Source: Pseudomonas sihuiensis
GTDB lineage: Bacteria > Pseudomonadota > Gammaproteobacteria > Pseudomonadales > Pseudomonadaceae
Assembly (NCBI RefSeq): GCF_900106015.1
Contig: NZ_LT629797.1
Location: 2,418,001 to 2,482,000, forward strand
Direction: 5' to 3'
DNA: 64,000 nt
The first letter of the stretch is position 1, and every line of letters starts with the position of its first letter. The notes under the pieces were generated by a model, which saw only the letters and a program-made list of their open reading frames with translations, made no database searches and had not been told where the DNA came from. Shown here one piece after another: positions 1-64,000 of the stretch. The position numbers and the translations under genes are program-made.

Positions 1-1542
1 ACCTGGCACATGGACATCGAGGAATTCCTCGAGCTGCGCAAGAACACCGGTGACGACCGTCGTCGTACCCACGACATGAACACCGCCAACTGGATTCCGG
101 ACCTGTTCATGAAGCGCGTCTTCGAAGACGGCAAGTGGACCCTGTTCAGCCCGAGCGAAGTACCGGATCTGCACGACCTCACCGGCAAGGCCTTCGAAGA
201 GCGCTACGAGTACTACGAAGCCCTGATCGAGTACGGCAAGATCAAGCTGTACAAGACCATCCAGGCCAAGGACCTGTGGCGCAAGATGCTCTCGATGCTG
301 TTCGAGACCGGCCACCCATGGCTGACCTTCAAGGACCCGTGCAACCTGCGCAGCCCGCAGCAGCACGTGGGCGTGGTACACAGCTCCAACCTGTGCACCG
401 AGATCACCCTGAACACCAACAAGGACGAGATCGCGGTCTGCAACCTGGGCTCGGTCAACCTGGTCAACCACATCGTCGACGGCAAGCTGGACATCGAGAA
501 ACTCGGCCGCACCGTGAAGACCGCTGTGCGCATGCTCGATAACGTCATCGACATCAACTACTACAGCGTCGACCAGGCGCGTAACTCCAACTTCAAGCAC
601 CGTCCGGTCGGCCTCGGCCTGATGGGCTTCCAGGACGCTCTGTACCTGCAACACATCGCCTACGGCTCCGACGCTGCCGTCGAATTCGCCGACAAGTCGA
701 TGGAAGCCATCAGCTACTACGCCATCCAGGCTTCCTGTGACCTGGCCGAAGAGCGCGGCGCCTACAGCACCTTCGAAGGCTCGCTGTGGAGCAAAGGCAT
801 CCTGCCGCTGGATTCGCAGCAAATCCTGATCGAAGCCCGTGGCCAGAAGTACATCGACGTCGACCTGTCCGAGTCGCTGGACTGGGCACCGATCCGCGAG
901 CGCGTGAAGAAAGGTATTCGTAACTCGAACATCATGGCCATCGCGCCGACCGCGACCATCTCCAACATCATTGGCGTGTCGCAGTCCATCGAGCCGACCT
1001 ACCAGAACCTGTACGTGAAATCGAACCTCTCCGGCGAATTCACCGTGATCAACCCCTACCTGGTTCGCGACCTGAAGAACCGCGGCCTGTGGGACAGCGT
1101 CATGGTCAACGACCTGAAGTACTACGACGGTTCCGTGCAGCAGATCGAGCGCATCCCGCAGGATCTGAAAGACCTGTACGCCACCGCCTTCGAAGTGGAA
1201 ACCAAGTGGATCGTCGACGCCGCCAGCCGCCGTCAGAAGTGGATCGACCAGGCTCAGTCGCTGAACCTGTACATCGCCGGCGCCTCGGGCAAGAAGCTGG
1301 ACGTGACCTACCGCATGGCCTGGTACCGTGGTCTGAAAACCACCTACTACCTCCGCGCCCTGGCCGCCACCAGCACCGAGAAGTCCACCATCAACACCGG
1401 CAAGCTCAACGCAGTGTCCGCTGGTGGCGACGAAGGCTTCTCGGCCAAGGCCCAGGCTCCTGCCCAGCAGGCCGCCCCGGCCCCGGCGCCCGTACCGAAA
1501 GCCTGTGCCATCGACGAACCCGACTGCGAAGCTTGTCAGTAA
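1..1542 (+). CDS. nrdA: Ribonucleoside-diphosphate reductase alpha subunit, C-terminal part (5' end outside window)
   Basis: Large subunit of class Ia ribonucleotide reductase, which reduces ribonucleoside diphosphates to deoxyribonucleotides in the cytoplasm together with NrdB. The frame is open to the left window edge, so the N-terminal ATP-cone and the first active-site cysteine are not visible. The motif NLCTEI (Cys codon at 394-396) matches the thiyl-radical cysteine with its partner Asn and Glu, and IAVCNLG supplies the second active-site cysteine. The C-terminus ends PDCEACQ, the swinging CxxC pair re-reduced by thioredoxin or glutaredoxin. An Ala/Pro-rich linker precedes this tail. 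nrdB follows on the same strand after a 509 bp gap. Confidence 0.97.
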
Positions 1543-1806
1543 GGCTGACGCGTGGATCTGAGCGGCATTCGCGGCGTTACCTGCTAGAGCGGCCCCCATC
1601 ACGTACATGCGTACGCTCAGGGGCTCCACTCCAGCAGGTGCCTTGCGACTACTCGCTCAGTTGCACGCTCGAAAGTCTGATGTAGTTCTAAAGCAAAGCA
1701 ACAGTCAGTCCCCTCTCCCGCTTGCGGGAGACGACTGCAGGGATGCAGGAGGTAGGGTGAAGCAGGAAGCCCGAACCGAGGGTTAGGGAGAGGGCAAGGC
1801 TCTTCC

Positions 1807-1853
1807 GTAGGAGCGGCTTCAGCCGCGAAGCTCGCGGATAAATCCGCTCCTAC
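1807..1853. repeat. REP-type hairpin repeat
   Basis: The segment starts GTAGGAGCGGCTTCAGCCGCGA and ends with the complementary ATCCGCTCCTAC, giving an imperfect stem. This is the pseudomonad REP pattern that recurs in other forms elsewhere in the window. Confidence 0.8.
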
Positions 1854-1960
1854 CTGAGCCCTGCCCCTCCCCACAAAATTCCCGCCCCTCCTCCCCCGGG
1901 TCGAGGGGCAAGGGTCAGCCAGCAATCCACCGCCTGCTGACCAGTGGTACCCGTTTACCC

Positions 1961-1988
1961 TTGCGCGCATCACGCAACGGAACATAAT
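1961..1988 (+). promoter_or_regulatory. Candidate sigma70 promoter of nrdB
   Basis: TTGCGC at 1961-1966 and CATAAT at 1983-1988 are separated by 16 bp. The -10 matches five of six consensus positions and the -35 three of six. The predicted start point falls at or just before the LexA-type box at 1998-2013. This is inferred from pattern only. Confidence 0.45.
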
Positions 1989-1997
1989 TCAAATTAT

Positions 1998-2013
1998 CTG
2001 TATATCCATACAG
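1998..2013. promoter_or_regulatory. LexA (SOS) box upstream of nrdB
   Basis: The sequence CTGTATATCCATACAG is a perfect CTGT-N8-ACAG palindromic arrangement, close to the gammaproteobacterial LexA consensus. It lies 38 bp before the nrdB start codon and immediately downstream of the candidate -10 element, where bound LexA would block initiation. Seen in sequence; LexA control is an inference. Confidence 0.65.
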
Positions 2014-2051
2014 GCCGGTTTATTCGCCGGCCCTCACGCAGGAGCCAAGCC

Positions 2052-3302
2052 ATGCTGAGCTGGGATGAATTCGACAAGGAAGACGGCGCAGAAGCAGCCG
2101 CCGCAAGCAATGCCAACGCACAGAGCGCCGGCACCAACTTCGACAAGCTCGACAGCGAAGCTGCCGGCTCGGTCGAGCAGGCCCGCGCCGTCGACGCCAA
2201 CGACTCCGAGGCCGTGGCTCGCGCCAAGAAAGCCCTGAACGACCTCGACATCCAGGAAGGCCTGGACGACCTCGAAGGTGCCTCCGCACGCGTGCAGGTC
2301 GGCGACAAGCAGATGATCAACGCCCGCGCCGACCTCAACCAGCTCGTACCCTTCAAGTACGACTGGGCCTGGCAGAAGTATCTGGATGGTTGCGCCAACC
2401 ACTGGATGCCGCAGGAAGTGAACATGAACGCCGACATCGCGCTGTGGAAATCCACAGACGGTCTCAGCGAAGACGAGCGCCGCATCGTCATGCGCAACCT
2501 CGGCTTCTTCTCCACCGCCGACAGCCTGGTTGCCAACAACCTGGTACTGGCCGTTTACCGCCTGATCACCAACCCCGAGTGCCGCCAGTACATCCTGCGC
2601 CAGGCCTTCGAGGAAGCGATCCACACCCACGCCTACCAGTACTGCATCGAATCGCTGGGCATGGATGAAGGCGAGATCTTCAACATGTACCACGAGATCC
2701 CGAGCGTCGCGAAGAAAGCCTCCTGGGGCCTGAAGTACACCCGCTCGATCTCCGATCCCAAGTTCGAAACCGGCACCCCGGAAACCGACCGTCAGTTCCT
2801 GCGCAACCTGATCGCCTACTACTGCGTACTGGAAGGCATCTTCTTCTACTGCGGCTTCACCCAGATTCTCTCCATGGGCCGACGCAACAAGATGACCGGC
2901 ACCGCCGAGCAGTTCCAGTACATCCTGCGTGACGAGTCCATGCACCTGAACTTCGGCATCGACGTGATCAACCAGATCAAGATCGAGAACCCGCACCTGT
3001 GGGATGCCCAGATGAAGGACGAAGCGACTCAGATGATTCTGCAGGGCACCCAACTGGAGATCGAATACGCCCGTGACACCATGCCGCGCGGCGTACTGGG
3101 CATGAACGCGGCGATGATGGAGGACTACCTCAAATTCATCGCCAACCGCCGCCTGACCCAGATCGGCCTGAAGGAAGAGTACCCAGGTACTACCAACCCC
3201 TTCCCGTGGATGAGCGAGATCATGGACCTGAAGAAGGAGAAGAACTTCTTCGAGACGCGAGTGATCGAGTATCAGACTGGTGGGGCGTTGAGCTGGGATT
3301 GA
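2052..3302 (+). CDS. nrdB: Ribonucleoside-diphosphate reductase beta subunit
   Basis: Small subunit (416 aa) of class Ia ribonucleotide reductase, carrying the di-iron centre and the stable tyrosyl radical passed to NrdA. Near residue 195 the run EEAIHTHAY has the Glu-x-x-His and Tyr spacing of the E. coli iron ligands E115/H118 and radical Y122, and RDESMHL supplies the later Glu-x-x-x-His ligands. The first ~90 residues are an acidic, Ala-rich extension. The ATG at 2052 is chosen because the E. coli-like core follows it and upstream in-frame sequence is non-coding promoter DNA. A strong terminator follows at 3369. Confidence 0.96.
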
Positions 3303-3368
3303 TGGCTCGCTGACATCAGAGTAGATTGACCCTACACCTGCCAGGGATGTTGGGGTTGAAGCCAAATA

Positions 3369-3397
3369 AAAAGCCCCGCCTAGTGCGGGGCTTTTAT
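3369..3397 (+). terminator. Rho-independent terminator after nrdB
   Basis: An 11-bp perfect stem (AAAAGCCCCGC / GCGGGGCTTTT) with a 5-nt loop is followed by a T-rich tail. It lies 66 bp after the nrdB stop codon and only 12 bp before the DUF4062 start codon, so that gene would depend on readthrough or a promoter hidden in this hairpin. Confidence 0.9.
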
Positions 3398-4006
3398 TAG
3401 GAAGAATAAATGGATAAGAAATATCAAGTTTTTATTAGCTCTACTTATTCCGACCTAAAAGAAGAACGAAGCAAAATATTTCAAACACTTATGGAACTCG
3501 ACTGTATACCGGCGGGAATGGAGCTTTTTCCAGCAACTGACGAGGAACAATTCGAGTTCATAAAACGCATAATAGATGACTGCGACTATTATCTATTAGC
3601 AATCGGAGGACGGTATGGCTCAACAACTGCACAAGGCATTAGTTACACAGAAAAAGAATATGATTACGCAATAGAAAAAGGCATTAAAGTTGTTGCGCTT
3701 CTCCACGAAAAACCTAATGAAATACCTTATGAAAAATCGGAACAAAACGAAATTTCTAGAAAACTCTTAGAGTCTTTTAGAGAAAAAGCTGCAACAGGTC
3801 GACTCGTGCGCTTTTGGAAAACGGCAGAGGATCTACCTGGCATAGTCGCTCTAAGCATGGCAAAAACTATAAAAATGTTTCCCGCAACCGGCTGGGTAAG
3901 AGCCAACCTTGCAGAAAACAGAGAGTCTTCTAAGGAGCTAGCTGTAGTGGTCTGCTGATTCCGGACACCAATTTAGGCGAAAATCCTCGCCACTAAGAGG
4001 TGTTCG

Positions 4007-5169
<1,163 letters not shown>

Positions 5170-5698
5170 CCACTACAAGCGCGTCTAAGTATAGAAAATC
5201 ACGAGTTACGTGAAGAGCTGAAAACCCTAAAAGAGACAATTCAAAAAACGGAATCAAACGGGGAGATAAAAGAAATCCTCAAAACATCCGAAGTGGAAGT
5301 ATATATCTATTATCACGACTCAAAAGACTGGGAAGCCCAGAAAAAATCAACACTGCTTAGCATTTTCTCATTGATCGCACCAGAACTAATCCAGGAAAAA
5401 TCATCAACTGACATAAATTACTCTCTTGCATTCCATCTCAAAGATGATCCCAAAAGGGAAATAAGAGGAACCTGGCCATTACCCACAAACAATGTCACCG
5501 ATTGGCTGGCAGACTTAGCCGCATTAAATTTAGTGGAGCCATCAAGCCGCAAGCATGCGGTATCAGATAAAAATGAATATTGGCAGCTAACAAACTTCGC
5601 CAAAGAATTCCTAAAAGACATGCGACTAAATCGATTGAAAGAAGAAACCAAGGGCACAATAAAATAAAAGGCTACGAAGTGCGTTGATCACCCTAGAG

Positions 5699-5849
5699 AA
5701 AAAGGGGACAGATTTGAATGGCACTTACTTAGCCCTCCTTGGATGTCCCTTCTTCTGGATTTCCGTGCGTTGCGCTGGGCGCGCTCGGGTTAGTAGTGGA
5801 TAGGGTTTTGGCCTTCGCTTGAGTGCTCGCAGAAAAAGGGGACAGATTT
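5699..5849 (+). repeat. Two direct copies of AAAAAGGGGACAGATTT
   Basis: The 17-mer AAAAAGGGGACAGATTT occurs identically at 5699-5715 and 5833-5849. I recall similar motifs next to REP-associated (Y1/TnpA_REP) transposase genes in proteobacteria, but no such gene is visible here, so these may be remnants. Confidence 0.6.
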
Positions 5850-5874
5850 ATTTTCTGTGTCGCGCTCTTCTACT

Positions 5875-6451
5875 GGTTTCGCCCTTACGGCGAGTCACTT
5901 TCTCTTTGCTCGCGCGAAAGAGAAAGTAACCAAAGAGAAAGCGCGCCCGGCATCCGGGTTTCGCTGCGCGAAACTCCCCTCGCTCCGGCTCTGCTCCGAG
6001 GGTCGTCGCGAAGGGCCATCCCTGGCCCATCACTCCTCGTTTGGCATCCATGCCAAACGCCCCTCTCCACAGCACCTCCACTCGGCCTCCTGACGGGATT
6101 CGGAGACCGAGTCGCCTGACCTGTCCGCGCAGAAAAAACAAAAAGAAAAAAGCAGAGCCCAAGCATTGCGGCTTTGCCGCAATGCTTGGGCTTCTTTGGA
6201 TTCTGGTACGCCAATCTCGCAGGCAACGCCAAACGCCCCGTCAGGAGGCCGAGTGGAATCGTTGTGTAAGGGGTTGAGCGGCATGGATGCCGCGAGAGCC
6301 GCGATGGGCCAGGGATGGCCCTTCGCGGCGTGCCCCTGGAGCAATGATGGAGCGAGGGAACCCGACGAAGTCGGGCCGGATGGCAGGGGCAGAGACCTTT
6401 TGCTTACTTTTGGGGCGTCTGCCAAAAGTGAGCCGCTGTAAGAGCGGAACC
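5875..6451. repeat. Large imperfect inverted repeat (~577 bp)
   Basis: The two halves mirror each other around ~6170. The best preserved inner arms are 6014-6097 and 6237-6320, both 84 nt: their first 18 bases (GGCCATCCCTGGCCCATC) and last 19 (CCACTCGGCCTCCTGACGGG region) are identical when one is reverse-complemented. The outer arms share a GGTTTCGCCCTTACGGCGAG-like end with a TCACTTT core (5875 onward versus the complement of 6451 backward). It encodes nothing recognisable. Confidence 0.75.
6156..6192. repeat. Perfect 17-bp-stem hairpin at the centre of the inverted repeat
   Basis: AGCCCAAGCATTGCGGC pairs perfectly with GCCGCAATGCTTGGGCT across a TTT loop. It resembles a terminator stem but has no clear T-run on either side (CTTCTTT follows on the plus strand). 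Confidence 0.85.
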
Positions 6452-6519
6452 GGTATCGGCAACAACGTAGAAGCGGCGGGTTCACGCCGAAGGGAAGAGA
6501 GCTGGCTCACCATCGCAAT

Positions 6520-6549
6520 GGTGGATGAAAAAAGCGTCATCCACCCTAC
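6520..6549 (+). repeat. 30-nt hairpin repeat, copy 1
   Basis: A GGTGGATGA / TCATCCACC stem followed by CTAC. An identical 30-nt copy in the same orientation lies at 7229-7258, so the two bracket the gene at 6645-7211. Confidence 0.85.
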
Positions 6550-6644
6550 GCCTGCCGGCAACGCTGAAGCTATCGAGCTGCCATGGTTGTTGATAGAAAA
6601 ACACTGCAGCACACTGCACCCACATCGTAAGGAGACGACACCAA

Positions 6645-7211
6645 ATGCCGAACACGCCCAGCCCAATCCCCTTGATCATCCTCGACGTTCAGGACGCCAT
6701 CGACCAGCCCGTCTGGAATGACAAAAGTCACCCCGGTTACCTGTCCGTCATCCAACGTCTCCTGCAATTCTGGCGATCAAACGGCTGGCCAGTTCTTCAC
6801 GTAAAGCACGATGAAAAGACGCCCACCTCCAGCTATTACCTTCACGGCCCCTGGAATGGCATCAAAAAGGAAGTCGCGCCGATAGAGGGCGAGGCCGTCA
6901 TCATCAAGCATGAAAACTGCGCGTTCATAGGCACCCAACTGGATGCCACGCTGAAGGGAATGAATGCAAATCGCATCGTGCTGACGGGCGTTGTGATTCA
7001 CAACAGCATGGATGCCACCGTCCGCGCAGGCAAAGCGCTCGGGTACAGCATCATCCTCCCGTCAGATGCCACAACTGCCGTACCTGTAACAGGGCCAGGT
7101 GGAACCCGCTGGGATGCCTCGACCGTGCACGAGCTGACGTTGGCCATACTGGGCGCCGAATATGCTGAGGTCATGTCATCAGAGGATGTGATCGCACGGC
7201 TTAGTAAGTAG
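6645..7211 (+). CDS. Isochorismatase-family cysteine hydrolase homologue with Ser at the Cys position
   Basis: A 188-residue single-domain protein of the isochorismatase-like fold. The catalytic Asp is seen in LDVQD (residue 14), and a Lys in IIKHENCAF fits the family Lys. The usual G-x-x-T/S-x-x-C nucleophile motif reads GVVIHNSMDATVRAG, so residue 121 is Ser (codon 7005-7007) in place of Cys. Family members lacking Cys exist among true isochorismatases, but amidase/nicotinamidase types need it. Thus the substrate is uncertain, and activity may be altered or lost. A good ribosome site (AAGGAG) precedes the ATG. The gene is bracketed by direct copies of a 30-nt repeat. Confidence 0.85.
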   Translation: MPNTPSPIPLIILDVQDAIDQPVWNDKSHPGYLSVIQRLLQFWRSNGWPVLHVKHDEKTPTSSYYLHGPWNGIKKEVAPIEGEAVIIKHENCAFIGTQLDATLKGMNANRIVLTGVVIHNSMDATVRAGKALGYSIILPSDATTAVPVTGPGGTRWDASTVHELTLAILGAEYAEVMSSEDVIARLSK

Positions 7212-7228
7212 CCCGGACAACCGCTGAC

Positions 7229-7258
7229 GGTGGATGAAAAAAGCGTCATCCACCCTAC
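7229..7258 (+). repeat. 30-nt hairpin repeat, copy 2
   Basis: Identical to 6520-6549 and in the same orientation. It lies 17 bp after the stop codon of the cysteine hydrolase and runs into the convergent DUF1289 gene's 3' end, where it could act as a terminator hairpin. Confidence 0.85.
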
Positions 7259-7446
7259 TGACCTTTACCCTTCTTCTTGGCAATCGCCTTCATCCGCGCC
7301 GCGGCCTTCTGCACGCAGGCCATCTTCTCCGGCCGTTTCATGCCCCGCCATTTGCGGATTTCCTCACGCGTGCGCCCGCAACTGACGCACAGCTCGCTGT
7401 TGAGCTGGCACAGCGACACGCAGGGGTTCTCAATGTCCTTGGCCAC
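7255..7446 (-). CDS. DUF1289-domain protein
   Basis: A 63-residue protein with the DUF1289 pattern: NPCVSLCQLNSELCVSCGRT gives four cysteines with zinc-finger-like spacing, followed by EEIRKWRGM and a Lys-rich tail. The function of DUF1289 is unknown; metal binding is inferred from the cysteines. Its start overlaps the 3' end of the upstream minus-strand gene by 17 nt, suggesting translational coupling. Confidence 0.88.
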   Translation of the reverse strand: MAKDIENPCVSLCQLNSELCVSCGRTREEIRKWRGMKRPEKMACVQKAAARMKAIAKKKGKGQ

Positions 7447-7765
7447 GCTTGCCCCTTGCCGGTCGCTCGACCGAGAACGCTACGTGTTCAGCGATGTTGG
7501 AAACGCTGATGCCCACTTCATCGAAAGCGCCTAACGTCAGCGCCAGCATTCGCGCCTTGTCCGAACTGGCGAGTGCGCGCGCCCTGCTCGCCTCGCTGTC
7601 GAACATCCAGATCACGCGCAAGCTCTGCGGAAACCGCTCGTAGTCCACGTCATGGGTCAGCCACTGGAAGCCGACGATTTCGCTTTTCGCCGTTTCACAG
7701 GCAAGGGTCAGGGTGCGGATCAGCTCGCGCTCGATGCCTGAGTGTTTTCGTTTCGGCGATGGCAT
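7430..7765 (-). CDS. Conserved hypothetical protein (pseudomonad type)
   Basis: A 111-residue protein beginning MPSPKRKHSGIERELIRTLT. It contains no motif I can assign; a helical N-terminus is followed by a region rich in beta-type residues (YERFPQSLRVIWMF) and an Arg/Gly-rich tail. Similar proteins in pseudomonads are, to my recollection, sometimes labelled Fis-family regulators, but I see no helix-turn-helix to support this. It overlaps and probably shares an operon with the DUF1289 gene. Confidence 0.65.
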   Translation of the reverse strand: MPSPKRKHSGIERELIRTLTLACETAKSEIVGFQWLTHDVDYERFPQSLRVIWMFDSEASRARALASSDKARMLALTLGAFDEVGISVSNIAEHVAFSVERPARGKRGQGH

Positions 7766-7908
7766 AAGACGCGTCCGGGTCGGTGTTCAGGGCGCGCCAT
7801 GTTACCCGAGACGCACCAAGCCCGGTTGCAGCACTGGAGTTGCTCAAGCCACAGGTAAAGCGCCCAACGCCGATGTTGCTCGACCGTCAGCCCTTGGAAA
7901 ATCATCAC
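7720..7908 (-). CDS. Possible small ORF, uncertain
   Basis: A 62-codon frame beginning MMIFQGLTVEQHRRWALYLW with an AAGGGG ribosome-site-like sequence five bases before the ATG. The first 25 residues look protein-like, but the rest is low-quality and it overlaps the start of the downstream gene by 46 nt. It may be a real leader-type gene or chance. Confidence 0.25.
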   Translation of the reverse strand: MMIFQGLTVEQHRRWALYLWLEQLQCCNRAWCVSGNMARPEHRPGRVLCHRRNENTQASSAS

Positions 7909-7992
7909 TACCCCTTAAACTCTGCTCCCCAAAGACCGCCGGTGTGATGCCCACCGCGCGCTCGTCATCGATCCATACAGGCCCTGCAGAAC

Positions 7993-9165
7993 ATGGCGTT
8001 CGACGCCCCCACCATGCTGACCCTCACCGTCGCCCTCGCCGTGGCCGCTGCGCTGTACCTGGCGGTAGAGTGGCGCAACGTAAGGGAGTCGCCCTTGCTG
8101 TTCTGGAGTGCGGGCTTCGCGACCATCGCCATCGGCTCGACCCTTGCCCTGCTGCGCGGCAGCGGCCTGATCCTGATCGGTATCTGGTTCGCCAATGGCC
8201 TGCTGGTCACGGCCCACTGGTTGTTCCTGCTGGGCGTTGCACGCTTCACCGAGGCGCGCTTCTCGCGAGCCTGGTACCTGATCTTCGTCGCCTGGCTGGC
8301 GATGCTGCTCCTGCCGGAGGGACCGCTGTGGTCCCGAGTCATGCTGTTCACCAACTCGATGCTGGTCGCCCTGGTCACCCTCAAGGCCAGCGCCCTGCTG
8401 CGCCCTCATGGCAGGTCATTGAGCGTGGGCGCCGTTCAGTTGCGCTATGTATTGCTGATGCATGGCCTGTTCTATGCGGCCAAGGCAATGACCGCCGTGA
8501 TTCCCGGCACGCTGATAGACCTGAGCGCCTTTCGTGGTTTGATCATCCAGGTGTCGCTGGTGGAAGGTGCCATGGCCCTGATGCTGATTGCCCTGTCGAT
8601 GACCGGCACCGTACGTTGGCGCCGCGAGAAACGCATCGAGCGCCTGGCCGCTCGCGATCCACTGACCGCGCTGTACAACCGCCGCGCGCTGGAAGCGAGA
8701 GCCGGCAACCTGCTGAAGGAAACCTCGCCGGCTCGCCCTGGCGCGCTGCTGCTGATCGATATCGACAACTTCAAGCAGGCCAACGATCTCCACGGCCACC
8801 TTGCGGGGGACCACCTACTGATCGCCCTCGGCGAGATGCTGCGCGCGCTGCTGCCGGAGCGCGCGCTCACCGCTCGCCTGGGCGGCGACGAGTTCGTCAT
8901 CCTGATGGGCGATGCGTCGACTGAGCGCGTCGTGGCCCTGGGCGATACGCTGCGCCAACGCTTCAATCACATGGCATCGCAGGCTTTCGCCACACCGCAG
9001 GCCGTCACCCTGAGTATCGGCGCCACGCTGTTCGACCGACCACCGGCCAGCCTGGCAGCACTGATCGAACAAGGCGACGCCGCGCTCTATCAGTCCAAGC
9101 GCGGCGGCCGCAACAGCACGCGGGTGGATGACCGCACAGGTGGCGAGTCGCGGCCGACCGGATAG
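7993..9165 (+). CDS. Membrane-bound GGDEF diguanylate cyclase
   Basis: The N-terminal ~215 residues contain about six hydrophobic helices forming a membrane sensor of unknown ligand, ending in a basic linker (RWRREKRIERLAARD). The C-terminal GGDEF domain has DPLTALYNRR, LLIDIDNFKQANDLHGHLAGD and the exact LGGDEF active site, so it should make cyclic-di-GMP from two GTP. The residues five positions before GGDEF do not form an RxxD inhibitory site, unlike the other four GGDEF proteins in this window. The ribosome site is weak. Confidence 0.92.
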   Translation: MAFDAPTMLTLTVALAVAAALYLAVEWRNVRESPLLFWSAGFATIAIGSTLALLRGSGLILIGIWFANGLLVTAHWLFLLGVARFTEARFSRAWYLIFVAWLAMLLLPEGPLWSRVMLFTNSMLVALVTLKASALLRPHGRSLSVGAVQLRYVLLMHGLFYAAKAMTAVIPGTLIDLSAFRGLIIQVSLVEGAMALMLIALSMTGTVRWRREKRIERLAARDPLTALYNRRALEARAGNLLKETSPARPGALLLIDIDNFKQANDLHGHLAGDHLLIALGEMLRALLPERALTARLGGDEFVILMGDASTERVVALGDTLRQRFNHMASQAFATPQAVTLSIGATLFDRPPASLAALIEQGDAALYQSKRGGRNSTRVDDRTGGESRPTG

Positions 9166-9274
9166 CGGCAACAACACCCAGCAGCACCGAACTGTAAGCC
9201 GGAGACGGATCATGCGCGCAGCCTGCGGGTTACAATCCACGGCCCACGCATTCTCCAGCGGAACCCATATACCG

Positions 9275-9970
9275 ATGTTCACCCTTTCCCACCTCAGCAG
9301 CCCGCCGCCCGAGTCCCTGAAGAGCCAGGTGCAGCAGATGGTGGTGGACTACTTCGCCGATGTCAGCGCAGTACCGCTGCTGCCGAGCAATCCGCTGTAT
9401 CAGCTGTACCAGTACGTGATCGGCTATGAGCTGCATCTGCACCTGCAGACCATGAACGGCGAGGCCGAAGGCCCCGTGCAGTTGCTACTGGCGCTGGACG
9501 ATGAAGACCCGGCCCGTGTGCTGGGGTTTGCCCTGTATCTGCCGAGCCCGGACGATGCTGCCGCCTGCACCCTCGCCTATCTGGCGGTAGATGCCGCACA
9601 CCGCCGTAAGGGCATCGGCCACGCACTGCTGCAGCGCGTGCTAGCGCATCGTCCGCACCTGGAGCTGGCCTGCGTGGCAGCCAAGGTGCCGCTGTTCGAG
9701 GCCCTGCGCTTGCAGGTGCTGGCCGCTCAAGGTGCGCTGGTTGTGATGAGCAGCCGCGACTATCGCTCCAGTGGTATGGTGGCGGTCGCCGACCTGGCGC
9801 CGGTGTTTGCCTCCACGGAGGTCAGGCAGATTCACGCTTACCTGCTCAAGCAGCACGGCCAGCGCGCCATGCAACAGGCGGAAAAACAGCGTGACGCGCA
9901 CCTCGACGCGCTCGCCCTTCAGGCTCAGCAACTGGTCGACGAGCGCCTGCCCTCGCGCGCGCTGCATTGA
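9275..9970 (+). CDS. GNAT-family N-acetyltransferase
   Basis: A 231-residue protein with a GNAT core: CTLAYLAVDAAHRRKGIGHALL carries the Arg/Lys-x-x-Gly-x-Gly acetyl-CoA pyrophosphate-binding motif at about residues 110-120. A C-terminal helical extension rich in Gln and Ala follows. The ATG at 9275 is chosen over an upstream in-frame ATG at 9128, which overlaps the diguanylate cyclase and would add 49 low-quality residues. The substrate is unknown. Confidence 0.82.
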   Translation: MFTLSHLSSPPPESLKSQVQQMVVDYFADVSAVPLLPSNPLYQLYQYVIGYELHLHLQTMNGEAEGPVQLLLALDDEDPARVLGFALYLPSPDDAAACTLAYLAVDAAHRRKGIGHALLQRVLAHRPHLELACVAAKVPLFEALRLQVLAAQGALVVMSSRDYRSSGMVAVADLAPVFASTEVRQIHAYLLKQHGQRAMQQAEKQRDAHLDALALQAQQLVDERLPSRALH

Positions 9971-10122
9971 CTGGATCAGCGATGCCCGCTCCTTCTTGAA
10001 AAGCTGCCGGGCTTCATCCTCGATCTTTTGCAGATCCATGGGTTCAACTCTCGCTTGTATACCGGCAAATCGTGTCACGGATGCTTAGCGGGTGCTGTGG
10101 CTGCGGCCTCTGAGAACAGTCG

Positions 10123-11022
10123 TCACACCGAACACAAGCCACCCGGCACCGACATGATCCACTCCCGCACCGCGAGAATGGTCGGGTCATTGATGCGGCT
10201 CTCCGGGTACACCAGAAAGAACGGCTTGCCTTCCAGTTCCGGGCCGAAGGGCTGCACCAGTCGTCCCTCTCTCAGCTCATCCTCGATCAGTTGCCGACTC
10301 ATCAGCGCCACGCCCTGGGCGCCGACGGCCGCCGAGACGGCGTGGGTTTCGTCGGAGAACACCAACCCGGCACTGACATCCAGCCCCGGCACCTGAGCCT
10401 GTTTCTGCCAGACGGCCCAGTCCATCGGCGAGGAGATCGCTGCCTGGTTACGAAAATGAATCAGCGTATGCCTGGGCAGCTCAGTCGCATCGTGCAGCCC
10501 CAGCAACGGGCTGCAGGCCGGGACAAAGGTGTTGTCGAAGAGTTTTTCCGCCACCAGGCCGGGCCAGCGGCCGTCGCCGTAGCGAATGGCGATATCTGCC
10601 GTGACACCATCGAGCGCCACCGGTTCGTGCGAGGCGTGGATACGCAGGTCGATATTGGGGTGGGAGTCGCGCAGCATGCATACCCAGGACAGCAGCCAGC
10701 GCACGGCCACTGCCGGCGTGGTGCTGAGGGTAATGGCCTGTCGGCTGGGCGTCGCGCTGAGGCGTTCGACCGCGGCGCCGATGCTGTCGAAGGCGCTTTC
10801 CAGCACCTGCTGCAGTTCACGTCCGGCCATGGTCAGTTCCAGCTGACGCGGCTTGCGCACGAACAGCGCGACGCCGAGGGATTCTTCCAGTGCGCGAATC
10901 TGGTGACTGATCGCTGTGGCGGTAACGGAAAGTTCTTCCGCGGCCTGCTTGGCGCTTTCGTGGCGTGCGGCCGCCTCGAAGGCGCGCAAGGCGGAAAGCG
11001 GAGGGAGTCGGCGCCGGCTCAT
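10123..11022 (-). CDS. LysR-family transcriptional regulator (GcvA-like)
   Basis: The N-terminal winged helix-turn-helix is clear (LPPLSALRAFEAAARHESAK ... TATAISHQIRALEESLG), followed by a LysR effector-binding domain with RWLLSWVCML and DIAIRYGDGRWPG typical of the GcvA subgroup. It is divergent from the azoreductase gene, whose start lies 119 bp away, so it probably controls it. I choose the ATG at 11022 because AGG precedes it; longer in-frame starts at 11043 and 11127 have no ribosome site. Confidence 0.93.
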   Translation of the reverse strand: MSRRRLPPLSALRAFEAAARHESAKQAAEELSVTATAISHQIRALEESLGVALFVRKPRQLELTMAGRELQQVLESAFDSIGAAVERLSATPSRQAITLSTTPAVAVRWLLSWVCMLRDSHPNIDLRIHASHEPVALDGVTADIAIRYGDGRWPGLVAEKLFDNTFVPACSPLLGLHDATELPRHTLIHFRNQAAISSPMDWAVWQKQAQVPGLDVSAGLVFSDETHAVSAAVGAQGVALMSRQLIEDELREGRLVQPFGPELEGKPFFLVYPESRINDPTILAVREWIMSVPGGLCSV

Positions 11023-11141
11023 GCCTGAATTTTCCTCATCCATTGCGAAAAATATTGATCGTTTGTCGACCGCCTGAGGCGACCTTAGCCTGAGTCTGCT
11101 GCCAATCACAGATGAATTCAAATTCAATCAGGAGACTCATC

Positions 11142-11843
11142 ATGCCCCATATTCTGCATCTCGACGCCAGCGCCCGCCCCGGCCTCGCCGGCAAGGATCA
11201 GCACGGTTCGCACAGCCGCAATCTCAGCCATCGCTTTATCAGCCAGTGGCAGGCGCGCCGCCCGCAAGACGTCGTTACCTACCGCGACATCGGCCAGAAT
11301 CCGCCCTCGATCATCAACCATGACTGGATCGCCTCATCCTTCACGCCCGAGCCGAAACGCGAGGCCTGGATGCACGACACCCTGGCCGAGAGCGATCGCC
11401 TGGTGGATGAACTGATCGCCGCCGACGTGCTGGTGATCGGCACGCCGCTGTACAACTTCGGCATGCCCGCCGCGCTCAAGGCGTGGATCGACCAGGTGGT
11501 ACGCCCCGGCCGCACGGTGGACGTGGATGAAAGCAACCCGCTCGATCCCTATGTACCCAGGCTGGCCGACCGGCCGCGCCATGCGGTGATCCTCACGGCG
11601 CGCGGCGGCGTCGGTTTCGATGTGGGCGGAGAGATGGCGCATATGAACCATCTGGAGCCGAACCTGATCACTGCGCTCGGTTTCATCGGCATCACCCGCG
11701 TGCACCAGATCGCCATCGAGGGCCAGGAAGTCGGCGGTGAACTGCTTGCCGAATCCGTCAAACAAGCCTTGGGCAAGGTCGATGCGCTGGTGGCCGAGCT
11801 GCAGCGTTCATTGCAAGCCGAGCGCGTCGAAGAGCCGGCGTGA
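11142..11843 (+). CDS. azoR: FMN-dependent NAD(P)H azoreductase / quinone reductase
   Basis: A 233-residue flavodoxin-fold protein of the AzoR family. LDASARPG with SHSRNLSHRF binds the FMN phosphate, TPLYNFGMPAALKAWIDQV is the family signature near residues 105-125, and TARGGVGFD near 155 lines the flavin site. These enzymes reduce quinones and azo compounds by two-electron transfer and protect against thiol and quinone stress. A strong TCAGGAGA ribosome site precedes the ATG. The LysR gene is divergent, a common regulator-target layout. Confidence 0.93.
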   Translation: MPHILHLDASARPGLAGKDQHGSHSRNLSHRFISQWQARRPQDVVTYRDIGQNPPSIINHDWIASSFTPEPKREAWMHDTLAESDRLVDELIAADVLVIGTPLYNFGMPAALKAWIDQVVRPGRTVDVDESNPLDPYVPRLADRPRHAVILTARGGVGFDVGGEMAHMNHLEPNLITALGFIGITRVHQIAIEGQEVGGELLAESVKQALGKVDALVAELQRSLQAERVEEPA

Positions 11844-11878
11844 GGCAATGGCCAGGCCGAGGATGACGCTGCCTCGCC

Positions 11879-12622
11879 TCAGCGTTTGGTGCAGGCAAAC
11901 AGCGCGTTGCCGGAGCCGCCATCCCACGGCGCCAGGCGCTGATAGTCGTGCTCCAGCACCTGCACCTCGAAGTACGGCGCCAGCAGGCTTTGCAGCTCGG
12001 CGAAGTCCACCGCCACCATCGGGTGTTCGTCATGCCAGACCTCGGTCTGCTCGGCGACGCTGCGTTCGATGCGCAGGCGCAGCGCCTGCTGCTCGCCTTC
12101 ACCGCGGTAGTACCAGCCGGAGCTGAAGCGGAACTGCCCTTCGCCATGCTGCGCGCTGTGGGAAACGAACGAGGCATTGTCGATGCGTTGCTTGTCCACC
12201 GCGTTGAAGCAGAACACACCGCCAGCCGCCAGGGCGCCGTGCACGCTGGCGATGCAGGCCTTGAGCCGTTCGACACTGGCGCTGTAGTGGATGGAGTAGA
12301 GAAAGCAGGTGATCAGGTCCAGCGGCTCGTCGACCTGAAAACCGCACATGTCCTGCTGGGCAAAGCGTGCTTCGGGGCAGCGCTGGGCGGCGCGGTCGAG
12401 CATCGGCTGGTTGATGTCCAGGCCGCTGCTGACATAGCCGGCATCGAGAAAATGGCGCACATGCGGGCCGGTACCACAGGCCAGATCGAGGTGGCGCTTG
12501 CCGCCGTTGCCGAACAGCTGTTGCAGGCGCTGCACGCAATGACTCTGGGCGGCGTAGTCGATGTCCGCGCACATCAGATCGTAGTAACCCGACAGGTCGG
12601 TATAGAGGGCATTGCCGGACAT
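11879..12622 (-). CDS. Class I SAM-dependent methyltransferase
   Basis: A 247-residue protein with the Rossmann methyltransferase core: HLDLACGTGPHVRHFLDAGY (motif I, about residues 45-64), GLDINQPMLDRA (acidic loop), and LITCFLYSIHY (motif IV). The substrate cannot be inferred; the C-terminal part with a W-rich beta region resembles small-molecule or N-methyltransferases. The start at 12622 (MSGNALYTDLSGYYDLM) gives the usual family N-terminus. It is convergent with azoR. Confidence 0.87.
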   Translation of the reverse strand: MSGNALYTDLSGYYDLMCADIDYAAQSHCVQRLQQLFGNGGKRHLDLACGTGPHVRHFLDAGYVSSGLDINQPMLDRAAQRCPEARFAQQDMCGFQVDEPLDLITCFLYSIHYSASVERLKACIASVHGALAAGGVFCFNAVDKQRIDNASFVSHSAQHGEGQFRFSSGWYYRGEGEQQALRLRIERSVAEQTEVWHDEHPMVAVDFAELQSLLAPYFEVQVLEHDYQRLAPWDGGSGNALFACTKR

Positions 12623-12906
12623 GATGACAGGGGCGCGAGGACGAAGGGCGCGCATCATAGCTCAGGCCGCGAATGGGCAAAATCACTATCGCTGCCGTCG
12701 ACATGCCGGCGGTCTGGTCGAGCTCGACGCTTACCATGAACGGGCCCCAGCGACGCTTATGAAACAGCTGGAAGCCTTCTATCGCGGGGCTTTCGCCAGC
12801 TATCAGCCACATCGATGTTCACCATCAAGCCAATGAAGTTCTCTGAAAAAATCCAGTGCGTAACATCTGCTCCATACCCAACCACAACCCCCTGGAGCAC
12901 CACATC

Positions 12907-13386
12907 ATGAAACGCCAACTCATCCTCAGCTTTGCTTTCTCCGTACTGGCAGCCAACGTATTTGCCGCTTCTTCCGCCCAACCTGTAGTCGCCGAAGGTG
13001 GCTCGGATCGTCTGATCGAAAACCGCGTTGCCGAAGGTGGCTCTGACCGTCTGATCGAAAACCGCGTCGCAGAAGGTGGTTCCGACCGTCTGATCGAAAA
13101 CCGTGTTGCCGAAGGTGGCTCTGATCGCCTGATCGAAAACCGCGTCGCAGAAGGTGGCTCCGATCGCCTGATCGAAAACCGTGTTGCCGAAGGTGGCTCT
13201 GATCGTCTGATCGAGAACCGCGTTGCCGAAGGTGGCTCTGATCGCCTGATCGAAAACCGTGTTGCCGAAGGTGGCTCTGATCGTCTGATCGAGAACCGCG
13301 TTGCCGAAGGTGGCTCTGATCGTCTGATCGAGAACCGCGTTGCCGAAGGTGGCTCTGATCGCCTGATCGAAAACCGCACCGCCTGA
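12907..13386 (+). CDS. Secreted protein built of ten identical 13-residue repeats
   Basis: A 159-residue protein. Residues 1-20 form a signal peptide (MKRQLILSFAFSVLAANVFA) and are followed by a short linker and ten tandem units of VAEGGSDRLIENR (residues 28-157), ending TA. All ten units are identical at the protein level, while the DNA differs only at silent sites. Each unit is charged and Gly-containing, which would suit a regular solenoid or an extended fibre, but no structure or function is known to me. I have a vague, unconfirmed memory of related pseudomonad proteins labelled 'phage infection protein'. After the TGA stop the same frame continues for 11 codons with DLIENVV, a degenerate extra unit, then TGA. 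Confidence 0.8.
   Translation: MKRQLILSFAFSVLAANVFAASSAQPVVAEGGSDRLIENRVAEGGSDRLIENRVAEGGSDRLIENRVAEGGSDRLIENRVAEGGSDRLIENRVAEGGSDRLIENRVAEGGSDRLIENRVAEGGSDRLIENRVAEGGSDRLIENRVAEGGSDRLIENRTA
12988..13377 (+). repeat. Ten tandem 39-nt coding repeats
   Basis: Ten contiguous 39-bp units without spacers. Units 6, 8 and 9 are identical at the DNA level; the others differ only in third codon positions such as GTT/GTC, GCC/GCA, TCT/TCC, CGT/CGC and GAA/GAG. Because 39 is divisible by three, all six frames stay largely open through the array. Confidence 0.97.
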
Positions 13387-13597
13387 CACCTTCCCTATGA
13401 CCTGATCGAGAACGTCGTATGACTCGATGGCAAGCGCAGCCCCACAAGGCCGGCCTGATAAGCTGGTCTTGGTTTTTTCAGGAATAGAAAGCACCGCGCA
13501 CTGCGCGAATGAGCAGCCCCGTGTCGACCCCAGGCAATCGACCGCCCCGCCCCCGCTCTATGGTGAACGCCCCTTTGATCACTCACCGGAGCGCCCC

Positions 13598-13945
13598 ATG
13601 GCCAACAAACCGATCACCGTTCTGCGCGACACCCAGCCGATACCCGTCGTCGATGCCTGCAAGTGGGAGCGCATCGAAGGTGACCCGCACACCGTCAACC
13701 TCAATGCCTACACCTCCGAAGACGGCAGCAAGATCATGGGCACCTGGATCTGTACGCCCGGCAAATGGCGCGTGGAGTACGTGAAGTGGGAGTACTGCCA
13801 CTTCCAGGAAGGCTACTGCATCATCACCCCGGACGGCATGGAGCCGATTCACCTCAAAGCCGGCGACATCTTCGTGGTCGAACCCGGCATGAAAGGCACC
13901 TGGGAAGTGGTGGAAACGGTGCGCAAGTACTTCGTGTTCGCCTGA
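13598..13945 (+). CDS. Cupin-domain protein
   Basis: A 115-residue single-cupin protein of the DUF861 / (S)-ureidoglycine aminohydrolase-like type. WICTPGKWRVEYVKWEYCHFQEGYCIIT and a later AGDIFVVEPGMKGTWEV form the two cupin motifs. The first motif has fewer His than metal cupins, so a classical metal centre is uncertain. A CCGGAGCG ribosome site precedes the ATG at 13598. Confidence 0.85.
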   Translation: MANKPITVLRDTQPIPVVDACKWERIEGDPHTVNLNAYTSEDGSKIMGTWICTPGKWRVEYVKWEYCHFQEGYCIITPDGMEPIHLKAGDIFVVEPGMKGTWEVVETVRKYFVFA

Positions 13946-14079
13946 CGCTGAGCTGACAGCGGCGCACCGGCTTGAAAAGCGCAGGAACTTGGCCTATTCA
14001 CAACGGTCAGTGCTGCGCCGCCGACCTGGCGGTTCCCTCATCACGGACGGCCCACAAGGCCTTTCAGCAAGGAATCATC

Positions 14080-14556
14080 ATGAACCGACTCAAACTGCCG
14101 CTGCTCTCCCTCGCCTGCGCCCTGCCGCTGGCCGCCTGCGCCGCCACCCCGGAGGCGCTCAAGCCCTACCCCGCCGCTGCCGACGGCTATAACCGCCATG
14201 TGATCGAGCTGCCAGCGCAAAGCAATGAAGCCGAGCACAAGGTAGAGATCATCGCCGGCAAGACCCTGGAAGTGGATTGCAACCAGCAACGCCTGGGCGG
14301 TCAGTGGCAGGAAAAGACCGTGGAAGGCTGGGGCTACAGCTACTACGAACTGGGCCAGGTCGGCCCGGCCATGAGCACGCTGATGGCCTGCCCGGACGGC
14401 AGCCGCAAGCAGGCCTTCGTGCGCGTTGGCGGTGAGCCGCAACTGGTGCGCTACAACAGCAAGCTACCACTGGTGATCTACGCGCCGAAGGATGTCGAAG
14501 TGCGCTACCGCGTGTGGTCTGCAGCGGCCGAAACCAGCACCGCACCGCGTCAATAA
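14080..14556 (+). CDS. eco: Ecotin, serine protease inhibitor, with a lipobox-type signal
   Basis: Ecotin is a periplasmic dimeric inhibitor of trypsin-fold proteases. The mature part matches E. coli ecotin closely: [15 protein letters not shown], the reactive loop STLMACPDG (P1 Met retained), [20 protein letters not shown] and RYRVWSA. The two disulfide cysteines (in EVDCN and LMACP) are present. The N-terminus ends LPLAAC, which fits a lipobox with Cys20, so this homologue may be lipidated; cleavage by signal peptidase I nearby is the alternative. A GGAATC ribosome site precedes the ATG and a terminator follows. Confidence 0.93.
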
Positions 14557-14570
14557 GCCCTCCCCGACAT

Positions 14571-14594
14571 GCCAGCCCCTCGGGGCTGGTGTTT
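14571..14594 (+). terminator. Terminator after ecotin gene
   Basis: The stem CCAGCCC / GGGCTGG with a CTCG loop is followed by TGTTT. It lies 15 bp after the ecotin stop codon. Confidence 0.6.
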
Positions 14595-14725
14595 CAATCG
14601 GGTAACACCCATGAAAAAGGCTCTAGATAGCGGTTATGGGACTGGCTGCAGCGATAGGCACAGCTATGCTCAAGGAGCACTTTTCATCAGCCATCACTGC
14701 AGCGTTCGTACGTATCGGAGTTGCC

Positions 14726-15547
14726 ATGGACATAGAGAGTCTGTTCGCCCAACTGCACACCCTGCCCAGCATTCCCAAGGTTGCGCAGGATCTGATCCAA
14801 CAGTTCGACAACCCTGCCTCCAGCCTGGAAAGCGTGGCGCGCAATATCGAGCGCGACCCGGTCATCGCCGCCAAGGTACTGCGCCTGGCCAACTCGCCAC
14901 GTTTTCGCGGGGCCCGTGAAGCAGTGAGCGTCGAGGACGCCGCCATGCGCCTGGGCTTCAACACCCTGCGCACGCTGGTGCTGGCCTCGGCGATGACGGG
15001 CGCGTTTCAGGTCGATACCGGCTTCGACCTCAAGGGTTTCTGGATTCGCAGCTTTCGCGTCGCCAGTATCGCCCGCAGCCTGGCCAAGCAGCTGAAGCTG
15101 GACACCGACGCCGCCTTCACCTGCGGCATGATGCACAACATCGGCGAATTGCTGATCCAGACCGGCGCGCCGGATTTCGCCCGGCGCATGAACCGTCATC
15201 CGAAACGTGAAGCCGCGGCCCACGCCGCCGAGGAAACCCTGCAACTGGGCTTCGGCTACCCGGAAGTGGGCGCTGAACTGGCGCGCCGCTGGCAGTTGCC
15301 GGCGCTTATCCAGCAAGCGATTGCCTATCAGGCACGTCCGACTCAGGCGCCCAGTGACGGCCGCTACGCGCGCCTGGTCGCACAGTCGGTAATCGTCGCG
15401 GAAACCATCGAGCTGGACGGCGTCAGCGAACAGGCACGGCAGAGCCTGGAAGGCCCATTGTTCGAGGAAGTCGACCTGAACAAGCTGTTCGAAGCCTTGC
15501 CAGCGGTGCTGGAAGCAGACAAGGCGTTTGCCGAACTGCTGGGCTGA
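14726..15547 (+). CDS. HDOD-domain signalling protein
   Basis: A 273-residue protein consisting of one HDOD domain: LPSIPKVAQDLIQQ, RDPVIAAKVLRLANSPRF, and FTCGMMHNIGELLI, where HD-type metal-binding residues are not preserved as in hydrolytic HD proteins. HDOD proteins act as regulatory scaffolds in two-component and c-di-GMP pathways rather than as enzymes. A CGGAG ribosome site precedes the ATG at 14726. There is no attached effector domain, so a partner is expected elsewhere. Confidence 0.88.
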   Translation: MDIESLFAQLHTLPSIPKVAQDLIQQFDNPASSLESVARNIERDPVIAAKVLRLANSPRFRGAREAVSVEDAAMRLGFNTLRTLVLASAMTGAFQVDTGFDLKGFWIRSFRVASIARSLAKQLKLDTDAAFTCGMMHNIGELLIQTGAPDFARRMNRHPKREAAAHAAEETLQLGFGYPEVGAELARRWQLPALIQQAIAYQARPTQAPSDGRYARLVAQSVIVAETIELDGVSEQARQSLEGPLFEEVDLNKLFEALPAVLEADKAFAELLG

Positions 15548-15703
15548 ATAAAGAGCCTGTTCAACGTCTCGCGAGCCAGAGCTTTGAGCAGGTTCTTGGA
15601 TGCGGCCCTGGAAACAACAGGTGATCTGCCTCGAGTCAGCGCCGGGCAAGCCTTGCCGGAAGGGAATTGACAACCACAACCACGACTGACTCCAGCCTGA
15701 TCC

Positions 15704-16117
15704 TTAGCCTGGCTTCTTGCCGGAGTCAGCATTGGCCGCGATGGCCAGCGCCATGACGACCTCTCGCACGACCTTGCGCTGCGCAGCAGGCAGAGCCAGA
15801 AAGGCCTCGATCACCTCACGTTCCTGATAGAACTTGGGATCTTCCCAACGGCCACGCTGCTCGCGTACGGCGGCACCGGCCTGTGCGCCAAAGCGCAGTA
15901 CCTGCGGTTCGATACGCAGCCACTCGGCAAGCACCTGCAATTTGTCCTGCGACGGTATCGCCTCGCCACGCAACCAGCGGGAAACCGCCTGAAAGGTCAC
16001 GGAACGGCCCCAGTAACGCGAATTGAACTCGCGCTCGAGCACGGCGGGGCGATCTGGATATCCAGCCGCAATCATGGCGCTACGCAGGCGCTGGGCGAAT
16101 TCGGTTTTTTCGGTCAT
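15704..16117 (-). CDS. XRE-type helix-turn-helix regulator
   Basis: A 137-residue protein with an N-terminal phage-repressor-like HTH (SVTFQAVSRWLRGEAIPSQD, LQVLAEWLRIEPQVLRFG at residues 40-75) and a helical C-terminal region (PAAQRKVVREVVMALAIAA). It is divergent from a BRO-N-type gene across a 118 bp AT-rich spacer containing ATGAAA / TTTCAT dyads near 16170-16190, which are candidate operators. The layout resembles a repressor/antirepressor switch. Confidence 0.82.
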   Translation of the reverse strand: MTEKTEFAQRLRSAMIAAGYPDRPAVLEREFNSRYWGRSVTFQAVSRWLRGEAIPSQDKLQVLAEWLRIEPQVLRFGAQAGAAVREQRGRWEDPKFYQEREVIEAFLALPAAQRKVVREVVMALAIAANADSGKKPG

Positions 16118-16235
16118 GGACGCGGACGTTAAATTCCGCTTCCATGCTTGATTGAACAGTCAGTTGTATATTAAATGAAATTCATGGTTTCATCGCATTC
16201 AACAGGCCGTTGTTTCATGCACTAGGGAGGGCGCC

Positions 16236-16694
16236 ATGACCAGTCCGATCAACCCCGTCTTCGAAGACATTCGTCTCACCGTGCAGCGCGCCGCCGATGG
16301 CCGTTTCTGGTTCGTCGCGCAGACCGTTTGCCAGGCCCTGGAACTGGCCGACGAACAAGCCGCCCTGCTGCTTCACTGTCGACCGGAGGGCATTCTTTTC
16401 GGCAATGAGGAAACGCCTCAAGCCATGATCGACCTGGAGAACCTGCTACGCCTGAGCCTGAGCAGCACCAGCCCACGCGCTGAACGTCTGCGCAGCTGGC
16501 TCTGCCAAGTCCTGCTGCCGCACCTGTTCAGCAGCTCCAGCCTGCCCAGCTATCGACAGCTGAACACGGCAAACAAACGCCTGCGCGTACTCAAGTGGCA
16601 CGACGACTGGTGGATGTCGATGAATGACGTGATGCAGGTTTTCGGCACTCGGCCGGAGCTGTTGGCCATGAGCGAGGACCCGTGCTGCAGTTGA
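16236..16694 (+). CDS. BRO-N-like protein
   Basis: A 152-residue protein whose first ~100 residues resemble the BRO-N DNA-binding fold found in phage antirepressors and baculovirus BRO proteins: FEDIRLTVQRAADGRFWFVA followed by QTVCQALELAD. The C-terminal part (RLRVLKWHDDWWMSMNDVMQVFG) looks like a second, partial copy of the same fold. No catalytic motif is seen. An AGGGAGG ribosome site precedes the ATG. It sits divergent to the XRE regulator, implying a shared function. Confidence 0.72.
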   Translation: MTSPINPVFEDIRLTVQRAADGRFWFVAQTVCQALELADEQAALLLHCRPEGILFGNEETPQAMIDLENLLRLSLSSTSPRAERLRSWLCQVLLPHLFSSSSLPSYRQLNTANKRLRVLKWHDDWWMSMNDVMQVFGTRPELLAMSEDPCCS

Positions 16695-16739
16695 GCACGA
16701 CGCCGGGGCTCGCTCGCCAAACATGCTGACAGCGACCGG

Positions 16740-17384
16740 TCAGCGCATGCAGCACTGCTTGTATTTCTTGCCGCTGCCGCAACTGCACGGGTCGTTGCGC
16801 CCGACCTTGGTCTCTTCGCGGCGAACCGGCAGCAGCGGGTCCAGGTTCTGCTGCCAGTACTCATAAAGCTCGACGGCGGCCGGTTCCAGCATCGCTGTGC
16901 TGGCTTCGTATTCGGCATCGGTCATGGCCTTGAGCGTCTCGCTGCCACTTTCGTCGCCGTGCAGAGTGATCAGCGCCAGGGCCGCCTGCGCCGACTCGGG
17001 CAGCGCTTGCTCCAGCCAACCGGCAACTGCCGCACCGCGCAGATAGCCCGCACACCACTCGGAGACGATCAGCTTCTCGCCCTTGCCGTTGTTGTCAGCC
17101 AGGAAGATCGCCTCATAGTCATCTGGCTCCTCGCTGAGCATGTAGGCGGCTTCGCTCATCAGCTCGACGGCCAGCTTCATGAAACGCTCACCATCCTTGT
17201 CGCTGGGCCATTGCGGCGGCTGGTCGACCCAGATCGCCGAATACCAGATGGCAGGCGCGACCTGGCGCGGGGCGGAGACGATGGCGGCGAAATAACCGTC
17301 CAGCTCGCTGGCGGACAGGATCGAGTCATCGTTGCCGTACTTGAGCAGCCACTGATCGAGCTTCTCCAACCCTCTGTTGTCCAT
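16740..17384 (-). CDS. UPF0149/YecA-family protein with SEC-C zinc motif
   Basis: A 214-residue protein: an N-terminal YecA-like helical domain ([17 protein letters not shown]) and a C-terminal SEC-C motif, [16 protein letters not shown], that binds zinc as in SecA. Its role is unknown; SEC-C proteins are thought to contact ribosomes or protein complexes. I choose the ATG at 17384 because GGAGG lies seven bases upstream; the alternative at 17390 is GTG. Confidence 0.88.
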
Positions 17385-17530
17385 CGCCACGCCTCCGCCT
17401 GAAAAAGGCCGCTACTGTACCGCCATCGGTGCGTATTACCAGCCGTCCGGCATCTGGCGAGTGCCCACAGGCCGTCAGCCCGGTACAATGCGCGCCTTGC
17501 CCGTGTGCCAGCCTGATAAAAGAAAACACC

Positions 17531-19540
17531 ATGTCCTTGCCCAAGAACCACCTGGAACTGCTCAGCCCTGCGCGTGACGTCGAGATCGCCCGCGAGGCCA
17601 TTCTGCATGGCGCCGACGCCGTCTATATCGGCGGCCCGAGCTTCGGCGCGCGGCACAATGCCTGCAACGAAGTGAGCGATATCGCCAGGCTGGTGGAGTT
17701 CGCCCGCCACTATCATGCGCGCGTGTTCACCACGATCAACACCATCCTGCATGACGATGAGCTGGAGCCGGCGCGCGCGCTGATCCACCAGCTCTACGAC
17801 GCGGGCGTGGATGCGCTGATCGTGCAGGACATGGGGGTGATGGAGCTGGATATTCCGCCCATCGAGCTGCATGCCAGCACCCAGACCGATATCCGCACCC
17901 TTGAGCGGGCCAGGTTTCTCGATCAGGCCGGCTTCTCCCAGCTGGTGCTGGCGCGCGAGCTGAACTTGCAGGAAATCCGCCAGATTGCCGATGCCACAGA
18001 CGCGGCCATCGAATTCTTCATCCACGGCGCGCTGTGCGTGGCCTTCTCCGGCCAGTGCAACATCTCCCACGCGCAGACCGGGCGCAGCGCCAACCGCGGC
18101 GACTGCTCGCAGGCCTGCCGCCTGCCCTACACCCTCAAGGATGAAAAAGGCGGCGTGATCGCCTACGAGAAACACCTGCTGTCGATGAAGGACAACAACC
18201 AGAGCGCCAACCTGCGCGCCCTGGTCGAAGCCGGCGTGCGCTCCTTCAAGATCGAGGGCCGCTACAAGGATGTGGCCTACGTGAAGAACATCACCGCCCA
18301 CTACCGCCGCGAACTCGACGCCATTCTCGAGGATCGCCCGGACCTCGCCCGCGCCTCCAGCGGTCGTACCGCGCACTTCTTCGTGCCCGATCCGGACAAG
18401 ACCTTCCACCGTGGCAGCACCGATTACTTCGTCACCGAGCGCAAGGTGGACATCGGCGCCTTTGACTCGCCGACCTTCACTGGCTTGCCCGTCGGCCATG
18501 TCGAGAAAGTGAACAAGCGCGACCTGATCGCCGTCACCCACGAGCCGCTGTCCAACGGCGACGGCCTCAACGTGCTGGTCAAGCGCGAGGTGGTGGGTTT
18601 CCGCGCCAATATCGCCGAGCTGAAAGGTGAGTTCGAGGAAGACGGCGAGAAGCGCTATCGCTACCGCGTCGAGCCCAACGAGATGCCCGAGGGTCTGTTC
18701 CGTCTGCGCCCGAATCATCCGCTCTCGCGCAACCTCGACCACAACTGGCAGCAGGCGCTGCAACGCACCAGCGCCGAACGCCGTATCGGCGTGAGCTGGA
18801 AGGCCGAGCTGCGCGAGGACACACTCAAGCTCACCGCCACCAGCGAAGAAGGCATCAGCGTCGACGTCGCCCTGCCCGGCCCGTTCGGCGTCGCCAACAA
18901 GCCGGAACAGGCGCTCGATGGCCTGCGCGACCTGCTCACCCAGCTCGGCACCACCATCTACCATGCCCAGAGCGTGGCGCTGGATGCACCGCAGGCGTTC
19001 TTCGTGCCCAACTCACAGCTCAAGGCGCTGCGCCGCGATGCCATCGAAGCACTGACCGCAGCGCGCGTGGCCGCCCATCCGCGTGGTAGCCGCAAGGCCG
19101 AGACCGACCCGGCGCCGGTGTACCCGGAGTCGCACCTGTCGTTCCTCTACAACGTCTACAACCAGAAGGCGCGCGACTTCTACCATCGCCATGGCGTGCA
19201 GCTGATCGACGCCGCCTACGAGGCCCACGAGGAAACCGGCGAAGTGCCGGTGATGATCACCAAGCACTGCCTGCGCTTCTCCTTCAACCTGTGCCCGAAG
19301 CAGGCCAAGGGCGTGACCGGTGTGCGCACCAAGGTGGCGCCGATGCAGCTGGTGCATGGCGATGAGGTACTGACCCTGAAGTTCGACTGCAAGCCGTGCG
19401 AGATGCACGTGATCGGCAAGATGAAGGGCCATATCCTCGACCTGCCACAACCGGGCAGCGCCGCGACCCAGGTGGTCGGCCACATCAGCCCGGACGACCT
19501 GCTCAAGACCATTCGCCAGAAGCCGGGCTATAGCCACTGA
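17531..19540 (+). CDS. rlhA: Peptidase U32-family protein, probable 23S rRNA C2501 hydroxylase RlhA
   Basis: A 669-residue protein with the U32 signature EFFIHGALCVAFSGQCNIS at about residue 160, followed by GDCSQACRLPY; these cysteines bind the iron-sulfur cluster of the family. The N-terminal AREAILHGADAVYIGGPSFG is a TIM-barrel-like start. Length and arrangement match E. coli YdcP/RlhA (about 650 aa), which hydroxylates C2501 of 23S rRNA, rather than the shorter UbiU/UbiV or YegQ types. The C-terminal half contains a further Cys set (KHCLRFSFNLCPKQ, FDCKPCEMHV). The symbol is by family match only. Confidence 0.88.
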   Translation: MSLPKNHLELLSPARDVEIAREAILHGADAVYIGGPSFGARHNACNEVSDIARLVEFARHYHARVFTTINTILHDDELEPARALIHQLYDAGVDALIVQDMGVMELDIPPIELHASTQTDIRTLERARFLDQAGFSQLVLARELNLQEIRQIADATDAAIEFFIHGALCVAFSGQCNISHAQTGRSANRGDCSQACRLPYTLKDEKGGVIAYEKHLLSMKDNNQSANLRALVEAGVRSFKIEGRYKDVAYVKNITAHYRRELDAILEDRPDLARASSGRTAHFFVPDPDKTFHRGSTDYFVTERKVDIGAFDSPTFTGLPVGHVEKVNKRDLIAVTHEPLSNGDGLNVLVKREVVGFRANIAELKGEFEEDGEKRYRYRVEPNEMPEGLFRLRPNHPLSRNLDHNWQQALQRTSAERRIGVSWKAELREDTLKLTATSEEGISVDVALPGPFGVANKPEQALDGLRDLLTQLGTTIYHAQSVALDAPQAFFVPNSQLKALRRDAIEALTAARVAAHPRGSRKAETDPAPVYPESHLSFLYNVYNQKARDFYHRHGVQLIDAAYEAHEETGEVPVMITKHCLRFSFNLCPKQAKGVTGVRTKVAPMQLVHGDEVLTLKFDCKPCEMHVIGKMKGHILDLPQPGSAATQVVGHISPDDLLKTIRQKPGYSH

Positions 19541-19561
19541 GCCTAGCCTCGCCTGTCCCCG

Positions 19562-19650
19562 GTAGCCCGGATGCAATCCGGGGGCATGCGCCTGTATGTC
19601 CCGGATTGCATCCGGGCTACAACAACAATCGCCAGCAAGCTGGCTCCTAC
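19562..19650. repeat. Palindromic extragenic repeat plus REP half-site
   Basis: GTAGCCCGGATGCAATCCGG and its inverted copy CCGGATTGCATCCGGGCTAC enclose 19562-19620. A separate ATCGCCAGCAAGCTGGCTCC-type REP half follows at 19628-19650. The pair lies between two convergent genes and may act as a terminator. Confidence 0.85.
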
Positions 19651-19660
19651 GGATCGCGAA

Positions 19661-19969
19661 CTAGGCCCGCGCGGCGCTCGCCGGGCTGAGCATCTCGATC
19701 TCGCGAATCTCGAAATCACGACGCAGGTAGTCCATGCGCTGGTCATGGAACTCGCGCATGTGCGGCAGCGCCGTGTGCTCGGCGAATGCCTCCGGCGATG
19801 CCCAGACCTCGTAGAAGATAAACAGGGTCGGGTCCTGGGCGTCACGCAGCATGTGATATTCGATGCAGCCGGGCTCGGCGCGGCTGGGTTCGACGTAAGC
19901 ACGGAACAGTTGCTCGAAGGCCTCGGCCTGCTCGGGTCTGGTGTGGGCGTGAAGGATGAAGCCGTACAT
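19661..19969 (-). CDS. Antibiotic biosynthesis monooxygenase (ABM)-domain protein, putative quinol monooxygenase
   Basis: A 102-residue ferredoxin-like alpha+beta barrel protein with the ABM pattern: an N-terminal strand GFILHAHTRPEQAEAFEQLF, EPGCIEYHMLRDAQDPTLFIFYEVW in the middle, and AFAEHTALPHMREF. Related YgiN-type enzymes oxidise quinols without cofactor. MdaB, a quinone reductase and the usual partner of YgiN in E. coli, is encoded next door on the other strand, which fits a quinone redox role. Confidence 0.85.
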   Translation of the reverse strand: MYGFILHAHTRPEQAEAFEQLFRAYVEPSRAEPGCIEYHMLRDAQDPTLFIFYEVWASPEAFAEHTALPHMREFHDQRMDYLRRDFEIREIEMLSPASAARA

Positions 19970-20122
19970 GGGTGCAAGCGCCTCGATGCGGGAAGATGCC
20001 TCACCTTAACGCAGCATTCGACGATCCTTTCATGATTTTCAGTCAACAATTATTTGACCGCTGCGGGGTGTTTCGCACGCGCAGGGCCCGATAACCTGCG
20101 GCCACATTTTTGGAGAACCCCC

Positions 20123-20710
20123 ATGAAAAAGATCCTCCTGCTCAACGGCGGCAAAGCGTTCGCCCACTCACACGGCCAGTACAACAGCACCCTGCACGAC
20201 GCGGCGTTGGCCTTCCTCGACCGCGCCGGCTTCGACGTCAAGACCACCTTCATCGACGGCGGCTACGACGTGGAAGAAGAAGTACAGAAATTCCTCTGGG
20301 CCGATGTGGTGATCTACCAGATGCCCGGCTGGTGGATGGGCGCACCCTGGACGGTGAAGAAGTACCTCGACGAGGTATTCACCGCCGGCCACGGCAGCCT
20401 TTATGCCAACGACGGCCGTACCCGCTCCGATGCGTCGCAGAAGTACGGCAGCGGCGGGCTGATCCAGGGCAAGCAGTACATGCTGTCGCTGACCTGGAAC
20501 GCCCCGATACAGGCCTTCGAAGACCCGACCGATTTCTTCGAAGGCAAAGGCGTGGACGCGGTGTACTTCCCCTTCCACAAGGCCAACGAATTCCTCGGCA
20601 TGACTGGTCTGCCCACCTTCATCTGCAACGACGTGATGAAGGTGCCGAACATCGAGCACGACGTGGCGCGCTACGAGCAGCACCTGGCCCAGGTGTTCGG
20701 CGTCAACTGA
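20123..20710 (+). CDS. mdaB: NADPH quinone reductase MdaB
   Basis: A 195-residue flavodoxin-fold protein matching MdaB (modulator of drug activity B): MKKILLLNGGKAFAHSHGQYN, QMPGWWMGAPWTVKKYLDEVF, and LSLTWNAPIQAF, LPTFICNDVMK near the end. The enzyme uses FAD and NADPH for two-electron quinone reduction. TGGAGA precedes the ATG. Its ABM-type neighbour at 19661-19969 is divergent, the pairing known as ygiN-mdaB in E. coli. Confidence 0.94.
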   Translation: MKKILLLNGGKAFAHSHGQYNSTLHDAALAFLDRAGFDVKTTFIDGGYDVEEEVQKFLWADVVIYQMPGWWMGAPWTVKKYLDEVFTAGHGSLYANDGRTRSDASQKYGSGGLIQGKQYMLSLTWNAPIQAFEDPTDFFEGKGVDAVYFPFHKANEFLGMTGLPTFICNDVMKVPNIEHDVARYEQHLAQVFGVN

Positions 20711-20723
20711 AGCAGGCGCTCAC

Positions 20724-21581
20724 TCATTGCCCGCCGAACAACGCCGTCCAGTAGATGCCGGCGTCGCTCTGCGGGTCGTTGGCATAGGCAGCGCCTAGCT
20801 CGCTGAACTCCGGGTTCATGATGTTGGCGCAGTGCCCGGAGCTGGCCAGCCAGCCCTCGACCACCTTGGCGGTGGTATCGAGCGCAGCGGCGATGTTCTC
20901 ACCGACCTTGGTACCGCTGTACCCCGCCAGTTCCGCGCGGTCACCCGGCGTCAGGCCGTCACGCCCCTGATGGGCGAAGAAGTTGCCGTTGGCCATGGCC
21001 CGGCTGTGGCTCTCGGCGGCGCTACCCAGTTCGGCATTCCATACCAGCGGCGCGGTGGCAGCGAAGCGCTGGTCACCGCATTGGCGTGCCTCGGCGCGGG
21101 CAGAGTTGATCAGCAGGAGCAGACTTTCCCCCTCGGTCTGCCAGGTTTGCAGGCGCCCGCTGAGCAGCGGCCGTGCCAGCACGATGCGCCAGTCGCGATC
21201 CTGCTGGCTGACGCCAATGTCGATGAATTGCGGATCGAGCAGCACGCGGCAGAAACTCTCGCTCAATGCCTGCATGGCCGCCTGCGCATTGCGCGGGCCG
21301 GAGAGCGTGATGGCCTGTACGTTGACCAACGGGTAACCAGCCGCGCTCAGCGAATCCTGCAGATCCGCGGTGCCATTGGCAGGCAGGATCAGGCGTGGGT
21401 CGTTGGTCAATGGGGGCAGTGGCTCGGAGGCCTGCACGCCACAGCGCTGTACCTCGCTGCGATAGCTGTTGATCGTCTCGATCAGCGCAAGGTCCTCAGC
21501 GGCCTGGGCCGCGCCGCAAATGCCCATCAGCAGCACCAGCAGGCAGCCTTGCCATCCCCATTTGTCCATTGTTGTTGTCAT
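20724..21581 (-). CDS. Secreted CAP-domain (SCP/PR-1-like) protein
   Basis: A 285-residue protein with a signal peptide (CLLVLLMGICGAAQAAED) and a C-terminal CAP domain (from about residue 155): SAAESHSRAMANGNFFAHQG, KVGENIAAAL and SSGHCANIMNP contain the two His and two Glu positions of the family. The first ~110 mature residues form an extra domain I do not recognise. The role of bacterial CAP proteins is not settled. A GAGAGGGCGG ribosome site precedes MTTTM. Confidence 0.88.
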   Translation of the reverse strand: MTTTMDKWGWQGCLLVLLMGICGAAQAAEDLALIETINSYRSEVQRCGVQASEPLPPLTNDPRLILPANGTADLQDSLSAAGYPLVNVQAITLSGPRNAQAAMQALSESFCRVLLDPQFIDIGVSQQDRDWRIVLARPLLSGRLQTWQTEGESLLLLINSARAEARQCGDQRFAATAPLVWNAELGSAAESHSRAMANGNFFAHQGRDGLTPGDRAELAGYSGTKVGENIAAALDTTAKVVEGWLASSGHCANIMNPEFSELGAAYANDPQSDAGIYWTALFGGQ

Positions 21582-21766
21582 ACCGCCCTCTCCCAACTAA
21601 CGTCGTGATTCTGACGCAATTTCCGGCGCAGGATCATGGCCGGTTTCCTGGTCCCATCGAACGCCCGCGTACACTGGGATCGCGGCCGAACGGCAGGGTT
21701 CCTGCATGACGCCCTCTGCCGTCATCGAACAATTTACACACTTGCCTCTCCCGCTCGAGAACACTG

Positions 21767-22807
21767 ATGCCCGGTTACTTCGCCAAGAACGAACAACATC
21801 GTCGCCTGGTCCTCAAAGCCTTGCTATGGATCACCTTGAGCGGTGGTTTGTTCTTCTCCGTGGTCAATCTGCTGCACGACAACTGGTTGCTGGCCGGTCT
21901 GGAGATCGGCTACGCCGCTGTGTCGCTGTATCTGCTGACCATTGTCGACCGAACGCGCAACCTGCAGCTATTGACCGCGGTTTACCTGCTGCCGTTCTTC
22001 AGCATCATGATTTTGGCGCTGGCTCAGACCCACACCAGCTTCGCGGTGTTCGCCTGGATCCAGTCGATTCCGATCATCTGCTACCTGCTGCTGGGGTTGC
22101 GTCTGGGTATGTACGGCTCGGTGCTGTTCGTCGGCATCGGCCTGTTCGTCTTCAGCCGGCGGTTTTCTTCCGATCAATTGCTGCAAAACGTCGAGATCAT
22201 CGCCAATCTAGGTCTGGCCAGTCTGGCGGTGATGATCTTTGCGCACATCTACGAACGCAGCCGCCTTCTCAACGAACAGCGTCTGACCGACCAGGCCACC
22301 ACCGATTCCCTGACCGGCTTGCCAAACCGGCTGAAGCTGGCCGAGGTATTCGAGCGCGAGCGTGCCCACGCGCAGCGCAATGGCACGCCGCTTTCGTTGG
22401 TATTCGTCGATATCGATCACTTCAAGCAGATCAACGACCGCTTCGGCCACGAGGTCGGCGACCGCGCCCTGGTTCACTTCGCCACGGTGCTGGCGCAGCG
22501 TTTACGGGTCACTGATCTGTTCTGCCGCCTGGGCGGTGAGGAATTTGCCGTGCTGCTGCCAGGCAGCAAGGCGACGCAAGCGCGAGAAATCGCCGAGAGC
22601 CTGCGCGAACGCCTGGCTGCACAGCCGCTGGCGGTGGATGAGACCACGCTACACATGACGCTGAGCGCCGGGGTGGCCTGCTTCGGGGTGGACGGGCAAT
22701 CACTGGACGAGCTGATGCTGGCGGCGGACAGGCGCACCTACGCGGCCAAGCGCGCCGGGCGCAACCGGGTGATTACCCGAGAGGACGTAGAGCCCGCTCT
22801 GGGCTGA
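21767..22807 (+). CDS. Membrane-bound GGDEF diguanylate cyclase
   Basis: Six predicted membrane helices over residues 15-160 form the sensor. The GGDEF domain (residues 180-340) has DSLTGLPNRLKL, LVFVDIDHFKQINDRFGHEVGD and LGGEEF, an active variant. The inhibitory site RVTD lies five residues before GGEEF, so product inhibition is expected. It is flanked by unrelated genes and has no obvious operon partner. Confidence 0.93.
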   Translation: MPGYFAKNEQHRRLVLKALLWITLSGGLFFSVVNLLHDNWLLAGLEIGYAAVSLYLLTIVDRTRNLQLLTAVYLLPFFSIMILALAQTHTSFAVFAWIQSIPIICYLLLGLRLGMYGSVLFVGIGLFVFSRRFSSDQLLQNVEIIANLGLASLAVMIFAHIYERSRLLNEQRLTDQATTDSLTGLPNRLKLAEVFERERAHAQRNGTPLSLVFVDIDHFKQINDRFGHEVGDRALVHFATVLAQRLRVTDLFCRLGGEEFAVLLPGSKATQAREIAESLRERLAAQPLAVDETTLHMTLSAGVACFGVDGQSLDELMLAADRRTYAAKRAGRNRVITREDVEPALG

Positions 22808-22818
22808 ACGGGTGCGGA

Positions 22819-23268
22819 TCAGACGTAGATGCTGACCCCGCCCTTTTCCTGCAACCACTGACGGTAGGTCTCCAGCGAGTCGGTCTGCTTGTCGCCGTTG
22901 TGGCCGGAGATGCGCACACTGCCATCCATGCCGGCGTCCACCATCTTCTGTACCTGCGCCAGCAGCGTGGCGGCATCGTCGCGATCGAGCTGCATCACAT
23001 CCGGCAATTGGATCACCGAAGGCGTCGCAGGCTGACTGTCGCCACTGCCCTGCACCGTGTTACTGGGCTGCGCCGCGCCGCCATGCATTGCACGCAGCAG
23101 CCCGCCCTCACTGCGCGCCACCACCTGCTTGGCGAAACGTCTCAGGTCGGCCAGCGGGTCCTGAGTGGCCTGGTCGCCTGCTTCGCCACTGGCTGCACTC
23201 GAGCGATTGTTGAGCTGACTGCCGTAGTAGCTGAGCATGGCAGGCGTGCTGTTGTTGATACTGGTCAT
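22819..23268 (-). CDS. Hypothetical protein
   Basis: A 149-residue protein starting MTSINNSTPAMLSYYGSQLN with a GGAGG ribosome site. The sequence is polar and Ser/Gln/Asp rich, without a signal peptide or membrane segment. The C-terminal half (LLAQVQKMVDAGMDGSVRIS ... ETYRQWLQEKGG) looks like a small helical domain. I do not recognise a family. It lies upstream of another small minus-strand gene's position but in an independent unit. Confidence 0.7.
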   Translation of the reverse strand: MTSINNSTPAMLSYYGSQLNNRSSAASGEAGDQATQDPLADLRRFAKQVVARSEGGLLRAMHGGAAQPSNTVQGSGDSQPATPSVIQLPDVMQLDRDDAATLLAQVQKMVDAGMDGSVRISGHNGDKQTDSLETYRQWLQEKGGVSIYV

Positions 23269-23403
23269 GAGACCTCCGCGAAATCCGTTCGCCTCATGCA
23301 AAGCAGATTCCGGGCCAGCCGCTGCAGGCCAGTCACCACGCGGGCTGCACACTCATTCGCGGCAGCGACTTGCCACCACGGGGCAAGGTTTTGCCTGTGC
23401 CGG

Positions 23404-23745
23404 TCACCCCAGCAGATCGACCATCACCGCATTGCTGTAGATCAGGCAGCCATCCTCGGCGCTGTAACCGACCAGATGAAACTGGCCACGCCCCTCCTCG
23501 CCGCCGAGGTACACGCGCCATTTGCATTCGCTCAGCGGGCCGAAGCCGTCGGGCATGACCAGCTCCAGTGTCTGCATGTCGGCGTCGATCATCGTGTCTC
23601 TGAGCCCGCTGCGTTGCAGTTGCTCCTCGGCCTGCTCCAGACGCAGGTGCTCGGCCTCGCTGACATAGAACTGCAGGGTCCCGATGGGAATGGATTTGCT
23701 GTCATTGTCGGCCTTGCGCCAACCGTCGATGCTCAGGGTGTTCAT
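23404..23745 (-). CDS. Hypothetical protein
   Basis: A 113-residue protein starting MNTLSIDGWRKADNDSKSI. It has mixed beta/alpha character, with WRVYLGGEEGRGQFHLVGYS suggesting a beta sheet. GGAGG lies seven bases before the ATG at 23745; a TTG six bases upstream is the alternative start. No family recognised. Confidence 0.7.
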   Translation of the reverse strand: MNTLSIDGWRKADNDSKSIPIGTLQFYVSEAEHLRLEQAEEQLQRSGLRDTMIDADMQTLELVMPDGFGPLSECKWRVYLGGEEGRGQFHLVGYSAEDGCLIYSNAVMVDLLG

Positions 23746-23912
23746 CTGCAAGCCTCCTCAGTGAAACCCGAGTTCAGGGCACATGCCCACTTACAGAAGA
23801 TGGGACACGCCAAACGCCGAGGCGACTCCTGACGAATGGACGAACGGCCGACCGTTTGCTTGTCGAGGCGATTGCGCTAGGCTCTGCACCTTCATTGATA
23901 GGAGGTACTCCC

Positions 23913-24194
23913 ATGGCCCGCGCCACTGCCCGCCACATCCTGGTTGCCAGCGAAGACAAGTGCAACGAACTGAAAGCCGCCATCGAAGGTGGGGCCGACT
24001 TCGCCCAACTGGCCAAAGACAATTCCTCCTGCCCGTCCGGCCGCAGCGGCGGCGACCTGGGCTCGTTCGGCCCCGGTCAGATGGTCAAGGAATTCGACAC
24101 CGTGGTCTTCAGCGCGCCGGTCGGCGTGGTGCAGGGCCCGGTGAAGACCCAGTTCGGTTATCACCTGCTGGAAGTCACCAGCCGTCAGGACTGA
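23913..24194 (+). CDS. ppiC: Parvulin-type peptidyl-prolyl cis-trans isomerase (PpiC)
   Basis: A 93-residue single-domain parvulin: ATARHILVASEDKCNELKAA, DFAQLAKDNSSCPSG, GGDLGSFGPGQMVKEFDTVV and TQFGYHLLEVTSR. It lacks a signal peptide, as expected for cytoplasmic PpiC/Par10, which catalyses prolyl isomerisation. A strong GGAGGT ribosome site and a terminator 14 bp downstream mark it as a single-gene unit. Confidence 0.95.
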   Translation: MARATARHILVASEDKCNELKAAIEGGADFAQLAKDNSSCPSGRSGGDLGSFGPGQMVKEFDTVVFSAPVGVVQGPVKTQFGYHLLEVTSRQD

Positions 24195-24207
24195 TCGTTC
24201 ACTACAC

Positions 24208-24236
24208 AAGGGCCGCCAGTGCGGCCCTTCTGTTTT
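24208..24236 (+). terminator. Terminator after ppiC
   Basis: The 9-bp stem AAGGGCCGC / GCGGCCCTT with a CAGT loop is followed by CTGTTTT. Confidence 0.85.
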
Positions 24237-24280
24237 CCCAAGCCTTTTCAGCACCCTGTAGTAGGGCTCTGGGTTTCACC

Positions 24281-25810
24281 ATGAAACGTGGTATTCGGCT
24301 CGCGTCCATCCTCCTGGTATTCATCTGCCTGTCGCTGGCGTTGCTGACCGCCTGGCAAGTCTGGTTCTCGCGTGAACGCGCGCTGCAAGAGCTGAACGTG
24401 GCCAACCTCAACCTGGCCCAGGCGCTGGACAACTACACGGAAGGGGTCATTCGCCAGTCGGAACTGGTGCTGATCGACCTGGCCGAGCGCATGCAACACA
24501 ACGGCCCGGCCGTCCACGAACAAGAACGCCTGCAGGCATTGCTACAGCAGCAGAGTGAAGTGCTTGGGTTGGCCAATGCCATCGTCATCTACGACGAACA
24601 GGGCAACCGCTTGCTGGCATCGACCCTGCCGCCAGGACACAATCTCAACGCTGCCGATCGCGCATTCTTCATCCATCACCGCAACGATCCCTCCACCGGC
24701 ACCTTCATCGGCCCCACCATCAAGAGCCGTATTACAGGTGACTGGGTCTTCACCGTCAGCCGTCGCCTGAACGATGGTGAAGGTCGTTTCGCCGGCGTGG
24801 TGGCCGTGACGCTGGGCGTCGAGCACTTTCTGAGTTTTTTCGGCAGCCTGGACCTCGGCAAACACGGCTCGATGAGCCTCTCTACCGGCGACGCCAAACT
24901 GCTGTTTCGCCAGCCATTCCGTGAGCAGGATGTCGGCCTGGACTGGTCCGACTCACCCATCCTGCAACAGCTGCGCGAACACCGTGAAGGCACCACCGTA
25001 CAGACCTCACGTATCGATGGTGTCGAGCGTGTCTATGCCTTCCGCCGCAACGATCGCCTGCCGCTGATCACCGTCGTCGCACTCGGCCGCGAGGACGCCT
25101 TGGCAGCCTGGCGCCGCAACGCCGAGCTGTTCACCGCGCTGATCATGCTGTTGCTGGCTGCCGTGAGCATCATTGGCCAATACCTGATCGTCGATATCCG
25201 CCGTCGCTCGCGCGCCGAGGCGCAGCTGCTCAACGCCCGCGAGGAACTCCTTGATGCCAACGCCCGGCTGGAGGTCCTCGCCTCACAGGATGGCCTGACC
25301 GACCTGGCCAACCGCCGCAGCTTCGACCAGACCCTGGAAATGGAAATTCGCCGCGCGCAGCGTCGTGGCTCCTCCCTGTCACTGCTGCTGTTCGATATCG
25401 ATATGTTCAAGCGTTACAACGACCACTACGGTCATGTAGCCGGTGATGACTGTCTACGTGCCGTGGCAGAGGTGCTCAAGCAGTGCGTACGCCGGCCCGG
25501 CGATCTGGCCGCCCGTTATGGCGGTGAGGAACTGGCAGTGATCCTGCCGAACACCACACTTGAAGGGGCTGAAGCCGTCGCCCAAAGCTTCATGCAGGGC
25601 CTGGAACAGCGCGACCTGGAGCACCAGGCAAGTCCCTTCGCGAGGGTCACGGTGAGTGCCGGCGTGGCCAACCTGACGGCGGATCAGCGGGACAGCACGA
25701 GGCAGGCACTGGCGCTTATCGAGGCGGCCGATCAAGCGCTTTATCGAGCCAAGAACAATGGTCGAAATCGTCTGGAAAGTGCTGGAGTGCATGCTGAACA
25801 GCAGAGGTGA
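24281..25810 (+). CDS. dCACHE-type sensor diguanylate cyclase
   Basis: A 509-residue protein. A first membrane helix (ASILLVFICLSLALLTAW) and a second near residue 290 (ELFTALIMLLLAAVSIIGQY) enclose a ~250-residue periplasmic region of the CACHE type (GNRLLASTLPPG, RAFFIHHRNDPSTGTFIGPT, FTVSRRL). A coiled-coil linker leads to the GGDEF domain with SLLLFDIDMFKRYNDHYGHVAGDD and the active-site variant YGGEEL. The inhibitory RxxD site (RPGD) is present. Such sensors typically bind small ligands; the ligand here is unknown. Confidence 0.92.
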   Translation: MKRGIRLASILLVFICLSLALLTAWQVWFSRERALQELNVANLNLAQALDNYTEGVIRQSELVLIDLAERMQHNGPAVHEQERLQALLQQQSEVLGLANAIVIYDEQGNRLLASTLPPGHNLNAADRAFFIHHRNDPSTGTFIGPTIKSRITGDWVFTVSRRLNDGEGRFAGVVAVTLGVEHFLSFFGSLDLGKHGSMSLSTGDAKLLFRQPFREQDVGLDWSDSPILQQLREHREGTTVQTSRIDGVERVYAFRRNDRLPLITVVALGREDALAAWRRNAELFTALIMLLLAAVSIIGQYLIVDIRRRSRAEAQLLNAREELLDANARLEVLASQDGLTDLANRRSFDQTLEMEIRRAQRRGSSLSLLLFDIDMFKRYNDHYGHVAGDDCLRAVAEVLKQCVRRPGDLAARYGGEELAVILPNTTLEGAEAVAQSFMQGLEQRDLEHQASPFARVTVSAGVANLTADQRDSTRQALALIEAADQALYRAKNNGRNRLESAGVHAEQQR

Positions 25811-25870
25811 CAAGGCTCGTGAAGCGGTTCAGCATCGCTTCGACGTCTCTGCCTCGGATGAATGGCCATA

Positions 25871-26410
25871 ATGAGCAACAGCACCCAGCACCCGCTGCAA
25901 CACCTCGCCCAGAACCTGCTTGGCAAGGCAATCCACGAGCTCGAGCCGGAAGAAAGCCATGTGCTCGAACAGATTCGCCAGCGCCGCCCCATCAGCCGCG
26001 ATGCCGCCGACGCCTCGGATAAACAATCGTCTTTCGGCGAGAGGCTTTCTGATCGGGTCGCATCGGTCGGTGGTTCCTGGACCTTCATCATCTGTTTTTC
26101 GCTGACCATGCTCGGCTGGATGCTGCTCAACACCGACGTGCTAACGCACTTCGGCATGGCCTTCGACCCCTACCCTTACATCTTCCTCAACCTGATGCTG
26201 TCGACCGTGGCGGCCATCCAGGCACCGATCATCATGATGAGCCAGAACCGCCAGGCGACGAAGGATCGTCTGGCTGCACGCCTGGACTTCGAGGTGAACC
26301 TGCGCGCCGAACTGGAAATCATGCGCCTGCACGAGAAGATCGACCAACGCATCCAGCAACGCCTGGATCAGATCCTCGAGCGCCTGCCGGAGCAGCCTCC
26401 GCAAGCCTAA
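25871..26410 (+). CDS. DUF1003 membrane protein
   Basis: A 179-residue protein with the DUF1003 pattern: FGERLSDRVASVGGSWTFII, two membrane helices (FIICFSLTMLGWMLLN; YIFLNLMLSTVAAIQAPIIMMSQNRQ) and a Lys/Arg/Glu-rich C-terminal helix (DFEVNLRAELEIMRLHEKID). Function unknown. The ATG at 25871 is preferred; an in-frame ATG at 25862 adds three residues. Confidence 0.88.
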   Translation: MSNSTQHPLQHLAQNLLGKAIHELEPEESHVLEQIRQRRPISRDAADASDKQSSFGERLSDRVASVGGSWTFIICFSLTMLGWMLLNTDVLTHFGMAFDPYPYIFLNLMLSTVAAIQAPIIMMSQNRQATKDRLAARLDFEVNLRAELEIMRLHEKIDQRIQQRLDQILERLPEQPPQA

Positions 26411-26449
26411 TGTTGATTCCGTAAACACCGCCCTCAGCGCTATAAGTCG

Positions 26450-26524
26450 GTAGGAGCCGGCTTGCCGGCGATGCTTTGTGTAAGTGGGCTCCATACACCG
26501 GATCGCCAGCAAGCTGGCTCCTAC
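26450..26524. repeat. Inverted REP pair (BIME-like)
   Basis: GTAGGAGCCGGCTTGCCGGC at 26450 onward and its inverted partner ending GCAAGCTGGCTCCTAC at 26524 are 29 bp apart. They lie between convergent genes. Confidence 0.9.
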
Positions 26525-26594
26525 ACACTCATCTTCTCCGCTTAACTCACTGGCATGCGACAGAATCTGTCGTGTCGTACCCGCAACAAGCGTG

Positions 26595-27488
26595 TCAAAC
26601 AGGCCCTGGAGCCCGTTGCCGCCAGCTATCGAGCAAGCGCCCGCCCCAGACGTTGATCAACAGCCCGGCCATGACCAGCGCCGCGCCGACCATCTGCAAG
26701 CTGCCGAGACGTTCGCCCAGCAGCAGCGCCGAGGAGCTGATGCCCACCACCGGCACCAGCAGCGAGAACGGTGCCACCTGGCTGGCCGGATAACGCGACA
26801 GCAGGCGGCTCCAGAGCCCGTAACCAAGAATGGTGGCGCCGAATGCCAGGTAGGCCAGCACCAGCAGCGAGTCCACGCCAAGCGTGCGCAGCGACTGGCT
26901 GATCAGCTCCGGCCCTTCCAGCCACAGCGACAGGGCCAGAAATGGCAGCGGCGGTATCAGGCTGCCCCAGACCACCAGGCCGACCAGATTGACCTTGCCC
27001 AGCTTGCGCGTGACCACGTTGCCCAGCGCCCACATCGAGGCCGCGGCGATGGTCAGGGCGAAGCCCGCCAGGGTCATCGCCTGCCCGCCCTGCAGACCGA
27101 TCAACACCAGGCCGCTGGCTGCCACCAGCAAGCCGAACAGATTGCTGCCACGCAGCCGCTCACCGAGAAACAGCGCGGCGAAGAACAGGGTGAAGAACGC
27201 CTGCGACTGCAGCACCAGCGACGCCAGGCCAGCCGGCATGCCGACGTACATGGCATAGAAGAGAAAGGCGAACTGCCCCACTGAAATGGTCATGCCATAG
27301 GCCAGCATCCAGCGCAGCGGCACCTGCGGGCGACGCACGAAGAGGATCGCCGGAAAGGCTGCGAGCATGAAGCGCAGAGCGCCCATCAGCATCGGCGGCA
27401 TGCCGTGCAGGCCGACCTTGATCACCACGAAGTTCAGCCCCCAGACGACGATCACCAGCAGCGCCAGCAGCAGATCCTTGGGTGTCAT
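26595..27488 (-). CDS. EamA-family (DMT superfamily) transporter
   Basis: A 297-residue inner-membrane protein with ten hydrophobic helices in two EamA repeats; the first begins VIVVWGLNFVVIKVGLHGMPP and contains the conserved RFMLAAFPA, the second ends LLVPVVGISSSALLLGERLG. It resembles amino-acid/metabolite exporters such as EamA of E. coli, but the substrate is unknown. ATG at 27488 chosen; a GTG six bases upstream is possible. Confidence 0.9.
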   Translation of the reverse strand: MTPKDLLLALLVIVVWGLNFVVIKVGLHGMPPMLMGALRFMLAAFPAILFVRRPQVPLRWMLAYGMTISVGQFAFLFYAMYVGMPAGLASLVLQSQAFFTLFFAALFLGERLRGSNLFGLLVAASGLVLIGLQGGQAMTLAGFALTIAAASMWALGNVVTRKLGKVNLVGLVVWGSLIPPLPFLALSLWLEGPELISQSLRTLGVDSLLVLAYLAFGATILGYGLWSRLLSRYPASQVAPFSLLVPVVGISSSALLLGERLGSLQMVGAALVMAGLLINVWGGRLLDSWRQRAPGPV

Positions 27489-27627
27489 GAGCACGAACCT
27501 CGGGTTGAGTGAGCCGGCATTAGAGCAGCCTCACCCCGCAGCAGACAGACACAGAGGCCGAGGAAAAAAGCCACACAGACACTGACGGCTGCTAACCTGC
27601 GCGCTTTTGTAGCGTTACGCCAAACCC

Positions 27628-28362
27628 ATGACTCTGCACGATTTCCTTCTGTTCGCCTTGCCCGCGGTGTTTCTCACCGGGCTGTCCAAGGGTGGCTTTG
27701 GCGGCGCCCTGGGCGGCATCGCCGTGCCGTTGCTGGCCCTGGCCACTTCGCCGAAACAGGCGGTCGCGGTCATGCTGCCGATTCTCTGTCTGGCCGATGT
27801 GGTGGGCCTGAAGGCCTACTGGGGCAAGTGGGATATGGCCAACCTCAAGGTCATGCTGCCGGGCGCGGTGATCGGCATCGCCATCGGCTCGATGACCTTC
27901 GGTTTGTTCGACGAACGCGCCATCGGCCTGCTGATCGGCGCCATCGCCATCACCTTCGTCGGGCTCGGTCTGGTGCTTGGCAACCAGGCGCCACGCCCAC
28001 TGCACAAAGGGCGCGGCACACTGCTGTCGAGTCTGGCCGGCTTCACCAGCTTCGTCGCCCACGCTGGCGGCCCGCCGGTGATGATGCACCTGCTGCCGCA
28101 GCAGCTGGACAAGGTGCGCTTCGTCGCCACCATCAATCTGTTCTTCCTGCTGACCAACGCCGCCAAGCTGTTCCCCTACGCGGCGCTGGGCCAGTTCACC
28201 CAGGACAATCTGCTGCTGAGCCTGATGCTCGCACCCATCGTCCCGCTGGGTGTATGGAGCGGCCTGTGGCTGCAGTCACGAGTCAACCACCTGTGGTTCT
28301 ACCGTATCGCGCGGCTGGGCATTCTCATGGCGGGTGTGCAGTTGATCTGGCGTTACCTCTGA
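27628..28362 (+). CDS. TauE/SafE-family sulfite/anion exporter
   Basis: A 244-residue membrane protein of the TauE/SafE family: FLTGLSKGGFGGALGGIAVPLLAL (start of repeat one) and SLAGFTSFVAHAGGPPVMMHLLPQQL (start of repeat two) show the two-fold repeat. Substrates in the family include sulfite, sulfoacetate and organosulfonates; none can be assigned here. It is convergent with the next gene, 6 bp apart. Confidence 0.9.
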   Translation: MTLHDFLLFALPAVFLTGLSKGGFGGALGGIAVPLLALATSPKQAVAVMLPILCLADVVGLKAYWGKWDMANLKVMLPGAVIGIAIGSMTFGLFDERAIGLLIGAIAITFVGLGLVLGNQAPRPLHKGRGTLLSSLAGFTSFVAHAGGPPVMMHLLPQQLDKVRFVATINLFFLLTNAAKLFPYAALGQFTQDNLLLSLMLAPIVPLGVWSGLWLQSRVNHLWFYRIARLGILMAGVQLIWRYL

Positions 28363-28368
28363 CGCCTG

Positions 28369-29082
28369 CTAGGGCTGCAACCCCAGCAGTTCGCGTAACT
28401 CACGCGCGGTGGGCATGCGCGCCGACACGCCGCTGTTGAAGTCGAAGGACTTGGCGCTGGCCAGCGGCCCGACGATCACCGGATCGAAGCCGGCATCGGT
28501 CACCAGACGCGCTGCCACCTGCAGCGCCGCCTCGTCATCCGCGGCCAGCGGGATGGCCAGTTTCTCGCCGCTGCGATGGGCCTGGCTGCGCAGGTTGTGC
28601 GCGGAGATGGCGTTGAACGCGCGCACCAGGCGCACGCCCGGCAGAAACTGCTGCGAGGCCAACCCGGCGCCCATCTCGACCGCTGCCTCGGCCATCGGAC
28701 CATCGCGCCCCGGTCGTGGGTTGCCGGCGTCCAGCACCACCTTGCCGGCCAGCTCAGTGGCGTAGTCGCGGCCGACCTGCGGCGTCGCAGCATAGGGCAC
28801 CGCCAACATGATCACCTCGCCAAAGGCCGCAGCCTCACGCGGGGTGCCGACGCGGGCACGCTCGCCCAGCTCCTCGGCCAGCGGCTGCAGGCGTTCGGGA
28901 TTGCGCGAGGAAATCATCACCTCGTGCCCGGCTTCGACCCACAGCCGCGCCAGTGGGCTGCCGATATTGCCGGTGCCGATGATGCCGATACGCAAGGCTT
29001 CCGCCTGCACCAGTGCCGGGGCGCCGCCCAGCAGCACAAGCAGGCCAAGCGCGGCGGCGAAACGGTGAAGTAAACGGGGCAT
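28369..29082 (-). CDS. F420-type NADP oxidoreductase homologue with a signal peptide
   Basis: A 237-residue protein: residues 1-28 form a classical signal peptide (ALGLLVLLGGAPALVQAEA), followed by a Rossmann fold starting LRIGIIGTGNIGSPLARLW with the GxGxxG motif, a SSRNP segment fitting an NADP phosphate contact, and VVLDAGNPRPGRDGP typical of the F420-dependent NADP oxidoreductase / NADPH-dependent reductase group. A secreted member is odd because NADP is cytoplasmic. It may be periplasmic with another ligand, or the signal may be an anchor. GAGGAA precedes the ATG. Confidence 0.82.
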   Translation of the reverse strand: MPRLLHRFAAALGLLVLLGGAPALVQAEALRIGIIGTGNIGSPLARLWVEAGHEVMISSRNPERLQPLAEELGERARVGTPREAAAFGEVIMLAVPYAATPQVGRDYATELAGKVVLDAGNPRPGRDGPMAEAAVEMGAGLASQQFLPGVRLVRAFNAISAHNLRSQAHRSGEKLAIPLAADDEAALQVAARLVTDAGFDPVIVGPLASAKSFDFNSGVSARMPTARELRELLGLQP

Positions 29083-29285
29083 GCTGAGTTCCTCGGGCAA
29101 ATGACGACGAAGAGCAAGCATAGAAAAACCAGACACAGTGACGAGCAACGATTCGCAACAGGGTGTTGCCCGCCAGCTATGCTTGAAAGGCGATACCGCA
29201 TTGCAGTCGGCTACATGAGCCGAGGAGGTGGCAGTGACCCGAACGCATCCCCCCAGTCAATGACCTACTTCCCGGAGACACGACC

Positions 29286-29417
29286 ATGAGCAAAAGCATG
29301 GATTCACACAAAGAAGGCAAGAAGAAGCCGCTGAAAACGGCGCACGAGAAACGCATGGCCAAGCGCGAGAAAAAGCACGGCCAGACCCTGCTCGGCAGCC
29401 ACTCACCGGACGCCTGA
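29286..29417 (+). CDS. Small basic protein (43 aa)
   Basis: The frame from ATG 29286 to TGA 29415-29417 encodes a 43-residue protein beginning MSKSMDSHKEGKKKPLKTAH and ending LLGSHSPDA. It is very Lys/Arg/His rich in its middle, suggesting nucleic-acid or ribosome contact. Its small size and clean codon use suggest a real, usually unannotated gene. A weak CCGGAGACACGACC ribosome site precedes it. No function known. Confidence 0.65.
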   Translation: MSKSMDSHKEGKKKPLKTAHEKRMAKREKKHGQTLLGSHSPDA

Positions 29418-29591
29418 GCTCCAACCTGCCGGCGCAGCCTTGCTGCGTCGGCCCTCCCCCGCCGCCAACACCCTCCAGGAAATTGCGCGTGCCGCCGGCG
29501 CCGCAAGGCACTAGAATCCGCAGCCTAAGTGATCGTCCGGCCGCCCCTGCGCGCCGCGACACCCTCTCACCTATCGGCCAGGAGACCCCAG

Positions 29592-30293
29592 ATGGGCGCC
29601 CAGTGGAAAGCCAAACCCAAAGAAGCCGCCGCCAATGCCCGAGGCAAGATCTTCGGCAAGCTGGTGAAGGAAATCATGCTCGCCGCGCGTAACGGCGCCG
29701 ACCCGGACATGAACCCCAAGCTGCGCCTGGCCGTGCACCAGGCCAAGAAAGCCTCGATGCCCAAGGACACCCTGGATCGCGCCATCAAGAAAGGCGCGGG
29801 GCTGTCCGGTGAAGTGGTCAACTACGAACGTACCCAGTACGAGGGCTTCGCTCCGCATCAGGTGCCGGTGATCGTCGAGTGCCTGACCGACAACGTCAAC
29901 CGCACCGTCGCCGAGATCCGTGTGCTGTTCCGCAAGGGCCAGCTCGGTGCCTCCGGCTCGGTCAGCTGGGACTTCGACCACGTTGGACTGATCGAAGCCA
30001 CCACCGAAGAGGGCGCTGACCCGGAACTGGCCGCCATCGAAGCCGGCGCCCAGGACTTCGTGCCCGATGACGAGGGCTCGACCCTGTTCATCACCGATCC
30101 GACCGACCTCGACGCCGTGTGCAAGGCGCTGCCGGAGCAGGGTTTCACCGTCAACTCGGCCAAGCTCGGCTACCGTCCGAAAAACCCGGTAAGCAGCCTG
30201 ACGCCGGAGCAGATGGAAGAGGTCGAAGCCTTCCTCGAGGCCATCGACGGCCATGATGACGTGCAGAATGTCTATGTCGGCCTCGCTGGCTGA
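29592..30293 (+). CDS. YebC/TACO1-family protein, divergent paralogue
   Basis: A 233-residue protein of the YebC/PmpR family: [63 protein letters not shown] and ASGSVSWDF are family blocks. The canonical start AGHSKWANIKHRK is replaced by [18 protein letters not shown], as in the YeeN-type second paralogue. YebC proteins were described as regulators and, more recently, as factors that help ribosomes through difficult sequences; which applies here is open. GGAGACC precedes the ATG. Confidence 0.9.
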
Positions 30294-30346
30294 CGCTCAC
30301 GGGGCGCCCTGAACCGGCGCCCATATCAGGCAAGGCTTCAGCCCCT

Positions 30347-30373
30347 GTAGGAGCCCCGCCCCGGGGCGAAGCT
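30347..30373. repeat. REP-type element
   Basis: GTAGGAGCCCCGCCCCGGGGCGAAGC is a short REP-like palindrome between the YebC-type gene and the Nudix gene. Confidence 0.75.
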
Positions 30374-30429
30374 TTGCAACGTGCGTTGTCCGGGTTCGCC
30401 AGAGACGCAATCAGTACAGTGCTTGCCCC

Positions 30430-30837
30430 ATGCCAACCACCCTGCATATCGCTGCTGCCTGCCTGTTCGACGCACGAGGCCGCCTGCTGCTCGTGCGCAA
30501 GCGCAATACCCGATTCTTCATGCTGCCCGGCGGCAAACGTGAAGCGGGCGAAGACGCGCTGTCGGCGCTCGAGCGTGAGCTGCTCGAAGAGCTCGAATTA
30601 CAACTGGGCGCAGACGCCCTGCAACCGCTCGGCCAGTTCCAGGCGCCCGCGGCCAACGAGGCCGATACCTGGGTGCAGGCAGACCTCTATCGCGCCGCCC
30701 TGCACCACGCGGTGCAGCCGGCCGCCGAGCTGGAAGAGCTGCGCTGGCTCGACACCACCCTGCCCCTGCCCGATGACCTGGCACCGCTGCTGCGTGAACA
30801 GGTGCTGCCGGCTCTGCAATGCCTGCCGTCCCTGTAG
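30430..30837 (+). CDS. Nudix hydrolase
   Basis: A 135-residue Nudix protein. The Nudix box G-x5-E-x7-R-E-U-x-E-E is present (GKREAGEDALSALERELLEEL), but the Gly after the second EE is Glu. The N-terminal AAACLFDARGRLLLVRKRN and the LPGG motif are typical. It hydrolyses a nucleoside diphosphate linked to some moiety; the substrate is not inferable. Confidence 0.9.
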   Translation: MPTTLHIAAACLFDARGRLLLVRKRNTRFFMLPGGKREAGEDALSALERELLEELELQLGADALQPLGQFQAPAANEADTWVQADLYRAALHHAVQPAAELEELRWLDTTLPLPDDLAPLLREQVLPALQCLPSL

Positions 30838-30979
30838 GACCGTGGCCAGCGACATCAAAAACCGCTCCCGGCCGTTTCTTGATCCACGACAACGCGGGTG
30901 ACAACGCCAGCGATTAGGCTTCGCCGATAAACAGAACCATTCGCCTTGCCTGCAAACCCCACAGGAAACGAGGTTTGCC

Positions 30980-31309
30980 ATGAGTATCACGTCCGCCCAG
31001 ATCTGCCAGGCCGCCGACCAGTTGCAGGGTTTCGTCGGCTACAACGCCAAGACCGAGCAGTACCTGCTGCGTTTTTCCGAAGACAGCTTCGGCCTCGATG
31101 TACCGGCCGACACCATCACGCCCACTTGTGAATACGTCTGGCACGCCGACGACGGCGAGCTGATGCGCCTGGATCGCCAGCGTCTGGCCTGGCTACAGGA
31201 ACAGCGCATCGATGACCGAGTGAATCTTAGCGAGCCGCTGCGCGTCTATCTGCGCCGCAGCGATTTGCCGGAGATCCGTGCGGAGCGGCGACGCCTGATG
31301 CCGGCCTGA
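30980..31309 (+). CDS. Conserved hypothetical protein
   Basis: A 109-residue protein starting MSITSAQICQAADQLQGFVG with an ACGAGG ribosome site. It has a central beta-like section (YNAKTEQYLLRFSEDSFGLD) and an Arg-rich C-terminus (RRSDLPEIRAERRRL). I do not recognise a family. It is a single-gene unit followed by an inverted repeat. Confidence 0.7.
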   Translation: MSITSAQICQAADQLQGFVGYNAKTEQYLLRFSEDSFGLDVPADTITPTCEYVWHADDGELMRLDRQRLAWLQEQRIDDRVNLSEPLRVYLRRSDLPEIRAERRRLMPA

Positions 31310-31362
31310 GATTCAGCGTGTTTCGAGGCATTCGGTGCGCACCAACCCACCGGGACCACAAC

Positions 31363-31421
31363 GGCGGGGTACCCCCGCCCTACGACACGACCGCTACCCC
31401 GTAGGGCGGGTGCAACCCGCC
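31363..31421. repeat. Palindromic extragenic repeat
   Basis: GGCGGGGTACCCCCGCCCTACG at 31363-31384 and CGTAGGGCGGGTGCAACCCGCC at 31400-31421 form a nested inverted repeat, each arm also partly self-complementary. It separates convergent genes and may terminate both. Confidence 0.85.
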
Positions 31422-31452
31422 ATGCCGGTTCTATCGGGCGACGCGCCCCGCC

Positions 31453-32355
31453 TCAGCCCAATAGCCGCACCGCGACAGCACCGAGGCCAACGCCGATCAG
31501 CAGCAGTACGATCCCACCCAGCCACAGCTTGCCCGCACTGGCCGCAGGTGGCGCGGCAAGGGGGGCAGGCTTGGCCTGAGCCGCACGCAGCGGATTGGCC
31601 GCCGCCGGCGCTGCCTTGGCGCTGGCACGCGCCGCCTGCGGCGCCGGGGCGATCTGCGTGGCGCCGCCAGCCGCCTTGGCAGCCAGCGCAGGCGGCAGGT
31701 CCGCCACGCGCATGAACTGGGTGGCATCCTCGTCGGGCGCATCACTCACGTTCACCTTCGGCCCGATCACCAGCAGCGTCACCGTGCCCATCTTCAACTG
31801 ATCGCCCGGTTGCAGTACCGCGGTCCTGACCTTCTGCTGGTTGACCAGTACGCCGTTGGCCGAGGCAAGATCCTTGACCTCCAGCACGTCGTCCTTGAGA
31901 AAGAACTCGCAATGCCGGCGCGACAGCTCCAGATCGCTGAAGCACAACTCGCACTTGCTCGAACGACCGAAGGTCATCGAGCCGTAGATATGAAACTTGC
32001 GCCCCTGGTGCTCGCCCTGGATCACCTGCAGAAACCAGCGTGGCGCGGCAGCCTCGGGCCGGGTCGCGCTCTTCGCCGGGTCGACCAGCTGCAGCTCGAC
32101 GGCGCCCAGGCGCAGGCGATCACCGTCACGCAGCTGAAAGCGTGTACCGACGCGCTGGTCGTTGACCCAGGTGGCGCCCTGACCGGCATCGCTCAGGTAG
32201 TAGTAGCCGTGATCCTGGCGGATCTCGGCGTGGAAGCTGGCGATTCCGGCATCGCCAAGCACCAGTTGGTTACGGCTGTCCTGACCGATGGTCAAACGTT
32301 CGTCGGTCAGCCAGACCGGCGCTTGGCGGTTATCCAGGAACTGCAGTCTGAGCAT
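31453..32355 (-). CDS. Membrane-anchored protein with two FHA domains
   Basis: A 300-residue protein. FHA domain 1 (about residues 5-80) has LTIGQDSRNQLVLGDAGIAS and HAEIRQD; FHA domain 2 (about 110-200) has the canonical FGRSSKCELCFSDLELSRRH and SANGVLVN. An Ala/Pro-rich linker leads to one C-terminal membrane helix (LWLGGIVLLLIGVGLGAVAV). FHA domains bind phosphothreonine, so it is a probable substrate or effector of the kinase encoded 15 nt upstream in the same operon. Confidence 0.92.
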   Translation of the reverse strand: MLRLQFLDNRQAPVWLTDERLTIGQDSRNQLVLGDAGIASFHAEIRQDHGYYYLSDAGQGATWVNDQRVGTRFQLRDGDRLRLGAVELQLVDPAKSATRPEAAAPRWFLQVIQGEHQGRKFHIYGSMTFGRSSKCELCFSDLELSRRHCEFFLKDDVLEVKDLASANGVLVNQQKVRTAVLQPGDQLKMGTVTLLVIGPKVNVSDAPDEDATQFMRVADLPPALAAKAAGGATQIAPAPQAARASAKAAPAAANPLRAAQAKPAPLAAPPAASAGKLWLGGIVLLLIGVGLGAVAVRLLG

Positions 32356-32370
32356 CGTGGTCGCCTCGGG

Positions 32371-33855
32371 TCAGTCGAATAGATTGTTCAGCAAGCGCTT
32401 GATCGGGTTCTGCTGGGCCGGCGGCGCGCTGCGCGGCCGACTCGCCGCCTGGCTGCTGCGCACGCGCTGCTGGTGACCGTCGTAGAGCGCCAGCAGGCGT
32501 TCGTTGTCGGGTTCGGCCTCCAGCCCCTGCTTGATGTGCTCAAGCGCCAGGTTGTATTCGCGCCGCGCATAGGCCGCCTCGCTCTGTTCGATGAAACGCT
32601 GCGCCACCCGGTTGATGCCGGCCAGGGCCAGCAGGTTGTCCGGTTCCCAGCCAAGCACCTGGCGGAAGTAATGCACCGCGCTGTCGTCCTCGGGCAGGAT
32701 CAGCAAACCCTCACCGAGGCGTTGCTCGGCCAGGTCGAGATACTGCTGGATACGTGCCTGCAGCACGCGCTGCAGACCGTCGTTGGCCTTCTGGTTGCCC
32801 TCGTCCAGGGCCAGCGTCTGGCGAAAATAGTAGTCGGCGTTGTCTTGCGCCGGGGTCAGCAGGTGCCCCTCGCTCAAGCGCGTTTCAGCCAGGGCGAGCA
32901 ACCCGGCGATGCGCTGCTGCAGCTGCCAGTAGTAGCCACCTGCGCTACCCACGGCTAGCAATAGCAGGCCAAGCACGGCCCAGGGCAGCCAGCGCCGCCG
33001 GGAGGGACGAGGCGGCAGGCTGACAGCCGAGCTCAGACGGGTCTGGTCCTGATCGGCGTCCTGCAGCTCATCGAGGCTGGCCAGCAGCACGTGGCAGTCG
33101 GCGAAGCGATCTTCCGGGTCCTTGGCCAGCATGCGGTCGAGTAACCACTGCAGCTCGCCCAGCGACTCCGGAAGCGGCGGCGCCTCTAACTGCAATTGAT
33201 TCATCAGGGTCTGGGTGTAGTTACTGCCGCGAAAGGGGTTATGCCCGCTGAGCATCTCCAGCAGGATCACGCCCAGACTGTAGATGTCGCTGCGTGCGTC
33301 CAGCGCCTGACACTGCGCCTGCTCGGGGCTGCTGTAGGCCGGGCTGCCGACGGCAATGCCGGACTGGGTCAGCTCGCTGTCGAGCTGCAGTTCCTTGGCC
33401 ACGCCAAAGTCGCTGAGCACCGCGGTGCCATCGTCGCGAAAGAGGATGTTGCCGGGCTTGATGTCGCGGTGCACCAGGCCCTTGTCGTGTACCAGTGCCA
33501 GGGCGCTGGCGATCTGCCGGACGATACGCAGCGCACGCGCCGGCTCCAGGCGCTGGCCTTTGTACTGGGCCAGATCACCGCCCGCCAGGTACTCCATGGC
33601 GAGAAAATGGCGGCCGTCGTCCAGTTGGTCGATACGGTAGATGGTGATGATCGAGGGATGCTGCAGGGAGGCGACGGTATGGCCTTCCTTGATGAAGCGC
33701 TGGGTGAAGGCTGCGTCCTCGCGGTGCAGCAGCACCTTGAGCGCCACCTGGCGTTGCAGCGCCTGTTCGGTAGCCAGATAGACCTCGGCCATGCCGCCTT
33801 TGCCCAGGCGGTGATGAATGCTGTAACCGGGTACGCTGATGGAAGGCTGACTCAT
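32371..33855 (-). CDS. Transmembrane serine/threonine protein kinase (Hanks type)
   Basis: A 494-residue protein. The kinase domain (residues 8-265) has GKGGMAEVYLA (Gly loop), VALKVL (ATP Lys), HRDIKPGNILF (catalytic loop), DFGVAKEL (Mg-binding), and SPAYSSPEQ (activation segment end). All catalytic residues are present. A membrane helix (WLPWAVLGLLLLAVGSAGGY) follows, and the C-terminal ~170 residues form TPR-like repeats (DNADYYFRQTLALDEGN, DDSAVHYFRQVLGWEPDN, REYNLALEHIKQGLEAEPDN). It is encoded between a PP2C phosphatase and an FHA protein; similar trios accompany type VI secretion loci, but none is seen here. Confidence 0.95.
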   Translation of the reverse strand: MSQPSISVPGYSIHHRLGKGGMAEVYLATEQALQRQVALKVLLHREDAAFTQRFIKEGHTVASLQHPSIITIYRIDQLDDGRHFLAMEYLAGGDLAQYKGQRLEPARALRIVRQIASALALVHDKGLVHRDIKPGNILFRDDGTAVLSDFGVAKELQLDSELTQSGIAVGSPAYSSPEQAQCQALDARSDIYSLGVILLEMLSGHNPFRGSNYTQTLMNQLQLEAPPLPESLGELQWLLDRMLAKDPEDRFADCHVLLASLDELQDADQDQTRLSSAVSLPPRPSRRRWLPWAVLGLLLLAVGSAGGYYWQLQQRIAGLLALAETRLSEGHLLTPAQDNADYYFRQTLALDEGNQKANDGLQRVLQARIQQYLDLAEQRLGEGLLILPEDDSAVHYFRQVLGWEPDNLLALAGINRVAQRFIEQSEAAYARREYNLALEHIKQGLEAEPDNERLLALYDGHQQRVRSSQAASRPRSAPPAQQNPIKRLLNNLFD

Positions 33856-33871
33856 GCGGCTCGACTGGCGC

Positions 33872-34660
33872 TCAGGGTTGAAGGGATTTGAACAGCTTGC
33901 GCAGCAGGCCGGGGGTCGGCGCTTCGCGGGGTTCGGTCGTCGGGCCAAGACCCAGGACGATGCAGCTGATATTGTCTCTGCCGCCATGGCTATTTGCCAG
34001 CCCCACCAGTTGCTCGACCATCGCCTCCAGCGTGTCCGCTTCGGCGCAACAGCGCTGGATGGCAGCGTCGTCCAGCTCGTTGGTCAGCCCGTCGCTGCAC
34101 AGCAGCAGCAGTTCGTCCGGCGCCAGTCGGCCCCGCAGCAGACCGACTTCAGGCGCCTGCCCGACCTGCCCCAGGCACTGCAGAATCACGTTGCGGCGCG
34201 GGTGCTCACGCGCCTCTTCTGCGCTCATCCGGCCAACGTCGACCATGGCCTGGACCCAGCTGTGGTCGTGACTGAGCTGCTCGATATGTTCGCTGCCGAT
34301 GCGATAGGCGCGGCTGTCGCCGACCCAGGCCAGCTCGAACTCATCCCCGTCCAGGCGCACGGCAACCAGGGTACTGCCCATGCCCGCCTCGCCCGCAACG
34401 GGCTGGGCCGCTGCTACGATTGCCAGATGGGCGGCATGCACCGCTGCAGGCAGCTCCTCGCCCTGTTGCACGGCGCCCACCACTTCCTCCAGCGCCAGGG
34501 CACTGGCCACCTCGCCACACGCGTGCCCGCCCATGCCATCAGCCAGCGCCCACAGCCCCAGATCGGGGCGGCAGGCCAGGGCATCCTCGTTGTGCGTACG
34601 TACCTGGCCGGCAACGCTCTGCGCAGCGAACACCACGGATACAGGGGAAGGCTGAGACAC
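33872..34660 (-). CDS. PP2C-type serine/threonine phosphatase
   Basis: A 262-residue PPM phosphatase with the metal-binding motifs RTHNEDAL, LADGMGGHACGE, GSTLVAV, WVGDSRAYR, CSDGLTNEL and GGRDNIS in order. It removes phosphate from Ser/Thr and should oppose the kinase encoded 16 nt downstream. The start codon is GTG at 34660 with AAGGA upstream. It is first in the phosphatase-kinase-FHA operon. Confidence 0.95.
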   Translation of the reverse strand: MSQPSPVSVVFAAQSVAGQVRTHNEDALACRPDLGLWALADGMGGHACGEVASALALEEVVGAVQQGEELPAAVHAAHLAIVAAAQPVAGEAGMGSTLVAVRLDGDEFELAWVGDSRAYRIGSEHIEQLSHDHSWVQAMVDVGRMSAEEAREHPRRNVILQCLGQVGQAPEVGLLRGRLAPDELLLLCSDGLTNELDDAAIQRCCAEADTLEAMVEQLVGLANSHGGRDNISCIVLGLGPTTEPREAPTPGLLRKLFKSLQP

Positions 34661-34802
34661 GCGGCGAATCCTTGAGCAAAATGCGATTGCCCATGATGCG
34701 GCGACGCGAACGGGCTGTCACCGCCCGCGAAGCCGTAAATGCGCAACCGTTAACCAAAATGCGATGGTTAAATAAGCCGCCAGATGCTTCCCGCCTGACC
34801 CC

Positions 34803-35213
34803 ATGATCACACCGCGCTTTCGCCATCTTCCCCTGCAGTTGCGACCGCTGGTCGACAAGTTCTACCGCGACCACCGCTCGCCGATGCGCAGCCAGGCGGG
34901 GGATGAACTGTGGGTGGCGCAAAGCGCCAGCGAGATCGTCGCCGCCCTCAGCCTACGCCCGCTAGCAGGCGGGCAGTGGCTGACCGGCCTGTTCGTCGCC
35001 CCTGCGCTGCGACGCCAAGGCGTGGCGGCAGCGCTGCTCGGCCACAGCCTGGCGCTGCATCCCGAGCCCGTCTGGCTGTTCTGTCATCCCGAGCTGCGCA
35101 ACTTCTATCAGCGCCTGGGTTTCGAGGACTGTCAAAGCCTGCCGACCGAGTTGGCCGAGCGGCTGACCCGCTATCAGCGCAACAAATCGCTTGTCTCGCT
35201 GCGCATCCACTGA
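34803..35213 (+). CDS. GNAT-family N-acetyltransferase
   Basis: A 136-residue protein with the GNAT acetyl-CoA motif LFVAPALRRQGVAAALLGHS near residue 65 and a C-terminal NFYQRLGFED. The substrate is unknown. There is no strong ribosome site before the ATG. Confidence 0.85.
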   Translation: MITPRFRHLPLQLRPLVDKFYRDHRSPMRSQAGDELWVAQSASEIVAALSLRPLAGGQWLTGLFVAPALRRQGVAAALLGHSLALHPEPVWLFCHPELRNFYQRLGFEDCQSLPTELAERLTRYQRNKSLVSLRIH

Positions 35214-35321
35214 GCAGCCTGTCGGCCTGGGCGAAAATACTGGCACTTTGCTCAGGAATGCCCCTTGCCATTAGCGGTCAAAGCTCTGCATGCTTGTTCC
35301 ATAACAACGAAAAGAAATGCT

Positions 35322-36368
35322 ATGGCTACCCAGACCGCTCGTATGCTGAAGCGCCTGCGCAACGATTTCCAGCTATCGATCATCACCCTGATGGGGCTGT
35401 TCGGGGTCATCGGCATCTCGCCTTATGCCGTCTACCGGCTGCTAAACGGCAACTACCTGGTCGGCATCGCCGACACCGTCATCGTCTTTTCCACACTGTT
35501 CGCCGTGCTCTATGCCTGGGTCACTCGCGACACGGTCAAGCCCGGTATCTACCTGGCGGCCGTGTTCTCTGTCGGCGCCACGCTGATCGCCATCAACCTG
35601 GGGGTCAACGGCCTGTTCTGGATCTATCCGCTGATCCTCTTCAACTTCTTCATGGTCACCCCCGGCAAGGCCCTGCTGGCCACTGCGCTGGTGCTGGTCA
35701 GCCTGGTCAGCCACGCTCTGCTGGTACCTGGCAGCGTGTTCGAAAGCCACTACCAGATGGTGTCGTTCCTGGTCACCTGCATGATGGCCAGCGTGCTCAG
35801 CTTCATCTTCGCCTTCCGCACCCGCAACCAGCGCGATCAGCTGCAATCGCTGGCCATTCATGACCCGCTGACCGGCGCACGCAACCGCCGGGCGATGAAC
35901 GAAGAACTGAAGATCGCCATGGCCAGCCATCGCCGCCACAGCGACAGCTACGGCTTGCTGGTGATGGATCTGGATCACTTCAAACAGATCAACGACCGCT
36001 TCGGTCATCACGTCGGCGACCAGGTGCTGGTGGCCTTCGTCGAGCTGATCAAGCGCTGCTCACGCAAGGAAGATCGCTTGTTCCGCTTTGGTGGCGAGGA
36101 GTTTCTCCTGCTGCTGCCCAACACCGAGCTGACGGGCCTGCAGGCCGCGGCGCAGAATCTGCTCAGTTGGGTGGCGCAGGAGCTCAAAAGCCCAGGCGGC
36201 GCGGTGACCGTCTCGATCGGCGGCGCCATTCTGCACAGTGGCGAGCACTGGGAAGGCTGGCTGCAGCGCGCCGATGAATGCCTGTATCGCGCCAAGAGCG
36301 AGGGGCGCAATCGCGCAGTGATCGCCGATGCCCCGAGCGGCCCAAACAAGACTGCCGCTAGCCACTGA
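35322..36368 (+). CDS. Membrane-bound GGDEF diguanylate cyclase
   Basis: A 348-residue protein with about six N-terminal membrane helices, including GISPYAVYRLLNG and LILFNFFMVTPGKALLATAL, forming a MASE-like sensor. The GGDEF domain has DPLTGARNRRAM, LLVMDLDHFKQINDRFGHHV and FGGEEF with the inhibitory site RKED five residues before. The ATG at 35322 follows an AAAGAAATGC sequence; no strong ribosome site is present. Confidence 0.93.
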   Translation: MATQTARMLKRLRNDFQLSIITLMGLFGVIGISPYAVYRLLNGNYLVGIADTVIVFSTLFAVLYAWVTRDTVKPGIYLAAVFSVGATLIAINLGVNGLFWIYPLILFNFFMVTPGKALLATALVLVSLVSHALLVPGSVFESHYQMVSFLVTCMMASVLSFIFAFRTRNQRDQLQSLAIHDPLTGARNRRAMNEELKIAMASHRRHSDSYGLLVMDLDHFKQINDRFGHHVGDQVLVAFVELIKRCSRKEDRLFRFGGEEFLLLLPNTELTGLQAAAQNLLSWVAQELKSPGGAVTVSIGGAILHSGEHWEGWLQRADECLYRAKSEGRNRAVIADAPSGPNKTAASH

Positions 36369-36372
36369 GGCG

Positions 36373-36699
36373 TCAGCGGCTGCGCTGTTGTTGATAACTA
36401 CCACTGCCGGGCTGGCGCTCGATGATCAGCCCGCCCGGATATTCGGTGCTCTGGCGAATGCCCCCACGGCTTTCGCTGGAATAGCTGCCATAACTGCTTT
36501 CCTGACGCACGCTACCCTGCGGCAGACGCTGGCCACCGTAGAGATTGTGCTGCTGATAACTGGACGAGCCCGAGACGCTGCCACTGGCCCCTGGGCTGAC
36601 GTAGCTCTTGGGAATGACGCGAATGGTCTGCGGCTGATCGGCGAACGCAGCACTGGCGAACGCCGTCGCCAGGATCAGGACAAGCGAGCGAATGAACAT
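36373..36699 (-). CDS. Small secreted Ser/Gly-rich protein
   Basis: A 108-residue protein with a signal peptide (MFIRSLVLILATAFASAAFA) and a low-complexity mature region rich in Ser, Gly, Tyr and Gln. I do not recognise a family. A GGGAG ribosome site supports the ATG at 36699 rather than a TTG six bases upstream. Confidence 0.7.
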   Translation of the reverse strand: MFIRSLVLILATAFASAAFADQPQTIRVIPKSYVSPGASGSVSGSSSYQQHNLYGGQRLPQGSVRQESSYGSYSSESRGGIRQSTEYPGGLIIERQPGSGSYQQQRSR

Positions 36700-36805
36700 G
36701 AGCAACTCCCCTTCGAGTCAGGGCCAGACGTCACGCGCCTGAGCCGAAAATCATCATCACACCGGCTTTGACAGCAACGCGAGGGAATTTTCAGCGCTGA
36801 TACGA

Positions 36806-36833
36806 CAAAGGGTCAGCCGAAGCTGACCCTTTG
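36806..36833 (-). terminator. Terminator of the tRNA-Thr gene (UUCG loop)
   Basis: The 12-bp stem CAAAGGGTCAGC / GCTGACCCTTTG closes a TTCG tetraloop when read on the minus strand, eight bases beyond the tRNA 3' end. The following T-run is short. Confidence 0.7.
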
Positions 36834-36840
36834 CTGGAAA

Positions 36841-36916
36841 TGGTGCCGGAGATAGGAATCGAACCTACGACCTTCGCGTTACGAGTGCGCTGCTCTACCG
36901 ACTGAGCTACACCGGC
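36841..36916 (-). tRNA. tRNA-Thr (anticodon CGT)
   Basis: On the minus strand the 76-nt sequence begins GCCGGTGTAGCTCAGTCGG, has the anticodon CGT in a CTCGTAA loop, GGTTCGATTCC in the T arm, and ends with encoded CCA. It closely resembles E. coli thrW. Position 31-39 would be an A-C mismatch in the anticodon stem, likely normal for pseudomonads but worth checking. Confidence 0.95.
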
Positions 36917-36971
36917 GGGAAAACCTCGGCATTATGCGAGTTGCCACGCTCGTGCTCAAGTCGCTGCGACG

Positions 36972-37814
36972 TCAGCTGTCGAGCAGTTCGATGCGATCGT
37001 CGTGGATGCGGATCAGGCCCTGCTTGTAGAGGCCGCCGATGGCCTTCTTGAAGTTGCCCTTGCTGACCCGGAAATGCTCGGAGATCAGTTCCGGCGGGCT
37101 CTTGTCACCCAGCGCCAGCACACCGCCCTGCGCACGCAGTCGTTCGATGATCTGCTCGGCCAGGCCACTGGCGGCTTCGTGACCGATGGGCTGCAGGCTC
37201 AGGCTGATCTTGCCGTCGGCACGCAGTTCCTTGATGTAGCCCTTCTCGCGCATGCCGCTGCGGATGAACTTGAACAGCTCGTTCTTGTGGATCAGGCCCC
37301 AGTGCTTGCCGTCGATGATGGCCTTGAAACCGAGGTCGGTACGTTCGACCACCAGCAGGTCGACTTCCTGGCCGACCTGGTAGTTGGCCGGCACCTTGTC
37401 CAGGTGGCGGTCCAGGCGTGCGGTGGCGGTAAGGCGGCGGGTGCGCTTGTCCAGGTAAAGGTAGATCACGCAGTAGTCGCCGATCTGCAGCGGACGCTTC
37501 TCTTCGGAATGCGGCAGCAGCAGATCCTTGGGCAGGCCCCAGTCGAAGAACAGGCCGACGCGGTTGATATCCACCACCTTGAGGCTGGCGAACTCACCGA
37601 GCTGGATCTTCGGTTTCAACGTGGTGGCGATCAGCTTGTCTTCGCTGTCGAGGTAGAGAAACACGTTGAGCCAATCATCGACTTCGCTCGGCGTGTCCTT
37701 GGGGATGTAGCGCTTGGGCAGGAGGATTTCGCCATCCGCACCACCGTCCAGGTACAGACCGAAGTCGGTGTGCTTGACCACCTGCAAAGAATTCATCCGC
37801 CCAATCAAGGCCAT
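36972..37814 (-). CDS. cvfB: CvfB-family S1 RNA-binding protein
   Basis: A 280-residue protein matching CvfB/YitL: three S1-like OB domains (MNSLQVVKHTDFGLYLDGG; ASLKVVDINRVGLFFDWGLP; VDLLVVERTDLGFKAIIDGK) and a C-terminal winged helix (ISEHFRVSKGNFKKAIGGLY). Staphylococcal CvfB binds RNA and influences virulence gene expression; the pseudomonad role is unknown. It follows the tRNA gene on the same strand. Confidence 0.93.
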   Translation of the reverse strand: MALIGRMNSLQVVKHTDFGLYLDGGADGEILLPKRYIPKDTPSEVDDWLNVFLYLDSEDKLIATTLKPKIQLGEFASLKVVDINRVGLFFDWGLPKDLLLPHSEEKRPLQIGDYCVIYLYLDKRTRRLTATARLDRHLDKVPANYQVGQEVDLLVVERTDLGFKAIIDGKHWGLIHKNELFKFIRSGMREKGYIKELRADGKISLSLQPIGHEAASGLAEQIIERLRAQGGVLALGDKSPPELISEHFRVSKGNFKKAIGGLYKQGLIRIHDDRIELLDS

Positions 37815-38054
37815 CGCGTTTCACCTCACCAAAACAGCCGGCCATTCTACCCGAGTTAATCCGCGACCGGGCCGACGTCGTAGCGAATCGACGGCCGGTC
37901 GAATGGTGGTGTAAGTGACTGGGAAACAAGCCATAAGTTGCCGCGAAAAGCTGGCCAGGCGCAGCCTTATGCTATTCAACTGGGCGATTAACCAAGCAGA
38001 AAGGGGCTGCTTGAGGCATAATGGCCGGCCGCCCTTCTGAAAGAGATCAAGGTC

Positions 38055-38246
38055 ATGGCCACCCTGCGCGTGAAGTCCTCCTCCAGCAAAGTCAGCAAAC
38101 CCGCCCCAGCCGTGGAAACCCGCGAGTCCATCGAGGCGCAGATTGCTGCCTTCCTGCAGGGCGGTGGCGAGATCCAGCAGATCGCCAAGGGCGTCAGCGG
38201 CCAGACTTACGGCGGCACGCGCCAGATCACCATCAGCAAGAAGTGA
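38055..38246 (+). CDS. Small conserved hypothetical protein (63 aa)
   Basis: Starts MATLRVKSSSSKVSKPAPAV and has ESIEAQIAAFLQGGGEIQQIAKGVSGQTYG in two blocks, the form of a small DNA- or polymerase-associated protein, though no function is known to me. The N-terminal 20 residues are basic and disordered-looking. AAGGTC lies directly upstream. Confidence 0.72.
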   Translation: MATLRVKSSSSKVSKPAPAVETRESIEAQIAAFLQGGGEIQQIAKGVSGQTYGGTRQITISKK

Positions 38247-38287
38247 TCGCCTCGGGTGCGCATCGCGCACCCAGCCTCTCTCCAGCT

Positions 38288-39433
38288 TTACTCGCTCGCC
38301 AGCCCCAGGCGCAGCAACTGCCCTTTCGGCGCATCCGTCAGCACGTAGATATAGCCGTCCGGCCCCTGCCGTACGTCGCGCACCCGTGCGTTGAGCGATT
38401 GCAGCAGACGTTCCTCATGGACGATCTTGTCGCCATCGAGCTGCAGGCGAATCAGCGCCTGACCGGAAAGTGCGCCGATGAACAGGTTGTGCTGCCAGGC
38501 CGGGAAACGCTCGGCATCGTAGAAGGCCATGCCGCTGATGGCCGGTGATTTTTCCCAGACGTGATGCGGCGGCTCGGTACCAGCCACGGTTTTGCCCTTG
38601 GCCTCGGGAATCGCCAGCATCGAATAGTTGACGCCATGGGTCGCCAGCGGCCAGCCGTAGTTCTTGCCTGCCTCGGGAACGTTGATTTCGTCGCCGCCAC
38701 GCGGACCATGCTCATGGGTCCACAAGCGGCCACTCCAGGGATTGAGCGCTGCACCCTGCTGGTTGCGATGGCCGTAGGACCAGATTTCCTCACGCGCGCC
38801 GTCGCGGCTGACGAAGGGGTTGTCCTCGGGGATGCGCCCGTCCGGGAAGATGCGCACCAGCTTGCCCTGCAGCTTGTCGAGGTCCTGCGCGGTGGGGCGA
38901 TTGTTGTTGTCGCCCAGGGCGATGAACAGATGGCCATCGCGGTCGAACACCAGGCGCGAGCCAAAGTGCGTGCCACTGGACAGCTTGGGTTGTTGGCGGA
39001 AGACCACCTCGAAGCCTTCCAACGCCGTGGCGTCAGCCGACAGCTTGCCGCGCCCGACAGCCGTACCTGCCGCGCCGTCGCCCTCCTCGGCGTAGGACAG
39101 ATAGACCAGGCGGTCCTCGGCAAAGTCAGGCGACAGCACCACGTCGAGCAAACCGCCCTGGCCGACGGCGAAGACATTGGGCACGCCGCGCAGCGGCTGC
39201 GACACCTCGCCCTCGGCGCTTACCCGGCGCAAGGCACCTGGCCGCTCGCTGACCAGATAACCCTGGCCATCCGGCAGAAAGGCGACGGCCCAGGGGTTGG
39301 CCAGACCTTCGGCGACGGTGTGAACGTTCAACGGCCCCAGTTCGGAGCTCAGTTGCCGGTCTTCGGCAAAGCTGTACTGATAACCGAACAGGGCGAGCAG
39401 ACCGAGGGCTGCGAGGGGTTTCAGGCGCGGCAT
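38288..39433 (-). CDS. PQQ-dependent soluble aldose (glucose) dehydrogenase-type protein
   Basis: A 381-residue secreted beta-propeller protein of the YliI/Asd and GdhB family: signal peptide (ALGLLALFGYQYSFA), NPWAVAFLPDGQGYLVSERP, GGLLDVVLSPDF, SGTHFGSRLVFDRDGHLFIA, RNQQGAALNPWSGRLWTHEH and GPRGGDEIN. These blocks form the PQQ pocket. It oxidises aldoses in the periplasm with PQQ. The start at 39433 is preceded by GGAGA. Confidence 0.9.
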   Translation of the reverse strand: MPRLKPLAALGLLALFGYQYSFAEDRQLSSELGPLNVHTVAEGLANPWAVAFLPDGQGYLVSERPGALRRVSAEGEVSQPLRGVPNVFAVGQGGLLDVVLSPDFAEDRLVYLSYAEEGDGAAGTAVGRGKLSADATALEGFEVVFRQQPKLSSGTHFGSRLVFDRDGHLFIALGDNNNRPTAQDLDKLQGKLVRIFPDGRIPEDNPFVSRDGAREEIWSYGHRNQQGAALNPWSGRLWTHEHGPRGGDEINVPEAGKNYGWPLATHGVNYSMLAIPEAKGKTVAGTEPPHHVWEKSPAISGMAFYDAERFPAWQHNLFIGALSGQALIRLQLDGDKIVHEERLLQSLNARVRDVRQGPDGYIYVLTDAPKGQLLRLGLASE

Positions 39434-39516
39434 CGTGGCGTCTCCATGCGTCAGACAAGCGGCCATAGTGCAACAGCCCCTGAGCCGTGGCAGCCCCACA
39501 AAAGTTTCCTCAGGTT

Positions 39517-40242
39517 TCAGTCCGTCAGGTAGCGCTGCTCGATACGCTGGTATTCGCCGCTCTCTCTGAGCATACGAAGACCCTCGTCGAAACGCCGACG
39601 CTGTTCGTCCCGGCGAAAGCCGACACGGTATGGCGTCGGTGGGAAAATATCGAACCAGGCCAGTGGCTGGGTGACGTCGACCTGATCATCCACCTCGCGG
39701 TCCAGGTAGCGAATGATGCGCCTGTCGCCCACCACCACATCGGTGCGACCGCTGTAGAGCAGACGATTGCGATTGATCTGCAGCGCCTCCTCGCGATAAC
39801 GCGGATTGTTCATGGCCATGCGCTCGAACTCTGGCCCCATCAGCAGTCGAGCACGCTGAAAGGCGCTGACCGCGTACTGGCCGAGGTCGGCGATCTGCTC
39901 GATGCGATAACCGCGCTTGGCCAGCGCCACCGCCACGTTCTGGTAATGGATGTAGACGTCCGAATAGAAGGCCTGCACGCCACTGCGCTCGTGAGTGGTG
40001 GTAATGGCGTCGATCTCGCCGCGGCGCAGCATCAGGTGCAAGCGCTCTATCGGCGCGTAATAGGCGGTCACTTCAAAACCGGCGTTGTGCGCAGCACGCT
40101 CCACCAATTCATATTCCAGGCCACGCGGCTCACCTTCGTAGACATAAGGCGGCTTGTGCGTGCCAAAGCCGACATGCAGCAGCTCGGCCGCAACCGTCAG
40201 GCTCAGGCATGCCAGCATCGCCCCCAGCCACCATCTGAGCAT
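39517..40242 (-). CDS. Periplasmic solute-binding protein (SBP_bac_3 type)
   Basis: A 241-residue protein with a signal peptide (GAMLACLSLTVAAE) and a family-3 binding-protein core: YVYEGEPRGLEYELVERAA, MLRRGEIDAITTTHERS and EQRRRFDEGLRMLRESGEY. It occurs without transporter genes, as in many pseudomonad orphan binding proteins with a sensor-like role. The ligand is unknown. A related but broken gene lies at 59185-59934. Confidence 0.85.
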   Translation of the reverse strand: MLRWWLGAMLACLSLTVAAELLHVGFGTHKPPYVYEGEPRGLEYELVERAAHNAGFEVTAYYAPIERLHLMLRRGEIDAITTTHERSGVQAFYSDVYIHYQNVAVALAKRGYRIEQIADLGQYAVSAFQRARLLMGPEFERMAMNNPRYREEALQINRNRLLYSGRTDVVVGDRRIIRYLDREVDDQVDVTQPLAWFDIFPPTPYRVGFRRDEQRRRFDEGLRMLRESGEYQRIEQRYLTD

Positions 40243-40389
40243 CTTCTACCCCACTATCGGTCCCGCCAGAGCATAGCCGCCTGGCCGCCTTCATAACCAG
40301 AGTGGATGCCGGCCGATTCATTCCGCTTTGCCCTATCGCGGCTAGACTGGCTGCACGCATTCTGCGCCTGCCTTCAGGAGATCAAGACC

Positions 40390-41367
40390 ATGCTCAAAGC
40401 CGAATACCAACAACGCGGCCCGGTGCCGCAGGACGTGATCAGCGCGGTGCCACTGCAGTTGCCGGAACCCGCTGCCGGACAAGTGCGGGTCAAGGTACTG
40501 GCAGCACCGATCAACCCGTCCGACGTGCTGACCCTGACCGGCGCCTACGGCATGCTGCCGCCACTGCCGGCCGTGGGCGGCAACGAAGGCGTCGGCAAGG
40601 TCGAGGCGCTCGGTGAAGGCGTGAGCAACTTCAAGGTCGGCCAGACCGTGCTGCTGCCGGTCGGCTGCGGTACCTGGGTCACGGCTCTGAATGCGCCAGC
40701 GGAAAAACTCATCCCGCTGCCGGATGCCGACCCGCTGCAACTGGCCATGCTTACCGTCAACCCACCCACGGCCTCGCTGCTGCTCAGCGAATTCGTCGAC
40801 CTCAAACCGGGCGACTGGGTGATCCAGAACGCCGCCAACTCCGGCGTCGGCAGCTACCTGATTCAGCTGGCCAAGCTGCGCGGTTTCAAGACCATCAACG
40901 TGGTACGCCGTGATTCGGCCGTTGCCGGCGTCGAGGCCGAGGGCGGTGATCTGGTGCTGGTGGACGGACCGGACCTGGCCAAGCGTGTGCGCGCAGCCAC
41001 TGGCGGCGCCGAAGTACGCCTGGGGATCGACGCGGTCGGCGGCGTCAGCACCGACAACCTGGCCGCAGTGCTGGCCAACGGCGGTGTACTGGTGAACTAC
41101 GGCATGATGAGCGGCCAGGCCTGCCAGGTCTCTCCCGCCTCCTTCGTGTTTCGCGACGTGACCCTGCGCGGTTTCTGGCTGGCCAAGTGGTTCCAGCAGG
41201 CCAGCCCGGCGCAGCAGATGAAGGTGTTCGGCGAACTGGTGCAACTGATCGCCAGTGGCAAGCTGAAGACCCGCGTCGCGGCGACTTATGACCTGGAGCA
41301 CATCAAGGACGCCGTGGCGGCAGCCGCCAGCGGCGAGCGTGACGGCAAGATTCTGCTGGTGCCCTGA
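40390..41367 (+). CDS. Zinc-independent MDR oxidoreductase (2-enoyl thioester reductase-like)
   Basis: A 325-residue medium-chain dehydrogenase/reductase: N-terminal GroES-like half (VLAAPINPSDVLTLTGAYG, VGGNEGVGKVEALGEGV) and a Rossmann half (DWVIQNAANSGVGSYLIQLA, RLGIDAVGGVSTDNL). Zinc-binding Cys/His clusters are absent. The pattern matches MECR/ETR-like quinone or enoyl reductases using NADPH. CAGGAG precedes the ATG at 40390. Confidence 0.9.
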   Translation: MLKAEYQQRGPVPQDVISAVPLQLPEPAAGQVRVKVLAAPINPSDVLTLTGAYGMLPPLPAVGGNEGVGKVEALGEGVSNFKVGQTVLLPVGCGTWVTALNAPAEKLIPLPDADPLQLAMLTVNPPTASLLLSEFVDLKPGDWVIQNAANSGVGSYLIQLAKLRGFKTINVVRRDSAVAGVEAEGGDLVLVDGPDLAKRVRAATGGAEVRLGIDAVGGVSTDNLAAVLANGGVLVNYGMMSGQACQVSPASFVFRDVTLRGFWLAKWFQQASPAQQMKVFGELVQLIASGKLKTRVAATYDLEHIKDAVAAAASGERDGKILLVP

Positions 41368-41651
41368 GGCTGACAGCGCGCCCTGCCTCCGAAGTGCACC
41401 CGGCGCCCCTTCTCCCATGGGGCGCCCTCTCTCCTACCGCCCCCAGCAGCGCACTGCCTGGGGCGAGTACGCCCTGTGCAGGGCAGTACCACTGCCATTC
41501 GCCTGCTTATGCGCAGCGCGAAGCTGCTCAGCCAAAGCAGCTCATATCTGTGAGGAATAAGGCAAAGTACTTTTTTCCGTGCTAGAACCTATGGGGTTGG
41601 TCATTTTATGGCCAATGGCCAATACCCCACTGACTCGCCGGACTGTCACTG

Positions 41652-43823
41652 ATGAAAACTAAAAAAGACGCCGTAGCCCCCGCAAAGGAAGCCACCCTGG
41701 CCGATATCGCCGACAACCTGCTGGCACCGCCCGCGCTGCCGGGGCACAGCGTTAGCGGCGAGCAGTATCTGTATTTCACCGAACGCGATATCGAGCGCAT
41801 CCTCGATAACCTCGATGGCCTGCGCAACATGGTGTTCCCGCTGGGCGAGCCGCTGGACGAAGGCGAGTCGAGCCGTATCCAGCAATTTCCTTCGGTGTGC
41901 CTGATCGGCCTTGGCCGCTGCGGCTCGAACATCGCCCTGGACGTCGCCTCCCTGGTCTACAACGCGCGCCAGTTCTATCTGGAAGAGTTTCACAGCGAAG
42001 CCACTGCCACCATCGAGCAGGCCTCACGCCCCAGCCGCTGGATTCGCAGCAACCTGCTGCGCGCGCCGCGCAAGAGCAGCAAACCGGTATTCCTGATCGA
42101 GCCGCTGGTGATGCTCGGCGACCTGGACAAGGACATCGCCGGGCGCATCCGCTTCTCGCGCAAGGGCGAGATGAGTGGGTTTCTCGACGATTACAGCAAG
42201 ATGAAGATCATGGACCTGTCCGAGGTGCATGCCGGCGGTGCCGGCAACGCGCCGATCCTTGGTCAGTATCTGGCCAAGATCATCCTCAACAAGGACACCC
42301 AGCGCTTCTCCAACGAAGACTGGAAGTTCATCCACAGCTACCTGATCGACTCCTGCGGGATCAAGGCCAACCAATCGCGCTTGTACTTCTATATCTTCAG
42401 CGCCGGCGGCGGCACCGGCTCGGGCATGGCCTCGGAGTTCGGCCTGGCGCAGCAGTTCGCCTACATGAGCAAGACCTTCGATAGCAAAACGCCGGACGAT
42501 GGCGAGGCCGAGCGCGAACGTGGTTTCGTCTTCGAACCGATCTTCACCAGCGGCATCTGCATCCTGCCGAACATTTCCGACCAGCGCAGCGAGATGTCCG
42601 AAGCCCTGCACATCAATGCCGGACGCCTGCTGTGCAAGTACCTGGCCGAGGAATGGGACTTCTCCTACAACTTCGACAACGAGCAGAACAGTGCCGAAAG
42701 CGTGATGCGCCGCATCCGCCCGTGGAACGCGATGATGCTCATTTCCAACGACATCATGCGTTACGCCGAGGAAAGCGGTGACGGCAGCATCCACAACATC
42801 GACGTGACCGCCATGGAGCGCCACGCCAACCAGTACATCTCGCAGCAGATCTTCAACATCCTCACTGCCCAGGCGGTGACCAGCGACTACGACCAGAACT
42901 ACTTCCGCCGCGCCGGCATCGACATCGGCGAGACCATCCGCCTCGACGCCAACGACCTGTTCATGAGCCTGGCCGGCCCAGTGGCCGTGGCTTATGCCGA
43001 ATCCGTGGTGCCCGAACAGCATGCCCAGCTGTCGGAGAAATTCCGCGTACTGGACAAGGAACAGAGCCCGCCGCGGCTGAACATCGACGACCTGTTCTTC
43101 CGCTCCATCGACCTGCCGCACTTCAACAAGGTCACCCAGGCCATCGAAGGCATCAGCCTGCTGCCGATCGAGTCCAAGCGCTATCGCCAGGCGCTGGAGC
43201 AATACAAGTCCAGCGGCTACGACGCCACGCAACTGAGCGACCTGCATTTCTTCAAGAACTGCTCCTCGGTGGTGTCCATCGTCTCGCTGCCCAAGGACTA
43301 CAAGCTGTCCTACATGGACCTGAACCGCCTCAAGACCCACCTCAACAACCTCTTCCCCAACACCACGCTCAAGCGCTACGCGCTGGTGATCGGCGCCTCG
43401 GCCAACCTCTCGCTGACCACCCTGATCGTCAAGAGCCCGTGCCTGTCGGACGACTTCCTGACCCTGATCGTCGCCTACATCAAGCGCTGCTTCGCCCGCG
43501 ACCAGTACCGTTTCGACGACAGCCTGGACGACGCCATGCTCGACTTCATCGTCTCCGAGCGCTTCAACGAAGCGCAGCTCGACGCCATGCTCAACGAGCA
43601 CGAAGACCCGGCGAAGATCCTCGACACCAACTGGTATGCGATCAAACCGATGTACGAGAAGAAGTACCGCGAGCTGATCCACGACGCCGAGAAGTTCGTC
43701 TCGATCAACGACATCCGACTGACACGCGAAAGCGTCAAACAGGCGATCAAGTACCTGCGCGAAATCTATCGCCACCGCATCGGCAAGACCCGGGTGATCT
43801 CACTCAACGATTACGGAAAATAG
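41652..43823 (+). CDS. Tubulin/FtsZ-superfamily protein of uncharacterised family (723 aa)
   Basis: The core has tubulin-fold GTPase elements in the right order: T1-like GLGRCGSNIALDV (residues 86-98), T3-like HAGGAGNAP (193-201), the exact G-box AGGGTGSG (251-258; codons 42402-42425), a base-contacting SND (365-367) after a beta-strand, a long H7-like helix (about 386-408), and a T7-like RLDAND (430-435) with two acids in the positions of the catalytic FtsZ loop, though its first Asn is Arg. It is about twice FtsZ size, with an 80-residue N-terminal extension, inserts and a ~280-residue unassigned C-terminal region. No membrane helix or FtsZ-type C-terminal peptide is seen. A weak ribosome site precedes the ATG. 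A MHYT-GGDEF-EAL gene follows 66 bp downstream. Confidence 0.85.
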   Translation: MKTKKDAVAPAKEATLADIADNLLAPPALPGHSVSGEQYLYFTERDIERILDNLDGLRNMVFPLGEPLDEGESSRIQQFPSVCLIGLGRCGSNIALDVASLVYNARQFYLEEFHSEATATIEQASRPSRWIRSNLLRAPRKSSKPVFLIEPLVMLGDLDKDIAGRIRFSRKGEMSGFLDDYSKMKIMDLSEVHAGGAGNAPILGQYLAKIILNKDTQRFSNEDWKFIHSYLIDSCGIKANQSRLYFYIFSAGGGTGSGMASEFGLAQQFAYMSKTFDSKTPDDGEAERERGFVFEPIFTSGICILPNISDQRSEMSEALHINAGRLLCKYLAEEWDFSYNFDNEQNSAESVMRRIRPWNAMMLISNDIMRYAEESGDGSIHNIDVTAMERHANQYISQQIFNILTAQAVTSDYDQNYFRRAGIDIGETIRLDANDLFMSLAGPVAVAYAESVVPEQHAQLSEKFRVLDKEQSPPRLNIDDLFFRSIDLPHFNKVTQAIEGISLLPIESKRYRQALEQYKSSGYDATQLSDLHFFKNCSSVVSIVSLPKDYKLSYMDLNRLKTHLNNLFPNTTLKRYALVIGASANLSLTTLIVKSPCLSDDFLTLIVAYIKRCFARDQYRFDDSLDDAMLDFIVSERFNEAQLDAMLNEHEDPAKILDTNWYAIKPMYEKKYRELIHDAEKFVSINDIRLTRESVKQAIKYLREIYRHRIGKTRVISLNDYGK

Positions 43824-43889
43824 GTGGTACGGGCGTGCCTGTGCTTCACTGACTAGGGCACTCATACTGCCGCAAAGCGGGAGATGGCT

Positions 43890-46070
43890 ATGGAAGGACT
43901 GTCGATCCGCTTTCTCGCCGACCTACCCGAGCAGGGCCAGCTCCTGCTCAATTGCGAACACGACCCCTGGCTGGTGGCACTGTCCTACGTCATCGCCAGC
44001 GTCGGCAGCCTCAGCACGCTGACCATCGCCAGGCACCTCGATAACGTCCTGAGGCGCAGCATGCGTCTGGTCTGGGGGCTGCTCGGCGGGCTGTGCCTGG
44101 CCGGCGCCATCTGGTCCATGCACTTCATCGGCATGCTGGCCTTCCAGGCGCCTGTCGCCATTCGCTATGACCTCGCCACCACCGTGCTGTCGCTGCTGGT
44201 GGCCCTGGCCGCCTCACTCCTCGCCGTGTACTACATGGCCATGCCGCGTCCCGGCCTGAGCCGCCAGTTGCTGGCCGCCAGCATCATCGGCCTGGGTATC
44301 AGCGCCATGCACTACAGCGGGATGGCGGCGATCCGCTCGGAGGCTCAGGCCTACTACCACGGCGGCCTGTTCACCCTCTCCATCGTCATCGCCATCAGTG
44401 CCAGCTTCGCCGCGCTGCTGCTCAACCGCTACGTGCGCCACGGCTCGCAGCTTCGCCAACGCTGGATGAAGTATTCGGCGGCGCTGGTCATGGGCGCGGC
44501 GATCGCCTCGATGCACTACACCGGCATGGCCGCGCTCAACCTGGTGGTAGCGGACGGCACGCCGCTGCAGTTGCGCAGCGCCGACAACAGCGTGCAACTG
44601 GTGCTGATCGTCGCCTCCATCACCTTGCTGATTCTCAGCCTGAGCCTGGCCGCAGCCTGGATCGGCCGCAAGCTCGACGACAAGGAGCGCGACCTGCAAC
44701 GGGTCAATACCCTGCTGGTGCAGCTCGATCAGGCCAAGGCATCGCTGGAGCAGGTGGCGCATTTCGATCCACTGACCGAGCTGCTCAACCGTCGCGGCTT
44801 CAACCGGGTGTTCGCCGCCACCCTGGAGGAACACGCGGTGACCGGCCGCAGCCTGGCGGTGATGTTCCTCGATGTCGATCACTTCAAACGCATCAATGAC
44901 AGCCTTGGTCACGACGCTGGCGACGAGTTGCTGCGTGTGGTGGCACAGCGCATCCGCAGCGCGTTACGTGAGCGCGACATCATCGCGCGCTTCGGTGGCG
45001 ACGAATTCTGCGTGGTCGCCAGCCTCGACAGCAACGCCGACCCACGCGCGCTGGCCGCACGCATGCTGGAGCACATGAAGGAGCCGATCAGCTTTGCCGG
45101 ACGCAAGATCGTGATGACCACCAGCGTCGGCATCAGCCTGCTCCCCCAGGATGGCGGCAACGCCGACGAGTTGCTCAAGCATGCCGATCTGGCGCTGTAT
45201 CAATCCAAGGGCAGCGGGCGCAACGTGGTGCATTTCTTCAATCCGCACCTGAAGCAGAAGGCCTCGTTCGAGCTGCAACTGGAAGAAGACCTGCGCCAGG
45301 CCCTGCAGCAGGACAGCGGCCTGACCCTGTTCTATCAACCGATCATCGATCTGCGCAGCGGCGCGCTGAGCAAACTCGAAGCCCTGGTACGCTGGCATCA
45401 TCCGCAGCACGGCCTGCTGACACCCGAGCGCTTCATCGCCATCGCCGAAGCCAACGGTTTCATCGATCAGCTCGACAACTGGGTGCTGCGCCGCGCCTGT
45501 CTCGACCTCAACAGCCTGGATCAAATGGGTTATCCGGGGTTGAAGATCGCGGTCAACTGCTCGGCGCTGAACCTGGCCAACGATCAGTTGCCTGGCCGCA
45601 TCGAGCAGTTGTTGAACGCGACGCGCTGCCCTGCTCACTGCCTGGAGCTGGAGGTGACCGAGAGCGCGCTACTGAGCAACATCAATCGCGCCATCGGCCT
45701 GCTGGAAAACATTCGCGCGCTGGGCGTCAGCCTGTCCATCGACGACTTCGGCACCGGTTATTCCTCGCTCGCCTACCTGCGCCGCCTACCTCTGGATACG
45801 CTGAAGGTCGACCGCTCCTTCATTCAGGACGTGGCCCACTCCAGTCAGGACCGCGAGATCGTCCACGCCATCATCGCCATGGCCCACGCCCTGCATCTGA
45901 AGGTCGTCGCCGAAGGCGTGGAAACCGCCGAGCAGCTGGCGTTCCTTCAGGAACGCGACTGCGATCAGGTGCAGGGCTATCTGTTCAGCAAACCGGTACC
46001 GCTGGAGGAAATCCTGGCCCGCTTCCCGCCGCATTACCGGCCGCTGGAACGGGTAGCGGCAAGGTCTTGA
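43890..46070 (+). CDS. MHYT-GGDEF-EAL cyclic-di-GMP regulator (MucR-like)
   Basis: A 726-residue inner-membrane protein. The MHYT sensor (residues 25-260) has seven membrane helices and three motifs: MHFIGM, MHYSGM and MHYTGM, proposed to bind copper and sense oxygen, CO or NO. The GGDEF domain has VMFLDVDHFKRINDSLGHDA, an RERD inhibitory site and FGGDEF. The EAL domain has KLEALVRWHHP, DDFGTGYSSLAYLR and EGVETAEQL, with metal-binding acids intact. Architecture matches MucR, which links c-di-GMP to alginate and biofilm dispersal in P. aeruginosa. The ATG at 43890 is chosen because GGGAG lies six bases upstream; the one at 43884 is too close. It may be co-transcribed with the tubulin-like gene. 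Confidence 0.94.
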   Translation: MEGLSIRFLADLPEQGQLLLNCEHDPWLVALSYVIASVGSLSTLTIARHLDNVLRRSMRLVWGLLGGLCLAGAIWSMHFIGMLAFQAPVAIRYDLATTVLSLLVALAASLLAVYYMAMPRPGLSRQLLAASIIGLGISAMHYSGMAAIRSEAQAYYHGGLFTLSIVIAISASFAALLLNRYVRHGSQLRQRWMKYSAALVMGAAIASMHYTGMAALNLVVADGTPLQLRSADNSVQLVLIVASITLLILSLSLAAAWIGRKLDDKERDLQRVNTLLVQLDQAKASLEQVAHFDPLTELLNRRGFNRVFAATLEEHAVTGRSLAVMFLDVDHFKRINDSLGHDAGDELLRVVAQRIRSALRERDIIARFGGDEFCVVASLDSNADPRALAARMLEHMKEPISFAGRKIVMTTSVGISLLPQDGGNADELLKHADLALYQSKGSGRNVVHFFNPHLKQKASFELQLEEDLRQALQQDSGLTLFYQPIIDLRSGALSKLEALVRWHHPQHGLLTPERFIAIAEANGFIDQLDNWVLRRACLDLNSLDQMGYPGLKIAVNCSALNLANDQLPGRIEQLLNATRCPAHCLELEVTESALLSNINRAIGLLENIRALGVSLSIDDFGTGYSSLAYLRRLPLDTLKVDRSFIQDVAHSSQDREIVHAIIAMAHALHLKVVAEGVETAEQLAFLQERDCDQVQGYLFSKPVPLEEILARFPPHYRPLERVAARS

Positions 46071-46098
46071 GCCTTCGCCCCAGAGCAAAGGCACGCCG

Positions 46099-46149
46099 CT
46101 GAAGCGCCTCCTACAAGCAGCTGTGCAGCCCTTGTGGGAGGGGCTTCAG
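46099..46149. repeat. REP-type palindrome
   Basis: CTGAAGCGCCTCCTACAAG is mirrored by CTTGTGGGAGGGGCTTCAG. It lies between convergent genes. Confidence 0.85.
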
Positions 46150-46173
46150 CCGCGACCAAGGCACGCCTCGCAC

Positions 46174-46953
46174 TCAAGCCCTGAACGCCTGCAACCAGCC
46201 CAGGCTGGCCTGCGTACCCACCTCGCCCGGCTTGTACTCGGCGCCCAGCCAGCCGCTGTAACCGCTGTCACGTAAAGCACCGAGCAGCGCGGGGAACGCC
46301 AGCTCGCCGGTACCTGGCGCGCCGCGCCCCGGCACGTCGGCGAACTGCACATGACCGATGCGCCCGGCCAGCAAGCGCATGCCTGCGGCCACGTCCAGCC
46401 CCTGACGCGCCATATGGTAGAGGTCGTACTGTGCGGCCAGATTCGGGTGATCCACTGCGCGCAGCAGCGCATCCAGATCCTCCGGCGTATTGATCAGAAA
46501 GCCCGGCATGTCGATCGGGTTGATCGCCTCCACCAACACGCGGATGCCCAACGTCGCGAAGGCCTCGGCGCTTTTGCGCAGGTTGGCAGCCAGGCAATCC
46601 AGCGCCTGCTCGCGGCTCACGCCTTCGGCCAGGCGCCCAGGCAGCACATTGATGCAGGCCGGGCGCGCCATGGCGGCGTAGGTCAGCGCCTCCTGCAGGG
46701 CGGCGTCGAACTCGGCCTGACGCGCCGGCACGCTGGCCAGGCCAGGACCGCCGGTCATCAGATCGCCCGCCGGCACGTTGATCAGCACCAGCGGCAAAGC
46801 GGTCAACTCCAGCACTTCTTTCAGGGCTACCGCTGGCAACTCATAAGGGAACTGAATTTCCACGCCATCGAAACCCGCCGTCATCGCCGCCAGCACGCGC
46901 TCGCGCAGCGGCAACTCGGTGAACAGCATGGACAGGTTGGCAGCGATCTTCAT
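46174..46953 (-). CDS. hyi: Hydroxypyruvate isomerase-type TIM-barrel protein
   Basis: A 259-residue xylose-isomerase-like TIM barrel matching Hyi: KIAANLSMLFTELPLRERVL, EIQFPYELP, INVPAGDLMTGGPGLASVP, VEAINPIDMPGFLI and LGAEYKPG, the last two carrying the catalytic Glu. Hyi interconverts hydroxypyruvate and tartronate semialdehyde. Its ATG overlaps the stop of glxR by 4 nt (ATGA), a tight operon. No gcl lies beside it, so a related sugar-acid or other role is possible. Confidence 0.87.
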   Translation of the reverse strand: MKIAANLSMLFTELPLRERVLAAMTAGFDGVEIQFPYELPAVALKEVLELTALPLVLINVPAGDLMTGGPGLASVPARQAEFDAALQEALTYAAMARPACINVLPGRLAEGVSREQALDCLAANLRKSAEAFATLGIRVLVEAINPIDMPGFLINTPEDLDALLRAVDHPNLAAQYDLYHMARQGLDVAAGMRLLAGRIGHVQFADVPGRGAPGTGELAFPALLGALRDSGYSGWLGAEYKPGEVGTQASLGWLQAFRA

Positions 46954-47840
46954 GGGCATTGCTCCCGTAGCAGTTCCACCAGGGTGGCCGGGTCGCATTC
47001 CAGGTTGCCCTGGCTGCCGTGCAGGCGCATCAACTGCGCGGCCAAGCCGCTCATGGGCGTGGCGCTGCCCTGCTCACGGGATAGTTTGACCGCCGTATCG
47101 AGGTCCTTGAGCAGCGTGCGCACGTGCCACTTGATCGGCTCGAACTGGCTGGCGGCCATCTGTGGCGCAAGGATCTGCAGCGGCTTGGAGTCGGCGAAAC
47201 CACCGGCCAGCGCCGAGGCGATCAGGCTGGCGTCGACGCCGGAGCGCTCGGCCAGCGCCACCACTTCGGCGATCACCAGCGCGTTGCAGGCCACGATCAT
47301 CTGGTTGCACACCTTGGTCACCTGCCCGGCGCCCACCTCGCCCATGCGCGTCAGGCGCTGGCCCAGATGCGCCAGCACCGGGCGCACGCGCTCCACGTCC
47401 TCTTCCCGGCCGCCAGCCATGATCGCCAGCGTGCCGGCTTCGGCACCCGGCGTACCACCGGAAACCGGCGCATCCACCCAGCGCATGCCAGTACGTGCCT
47501 CCAGCTCGGCGGCCATCTCACGGGTGGCCGCCGGCTCCAGGCTGGAAAAGTCCACCAGCAACTGCCCCGGCCGCGCGCCCTCGACGATCCCGCCCGGGCC
47601 GAACACCACCTCACGCACCACCTCGGTATTGGCCAGGCAGAGCATCACCACATTGGCATCGCGACACAGCTCGGCGGGGTTCTCCACGCGATGCGCGCCC
47701 TGCTCCAGCAGCGACGCGCATTTGTCAGGCGTGCGGTTCCAGAGGGTCAGCGGGTAGCCTGCGGCGAGCAGGCGGCGGGTCATCGGTAGGCCCATCAGAC
47801 CAATCCCGGCGAAGGCCAGGGCGGGAAGCGTTGCGGTCAT
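46950..47840 (-). CDS. glxR: 2-hydroxy-3-oxopropionate (tartronate semialdehyde) reductase-type beta-HAD
   Basis: A 296-residue beta-hydroxyacid dehydrogenase: FAGIGLMGLPMTRRLLAAGY (NAD(P) GxGxxG), VDFSSLEPAATREMA (substrate loop), VDAPVSGGTPGAEAGTL and the catalytic Lys in GQVTKVCNQ. The family reduces tartronate semialdehyde to glycerate; pairing with hyi supports this, but other beta-HAD activities cannot be excluded. It is first in the two-gene operon with hyi. Confidence 0.87.
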   Translation of the reverse strand: MTATLPALAFAGIGLMGLPMTRRLLAAGYPLTLWNRTPDKCASLLEQGAHRVENPAELCRDANVVMLCLANTEVVREVVFGPGGIVEGARPGQLLVDFSSLEPAATREMAAELEARTGMRWVDAPVSGGTPGAEAGTLAIMAGGREEDVERVRPVLAHLGQRLTRMGEVGAGQVTKVCNQMIVACNALVIAEVVALAERSGVDASLIASALAGGFADSKPLQILAPQMAASQFEPIKWHVRTLLKDLDTAVKLSREQGSATPMSGLAAQLMRLHGSQGNLECDPATLVELLREQCP

Positions 47841-47975
47841 CGATCAACTCCAGGCAGTTCGTATCCAGCGCGCATCTTAACCCCGGAGTCAGTTGTGTGC
47901 TGCCGGGGCTGCATCGGCAACGCCGGACCACTATACTCCGCGCGCCTTCCCCGCTATTGAACCGGAGAATCCGAC

Positions 47976-48827
47976 ATGTTCAAGAACACCCTGGCGCTCG
48001 CCGCCGGCATCGCCCTGTCTGTATCTGCTGTATTCGCGCAAGCCGCCGACGTCCTCAAGGTCTCGGCCATTCCTGACGAAGCCCCCACCGAACTGCTGCG
48101 CAAGTTCAAGCCGCTGGGCGCCTACCTGGAACAGGAACTGGGCATGAAGGTGGAGTTCGTGCCAGTGGCCGACTACGCAGCCGTGGTCGAGGCGCTGGCC
48201 GCTGACCGTATCGACATGGCCTGGCTCGGCGGTTTCACCTTCGTCCAGGCACGCCTGAAAACCGGCAACGCCGTGCCGCTGGTGCAGCGCGAGCAGGACG
48301 CCGAGTTCACCAGCAAATTCATCACCTCCGACCCGGCGGTGAAGTCCCTGCAGGATCTGAAAGGCAAGACCTTCGCCTTCGGCTCGGTGTCCTCCACTTC
48401 CGGCAGCCTGATGCCGCGCTACTTCATGCTGCAGGACGGCATCAAGCCGGAAGACTTCTTCAGCCGCGTGGCCTACTCCGGTGCTCACGACGCCACCGCC
48501 GCCTGGGTACAGGCCGGCAAGGCCGATGCCGGTGTGCTCAACGCCTCGGTGTGGCAGAAACTGGTGGACGCCGGCAAGGTCGACACCGACAAGGTCAAGG
48601 TCTTCGCCACCACCCCGACCTACTACGACTACAACTGGACCGTGCGCGGCAACCTCGACGCCGACCTGCAGGCGAAGATCAAGGCCGCCTTCCTCGCCCT
48701 CGACCCGGCCAAGCCCGAGCAAAAGGCGATTCTCGACCTGCAGGCCGCCAGCCGCTTTATCGAGACCAAGCCCGAGAACTACGAAGGCATCGAAGAAGCC
48801 GCTCGCGCTGCCGGCCTGTTGAAGTGA
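47976..48827 (+). CDS. PhnD-like ABC transporter solute-binding protein (selenate/phosphonate type)
   Basis: A 283-residue protein with a signal peptide ([17 protein letters not shown]) and a PhnD-type fold: [57 protein letters not shown] and [20 protein letters not shown]. In pseudomonads this group is often labelled putative selenate ABC transporter binding protein; the true ligand is an oxyanion not settled by sequence. First gene of a four-gene importer operon with overlapping ends. CCGGAGA precedes the ATG. Confidence 0.87.
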
Positions 48828-49624
48828 GCATCGCCCTGCGTGGCGTGGGCCTGGCCCACGCCAACGGCAAGGTCGCGCTGGAAAACATCGATCTGCAGGT
48901 CAGCCCCGGTGAACGAGTGGCGATCATCGGCCCCTCGGGCGCCGGCAAGACCACCCTGCTGCGCCTGCTGGCCACCAGCCTGCAACCCACACGCGGCGAG
49001 CTCGACCTGCTGCAGCACAACCCCTGGCGTCTGGCTGCCCGCCAGCGCCAACGCCTGCGTGCGCGCATCGGCCTGATCCACCAGGCACCGCCTTTGCCAC
49101 CGCGCCAGCGCGTGGTCACCGCCGTGCTGGCCGGCAAGCTTGGCCAGTGGTCATTGGCCAAAGGCCTGCTCAACCTGCTGCATCCGCTGGATGCCAGCGG
49201 TGCCCAGGCCGCCCTGGCGCGGCTGGACATCGCCGACAAGCTCTACCAACGCTGCGATCAGCTCTCTGGCGGCCAATTGCAGCGCGTCGGCATCGCTCGC
49301 GTGCTGTACCAGGCGCCAGAGTTGATCCTCGCCGACGAACCCGTCTCGGCCATGGATCCGGTGCTGGCCGGCCACACCCTGGCCGTGCTCAACCGCGAGG
49401 CCGCCGAGCGCGGCATGACCCTGCTCGCCAGCCTGCACGCCGTCGACCTGGCGCTGGCGCACTTCCCTCGGGTGATCGGCATCCGCGACGGGCGCATCAC
49501 CTTCGACCTGCCGACCGAGCAGGTGCAGCCCGCCCAGTTGCAGGCGCTGTACGCCAACGAGCAGTTGCAGACCACGCCCAGCTCCCCCGTGCCGCCGCAA
49601 CCGACGCATATCCCGCGATGCTGA
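48824..49624 (+). CDS. PhnC-like ABC transporter ATP-binding protein
   Basis: A 266-residue ABC ATPase with Walker [14 protein letters not shown]-loop LIHQAP, signature [13 protein letters not shown], Walker [13 protein letters not shown] and H-loop [11 protein letters not shown]. It starts at GTG 48824, overlapping the stop of the binding-protein gene by 4 nt (GTGA), and ends 7 nt inside the first permease gene, so it is translationally coupled to both. Confidence 0.92.
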
Positions 49625-50445
49625 CCACCGCCCCACGCGACCCCGCCGCCCTGCCGCGCCTGCTGATCACCGTACTGGCGCTGCTGTTGTTGTGGCCGGG
49701 CCTGAGCCTGAGCGAGCTGGACCTGGCCGTGCTGGTCGATGGCGACAACACCCGCGCCATGGGCAACTTCCTCGCCGGCTTCTGGCCGCCTGCGCATGAC
49801 GGCGAATTCCTCGCCCTGCTCGGCCGCGCCACCCTGGAAACCCTGGCCATCGCCACCGCCGGCATGAGCCTAGCGCTGCTGATCGCCGTCCCTGCCGCGC
49901 TGCTGGCCAGCCGTGCGCTGTCGCTGTCGGCCGTGCACCGTGGTGGCCGCCCGGCCTGGTGGGCAAACCTGGCGCGCTGGCCGGTGCGCGGCCTGCTGAT
50001 CTTCCTGCGCAGCGTGCCGGAAATCGTCTGGGCGCTGCTGTTCGTCCGTGCCGTCGGCCTCGGCCCCACTGCCGGTGTACTGGCCATCGCCATCACCTAC
50101 GCCGGCATGCTGGGTAAGGTGTATGCGGAAATCTTCGAGTCAGTCGATGCCCGCCCCACCCGCGCGCTACTGGGTGCCGGCAGCAGCCGCCTAAGCGCCT
50201 TCGCCTACGGCGTGCTACCCAATGCCGCCGGGGAAATGCTCTCCTACACCGTGTACCGCTGGGAGTGCGCCATCCGCGCCTCGGTGGTGATGGGCTTCGT
50301 CGGCGCTGGTGGGCTGGGCCAGCAGATCGACCTATCGCTGCGCATGTTCGCCGGCGGTGAAGTGGCCAGCATGCTGCTCACCTTCCTCTTGCTGGTGCTG
50401 CTGGCCGACCAGTTCAGCCGCCTGCTGCGCGCGAGGCTGACATGA
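49618..50445 (+). CDS. PhnE-like ABC transporter permease 1
   Basis: A 275-residue membrane permease with about six helices. The inner-membrane coupling EAA-like loop is seen in [17 protein letters not shown], followed by [26 protein letters not shown], typical of PhnE. The ATG at 49618 lies inside the end of the ATPase gene, and its stop overlaps permease 2 by 4 nt. Confidence 0.9.
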
Positions 50446-51203
50446 GAGCCGGCAATCTGATCCTGCTCGCTGCCATTCTCGGCGCGGTGGCTGCCTCGTT
50501 CGTCTATCTGGGCATCGACCTCGGCGCCCTGGTCGCCGGCGACAGTCTGGCGCAGATGGGCAAGTACGCCAGCGGCTTCCTGCAGCCGGACTTCTCGGCC
50601 GCACACCTGCAGGCCATCGGCCGTGGCGCGCTGGAAACCCTGGCCATGTCCGCCATCGGCACCCTGCTCGCCGCCCTGCTCGGCCTGGCCCTGGCACTGC
50701 CGGCCGCCGGGCGCTTCGGCGGCGTCGCCCTGCACCTCACACGCCTGCTGCTCAACGCCCTGCGCGCCATCCCCGAACTGGTCTGGGCGGCGCTGATGGT
50801 GCTGGCCGCCGGTCTCGGCCCCAACGCCGGCACCCTCGCCCTGGCCCTGCACACCGCAGGCGTGCTCGGCCGCCTGTTCGCCGAAGCGCTGGAAAACACC
50901 CCACGCGAGCCGGCCGACGCCATCCGCGAAAGCGGCGGCGGACGCATGCTCGCCTTCTGCTACGGCACCCTGCCCGGCGTCTGGCCGCAACTGGTGGCGT
51001 ACACCCTGTACCGCTGGGAGAACAACATCCGCATGGCCAGCGTGCTCGGCTTCGTCGGTGCCGGCGGCCTGGGGCAGATGCTCTACGTGTCGCTCAGCCT
51101 GTTCCAGGAAGCCCAGGCGGCCACGGTGATCCTGGCCATGCTCCTGCTGGTGCTGGCAGTCGATGCTCTGAGTGGCTGGGCGAGGCAGCGCTGGGTGAGC
51201 TGA
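50442..51203 (+). CDS. PhnE-like ABC transporter permease 2
   Basis: A 253-residue permease similar to the first: LNALRAIPELVWAALMVLA, GGGRMLAFCYGTLPGVWPQL, and [25 protein letters not shown]. Two distinct PhnE-type permeases suggest a heterodimeric channel. It ends the operon; no terminator is obvious. Confidence 0.9.
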   Translation: MRAGNLILLAAILGAVAASFVYLGIDLGALVAGDSLAQMGKYASGFLQPDFSAAHLQAIGRGALETLAMSAIGTLLAALLGLALALPAAGRFGGVALHLTRLLLNALRAIPELVWAALMVLAAGLGPNAGTLALALHTAGVLGRLFAEALENTPREPADAIRESGGGRMLAFCYGTLPGVWPQLVAYTLYRWENNIRMASVLGFVGAGGLGQMLYVSLSLFQEAQAATVILAMLLLVLAVDALSGWARQRWVS

Positions 51204-51397
51204 GCCGGCAGCGCGATATCGATATTCTCCTTGCCGCTTGAGCGCGCAGCGGGCATTTGTCTGGACCTACCACGGCAGACATTGAAAACGCTCGAGGCTT
51301 GAGCCAGCATGCATAGCCCATGGCCATCATGCATCGCCAACTCACGCAGATGCCTGGCCATGAGCCAACAGACCTTTTCCCGACAACAGGATGTCGT

Positions 51398-52099
51398 ATG
51401 CGCGCTCTCAAATACCTTCTCGTCGCCAGCCCACTGATCATTGCAGGCTGCGCCAGTCAGCCTTCGCTGCCACCACCGGAATTCCCCGGCATCGAACAAT
51501 CCGACAAGATCGTCATCCACGATCAACGCCCCAGCAGTGAAAGCGAGAAGGAGATCTTCAGCCTGCTGGTCACCAGCAGCGCCTATGCCATCTACCGCAT
51601 GCCGGACACCGCCACCAAGCCCACAGGCCCACGACTGCTGGCTCACCGGGCTTATGAGGCCTTCCCGGAACTGGGCAGCCAACCCGCCATCAACGTTCAT
51701 CACTTCGTGACCTACGCCAACCTGCAATCGCAATTGCGCAAAAGCTCGCTGGTCGCAGGGCTGACCGGCCCGATTGGCGTGGCCATCCTCAGCCGCCAGG
51801 AACTACCTGTCGGCGAAGTCCTGACAACCCGGATCGACAGCAGCATCTTCGACAAAACTGCAGGGGACGAGGAATACACCCGCGCCTTCTTCAGCGCGGA
51901 AGAAAACCCCGAGAAGTCGCCGGTCAACCTCATCTACATCGATGCGGAAATGCTCGGCCAACGGGTTGCCAGCCGCTGCCTGGTTCCGCCGATCAAGGAC
52001 AAGCCCCATCTATTCCTGGTCGAGGCGATGGACATGTGCATCACCAACCACCTGGCGCTGTATCGCAACGACTCTGCGAAGGAAACGGCCGCCAAGTAG
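51398..52099 (+). CDS. Hypothetical lipoprotein
   Basis: A 233-residue protein with a lipoprotein signal: MRALKYLLVASPLIIAGCAS puts the lipobox Cys at residue 18. The mature part has no domain I recognise; mixed alpha/beta with conserved-looking FVTYANLQSQLRKSSLVAG. The IS1182 element lies 124 bp downstream. Confidence 0.75.
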   Translation: MRALKYLLVASPLIIAGCASQPSLPPPEFPGIEQSDKIVIHDQRPSSESEKEIFSLLVTSSAYAIYRMPDTATKPTGPRLLAHRAYEAFPELGSQPAINVHHFVTYANLQSQLRKSSLVAGLTGPIGVAILSRQELPVGEVLTTRIDSSIFDKTAGDEEYTRAFFSAEENPEKSPVNLIYIDAEMLGQRVASRCLVPPIKDKPHLFLVEAMDMCITNHLALYRNDSAKETAAK

Positions 52100-52223
52100 C
52101 TCAGCATCGAGCCGGACAGGAGCCTGTCGAGAGATGGGTTTCTGCTTTGGCAACCTGCGATGTGCCTGTTCGCCTAGACGTTCCAATGGCCTTGCTGCTG
52201 ATGCTGGCGGTGGATGGGTGACA

Positions 52224-53924
52224 GGCTGCAATCGGCCCAGGCCGTGTAAAAACACAGCAAGCGATGGCAATCAACTGGCGGGGGATTTTCTCGGTGCCCA
52301 GAAGGCCGTCGGAGGCCCGATCAGGTGCAATCGGTGATTCTTTGCTATGCGGCACTTTAGACCTCGGCGCGCCTGCTGGAGGGCGGCAAGAGCCGTAAAA
52401 CAGGCCTCAGGCCTTCATCGCGGCCATCAGGGCACCGCTGCCCAGCAGGTTCAACACGCGTTTGAGATTGTAGGCGAGCACATGCAGGCTCATCTCGGTG
52501 CTCACCCGGTCAAGCGTTCTGGTGAGGAAATGGGTGGCACCCATCCAGGATTTCAGCGTGCCGAACGGGTGCTCGACCGTCTGACGGCGGATTCGCATCA
52601 TCTCGGGCGCTTGATCCAGACGACTCTGCATCGCTTCGAGCACTGCTTCATGCTCCCAGCGGCTCACTCGGCGTGGCTGTGGACTCGGTGTGCACTGCTC
52701 TTTCAGCGCACAACCTTGGCAATGCGAACTCCAGTAACGGTGCAGCTTCAGCCCTTTCTCGACACTAGAGAAACGCCAGATCAGGCTTTGCCCAGCCGGG
52801 CATCGGTACTCGTTCTTTACTGCGTCATAGATGAAGTCACCTTTGCCGAAGCGGCCCGCCGCTGTCGCTCCTGAGGTCAGCGTCTTGGGCACGAAAACGG
52901 TGATTCCGGCCTCATGGCACGCCAGGATTTCTTCGCCTTTGAAATACCCTCTGTCTGCGACCGCCGAGAGCTTTTCGACACCCATGGCCTCTCGTGCTTG
53001 CTTGGCCATGGCGCTCAGTTGATCGCGATCGACCCCGTCGTTCGTGACCTCGTGCGTCACGATCAGGTGGTGCTTCGCGTCGACCGCCGCCTGCACGTTG
53101 TAACCGACCATTCCGCTGCCCCGCGTCTTCATCGAACGGGCATCGGGATCGGTCAGGGAGATCTGCTTATCCGGGGTTTCGTTGAGCTGAACCTCGATTT
53201 CCTTGAGCTCCTGCAGCTTAGTTTTCAAGGTCGCAATCTTGTCGTGAAGGCGTTCGGCTTTGACCTGCGCCACGGCAGGTTCCTGACGATCTGCGGTATC
53301 GAGTGCCGTCAGGTAGCGGCTGATGCTGGATTCGATTTCTTCCATCCGCCGTTGCAGCTTGGCACTGGTGAAGTTGCGGTCGCGATTGTTGACCGCCTTG
53401 AACTTGCTGCCGTCGATGGCCACCAGCGCCTCGGCGAACAGACCGAGCTGCTGGCACAGCACGACGAACTGCCGACAGACGCCGCGGATGGCCTTGCCGT
53501 TATCCTTGCGGAAGTTGGCGATGGTCTTGAAGTCCGGCATCAAACGTCCGGTCAGCCACATCAACTCAACGTTGCGTTGAGCCTCGCGTTCGAGACGGCG
53601 GCTGGACTGGATGCGATTGAGATAGCCGTAGATGTAGATCTTCAGCAGGTCGGCAGGATGGTAAGCGGGGCGACCTGTTTCAGCCGGGACGACGCCCTCG
53701 AAACCCAACTGGCCAAGGTCGAGTTCATCGACGAAAACATCGACCACCCGCACCGGGTTGGTGTCCGCCACGTAGTCATCCAGGCTCTCGGGAAGCAGCG
53801 CGCTTTGGCCTCGATGCTCTCCCTGGATAAAACGCTTCATTGGCGCCCCCGCTGATTTCGAACCCATCAAATCACAGCAAGGTCGATGCCAGAGTTTTTT
53901 ACACAGCCTGGGCCGATAGCAGCC
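52224..53924 (-). mobile_element. IS1182-family insertion sequence (~1.7 kb)
   Basis: Ends share an inverted repeat of ~29 bp: left GGCTGCAATCGGCCCAGGCC..., right (inward) GGCTGCTATCGGCCCAGGCT..., then GTGTAAAAA in both. It contains one transposase gene with 183 bp non-coding on its 3' side and 84 bp on its 5' side. No direct target duplication is visible; the flanks gatgg and ccatc are inverted copies of each other, which may reflect the family's preference for palindromic targets. Confidence 0.88.
52407..53840 (-). CDS. IS1182-family transposase
   Basis: A 477-residue DDE transposase: N-terminal DUF772 (GRPAYHPADLLKIYIYGYLN), AIDGSKFKAVNNRDRNFT (first Asp), SAVADRGYFKGEEILACHE (second Asp), a Cys cluster in CQGCALKEQC, and EHPFGTLKSWMG near the C-terminus (Glu). 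It appears full length. A start at 53840 (MKRFIQGEHRGQSALLPESL) fits the family; the frame is open further upstream in the IS end. Confidence 0.93.
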   Translation of the reverse strand: MKRFIQGEHRGQSALLPESLDDYVADTNPVRVVDVFVDELDLGQLGFEGVVPAETGRPAYHPADLLKIYIYGYLNRIQSSRRLEREAQRNVELMWLTGRLMPDFKTIANFRKDNGKAIRGVCRQFVVLCQQLGLFAEALVAIDGSKFKAVNNRDRNFTSAKLQRRMEEIESSISRYLTALDTADRQEPAVAQVKAERLHDKIATLKTKLQELKEIEVQLNETPDKQISLTDPDARSMKTRGSGMVGYNVQAAVDAKHHLIVTHEVTNDGVDRDQLSAMAKQAREAMGVEKLSAVADRGYFKGEEILACHEAGITVFVPKTLTSGATAAGRFGKGDFIYDAVKNEYRCPAGQSLIWRFSSVEKGLKLHRYWSSHCQGCALKEQCTPSPQPRRVSRWEHEAVLEAMQSRLDQAPEMMRIRRQTVEHPFGTLKSWMGATHFLTRTLDRVSTEMSLHVLAYNLKRVLNLLGSGALMAAMKA

Positions 53925-54037
53925 ATCCCCAATTAGTCCAGCTACTCCACCCTCTCCCATCTTTCAGCGTAAAGTCGCCACACCCTGCACCTGCGGTTTC
54001 CGCTCAGACGAATGGGGTCGAACAAGGACTCACCAAC

Positions 54038-54838
54038 ATGGACCGTTTACGCAGCATCGTCTCCGCCTTCGCGCTCTGCCTGTTGCCTCTCGCTCATGCC
54101 GATACGCGCCAACCTCAGCCCTGCAACGCTGCATTGCTGGACTCACTGGCCACCCAACTGGGACAGCAAGGTTGGACGCCCCCTGATGGGCGCGGCGACG
54201 GACCATTGCTGGCGGCCGCCTGCAAGCCCTGGCCGGATGATCCGGCGCTGTCCGTGGTAACCCTGGCTTACCGTGACGCCGAGGACGCCACGCCAGCGGG
54301 CGAGCGCAATCTCAACTGGCTGGTGGCGAAGGTGGACGCGCAGAGCGGGCAATTGCGCGAGCGCTATGACGACTACCTTGGCGAAGATGCCGCACTGGAA
54401 ATCGATGCCGGTAGCCTGTGGCTGGATACCGCGCGTTATCACCTTGCACCAGGTGTTCGCGTGTTCGGCGTGGTGGTGCGCAGTGTCGCTCGCGGGGCGA
54501 GCTGTCCGGATGCCGGCTTCAATGACCTGCTGACGCTGGTGGTGCCGCAAGGGCCTCGGCTGAGGCCGGTGTTTGCCACCTATCTGTACTCGTGGACGAC
54601 GGTAAAGGGCGTGGCCTGCGCACTGGATGGTGATTTCGAGTCGGAGCAGGCCGACCTGACGCTGAGCCTTGGGCCTAAGCAAGCCCACGGTTACGCCGAC
54701 CTGGTGGTAACCGCTCATATTCGTGCTGGCCGGCAGGAGCCCGTGCTACGCAAGGTCAGCACCACCGTCCGCTACGACGGCAAGCACTACCCGTTCGATC
54801 AGTTCTCGATGTTCTGGGCGAGAGAGCCGCAGCCGTAA
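54038..54838 (+). CDS. Secreted hypothetical protein
   Basis: A 266-residue protein with a signal peptide (SIVSAFALCLLPLAHA). The mature region has several Cys (QPCNAALLDS, AACKPWPDD, GASCPDAG, GVACALDGD) that could form two disulfides, and beta-rich segments. No family recognised. Promoter sequences would lie between the IS end and this gene. Confidence 0.72.
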   Translation: MDRLRSIVSAFALCLLPLAHADTRQPQPCNAALLDSLATQLGQQGWTPPDGRGDGPLLAAACKPWPDDPALSVVTLAYRDAEDATPAGERNLNWLVAKVDAQSGQLRERYDDYLGEDAALEIDAGSLWLDTARYHLAPGVRVFGVVVRSVARGASCPDAGFNDLLTLVVPQGPRLRPVFATYLYSWTTVKGVACALDGDFESEQADLTLSLGPKQAHGYADLVVTAHIRAGRQEPVLRKVSTTVRYDGKHYPFDQFSMFWAREPQP

Positions 54839-54916
54839 CGACGAACAGGCAAGGACAAGCCAGCGCCCCACTGCCGTCTAGACTCCTGATTCTCAACCCA
54901 TGGTGGGAGACTCAGG

Positions 54917-55396
54917 ATGACCAGCAAGAACACCATCTGCCTCTGGTACGACCACGACGCACTGGAGGCTGCGACCTTCTACGCCAAGACCTTTCCCGAC
55001 AGCGCCGTGCTGGCGGTACACCATGCGCCCGGTGACTACCCCAGTGGCCAGCAGGGCGATGTGCTGACGGTGGAGTTCAGCGTGATGGGCATACCCTGCC
55101 TGGGCCTCAACGGCGGCCCGGCATTCCAGCACAACGAGGCGTTCTCGTTTCAGGTGGCGACCGACGATCAGGCCGAGACGGATCGCCTGTGGCACGCAAT
55201 CATCGACAATGGCGGCCAGGCCAGTGAATGCGGCTGGTGCAAGGACAAATGGGGCATCTCCTGGCAGATCACCCCGCGCATCCTCAGCGCCGCCATCGCC
55301 AGCCCCGATCGCGCAGCAGCCAAGCGCGCCTTCGAGGCGATGATGACCATGAGCAAGATCGACATCGCCAGAATCGAGGCGGCGCTGAAGGGCTGA
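54917..55396 (+). CDS. VOC-superfamily PhnB-like protein (3-dmu-9_3-mt type)
   Basis: A 159-residue protein with the two beta-alpha-beta-beta-beta modules of PF06983-type proteins: CLWYDHDALEAATFYAKTFP, VEFSVMGIPCLGLNGGPAFQ, EAFSFQVATDDQAETDRLW and GGQASECGWCKDKWGISWQI. Despite the historical methyltransferase label, these are glyoxalase-fold proteins of unknown activity. GGGAG precedes the ATG. Confidence 0.9.
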   Translation: MTSKNTICLWYDHDALEAATFYAKTFPDSAVLAVHHAPGDYPSGQQGDVLTVEFSVMGIPCLGLNGGPAFQHNEAFSFQVATDDQAETDRLWHAIIDNGGQASECGWCKDKWGISWQITPRILSAAIASPDRAAAKRAFEAMMTMSKIDIARIEAALKG

Positions 55397-55409
55397 TTGC
55401 CGAGATGGA

Positions 55410-55895
55410 TCAGACGCGGGCGTTCTTCTTCTGCAGGATCAGCGACGCTTCGTTATAGGCGCTCTGGAAGGCGTCGCTGCCGATCCAGGTGATCGCGGCG
55501 TCTTCGTCTTCATCGTGGAAGATGCCGCGGTAGACGATCAGCAGACCCATCATGAAATCGGTCGCGGCCTCTTCCGACTCCTCGGCGACCACCAGCTCCA
55601 GCACCGGGTACTGCAGGAATATCAGGCACAGGGCGAGCAGGCTGATGCCTTCGCCGGCTTTCATCGCCTGGAACAGGTCATCGAAATGCGCGGGGTCGAA
55701 GCCGTTTTCCTCGATGTCCTTGAAATCGAAGGTGCTCAGGTCGATCTCGACATCATCGAACGGCTCGTTGATCAACGGATTGGCGAGAATCGGATGGACG
55801 ACATTGGCCTGCGCCTTGGGCTTGCCCATGCGGTTCTGCCTGGCTTTGGTTTTGGCCCGTTGGGCGCGCTTCTTCTGTTTGTCTGCGGAGGCCAT
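55410..55895 (-). CDS. Conserved hypothetical acidic protein
   Basis: A 161-residue protein: a very basic start (MASADKQKKRAQRAKTKARQ) followed by an acidic helical domain (FDFKDIEENGFDPAHFDDLF). The basic tail suggests RNA or ribosome contact; function unknown. GAGGAA precedes the ATG at 55895. It is convergent with the PhnB-like gene, 13 bp apart. Confidence 0.75.
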   Translation of the reverse strand: MASADKQKKRAQRAKTKARQNRMGKPKAQANVVHPILANPLINEPFDDVEIDLSTFDFKDIEENGFDPAHFDDLFQAMKAGEGISLLALCLIFLQYPVLELVVAEESEEAATDFMMGLLIVYRGIFHDEDEDAAITWIGSDAFQSAYNEASLILQKKNARV

Positions 55896-56077
55896 GGGGC
55901 GTTCCTCGTTCGGTACAGCCATGTGCATGGCGCGGAAAGTTCAGGCGCCATTGTATGCAGTCTTGGTCATGGCCTGCGGCTGAATTTGCAGACGGAGAGT
56001 CATGCATTGAAGAACGGGCTTGCCTCTTCGACTTCCACCTGTTTTCTTCGGGATGCATGAATGACGGGAGCCTGACC

Positions 56078-56758
56078 ATGACGGACCGCGAACAACTCCA
56101 CCACGACGGCTATGCGTTGCTGCGCCAGGCGGTTCCTGTCGGGTGGCTGGGTGGGTTGCGCACCCGGTTCGATGCGGGCATCACCCCCTCGGATCAGTGG
56201 CCGGTACCGCGCGGCGCAGACTGGCATCACTCGCTGCTGGATGACGACGCCATGATTCAGGCCGTGTGCCGCCTGCCACAGCTGCTGGCAGTGGTCAGTG
56301 AGCTGATCGGCGAACGCTTCTTCCTCGCCCAGGTGGAGGGCCGCGAGCCACTGGCTGGTGGCGGTCATCAGCAACTGCATCGCGATCTGTCGGCGCAGCG
56401 CCCGGGCGATATCGCCAATGCCATGGTCTACTTCGATGACTACGGCCCCGGCAACGGCGCCACCCGTATCATCCCGAGCAGCCACCGTCCGCCTGCCGGC
56501 GAGCCACCCTTCGACTTCAACGACGAGTCCCGCTCAGTGCAGCTTGCGGGTACGGCCGGCGACATCCTGGTGTTCGATGTGGACCTGATACACGCCGGCA
56601 GCCTGAACCGGCTCGGCACACGTCGCCGCTCGATCCTGATCAGCTACTTCGCCGAGCCACTGTACGCGTCCTATCTGGAGACGCGCAGCCTGCGGGGAAT
56701 TCGCATGGACGCGAGCGAACGCTTCGAACCTGCGGATTTTCCCCTGAGGCAGGTGTGA
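56078..56758 (+). CDS. Phytanoyl-CoA dioxygenase (PhyH)-family protein
   Basis: A 226-residue Fe(II)/2-oxoglutarate oxygenase. The facial triad is visible as HRDL (His-x-Asp) near residue 110 and distal His in VDLIHAGS; GNGATRIIPSSH and the later RRSIL Arg fit 2-oxoglutarate binding. The substrate is unknown. GGGAG seven bases upstream supports the ATG at 56078. Confidence 0.88.
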   Translation: MTDREQLHHDGYALLRQAVPVGWLGGLRTRFDAGITPSDQWPVPRGADWHHSLLDDDAMIQAVCRLPQLLAVVSELIGERFFLAQVEGREPLAGGGHQQLHRDLSAQRPGDIANAMVYFDDYGPGNGATRIIPSSHRPPAGEPPFDFNDESRSVQLAGTAGDILVFDVDLIHAGSLNRLGTRRRSILISYFAEPLYASYLETRSLRGIRMDASERFEPADFPLRQV

Positions 56759-56776
56759 GCAAGGCGGTTGCTCGTG

Positions 56777-57649
56777 TCAGCAGGCGACACTGGCGTCTCT
56801 CGCCGGCGGCAGGCCGAACAGCCTGCGGTACTCCCGGCTGAACTGCGACACACTTTCGTAACCCACCGCGAACGCCGCACTGCTGGCGGTGGCGCCCTCC
56901 CCTGTCATCAGGCGACGCGCCTCGATCAGTCGCAGCTGTTTCTGAAATTGCAGCGGCGTCAATGATGTCTGGTTGCGAAAGTGGTGATGAAACGATGACG
57001 GACTCATACCGGCCACGGACGCCAGATGCTCCACCGGCAGCGGCCGGGTGAATTCGGTGCGCAGCACCTTCACCGCCCGAGCGATGCGCTGCGCATGGCC
57101 GTCCGGCCAGCCCAGGCGACTGATCGCCGGGCCATGCCGGCCAGCCAGCAACCAGTAATGCAGTTCGCGCACAAGCGAAGCATGCAGCACCGTCGCCGAA
57201 GCCGGGCGCTCGAGCAGTCGCATCAGGCGTAGTGCCGCTTCGGCGACTTCGCTATCGGTCGGTTCGATGCGGATGGGCTCCAGCTCCGCACTCGGCACCG
57301 CCTTCATCTCCTCCATCAATTCGGTGAGCAGCGCAGGATCGAGGTCGATCACCAGCGAGATGTACGGGACCTCGTGGCTGGCCTGGATGATCTGGCTGAC
57401 CGTCGGTACGTCGGCGGTGATCAACAGCGAATCACCGGCGCTGAAGTTGAAGCTCCGGGTGCCCATCATGACGCGCTTGCTGCCCTGCAACACCAGGCAG
57501 GCCAGAGGCCGGGTGATGGCGTAATCCAGCCCGCTGGGCTCTGACGTGCGAATGATGGTCAAGCCGGGAATGGGCGTTTGGGCAAGCCCGCCGGGTTCGC
57601 CATGTCGATTCAGATAACCGCGCACAACCTCAAGCAGCGCTGCGCTCAT
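56777..57649 (-). CDS. AraC-family transcriptional regulator
   Basis: A 290-residue protein with an N-terminal AraC_N cupin-like domain (IPGLTIIRTSEPSGLDYAIT, GDSLLITADVPTVSQI) and C-terminal double HTH (RPLPVEHLASVAGMSPSSFH, ATASSAAFAVGYESVSQFSR). It is divergent from an SDR gene 139 bp away, which is a likely target, as in the common AraC-oxidoreductase pairs. Confidence 0.93.
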   Translation of the reverse strand: MSAALLEVVRGYLNRHGEPGGLAQTPIPGLTIIRTSEPSGLDYAITRPLACLVLQGSKRVMMGTRSFNFSAGDSLLITADVPTVSQIIQASHEVPYISLVIDLDPALLTELMEEMKAVPSAELEPIRIEPTDSEVAEAALRLMRLLERPASATVLHASLVRELHYWLLAGRHGPAISRLGWPDGHAQRIARAVKVLRTEFTRPLPVEHLASVAGMSPSSFHHHFRNQTSLTPLQFQKQLRLIEARRLMTGEGATASSAAFAVGYESVSQFSREYRRLFGLPPARDASVAC

Positions 57650-57788
57650 CGTAGGCTCCTGATGCTGATCCAGAGCATGTCTTTTCCTCTTGGAGAAATA
57701 GGCAAAAAGCGTCGAGGTTTCGGTAACGACGGGGTTGCGCCACGAGCCACACAATGAAATCCCGTTCACCCATGAGAGGATTTTTACC

Positions 57789-58544
57789 ATGACCAAGATC
57801 GCCATCGTAACCGGCTCCAGCCGTGGCCTCGGCCGCAACACTGCGCTGAATATCGCGCGTCAGGGCATCGATGTCGTCGTCACCTATCACAGCCAGGCCG
57901 ACACCGCACAGGCCGTGGTTGCCGACATCCAGGCCCAGGGACGCAAGGCGGTCGCTCTGCAGCTCGACGCAGGCGACGTCAGCACCTTTCCGGCCTTCGT
58001 ACAACGCCTGCGCCAGGCACTTAACGAGACCTGGCAACGCGATAGTTTCGACCACCTGATCAATAACGCCGGCCATGGCGACATGGCCTCGATTGCCGAC
58101 ACCACTGAAGCGCAGTTCGATGCCCTGGTGAACGTGCATTTCAAAGGGGTGTTCTTCCTCACCCAGGCGTTGCTGCCACTGATGGCCGATGGCGGTCGTA
58201 TCGTCAATATCTCGTCCGGGCTGACCCGCGTGTCCTATCCCGGTTTCTCCGCCTACTCGGCGGTCAAGGGCACAGTGGAAGTGCTCAGCCTGTACATGGC
58301 CAAGGAGCTGGGCAGCCGGGGTATCGCAGTCAATACAGTGGCGCCCGGCGCCATCGAAACGGATTTCCTGGGGGGAGCCGTACGTGACATGCCGGACCTG
58401 AACAAGGTGTTCGCGGACATGACGGCGCTGGGTCGGGTCGGCGTGCCGAACGATATCGGCCCGATGATCGCCAGCCTGCTCGGCGAGCAGAATCGCTGGG
58501 TCAACGCCCAGCGCATCGAGGTATCCGGCGGTCAGGCGATCTGA
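57789..58544 (+). CDS. Short-chain dehydrogenase/reductase (SDR)
   Basis: A 251-residue classical SDR: TGSSRGLGRNTA (TGxxxGxG cofactor motif; SRG pattern suggests NADPH), NNAGHGD, catalytic Ser in VNISSGLTRVSYPGFSAYSAVKG (Tyr-x-x-x-Lys as YSAVK), and PGAIETDF. The substrate is unknown. GAGAGGA precedes the ATG. Its 3' end overlaps the broken LysR frame on the other strand. Confidence 0.94.
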   Translation: MTKIAIVTGSSRGLGRNTALNIARQGIDVVVTYHSQADTAQAVVADIQAQGRKAVALQLDAGDVSTFPAFVQRLRQALNETWQRDSFDHLINNAGHGDMASIADTTEAQFDALVNVHFKGVFFLTQALLPLMADGGRIVNISSGLTRVSYPGFSAYSAVKGTVEVLSLYMAKELGSRGIAVNTVAPGAIETDFLGGAVRDMPDLNKVFADMTALGRVGVPNDIGPMIASLLGEQNRWVNAQRIEVSGGQAI

Positions 58545-59163
58545 TCGCCCCGCTGCGACCGGACAACCCGGTCGCAGCGATATCCGCACGCCCTAGCCAC
58601 GCGACGGTTGCCCAGCCATGCGCGCGTATCAGCTCCAAATAGCGCCGCGCGCCCAGCCCGTGTGGCCGGTTGCTGCTCCAGACGATATCCACCCACAGAC
58701 GCAGCTGGTTGGCCATGTTGTCGAAGGCCACCGCCCGCAAGTTGCCCGACTCGATAAGGGCGGCAACCAGCGGATGCGGCAGATACGCCCAGCCGAGCCC
58801 GACCTGCACCAGATTGAGGGTGGCCAGGTCGCTGTCGGTGAGCCACAGGTGATGAGACAGAATCATCTGTGGGTCGGTCGCCGACGGTGAACCGGCCGCG
58901 ACGATGATCTGCCGCGCCTCGACCATCCCTTGCGCCTCCATCCGCCTGAGGTAATCCGGTGCCGCTACCGCTGTCAGTCGCTGGCTGCCGGCTTCGAGAA
59001 AGTTTTCCCGCTCATCGATGCCGGGGCGCTCGAACACCAGCGCCAGGTGGACACTGCCTTCGTGCATCAGGCGCACGGCTTCGGCCTGCGAGGCGGAGCG
59101 CACCTCGACCTCCAGCAGGGGGAATTCGTTCGCCAGGTCGATCAGTGGCGCAGACCTGGCCAT
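58501..59163 (-). pseudogene. LysR-family regulator remnant lacking the DNA-binding domain
   Basis: The frame encodes a LysR effector-binding domain: SAPLIDLANEFPLLEVEVRS, VQVGLGWAYLPHPLVAALI and MANQLRLWVDIVW, but no winged helix precedes it. Just 21 bp upstream is the stop of another gene, so the 5' half is deleted. The C-terminus runs on to 58501, past the SDR stop, suggesting the original stop is also lost. It cannot bind DNA by itself. Confidence 0.82.
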
Positions 59164-59184
59164 CGATCAGGGCGTTTCAGCCGG

Positions 59185-59934
59185 TCACTGATCGTCGCGA
59201 CGTTCGTAGCGGCGCTGGATACGTGTCAGCTCACCCGTATCACGCAGATGCTCCAGCGCTCTGGCCCAGTTGGCGACCAGATCGTCGTCGCTGTCGCGGC
59301 TGAAGGCGATATACAGCGAGGAGCGATACAGCTCGATGAGCACCCGCCTGAGGGTGCCCGGGGCAATGCCAAGTAGGCGACTGTAGTAGGCCACGCCGGC
59401 ATCGGTGTCGCCGATGATGACCTCGGTACGACCGGCCAACAGCATGCGGTAGAGCTGCTCGCTCTCCGTTGCGCTCGTGTCGAGGTTGTCGAACCCCATC
59501 GACGCCAACATCGTTGGCACCAGGCCGGCGTGCCGGGTGGTTATGCGCGGGGCATTCAGCAACTGCTCCAGCGTGTGGATCGGCTGCGCTGCAGCGGCCA
59601 ACTGGTAGGGGTAGATGGACTCCTCGGCGATGGGCCCGACCCACTTGAATTAGGACTCGCGCTCTGACGTGCGAAACATCGAGTACATGATGGTTCTGGG
59701 CTGAGTCTGCAGGACACGAGAGGCACGCATGCTGGGTCTCATCCTGATCTCGAAGTCGTCGCCGGTCAGCGCCATGATGGCCCGCACCACTTCCGTGGCC
59801 ATGCCGGTGATGTGCTCGTTCTCCCGGTAGTTGTAGGGTGCCCACTCCTCGGTGACGAGCTGATACGTCTCGGCCTTGGCAAGCGCCCCCATCAGCAGGC
59901 AGAGCAGCGCGGCGATGAGTATCGAGTGCTTCAC
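59185..59934 (-). pseudogene. Solute-binding protein (SBP_bac_3 type) gene with an in-frame stop
   Basis: From GTG 59934 the frame reads a signal peptide (ILIAALLCLLMGALAKAET), TEEWAPYNYRENEHITGMAT and FRTSERES, then TAA at 59650-59652. The same frame then continues FKWVGPIAEESIYPYQLA through VIIGDTDAGVAYYSRLLG to a normal stop at 59185. A single nonsense codon therefore breaks an otherwise intact ~250-residue protein. A sequencing error is the alternative explanation. Confidence 0.85.
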
Positions 59935-60038
59935 GGGCTGTACCTGCTGGAGGGGATGCGATTCAAGAGCGGCTCTGATCAGGGTGGCTCGGCAAGCATA
60001 GACGCTATGCCAATGTTGCAGCCTCATGGCCAGAGCCG

Positions 60039-60056
60039 AAGGTTAAAGTTAACCTT
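60039..60056. promoter_or_regulatory. Candidate operator upstream of merR-type gene
   Basis: AAGGTTAA-AG-TTAACCTT is a perfect 18-bp dyad 37 bp before the MerR-family start codon. It shares the TTAAAGTTAA core with the promoter of the OYE gene at 60664-60694, suggesting the same regulator binds both. Confidence 0.55.
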
Positions 60057-60092
60057 GAGCTCACCACACTCCTGCCACGGTGATACACCCAG

Positions 60093-60530
60093 ATGAAGAT
60101 CGGCGAACTGGCGCAACGCACAGGCCTTGCGGCCTCGCGCATTCGCTTCTACGAAAGTATCGGCCTGCTCAAGCTGGTGCAGCGCCAAGCCAACGGCTAT
60201 CGCAGTTACCCGGAACAGGCTGTGCTGGTGCTCAACCTGATCACCACCGCACAGCAGGCCGGCTTCAGCCTGGACGAGTTGCGCGCCCTGCTGCCGCAGG
60301 ATCTGGCGCAGTGGGAACACGGCAAGCTGCTCGATACCCTGCAGGCAAAAGTGAAGGACATCGAAGCGCTGGAGCAGCGCCTGGCACAGAGCAAGGCGCA
60401 CCTGCTGGCACTGATCGACGAGATCGAAAGCAAACCGGACGATATCGACTGCGCCACCAACGCCAAGCGGGTGCTGTCGAAGATGAACCTGGGCGAGCCG
60501 AGCGAGACGCCCAAGCGCGCGAAGAAATAA
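60093..60530 (+). CDS. MerR-family transcriptional regulator
   Basis: A 145-residue protein: N-terminal MerR HTH (MKIGELAQRTGLAASRIRFY, ESIGLLKLVQRQANGYRSYP) and a C-terminal dimerisation coiled coil (EALEQRLAQSKAHLLALIDE). A late DIDCATN Cys could take part in sensing but no metal-binding pair as in MerR/CueR is seen. The gene downstream is an Old Yellow Enzyme with a mer-like promoter, making it the probable target. Confidence 0.93.
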   Translation: MKIGELAQRTGLAASRIRFYESIGLLKLVQRQANGYRSYPEQAVLVLNLITTAQQAGFSLDELRALLPQDLAQWEHGKLLDTLQAKVKDIEALEQRLAQSKAHLLALIDEIESKPDDIDCATNAKRVLSKMNLGEPSETPKRAKK

Positions 60531-60549
60531 GCGAGTGCTCGCTATATCC

Positions 60550-60614
60550 GTAGGAGCCAGCTTGCTGGCGATCTGCTTGAAAGCACAAAGCATCGCCGGC
60601 AAGCCGGCTCCTAC
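60550..60614. repeat. Inverted REP pair (BIME-like)
   Basis: GTAGGAGCCAGCTTGCTGGC at 60550 onward and its inverted partner ending GGCAAGCCGGCTCCTAC at 60614, 19 bp apart, lie between merR and the OYE gene and may end merR transcription. Confidence 0.88.
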
Positions 60615-60663
60615 GAAAAGCGTTGGCGGCGCGGCCACGCTTCGACGTCGCGTGCGAAACCCA

Positions 60664-60694
60664 TTGACATTAAAGTGAACTTTAAAGTTAAGGT
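60664..60694 (+). promoter_or_regulatory. MerR-type promoter of the OYE gene
   Basis: TTGACA at 60664-60669 and TAAGGT at 60689-60694 are separated by 19 bp, the over-long spacer typical of MerR-activated promoters; TAAGGT is also the -10 of the mer operon as I recall it. The spacer contains the dyad TTAAAGT-GA-ACTTTAA (60670-60685). Together these predict activation by the adjacent MerR-family protein. Confidence 0.7.
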
Positions 60695-60722
60695 CACCTC
60701 TGGCTCAACCGAGGAAGCCCCC

Positions 60723-61958
60723 ATGACCCTGTTCGATCCCCTTGTCCTGCCCAACGGTTCGACCCTGCCCAACCGCATTGCCAAGGCGGCGATGGAAGAG
60801 AACATGGCGGATGCCGACCACGCACCGTCCGAGCATCTGATGCGCCTCTATCAGGCCTGGGCCGAGGGCGGTGCCGGCCTGCTCATTTCCGGTAACGTGA
60901 TGGTCGACAGCCGCGCCATGACCGGCCCCGGCGGCGTGGTGCTGGAAGACGACACGCACCTGGCCCGATTCGAACGCTGGGCACGTATCGGCCGCGGCAA
61001 AGGGGCGCAATTCTGGCTGCAGATCAACCATCCCGGCCGGCAGATGCAGTCCAACCTGGGCCAGCCAACCTGGGCGCCTTCGGCCGTAGCGCTGGAGCTG
61101 GGCAACTTGTCCAAGCGTTTTGCCACGCCGCAGGAAATGACCCCGGCGGTGATTCAGGACGTGATCGAGCGCTTCACCCGCACCGCGCAGTTGGGCGAGC
61201 AGGCCGGCTTCACGGGCGTGGAAATCCACGCGGCGCACGGCTACCTGCTCAGCCAGTTCCTGTCGCCACTGACCAACCAGCGCAACGACCAATGGGGCGG
61301 CTCGCTGGAAAACCGCGCGCGCCTGCTGTTGGAGATCGTCAAGGCGGTGCGTGCCGTGGTGTCGCCGGGCTTCGCCGTGGCGGTCAAGCTCAACTCGGCA
61401 GACTTCCAGCGCGGCGGCTTCAGCGCCGAGGACGCGCAGCAGGTGGTACGCCTGCTCGACGGGCAGGGCGTGGATCTGGTCGAGTTGTCCGGTGGCAGCT
61501 ACGAAGCGCCGGCCATGCAGGGCCAGGCCCGCGATGGGCGCACCCTGGCGCGCGAAGCTTACTTCCTGGAATTCGCCCGTGAGATTCGTGCGGTGGCGAG
61601 CATGCCAGTCATGGTCACCGGCGGCATCCGCCGTGCACCGGTTGCACAACAGGTGCTGGATAGCGGCATCGAGATGGTCGGCATCGGCACGGCCCTGGCC
61701 ATCGACCCGAACCTGCCGCGCGACTGGCAGCTCGGCCTCGGCAGCGCTCCCCAGCTGCCGCCGATCACCTGGAACAACAAGGTGCTGGCCTCGCTGGCGA
61801 ACATGGCGGTGGTGAAGTACCAGCTGCACCAACTCAGCCAGGGCCGGGACTCCCAGCCCGGCGTATCACCCTTGTGGGCGCTAGTGACGCAGCAGGTGAA
61901 AGACCTCTTCCGTACTCGCCAATATCGCCGTCGGATGGCGCGGCGCGCGGTGCGGTAA
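60723..61958 (+). CDS. NADH:flavin oxidoreductase / Old Yellow Enzyme-family protein
   Basis: A 411-residue FMN TIM-barrel enzyme: FDPLVLPNGSTLPNRIAKAA, LQINHPGRQ, GVEIHAAHGYLLSQFLSP, NQRNDQWGGSLENRARLLLE and VTGGIRRAPVAQQVLDSGIE. OYE proteins reduce activated C=C bonds of electrophiles with NAD(P)H. The C-terminal ~40 residues (YQLHQLSQGRDSQPG onward) are basic and extend beyond the barrel. Likely electrophile-induced via the upstream MerR protein. Confidence 0.93.
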   Translation: MTLFDPLVLPNGSTLPNRIAKAAMEENMADADHAPSEHLMRLYQAWAEGGAGLLISGNVMVDSRAMTGPGGVVLEDDTHLARFERWARIGRGKGAQFWLQINHPGRQMQSNLGQPTWAPSAVALELGNLSKRFATPQEMTPAVIQDVIERFTRTAQLGEQAGFTGVEIHAAHGYLLSQFLSPLTNQRNDQWGGSLENRARLLLEIVKAVRAVVSPGFAVAVKLNSADFQRGGFSAEDAQQVVRLLDGQGVDLVELSGGSYEAPAMQGQARDGRTLAREAYFLEFAREIRAVASMPVMVTGGIRRAPVAQQVLDSGIEMVGIGTALAIDPNLPRDWQLGLGSAPQLPPITWNNKVLASLANMAVVKYQLHQLSQGRDSQPGVSPLWALVTQQVKDLFRTRQYRRRMARRAVR

Positions 61959-62286
61959 GCCCCCAGGAACCTCGGGTTTCAGCAGCCCGGCCAACCTGCG
62001 GCGCATGTTCAAGGCGCTGACCGGGTTGACCCCTGCGCAATATCGCCAGCAGTACGGGCGTCAGTAATACACAGAGACTTGAAACTGGGTTTCCTGCCAA
62101 TTCTCATCACTGAATATTTCAAGATGATTCAAAACGTCCCAGAAAGGAAACGACAAAACGAAAATCTCACCGTTCGTTGCATTAAAAGAACAGTCCTTTG
62201 CCAAATCCCCGGTTTAATAAGCTTGCTAACGAGGCGTATAAACGAACTGCGACATTTAGCCGCATTCGTATTACGAGGAGACAAGC
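61959..62286. other. Intergenic region with AraC remnant and AT-rich leader
   Basis: The first ~110 bp hold the 3' remnant of an AraC-type gene (61966-62067). The remaining ~220 bp are AT-rich and contain no recognisable gene; they probably carry the promoter of the 57-residue protein at 62287. Confidence 0.7.
61966..62067 (+). pseudogene. AraC-family regulator remnant (C-terminal HTH only)
   Basis: A frame reading SGFSSPANLRRMFKALTGLT then PAQYRQQYGRQ and a stop at 62065-62067 matches the last helix-turn-helix of FtrA/GlxA-type AraC proteins. Nothing upstream continues it; the preceding sequence belongs to the OYE gene. It is what is left of a deleted regulator. Confidence 0.75.
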
Positions 62287-62460
62287 ATGAACGTGATCGT
62301 GCATGAACGTGACAGCGAACATCTTTCCCGTGAAGCCCGTGCCATGGGGATGGTGGCCTGGGATGTGATCCAGAATGGAGAGCTGGTCGGTATCTTCCCG
62401 TCCCAGGACGAAGCCGATGCCTACCGCAAAGCGCTGGAAGACGCGCAGCCGCAAGGATAA
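62287..62460 (+). CDS. Small hypothetical protein (57 aa)
   Basis: ATG 62287 to TAA 62458-62460, starting MNVIVHERDSEHLSREARAM with a GAGGAGAC ribosome site. The centre (GMVAWDVIQNGELVGIFPSQ, then DEADAYRKALEDA) resembles a small beta-hairpin plus helix domain. No family recognised. A palindromic hairpin follows seven bases downstream. Confidence 0.7.
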   Translation: MNVIVHERDSEHLSREARAMGMVAWDVIQNGELVGIFPSQDEADAYRKALEDAQPQG

Positions 62461-62466
62461 GCAGAG

Positions 62467-62498
62467 GCTGTTGCCGTTTCGATCGAAACGGCAACAGC
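62467..62498. terminator. Perfect 32-bp palindrome, probable bidirectional terminator
   Basis: GCTGTTGCCGTTTCG pairs with CGAAACGGCAACAGC around AT. It lies between two convergent genes. No strong T-run is present on either side, so termination is inferred from position. Confidence 0.65.
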
Positions 62499-62511
62499 TT
62501 CAGACAAGCGC

Positions 62512-62796
62512 TCAGCCCAGCGCACCCTGCGCCCTCAGCCGAGCCACCGAAACTACCCCGCCAGCAGGCCGCAAGCCCCGACAATCGCTCGACGGCCAAT
62601 AACGCAGGCACCGCACCACCTGCTGCCAGAACCTCGAGCGTTCAGGTGCATACCTCGGCAACTCGCGCGGCAGTAACAACTGCGATGCCAGATAGCCGAC
62701 CTCCATTTCGTCGTGCTCGTGACTCCCAGGCGAGCTGCGTGCATCGCCTGCTTCAACATCAGCCCAGACGTAACGACGTTCAGATCGAATGTTCAT
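62512..62796 (-). CDS. Hypothetical protein
   Basis: A 94-residue frame starting MNIRSERRYVWADVEAGDAR, with HEHDEMEVGYLASQLLLPRE in the centre and an Arg-rich C-terminus. No family recognised. It begins 13 bp after the stop of the reductase gene on the same strand, suggesting co-transcription; the real start could be different. Confidence 0.55.
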   Translation of the reverse strand: MNIRSERRYVWADVEAGDARSSPGSHEHDEMEVGYLASQLLLPRELPRYAPERSRFWQQVVRCLRYWPSSDCRGLRPAGGVVSVARLRAQGALG

Positions 62797-62809
62797 CAGT
62801 TCGGCCCTC

Positions 62810-64000
62810 TTACAGATCAAGTACCAGGGGCTGCACGCCATCTTCACCCTGTGCCGGCACCGCGCAGCAGATCAGCACACTATCGCCTTCCGGCAGCTCG
62901 GCTGGCGGGGTCGGGTAATGCACCTGGCCGCTGATCAGGCGCGTCTTGCAGGTGCCGCAGGAACCGCCACGGCAGCTGAATTCGGGCGTCAGGCCACGGT
63001 TTTCCGCCAGTTCCAGCAGGCTGCCACTGCCCGGCGTCCACCGCGCCTCCTTGCTCGAAGTGGTGAAGTACACCGGCACTGGCTCGGTTGCCGCTGGCGG
63101 CTGCACGAAGGTCGTCACCTGCCCATTCGTGCGACGCTTCAGTGTCGAGGGGCCAAACGCCTCGGCGTGGATGCGTGCATCGGCGATGTTCAGATCGCGC
63201 AAGCCATCGTAGATCGCCTGGGTAAAGGCGGCCGGGCCGCACAGATAGAAGTCGTAGTCGTCGAACGACAGCGCCGCCTTGATCTGCGCCAGCTCGATGC
63301 GCCCGTGCTGCTCGTAGTCGCGCCCGAGTACTGCGCCCTGCTCCGGCGCACTGAGTGCACGGTGAATCTTTAGCAAACCACCCGCGCGTTGAACCAGCTC
63401 ACGCAGCTCCGACTGAAACGGCAGGTCGCCCAGCGTCCGCGCGCCCTGGAAGAAATGGATGCGCCTGCCCTGCCCCAGCGCCACCTGCTCGCGCAGCATC
63501 GACAGCAACGGCGTGATACCGACGCCGGCACCGATCAACACCAGCGGGCGGTTGCTGTCACTGTTCAGGGTGAAGCTGCCCAGTGGAGGACGCACCTCCA
63601 GCACATCGCCGACCTGAACCTGTTCGTGCAGATGCCGCGAAACCACACCCTGCGCCTTGACGCTGATACGCAGTTGGCCGTCCGACGGCGCGCTGGACAG
63701 GCTGTAGGTGCGCAGCAGGGTGTCGCCCGTGGCGGTGGTGATGCGAATCGGCAGGTGCTGACCGGCGGCAAAGCGCGGCGCAGCGCCCTGCTCCGGCGCG
63801 AGCACGAACGAGCGAATATCGCTGCTCTCCTGCTGCAGGCTGAGCACGCGGCAGCGCTGCCACTGGTTGCGCTGCTCTCGTTCGCGCAGGCGCGCATCGG
63901 TTTCTGCCCAGGTGCCGGTCATCAGGCTGGTCGGCGCATATTCTTCGAAGGCCCAGCGCAGCGAAGTCGCGGCCGGGCGCAGCACCACCTGCTCGACGTC
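62810..64000 (-). CDS. FAD/NAD(P)-binding oxidoreductase with C-terminal 2Fe-2S ferredoxin domain (5' end outside window)
   Basis: The frame is open to the right window edge, so the start is not seen. Visible domains: FAD-binding barrel (LPIRITTATGDTLLRTYSLS, the RxYS motif), NAD-binding (VLIGAGVGITPLLSMLREQV; YDFYLCGPAAFTQAIYDGL) and a plant-type ferredoxin (EFSCRGGSCGTCKTRLISG with a final Cys in LICCAVP). This order matches flavin reductases that pass electrons from NAD(P)H to a partner oxygenase or to FMN. Related pseudomonad proteins carry an N-terminal pyridoxamine-oxidase-like domain, which could be in the missing part. Confidence 0.9.
   Translation of the reverse strand, partial: DVEQVVLRPAATSLRWAFEEYAPTSLMTGTWAETDARLREREQRNQWQRCRVLSLQQESSDIRSFVLAPEQGAAPRFAAGQHLPIRITTATGDTLLRTYSLSSAPSDGQLRISVKAQGVVSRHLHEQVQVGDVLEVRPPLGSFTLNSDSNRPLVLIGAGVGITPLLSMLREQVALGQGRRIHFFQGARTLGDLPFQSELRELVQRAGGLLKIHRALSAPEQGAVLGRDYEQHGRIELAQIKAALSFDDYDFYLCGPAAFTQAIYDGLRDLNIADARIHAEAFGPSTLKRRTNGQVTTFVQPPAATEPVPVYFTTSSKEARWTPGSGSLLELAENRGLTPEFSCRGGSCGTCKTRLISGQVHYPTPPAELPEGDSVLICCAVPAQGEDGVQPLVLDL

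Follow-up and report, generated by a model that had tools for sequence, protein, structure and literature searches.

The window analysed here, a stretch of 64,000 nucleotides, comes from the 5.48 Mb, one-contig genome of Pseudomonas sihuiensis. It contains, at 41652–43823 on the forward strand, an open reading frame with an ATG start, 723 codons and, in translation, no internal stops, which is present in a single copy in the genome. The predicted product carries the T1, T3, T4, T6 and T7 loops in the order of the tubulin superfamily, and the next gene on the same strand encodes a c-di-GMP enzyme. The features are given below with their evidence; Marinomonas-like is our presumed label for one genus.

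41652–43823 (+): gene for a putative FtsZl2-type tubulin-superfamily GTPase, 723 aa (open reading frame and translation; present in 42 of 59 Pseudomonas genomes; family features)
41652–41771 (+): variable N-terminal tail, residues 1–40 (alignment; highest dN in 11 of 12 comparisons; mostly missing in Marinomonas-like members)
41907–41930 (+): T1-type loop GLGRCGSN, residues 86–93 (family alignment; positions 2–37 of the PF00091 profile match residues 82–116)
42231–42254 (+): T3-type loop AGGAGNAP, residues 194–201 (alignment; paired by hhalign with GAG...P of FtsZ, the reversed control scoring equally high)
42405–42425 (+): T4 G-box GGGTGSG, residues 252–258 (translation, family alignment)
42744–42752 (+): T6-type SND, residues 365–367 (100 of 100 chosen rows)
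42804–42881 (+): H7-like helix, residues 385–410 (helix in both low-confidence models; conserved)
42939–42956 (+): T7-type loop RLDAND, residues 430–435, with R430, D432 and D435 (100 of 100 chosen rows)
43119–43433 (+): candidate tubulin-type C-terminal subdomain, residues 490–594 (predicted strand-helix-strand-helix-strand-strand in the better-scored part of both models; FtsZ matched neither in sequence nor in fold)
43440–43820 (+): conserved, mostly helical C-terminal extension, residues 597–723 (models; residues 601–723 without a Pfam family)
43884–46070 (+): MHYT-GGDEF-EAL c-di-GMP enzyme gene, 60 bp downstream of the FtsZl2 gene on the same strand (Pfam)

Whole-protein dN/dS was 0.01–0.33 in 10 of 12 comparisons, dS being saturated in the other two; it was low over the whole protein, and in most of the 12 comparisons lowest in the GTPase part. 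The frame at 41652–43823 is a genuine gene under constraint, and the long antisense frames that lie over it, for example 42024–43775, are shadows such as GC-rich genes usually cast. A promoter scan upstream of the gene found no sigma-70 site. The upstream alignment contained a TTTTTCCGTGCTAGAA-like stretch conserved in the closer pseudomonads, at 41570–41590 (+), about 60–80 bp before the start codon, and this is possibly a promoter.

An initial annotation of this DNA had described an intact 723-residue protein with the tubulin GTPase motifs in order, and the reading frame, its translation and a family alignment of 100 rows bear this out. The rows, the window's protein among them, were chosen for diversity from those fetched and are related and partly near-identical, so that identity across them demonstrates constraint and not independence. 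GRCGSN (G88–N93), G252–S257, S365–D367 and R430–D435 were identical in all 100 rows, and G258 of the G-box was kept in 99. The first position of T7, where FtsZ has Asn (NVDFAD in the FtsZ of the same genome), was Arg430 in every row; the missing Asn that had been noticed earlier is therefore real, and is fixed as Arg. Both T7 aspartates, D432 and D435, are retained, and this speaks against an inactive GTPase. The N-terminal extension that had also been pointed out is present here, but is variable and not a family trait, the seven Marinomonas-like members being 674–676 aa long and starting almost at the core.

The nearest named records came from P. chengduensis (two), P. sp. 8O and P. toyotomiensis, their best segments being 100% identical at the protein level. 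One open copy per genome, 78–100% identical, occurred in 42 of 59 Pseudomonas genomes. Beyond the genus, the gene was found in 8 of the 119 genomes of a family sample that spanned 19 genera, in 13 of 244 genomes of an order sample, in 2 of 274 of a class sample and in 9 of 398 of a phylum sample; these samples, the 59 Pseudomonas genomes included, overlap one another and each contains the window genome. All searches of genomes for the gene were made within the phylum of the window genome. In another order, that of hit G804, it occurred in 31 of 394 genomes and 12 of 115 genera. Open frames of 687–792 aa were present in 29 of these 31 genomes, the single stop flagged in five of the rows being taken as the terminal one. 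The copies at L119 (G804; about 9730–6839, minus strand) and L271 (G1144) were in pieces with stops, suggesting that the gene can be lost in that order. In a quick tree, the FtsZl2 proteins of L257 and L264 (family f194, genus g570) clustered with the Marinomonas-like clade, which belongs to a different order, and this grouping may represent transfer between orders.

Searches of 72,556 plasmid and 50,697 phage records at E ≤ 1e-5 found nothing that matched the protein, and PADLOC, PHROGs and NCBIfam assigned no family to it. A mobile or defence element was considered and rejected, because the gene is single-copy, sits at shared chromosomal places and is without a plasmid, phage or PADLOC match.

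The family to which this protein almost certainly belongs is FtsZl2, described by Makarova and Koonin in 2010 through the motif GGGTG(S/T)G, with PFL_1302 of P. fluorescens Pf-5 as type protein (PMC2875224). FtsZl2 is characterized there by T1, T4, T6, T7 and H7, the absence of a coiled coil, co-occurrence with FtsZ in Proteobacteria, and a C-terminal stretch, roughly 300 aa long, that is mixed alpha/beta and without relatives (PMC2875224). We observed nothing against membership. GGGTGSG stands at residues 252–258 of a protein that is not FtsZ, the T1, T4, T6 and T7 loops are recognizable in the sequence, and a long C-terminal region is common to both, about 280 aa here against 300 in the description, with no Pfam family over its cut-off. 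An ordinary FtsZ accompanied the protein in both genomes examined for it, those of the window and of P. protegens FD6. The DNA pattern of the motif gave four sites in each genome, two of them in real genes; in P. protegens FD6 these were FtsZ and the FtsZl2 ortholog (79% identity in the best segment), while the frames holding the other two sites had 36 and 94 codons. Pf-5, the source of PFL_1302, is presumably itself P. protegens. Our placement rests on the P. protegens FD6 ortholog and the published description, and by way of that ortholog the protein is most likely an ortholog of PFL_1302. The earlier proposal of a new family is not upheld, because the protein matches, in the features tested, a family published in 2010, one that the initial annotation had itself named for comparison. 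What is new is the wide sampling, the fixed Arg-Asp-Asp of T7, and the pattern of c-di-GMP neighbours with its limits. A literature search found no functional experiments on FtsZl2, sixteen years after the family was described.

Motifs and weak profile matches support membership of the tubulin/FtsZ superfamily. At E ≤ 1 the only Pfam families listed for the protein were PF13809 (15 bits, cut-off 27) and PF00091 (13.9 bits, cut-off 33), and among 50 chosen family members PF00091 matched at this level in all and PF13809 in 49. Both tubulin families topped the Pfam scan of the forward GTPase segments of this protein and of two divergent members, while the reversed segment matched no Pfam family at E ≤ 10. 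The hhalign score against 31 FtsZ proteins was 27.1, compared with a maximum of 19.9 among 30 column permutations and 27.7 for the reversed alignment, and because of this last value we regard the score as driven by the glycine motifs. The C-terminal half showed no profile similarity to FtsZ by hhalign, no Pfam family, PF12327 (FtsZ_C) included, exceeded its cut-off in the C-terminal region, and a PDB sequence search returned nothing significant (best E 0.28).

Structure prediction was less informative, two AlphaFold models having a mean pLDDT of 43. Helix 385–410 was present in both, with pLDDT below 50 over nearly its whole length. Residues 490–594 formed the better-scored part of the models, mixed alpha/beta, with the order strand-helix-strand-helix-strand-strand, which is that of the tubulin C-terminal subdomain; a structure search with these low-confidence models gave no support for such a subdomain. 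Because the models reached only this pLDDT, the fold, the use of GTP and the filaments are predictions, and so is polymerisation as raised in the initial annotation, which Makarova and Koonin likewise predicted (PMC2875224). Judged from its motifs and profile matches, the protein very probably has the tubulin fold.

Comparison with other members of the superfamily sharpens this placement. Like FtsZ, whose profiles are PF00091 and PF12327, the protein has the T-loop order, GGGTG(S/T)G and the Asp-x-x-Asp of T7; unlike FtsZ, its T7 begins with Arg, it carries inserts and is extended at the C-terminus by about 130 residues, PF00091 stays at 13.9 bits against 33, and PF12327 does not match. The poor fit to FtsZ that had been claimed is thereby confirmed, PF13809 also falling short of its cut-off. 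The genome's own FtsZ is encoded elsewhere. TubZ, PhuZ and CetZ are non-division filaments of the tubulin superfamily carried by plasmids, phages or archaea; the FtsZl2 gene differs in being chromosomal and in lacking plasmid or phage matches. FtsZl1 (PF13809, Tubulin_2) resembles the protein in the T3–T4 region, where the weak 15-bit match lies. It is nevertheless a separate branch: three FtsZl1 members had open frames of 1111–1540 aa with the G-box AGGTG in place of GGGTG, and an hhalign comparison with them aligned only 17 columns around the G-box. FtsZl1 occurred in 3 of 299 genomes of the phylum in a PF13809 search, and the same search of the window genome at E ≤ 1e-5 did not have the FtsZl2 gene among its matches. 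FtsZl1 operons contain vWA, kinase, P-loop GTPase or OmpA-type genes (PMC2875224), none of which was seen among the window neighbours scanned. Tubulin_2 proteins were treated as divergent FtsZ-like proteins in the part of a 2023 superfamily study that bears on them (PMC9871819). Nothing in our results supports the membrane remodelling suggested in the initial annotation, an activity that PMC2875224, in the part concerned, proposes for FtsZl1 and not for FtsZl2.

Whereas no gene association was found for FtsZl2 according to the relevant part of PMC2875224, we observed adjoining c-di-GMP enzyme genes in Pseudomonas, the Marinomonas-like genus and one further genus. Neighbouring genes were called by a reading-frame heuristic (composition and length) and not by a gene finder, so small genes and exact starts may err, and some contexts end at contig ends; GGDEF/EAL calls came from blastp with a few query domains, with Pfam run on seven enzymes outside the window and on the window's own. 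Among the 42 gene-bearing Pseudomonas genomes (41 fetched regions and the window), a GGDEF/EAL gene was the immediate neighbour in 12, stood one gene further in 20 and was absent within two genes in 10. All 32 of these neighbours were MHYT-GGDEF-EAL enzymes encoded on the strand of the FtsZl2 gene, downstream of it in the window clade and L026, and upstream in the fluorescens and syringae types; the 32 cases are not independent, because they apparently represent one inherited region. A close MHYT enzyme (E under 1e-50, our own cut) was present in 34 of 42 gene-bearing and 9 of 17 gene-lacking Pseudomonas genomes (Fisher p 0.05, ignoring kinship), and neither gene therefore needs the other; where both were present, they lay within two genes of each other in 32 of 34 genomes. 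No terminator-like site was found in the 60 bp that separate the pair in the window, and co-transcription is possible.

Other c-di-GMP enzymes stood beside the gene at loci picked by similarity. An NMT1-GGDEF gene lay downstream in L013, L014 and L022 and upstream in L027 and L028, the five proteins sharing 66–84% identity with one another along more than 510 residues (Pfam on two of the five). At L013, L014 and L022 this cyclase sits where relatives such as L026 have the MHYT-GGDEF-EAL enzyme, as though one of the two c-di-GMP enzymes had taken over from the other. An Amt-PAS-GGDEF-EAL gene was downstream in four of seven Marinomonas-like contexts, upstream in one and absent from two (Pfam on two of the five); the two genomes without it beside FtsZl2, G588 and G921, had GGDEF frames of 1045 and 1025 codons elsewhere, possibly the same enzyme. 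A TPR-GGDEF gene was located upstream in L244, and a PAS-GGDEF-EAL gene two genes away in L112. Each of three enzyme types with unrelated sensors is thus found before or after the FtsZl2 gene depending on the species, always co-oriented. When the typed neighbour states were placed on a quick tree of 76 chosen rows, no fewer than 11 changes were needed, and the NMT1-GGDEF cases with the enzyme upstream fell in different clades from those with it downstream. Five genomes of 3.7–5.5 Mb had 52, 39, 47, 43 and 37 GGDEF matches, about 1% of genes at approximately 1 kb per gene. An immediate GGDEF neighbour occurred in 3 of 18 sampled genera, where some 0.4 would be expected (p about 0.009 for a rate of 2.4% per gene and 0.016 for one of 3%), in a test set up post hoc, after the pattern had been seen.

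The order of G804 sets a limit to this pattern, a co-oriented GGDEF gene lying within two genes in only 1 of 29 genomes, and the c-di-GMP link is therefore suggestive and not general; in L269, of the same order, a GGDEF gene is third along and on the opposite strand. An operon with a fixed partner throughout the family was rejected, because neighbours vary by genus and because of this low count. We treat the link as a lead that applies to Pseudomonas and the Marinomonas-like genus and do not extend it to the whole family, and even within Pseudomonas it is a tentative possibility. A tubulin relative with such conservation among environmental pseudomonads would be expected to do something that can be seen, and the adjoining c-di-GMP enzymes are the first concrete lead on what FtsZl2 does.

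The explanation that we favor, with modest confidence, is that the protein is a filament-forming FtsZl2 GTPase kept alongside ordinary FtsZ for a purpose other than division. GTP-site loops, head-to-tail assembly and hydrolysis completed by T7 are established for FtsZ and tubulin, and predicted GTP binding, assembly and hydrolysis follow because the superfamily works in this way, provided that the fold matches the motifs. GTP would be bound through loops T1–T6, and subunits would assemble head to tail, each inserting its T7 loop (D432, D435, and Arg430 where FtsZ has Asn) into the GTP site of its neighbour and so triggering hydrolysis, by which filaments would form and turn over. On these grounds the protein probably forms GTP-dependent filaments, as PMC2875224 expects of FtsZl2 in the part that discusses it. 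The Arg430 present at T7 throughout the family is unusual, and could act in trans. The C-terminal extension (residues 597–723) is the best candidate for binding a partner or the membrane. The task may be a conditional structure, possibly controlled by c-di-GMP where the neighbour encodes such an enzyme. A more specific version seems to us quite improbable: that the filament is wired to c-di-GMP, with lineage-specific enzymes of MHYT, NMT1 and ammonium-transporter type setting the local concentration and thereby controlling assembly, and Arg430 serving as a trans arginine finger. If true, a c-di-GMP-responsive filament would join two fields.

The same Arg430, present in every chosen row, together with the large inserts and the conserved 127-residue extension, could instead describe a GTP-bound switch, in which Arg430 and the inserts block filament stacking and the extension relays the nucleotide state to a partner. 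The T7 aspartates of known tubulins serve mainly the neighbouring subunit, however, and here both are likewise fixed, so we consider a switch rather unlikely. It is also conceivable, and compatible with filaments, that the protein is an effector scaffold paired with a dedicated membrane c-di-GMP enzyme, co-orientation reflecting shared control. The three co-oriented enzyme types on either side of the gene, the separate clades of the NMT1-GGDEF cases and the post hoc excess across genera are consistent with such a scaffold; the single case among the 29 genomes of the G804 order, the 8 gene-bearing Pseudomonas genomes without a close MHYT enzyme and the 9 gene-lacking ones with it, and the Pseudomonas and Marinomonas-like contexts lacking such a neighbour count against it, and the MHYT pairing may be inherited synteny. 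We judge it unlikely as well.

Two further readings are much weaker. As a relative of FtsZ present alongside it, the protein might modulate FtsZ or the divisome, but its presence is patchy even within the genus, two genomes elsewhere carry broken copies, and no known division gene occurred among the annotated neighbours, a subset of all neighbours; this role is highly improbable. A glycine-rich nucleotide-binding protein of another fold would account for the low-confidence models and for a reversed hhalign control as high as the forward score. It would sit poorly with T loops in the right order, with tubulin profiles that top only the forward scans, and with the HHpred match of PFL_1302 to PF00091 (E 0.0033) in the part of PMC2875224 devoted to FtsZl2, and we give it very little credence.

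The surroundings of the gene contain two additional features. A second gene of diguanylate cyclase type (GGDEF) lies at 35265–36368 (+), about 5 kb upstream of the FtsZl2 gene. An ABC transporter set is located at 47976–51203 (+), and its binding protein matches the putative selenate type TIGR04553 with 381.5 bits, over the NCBIfam cut-off of 250.
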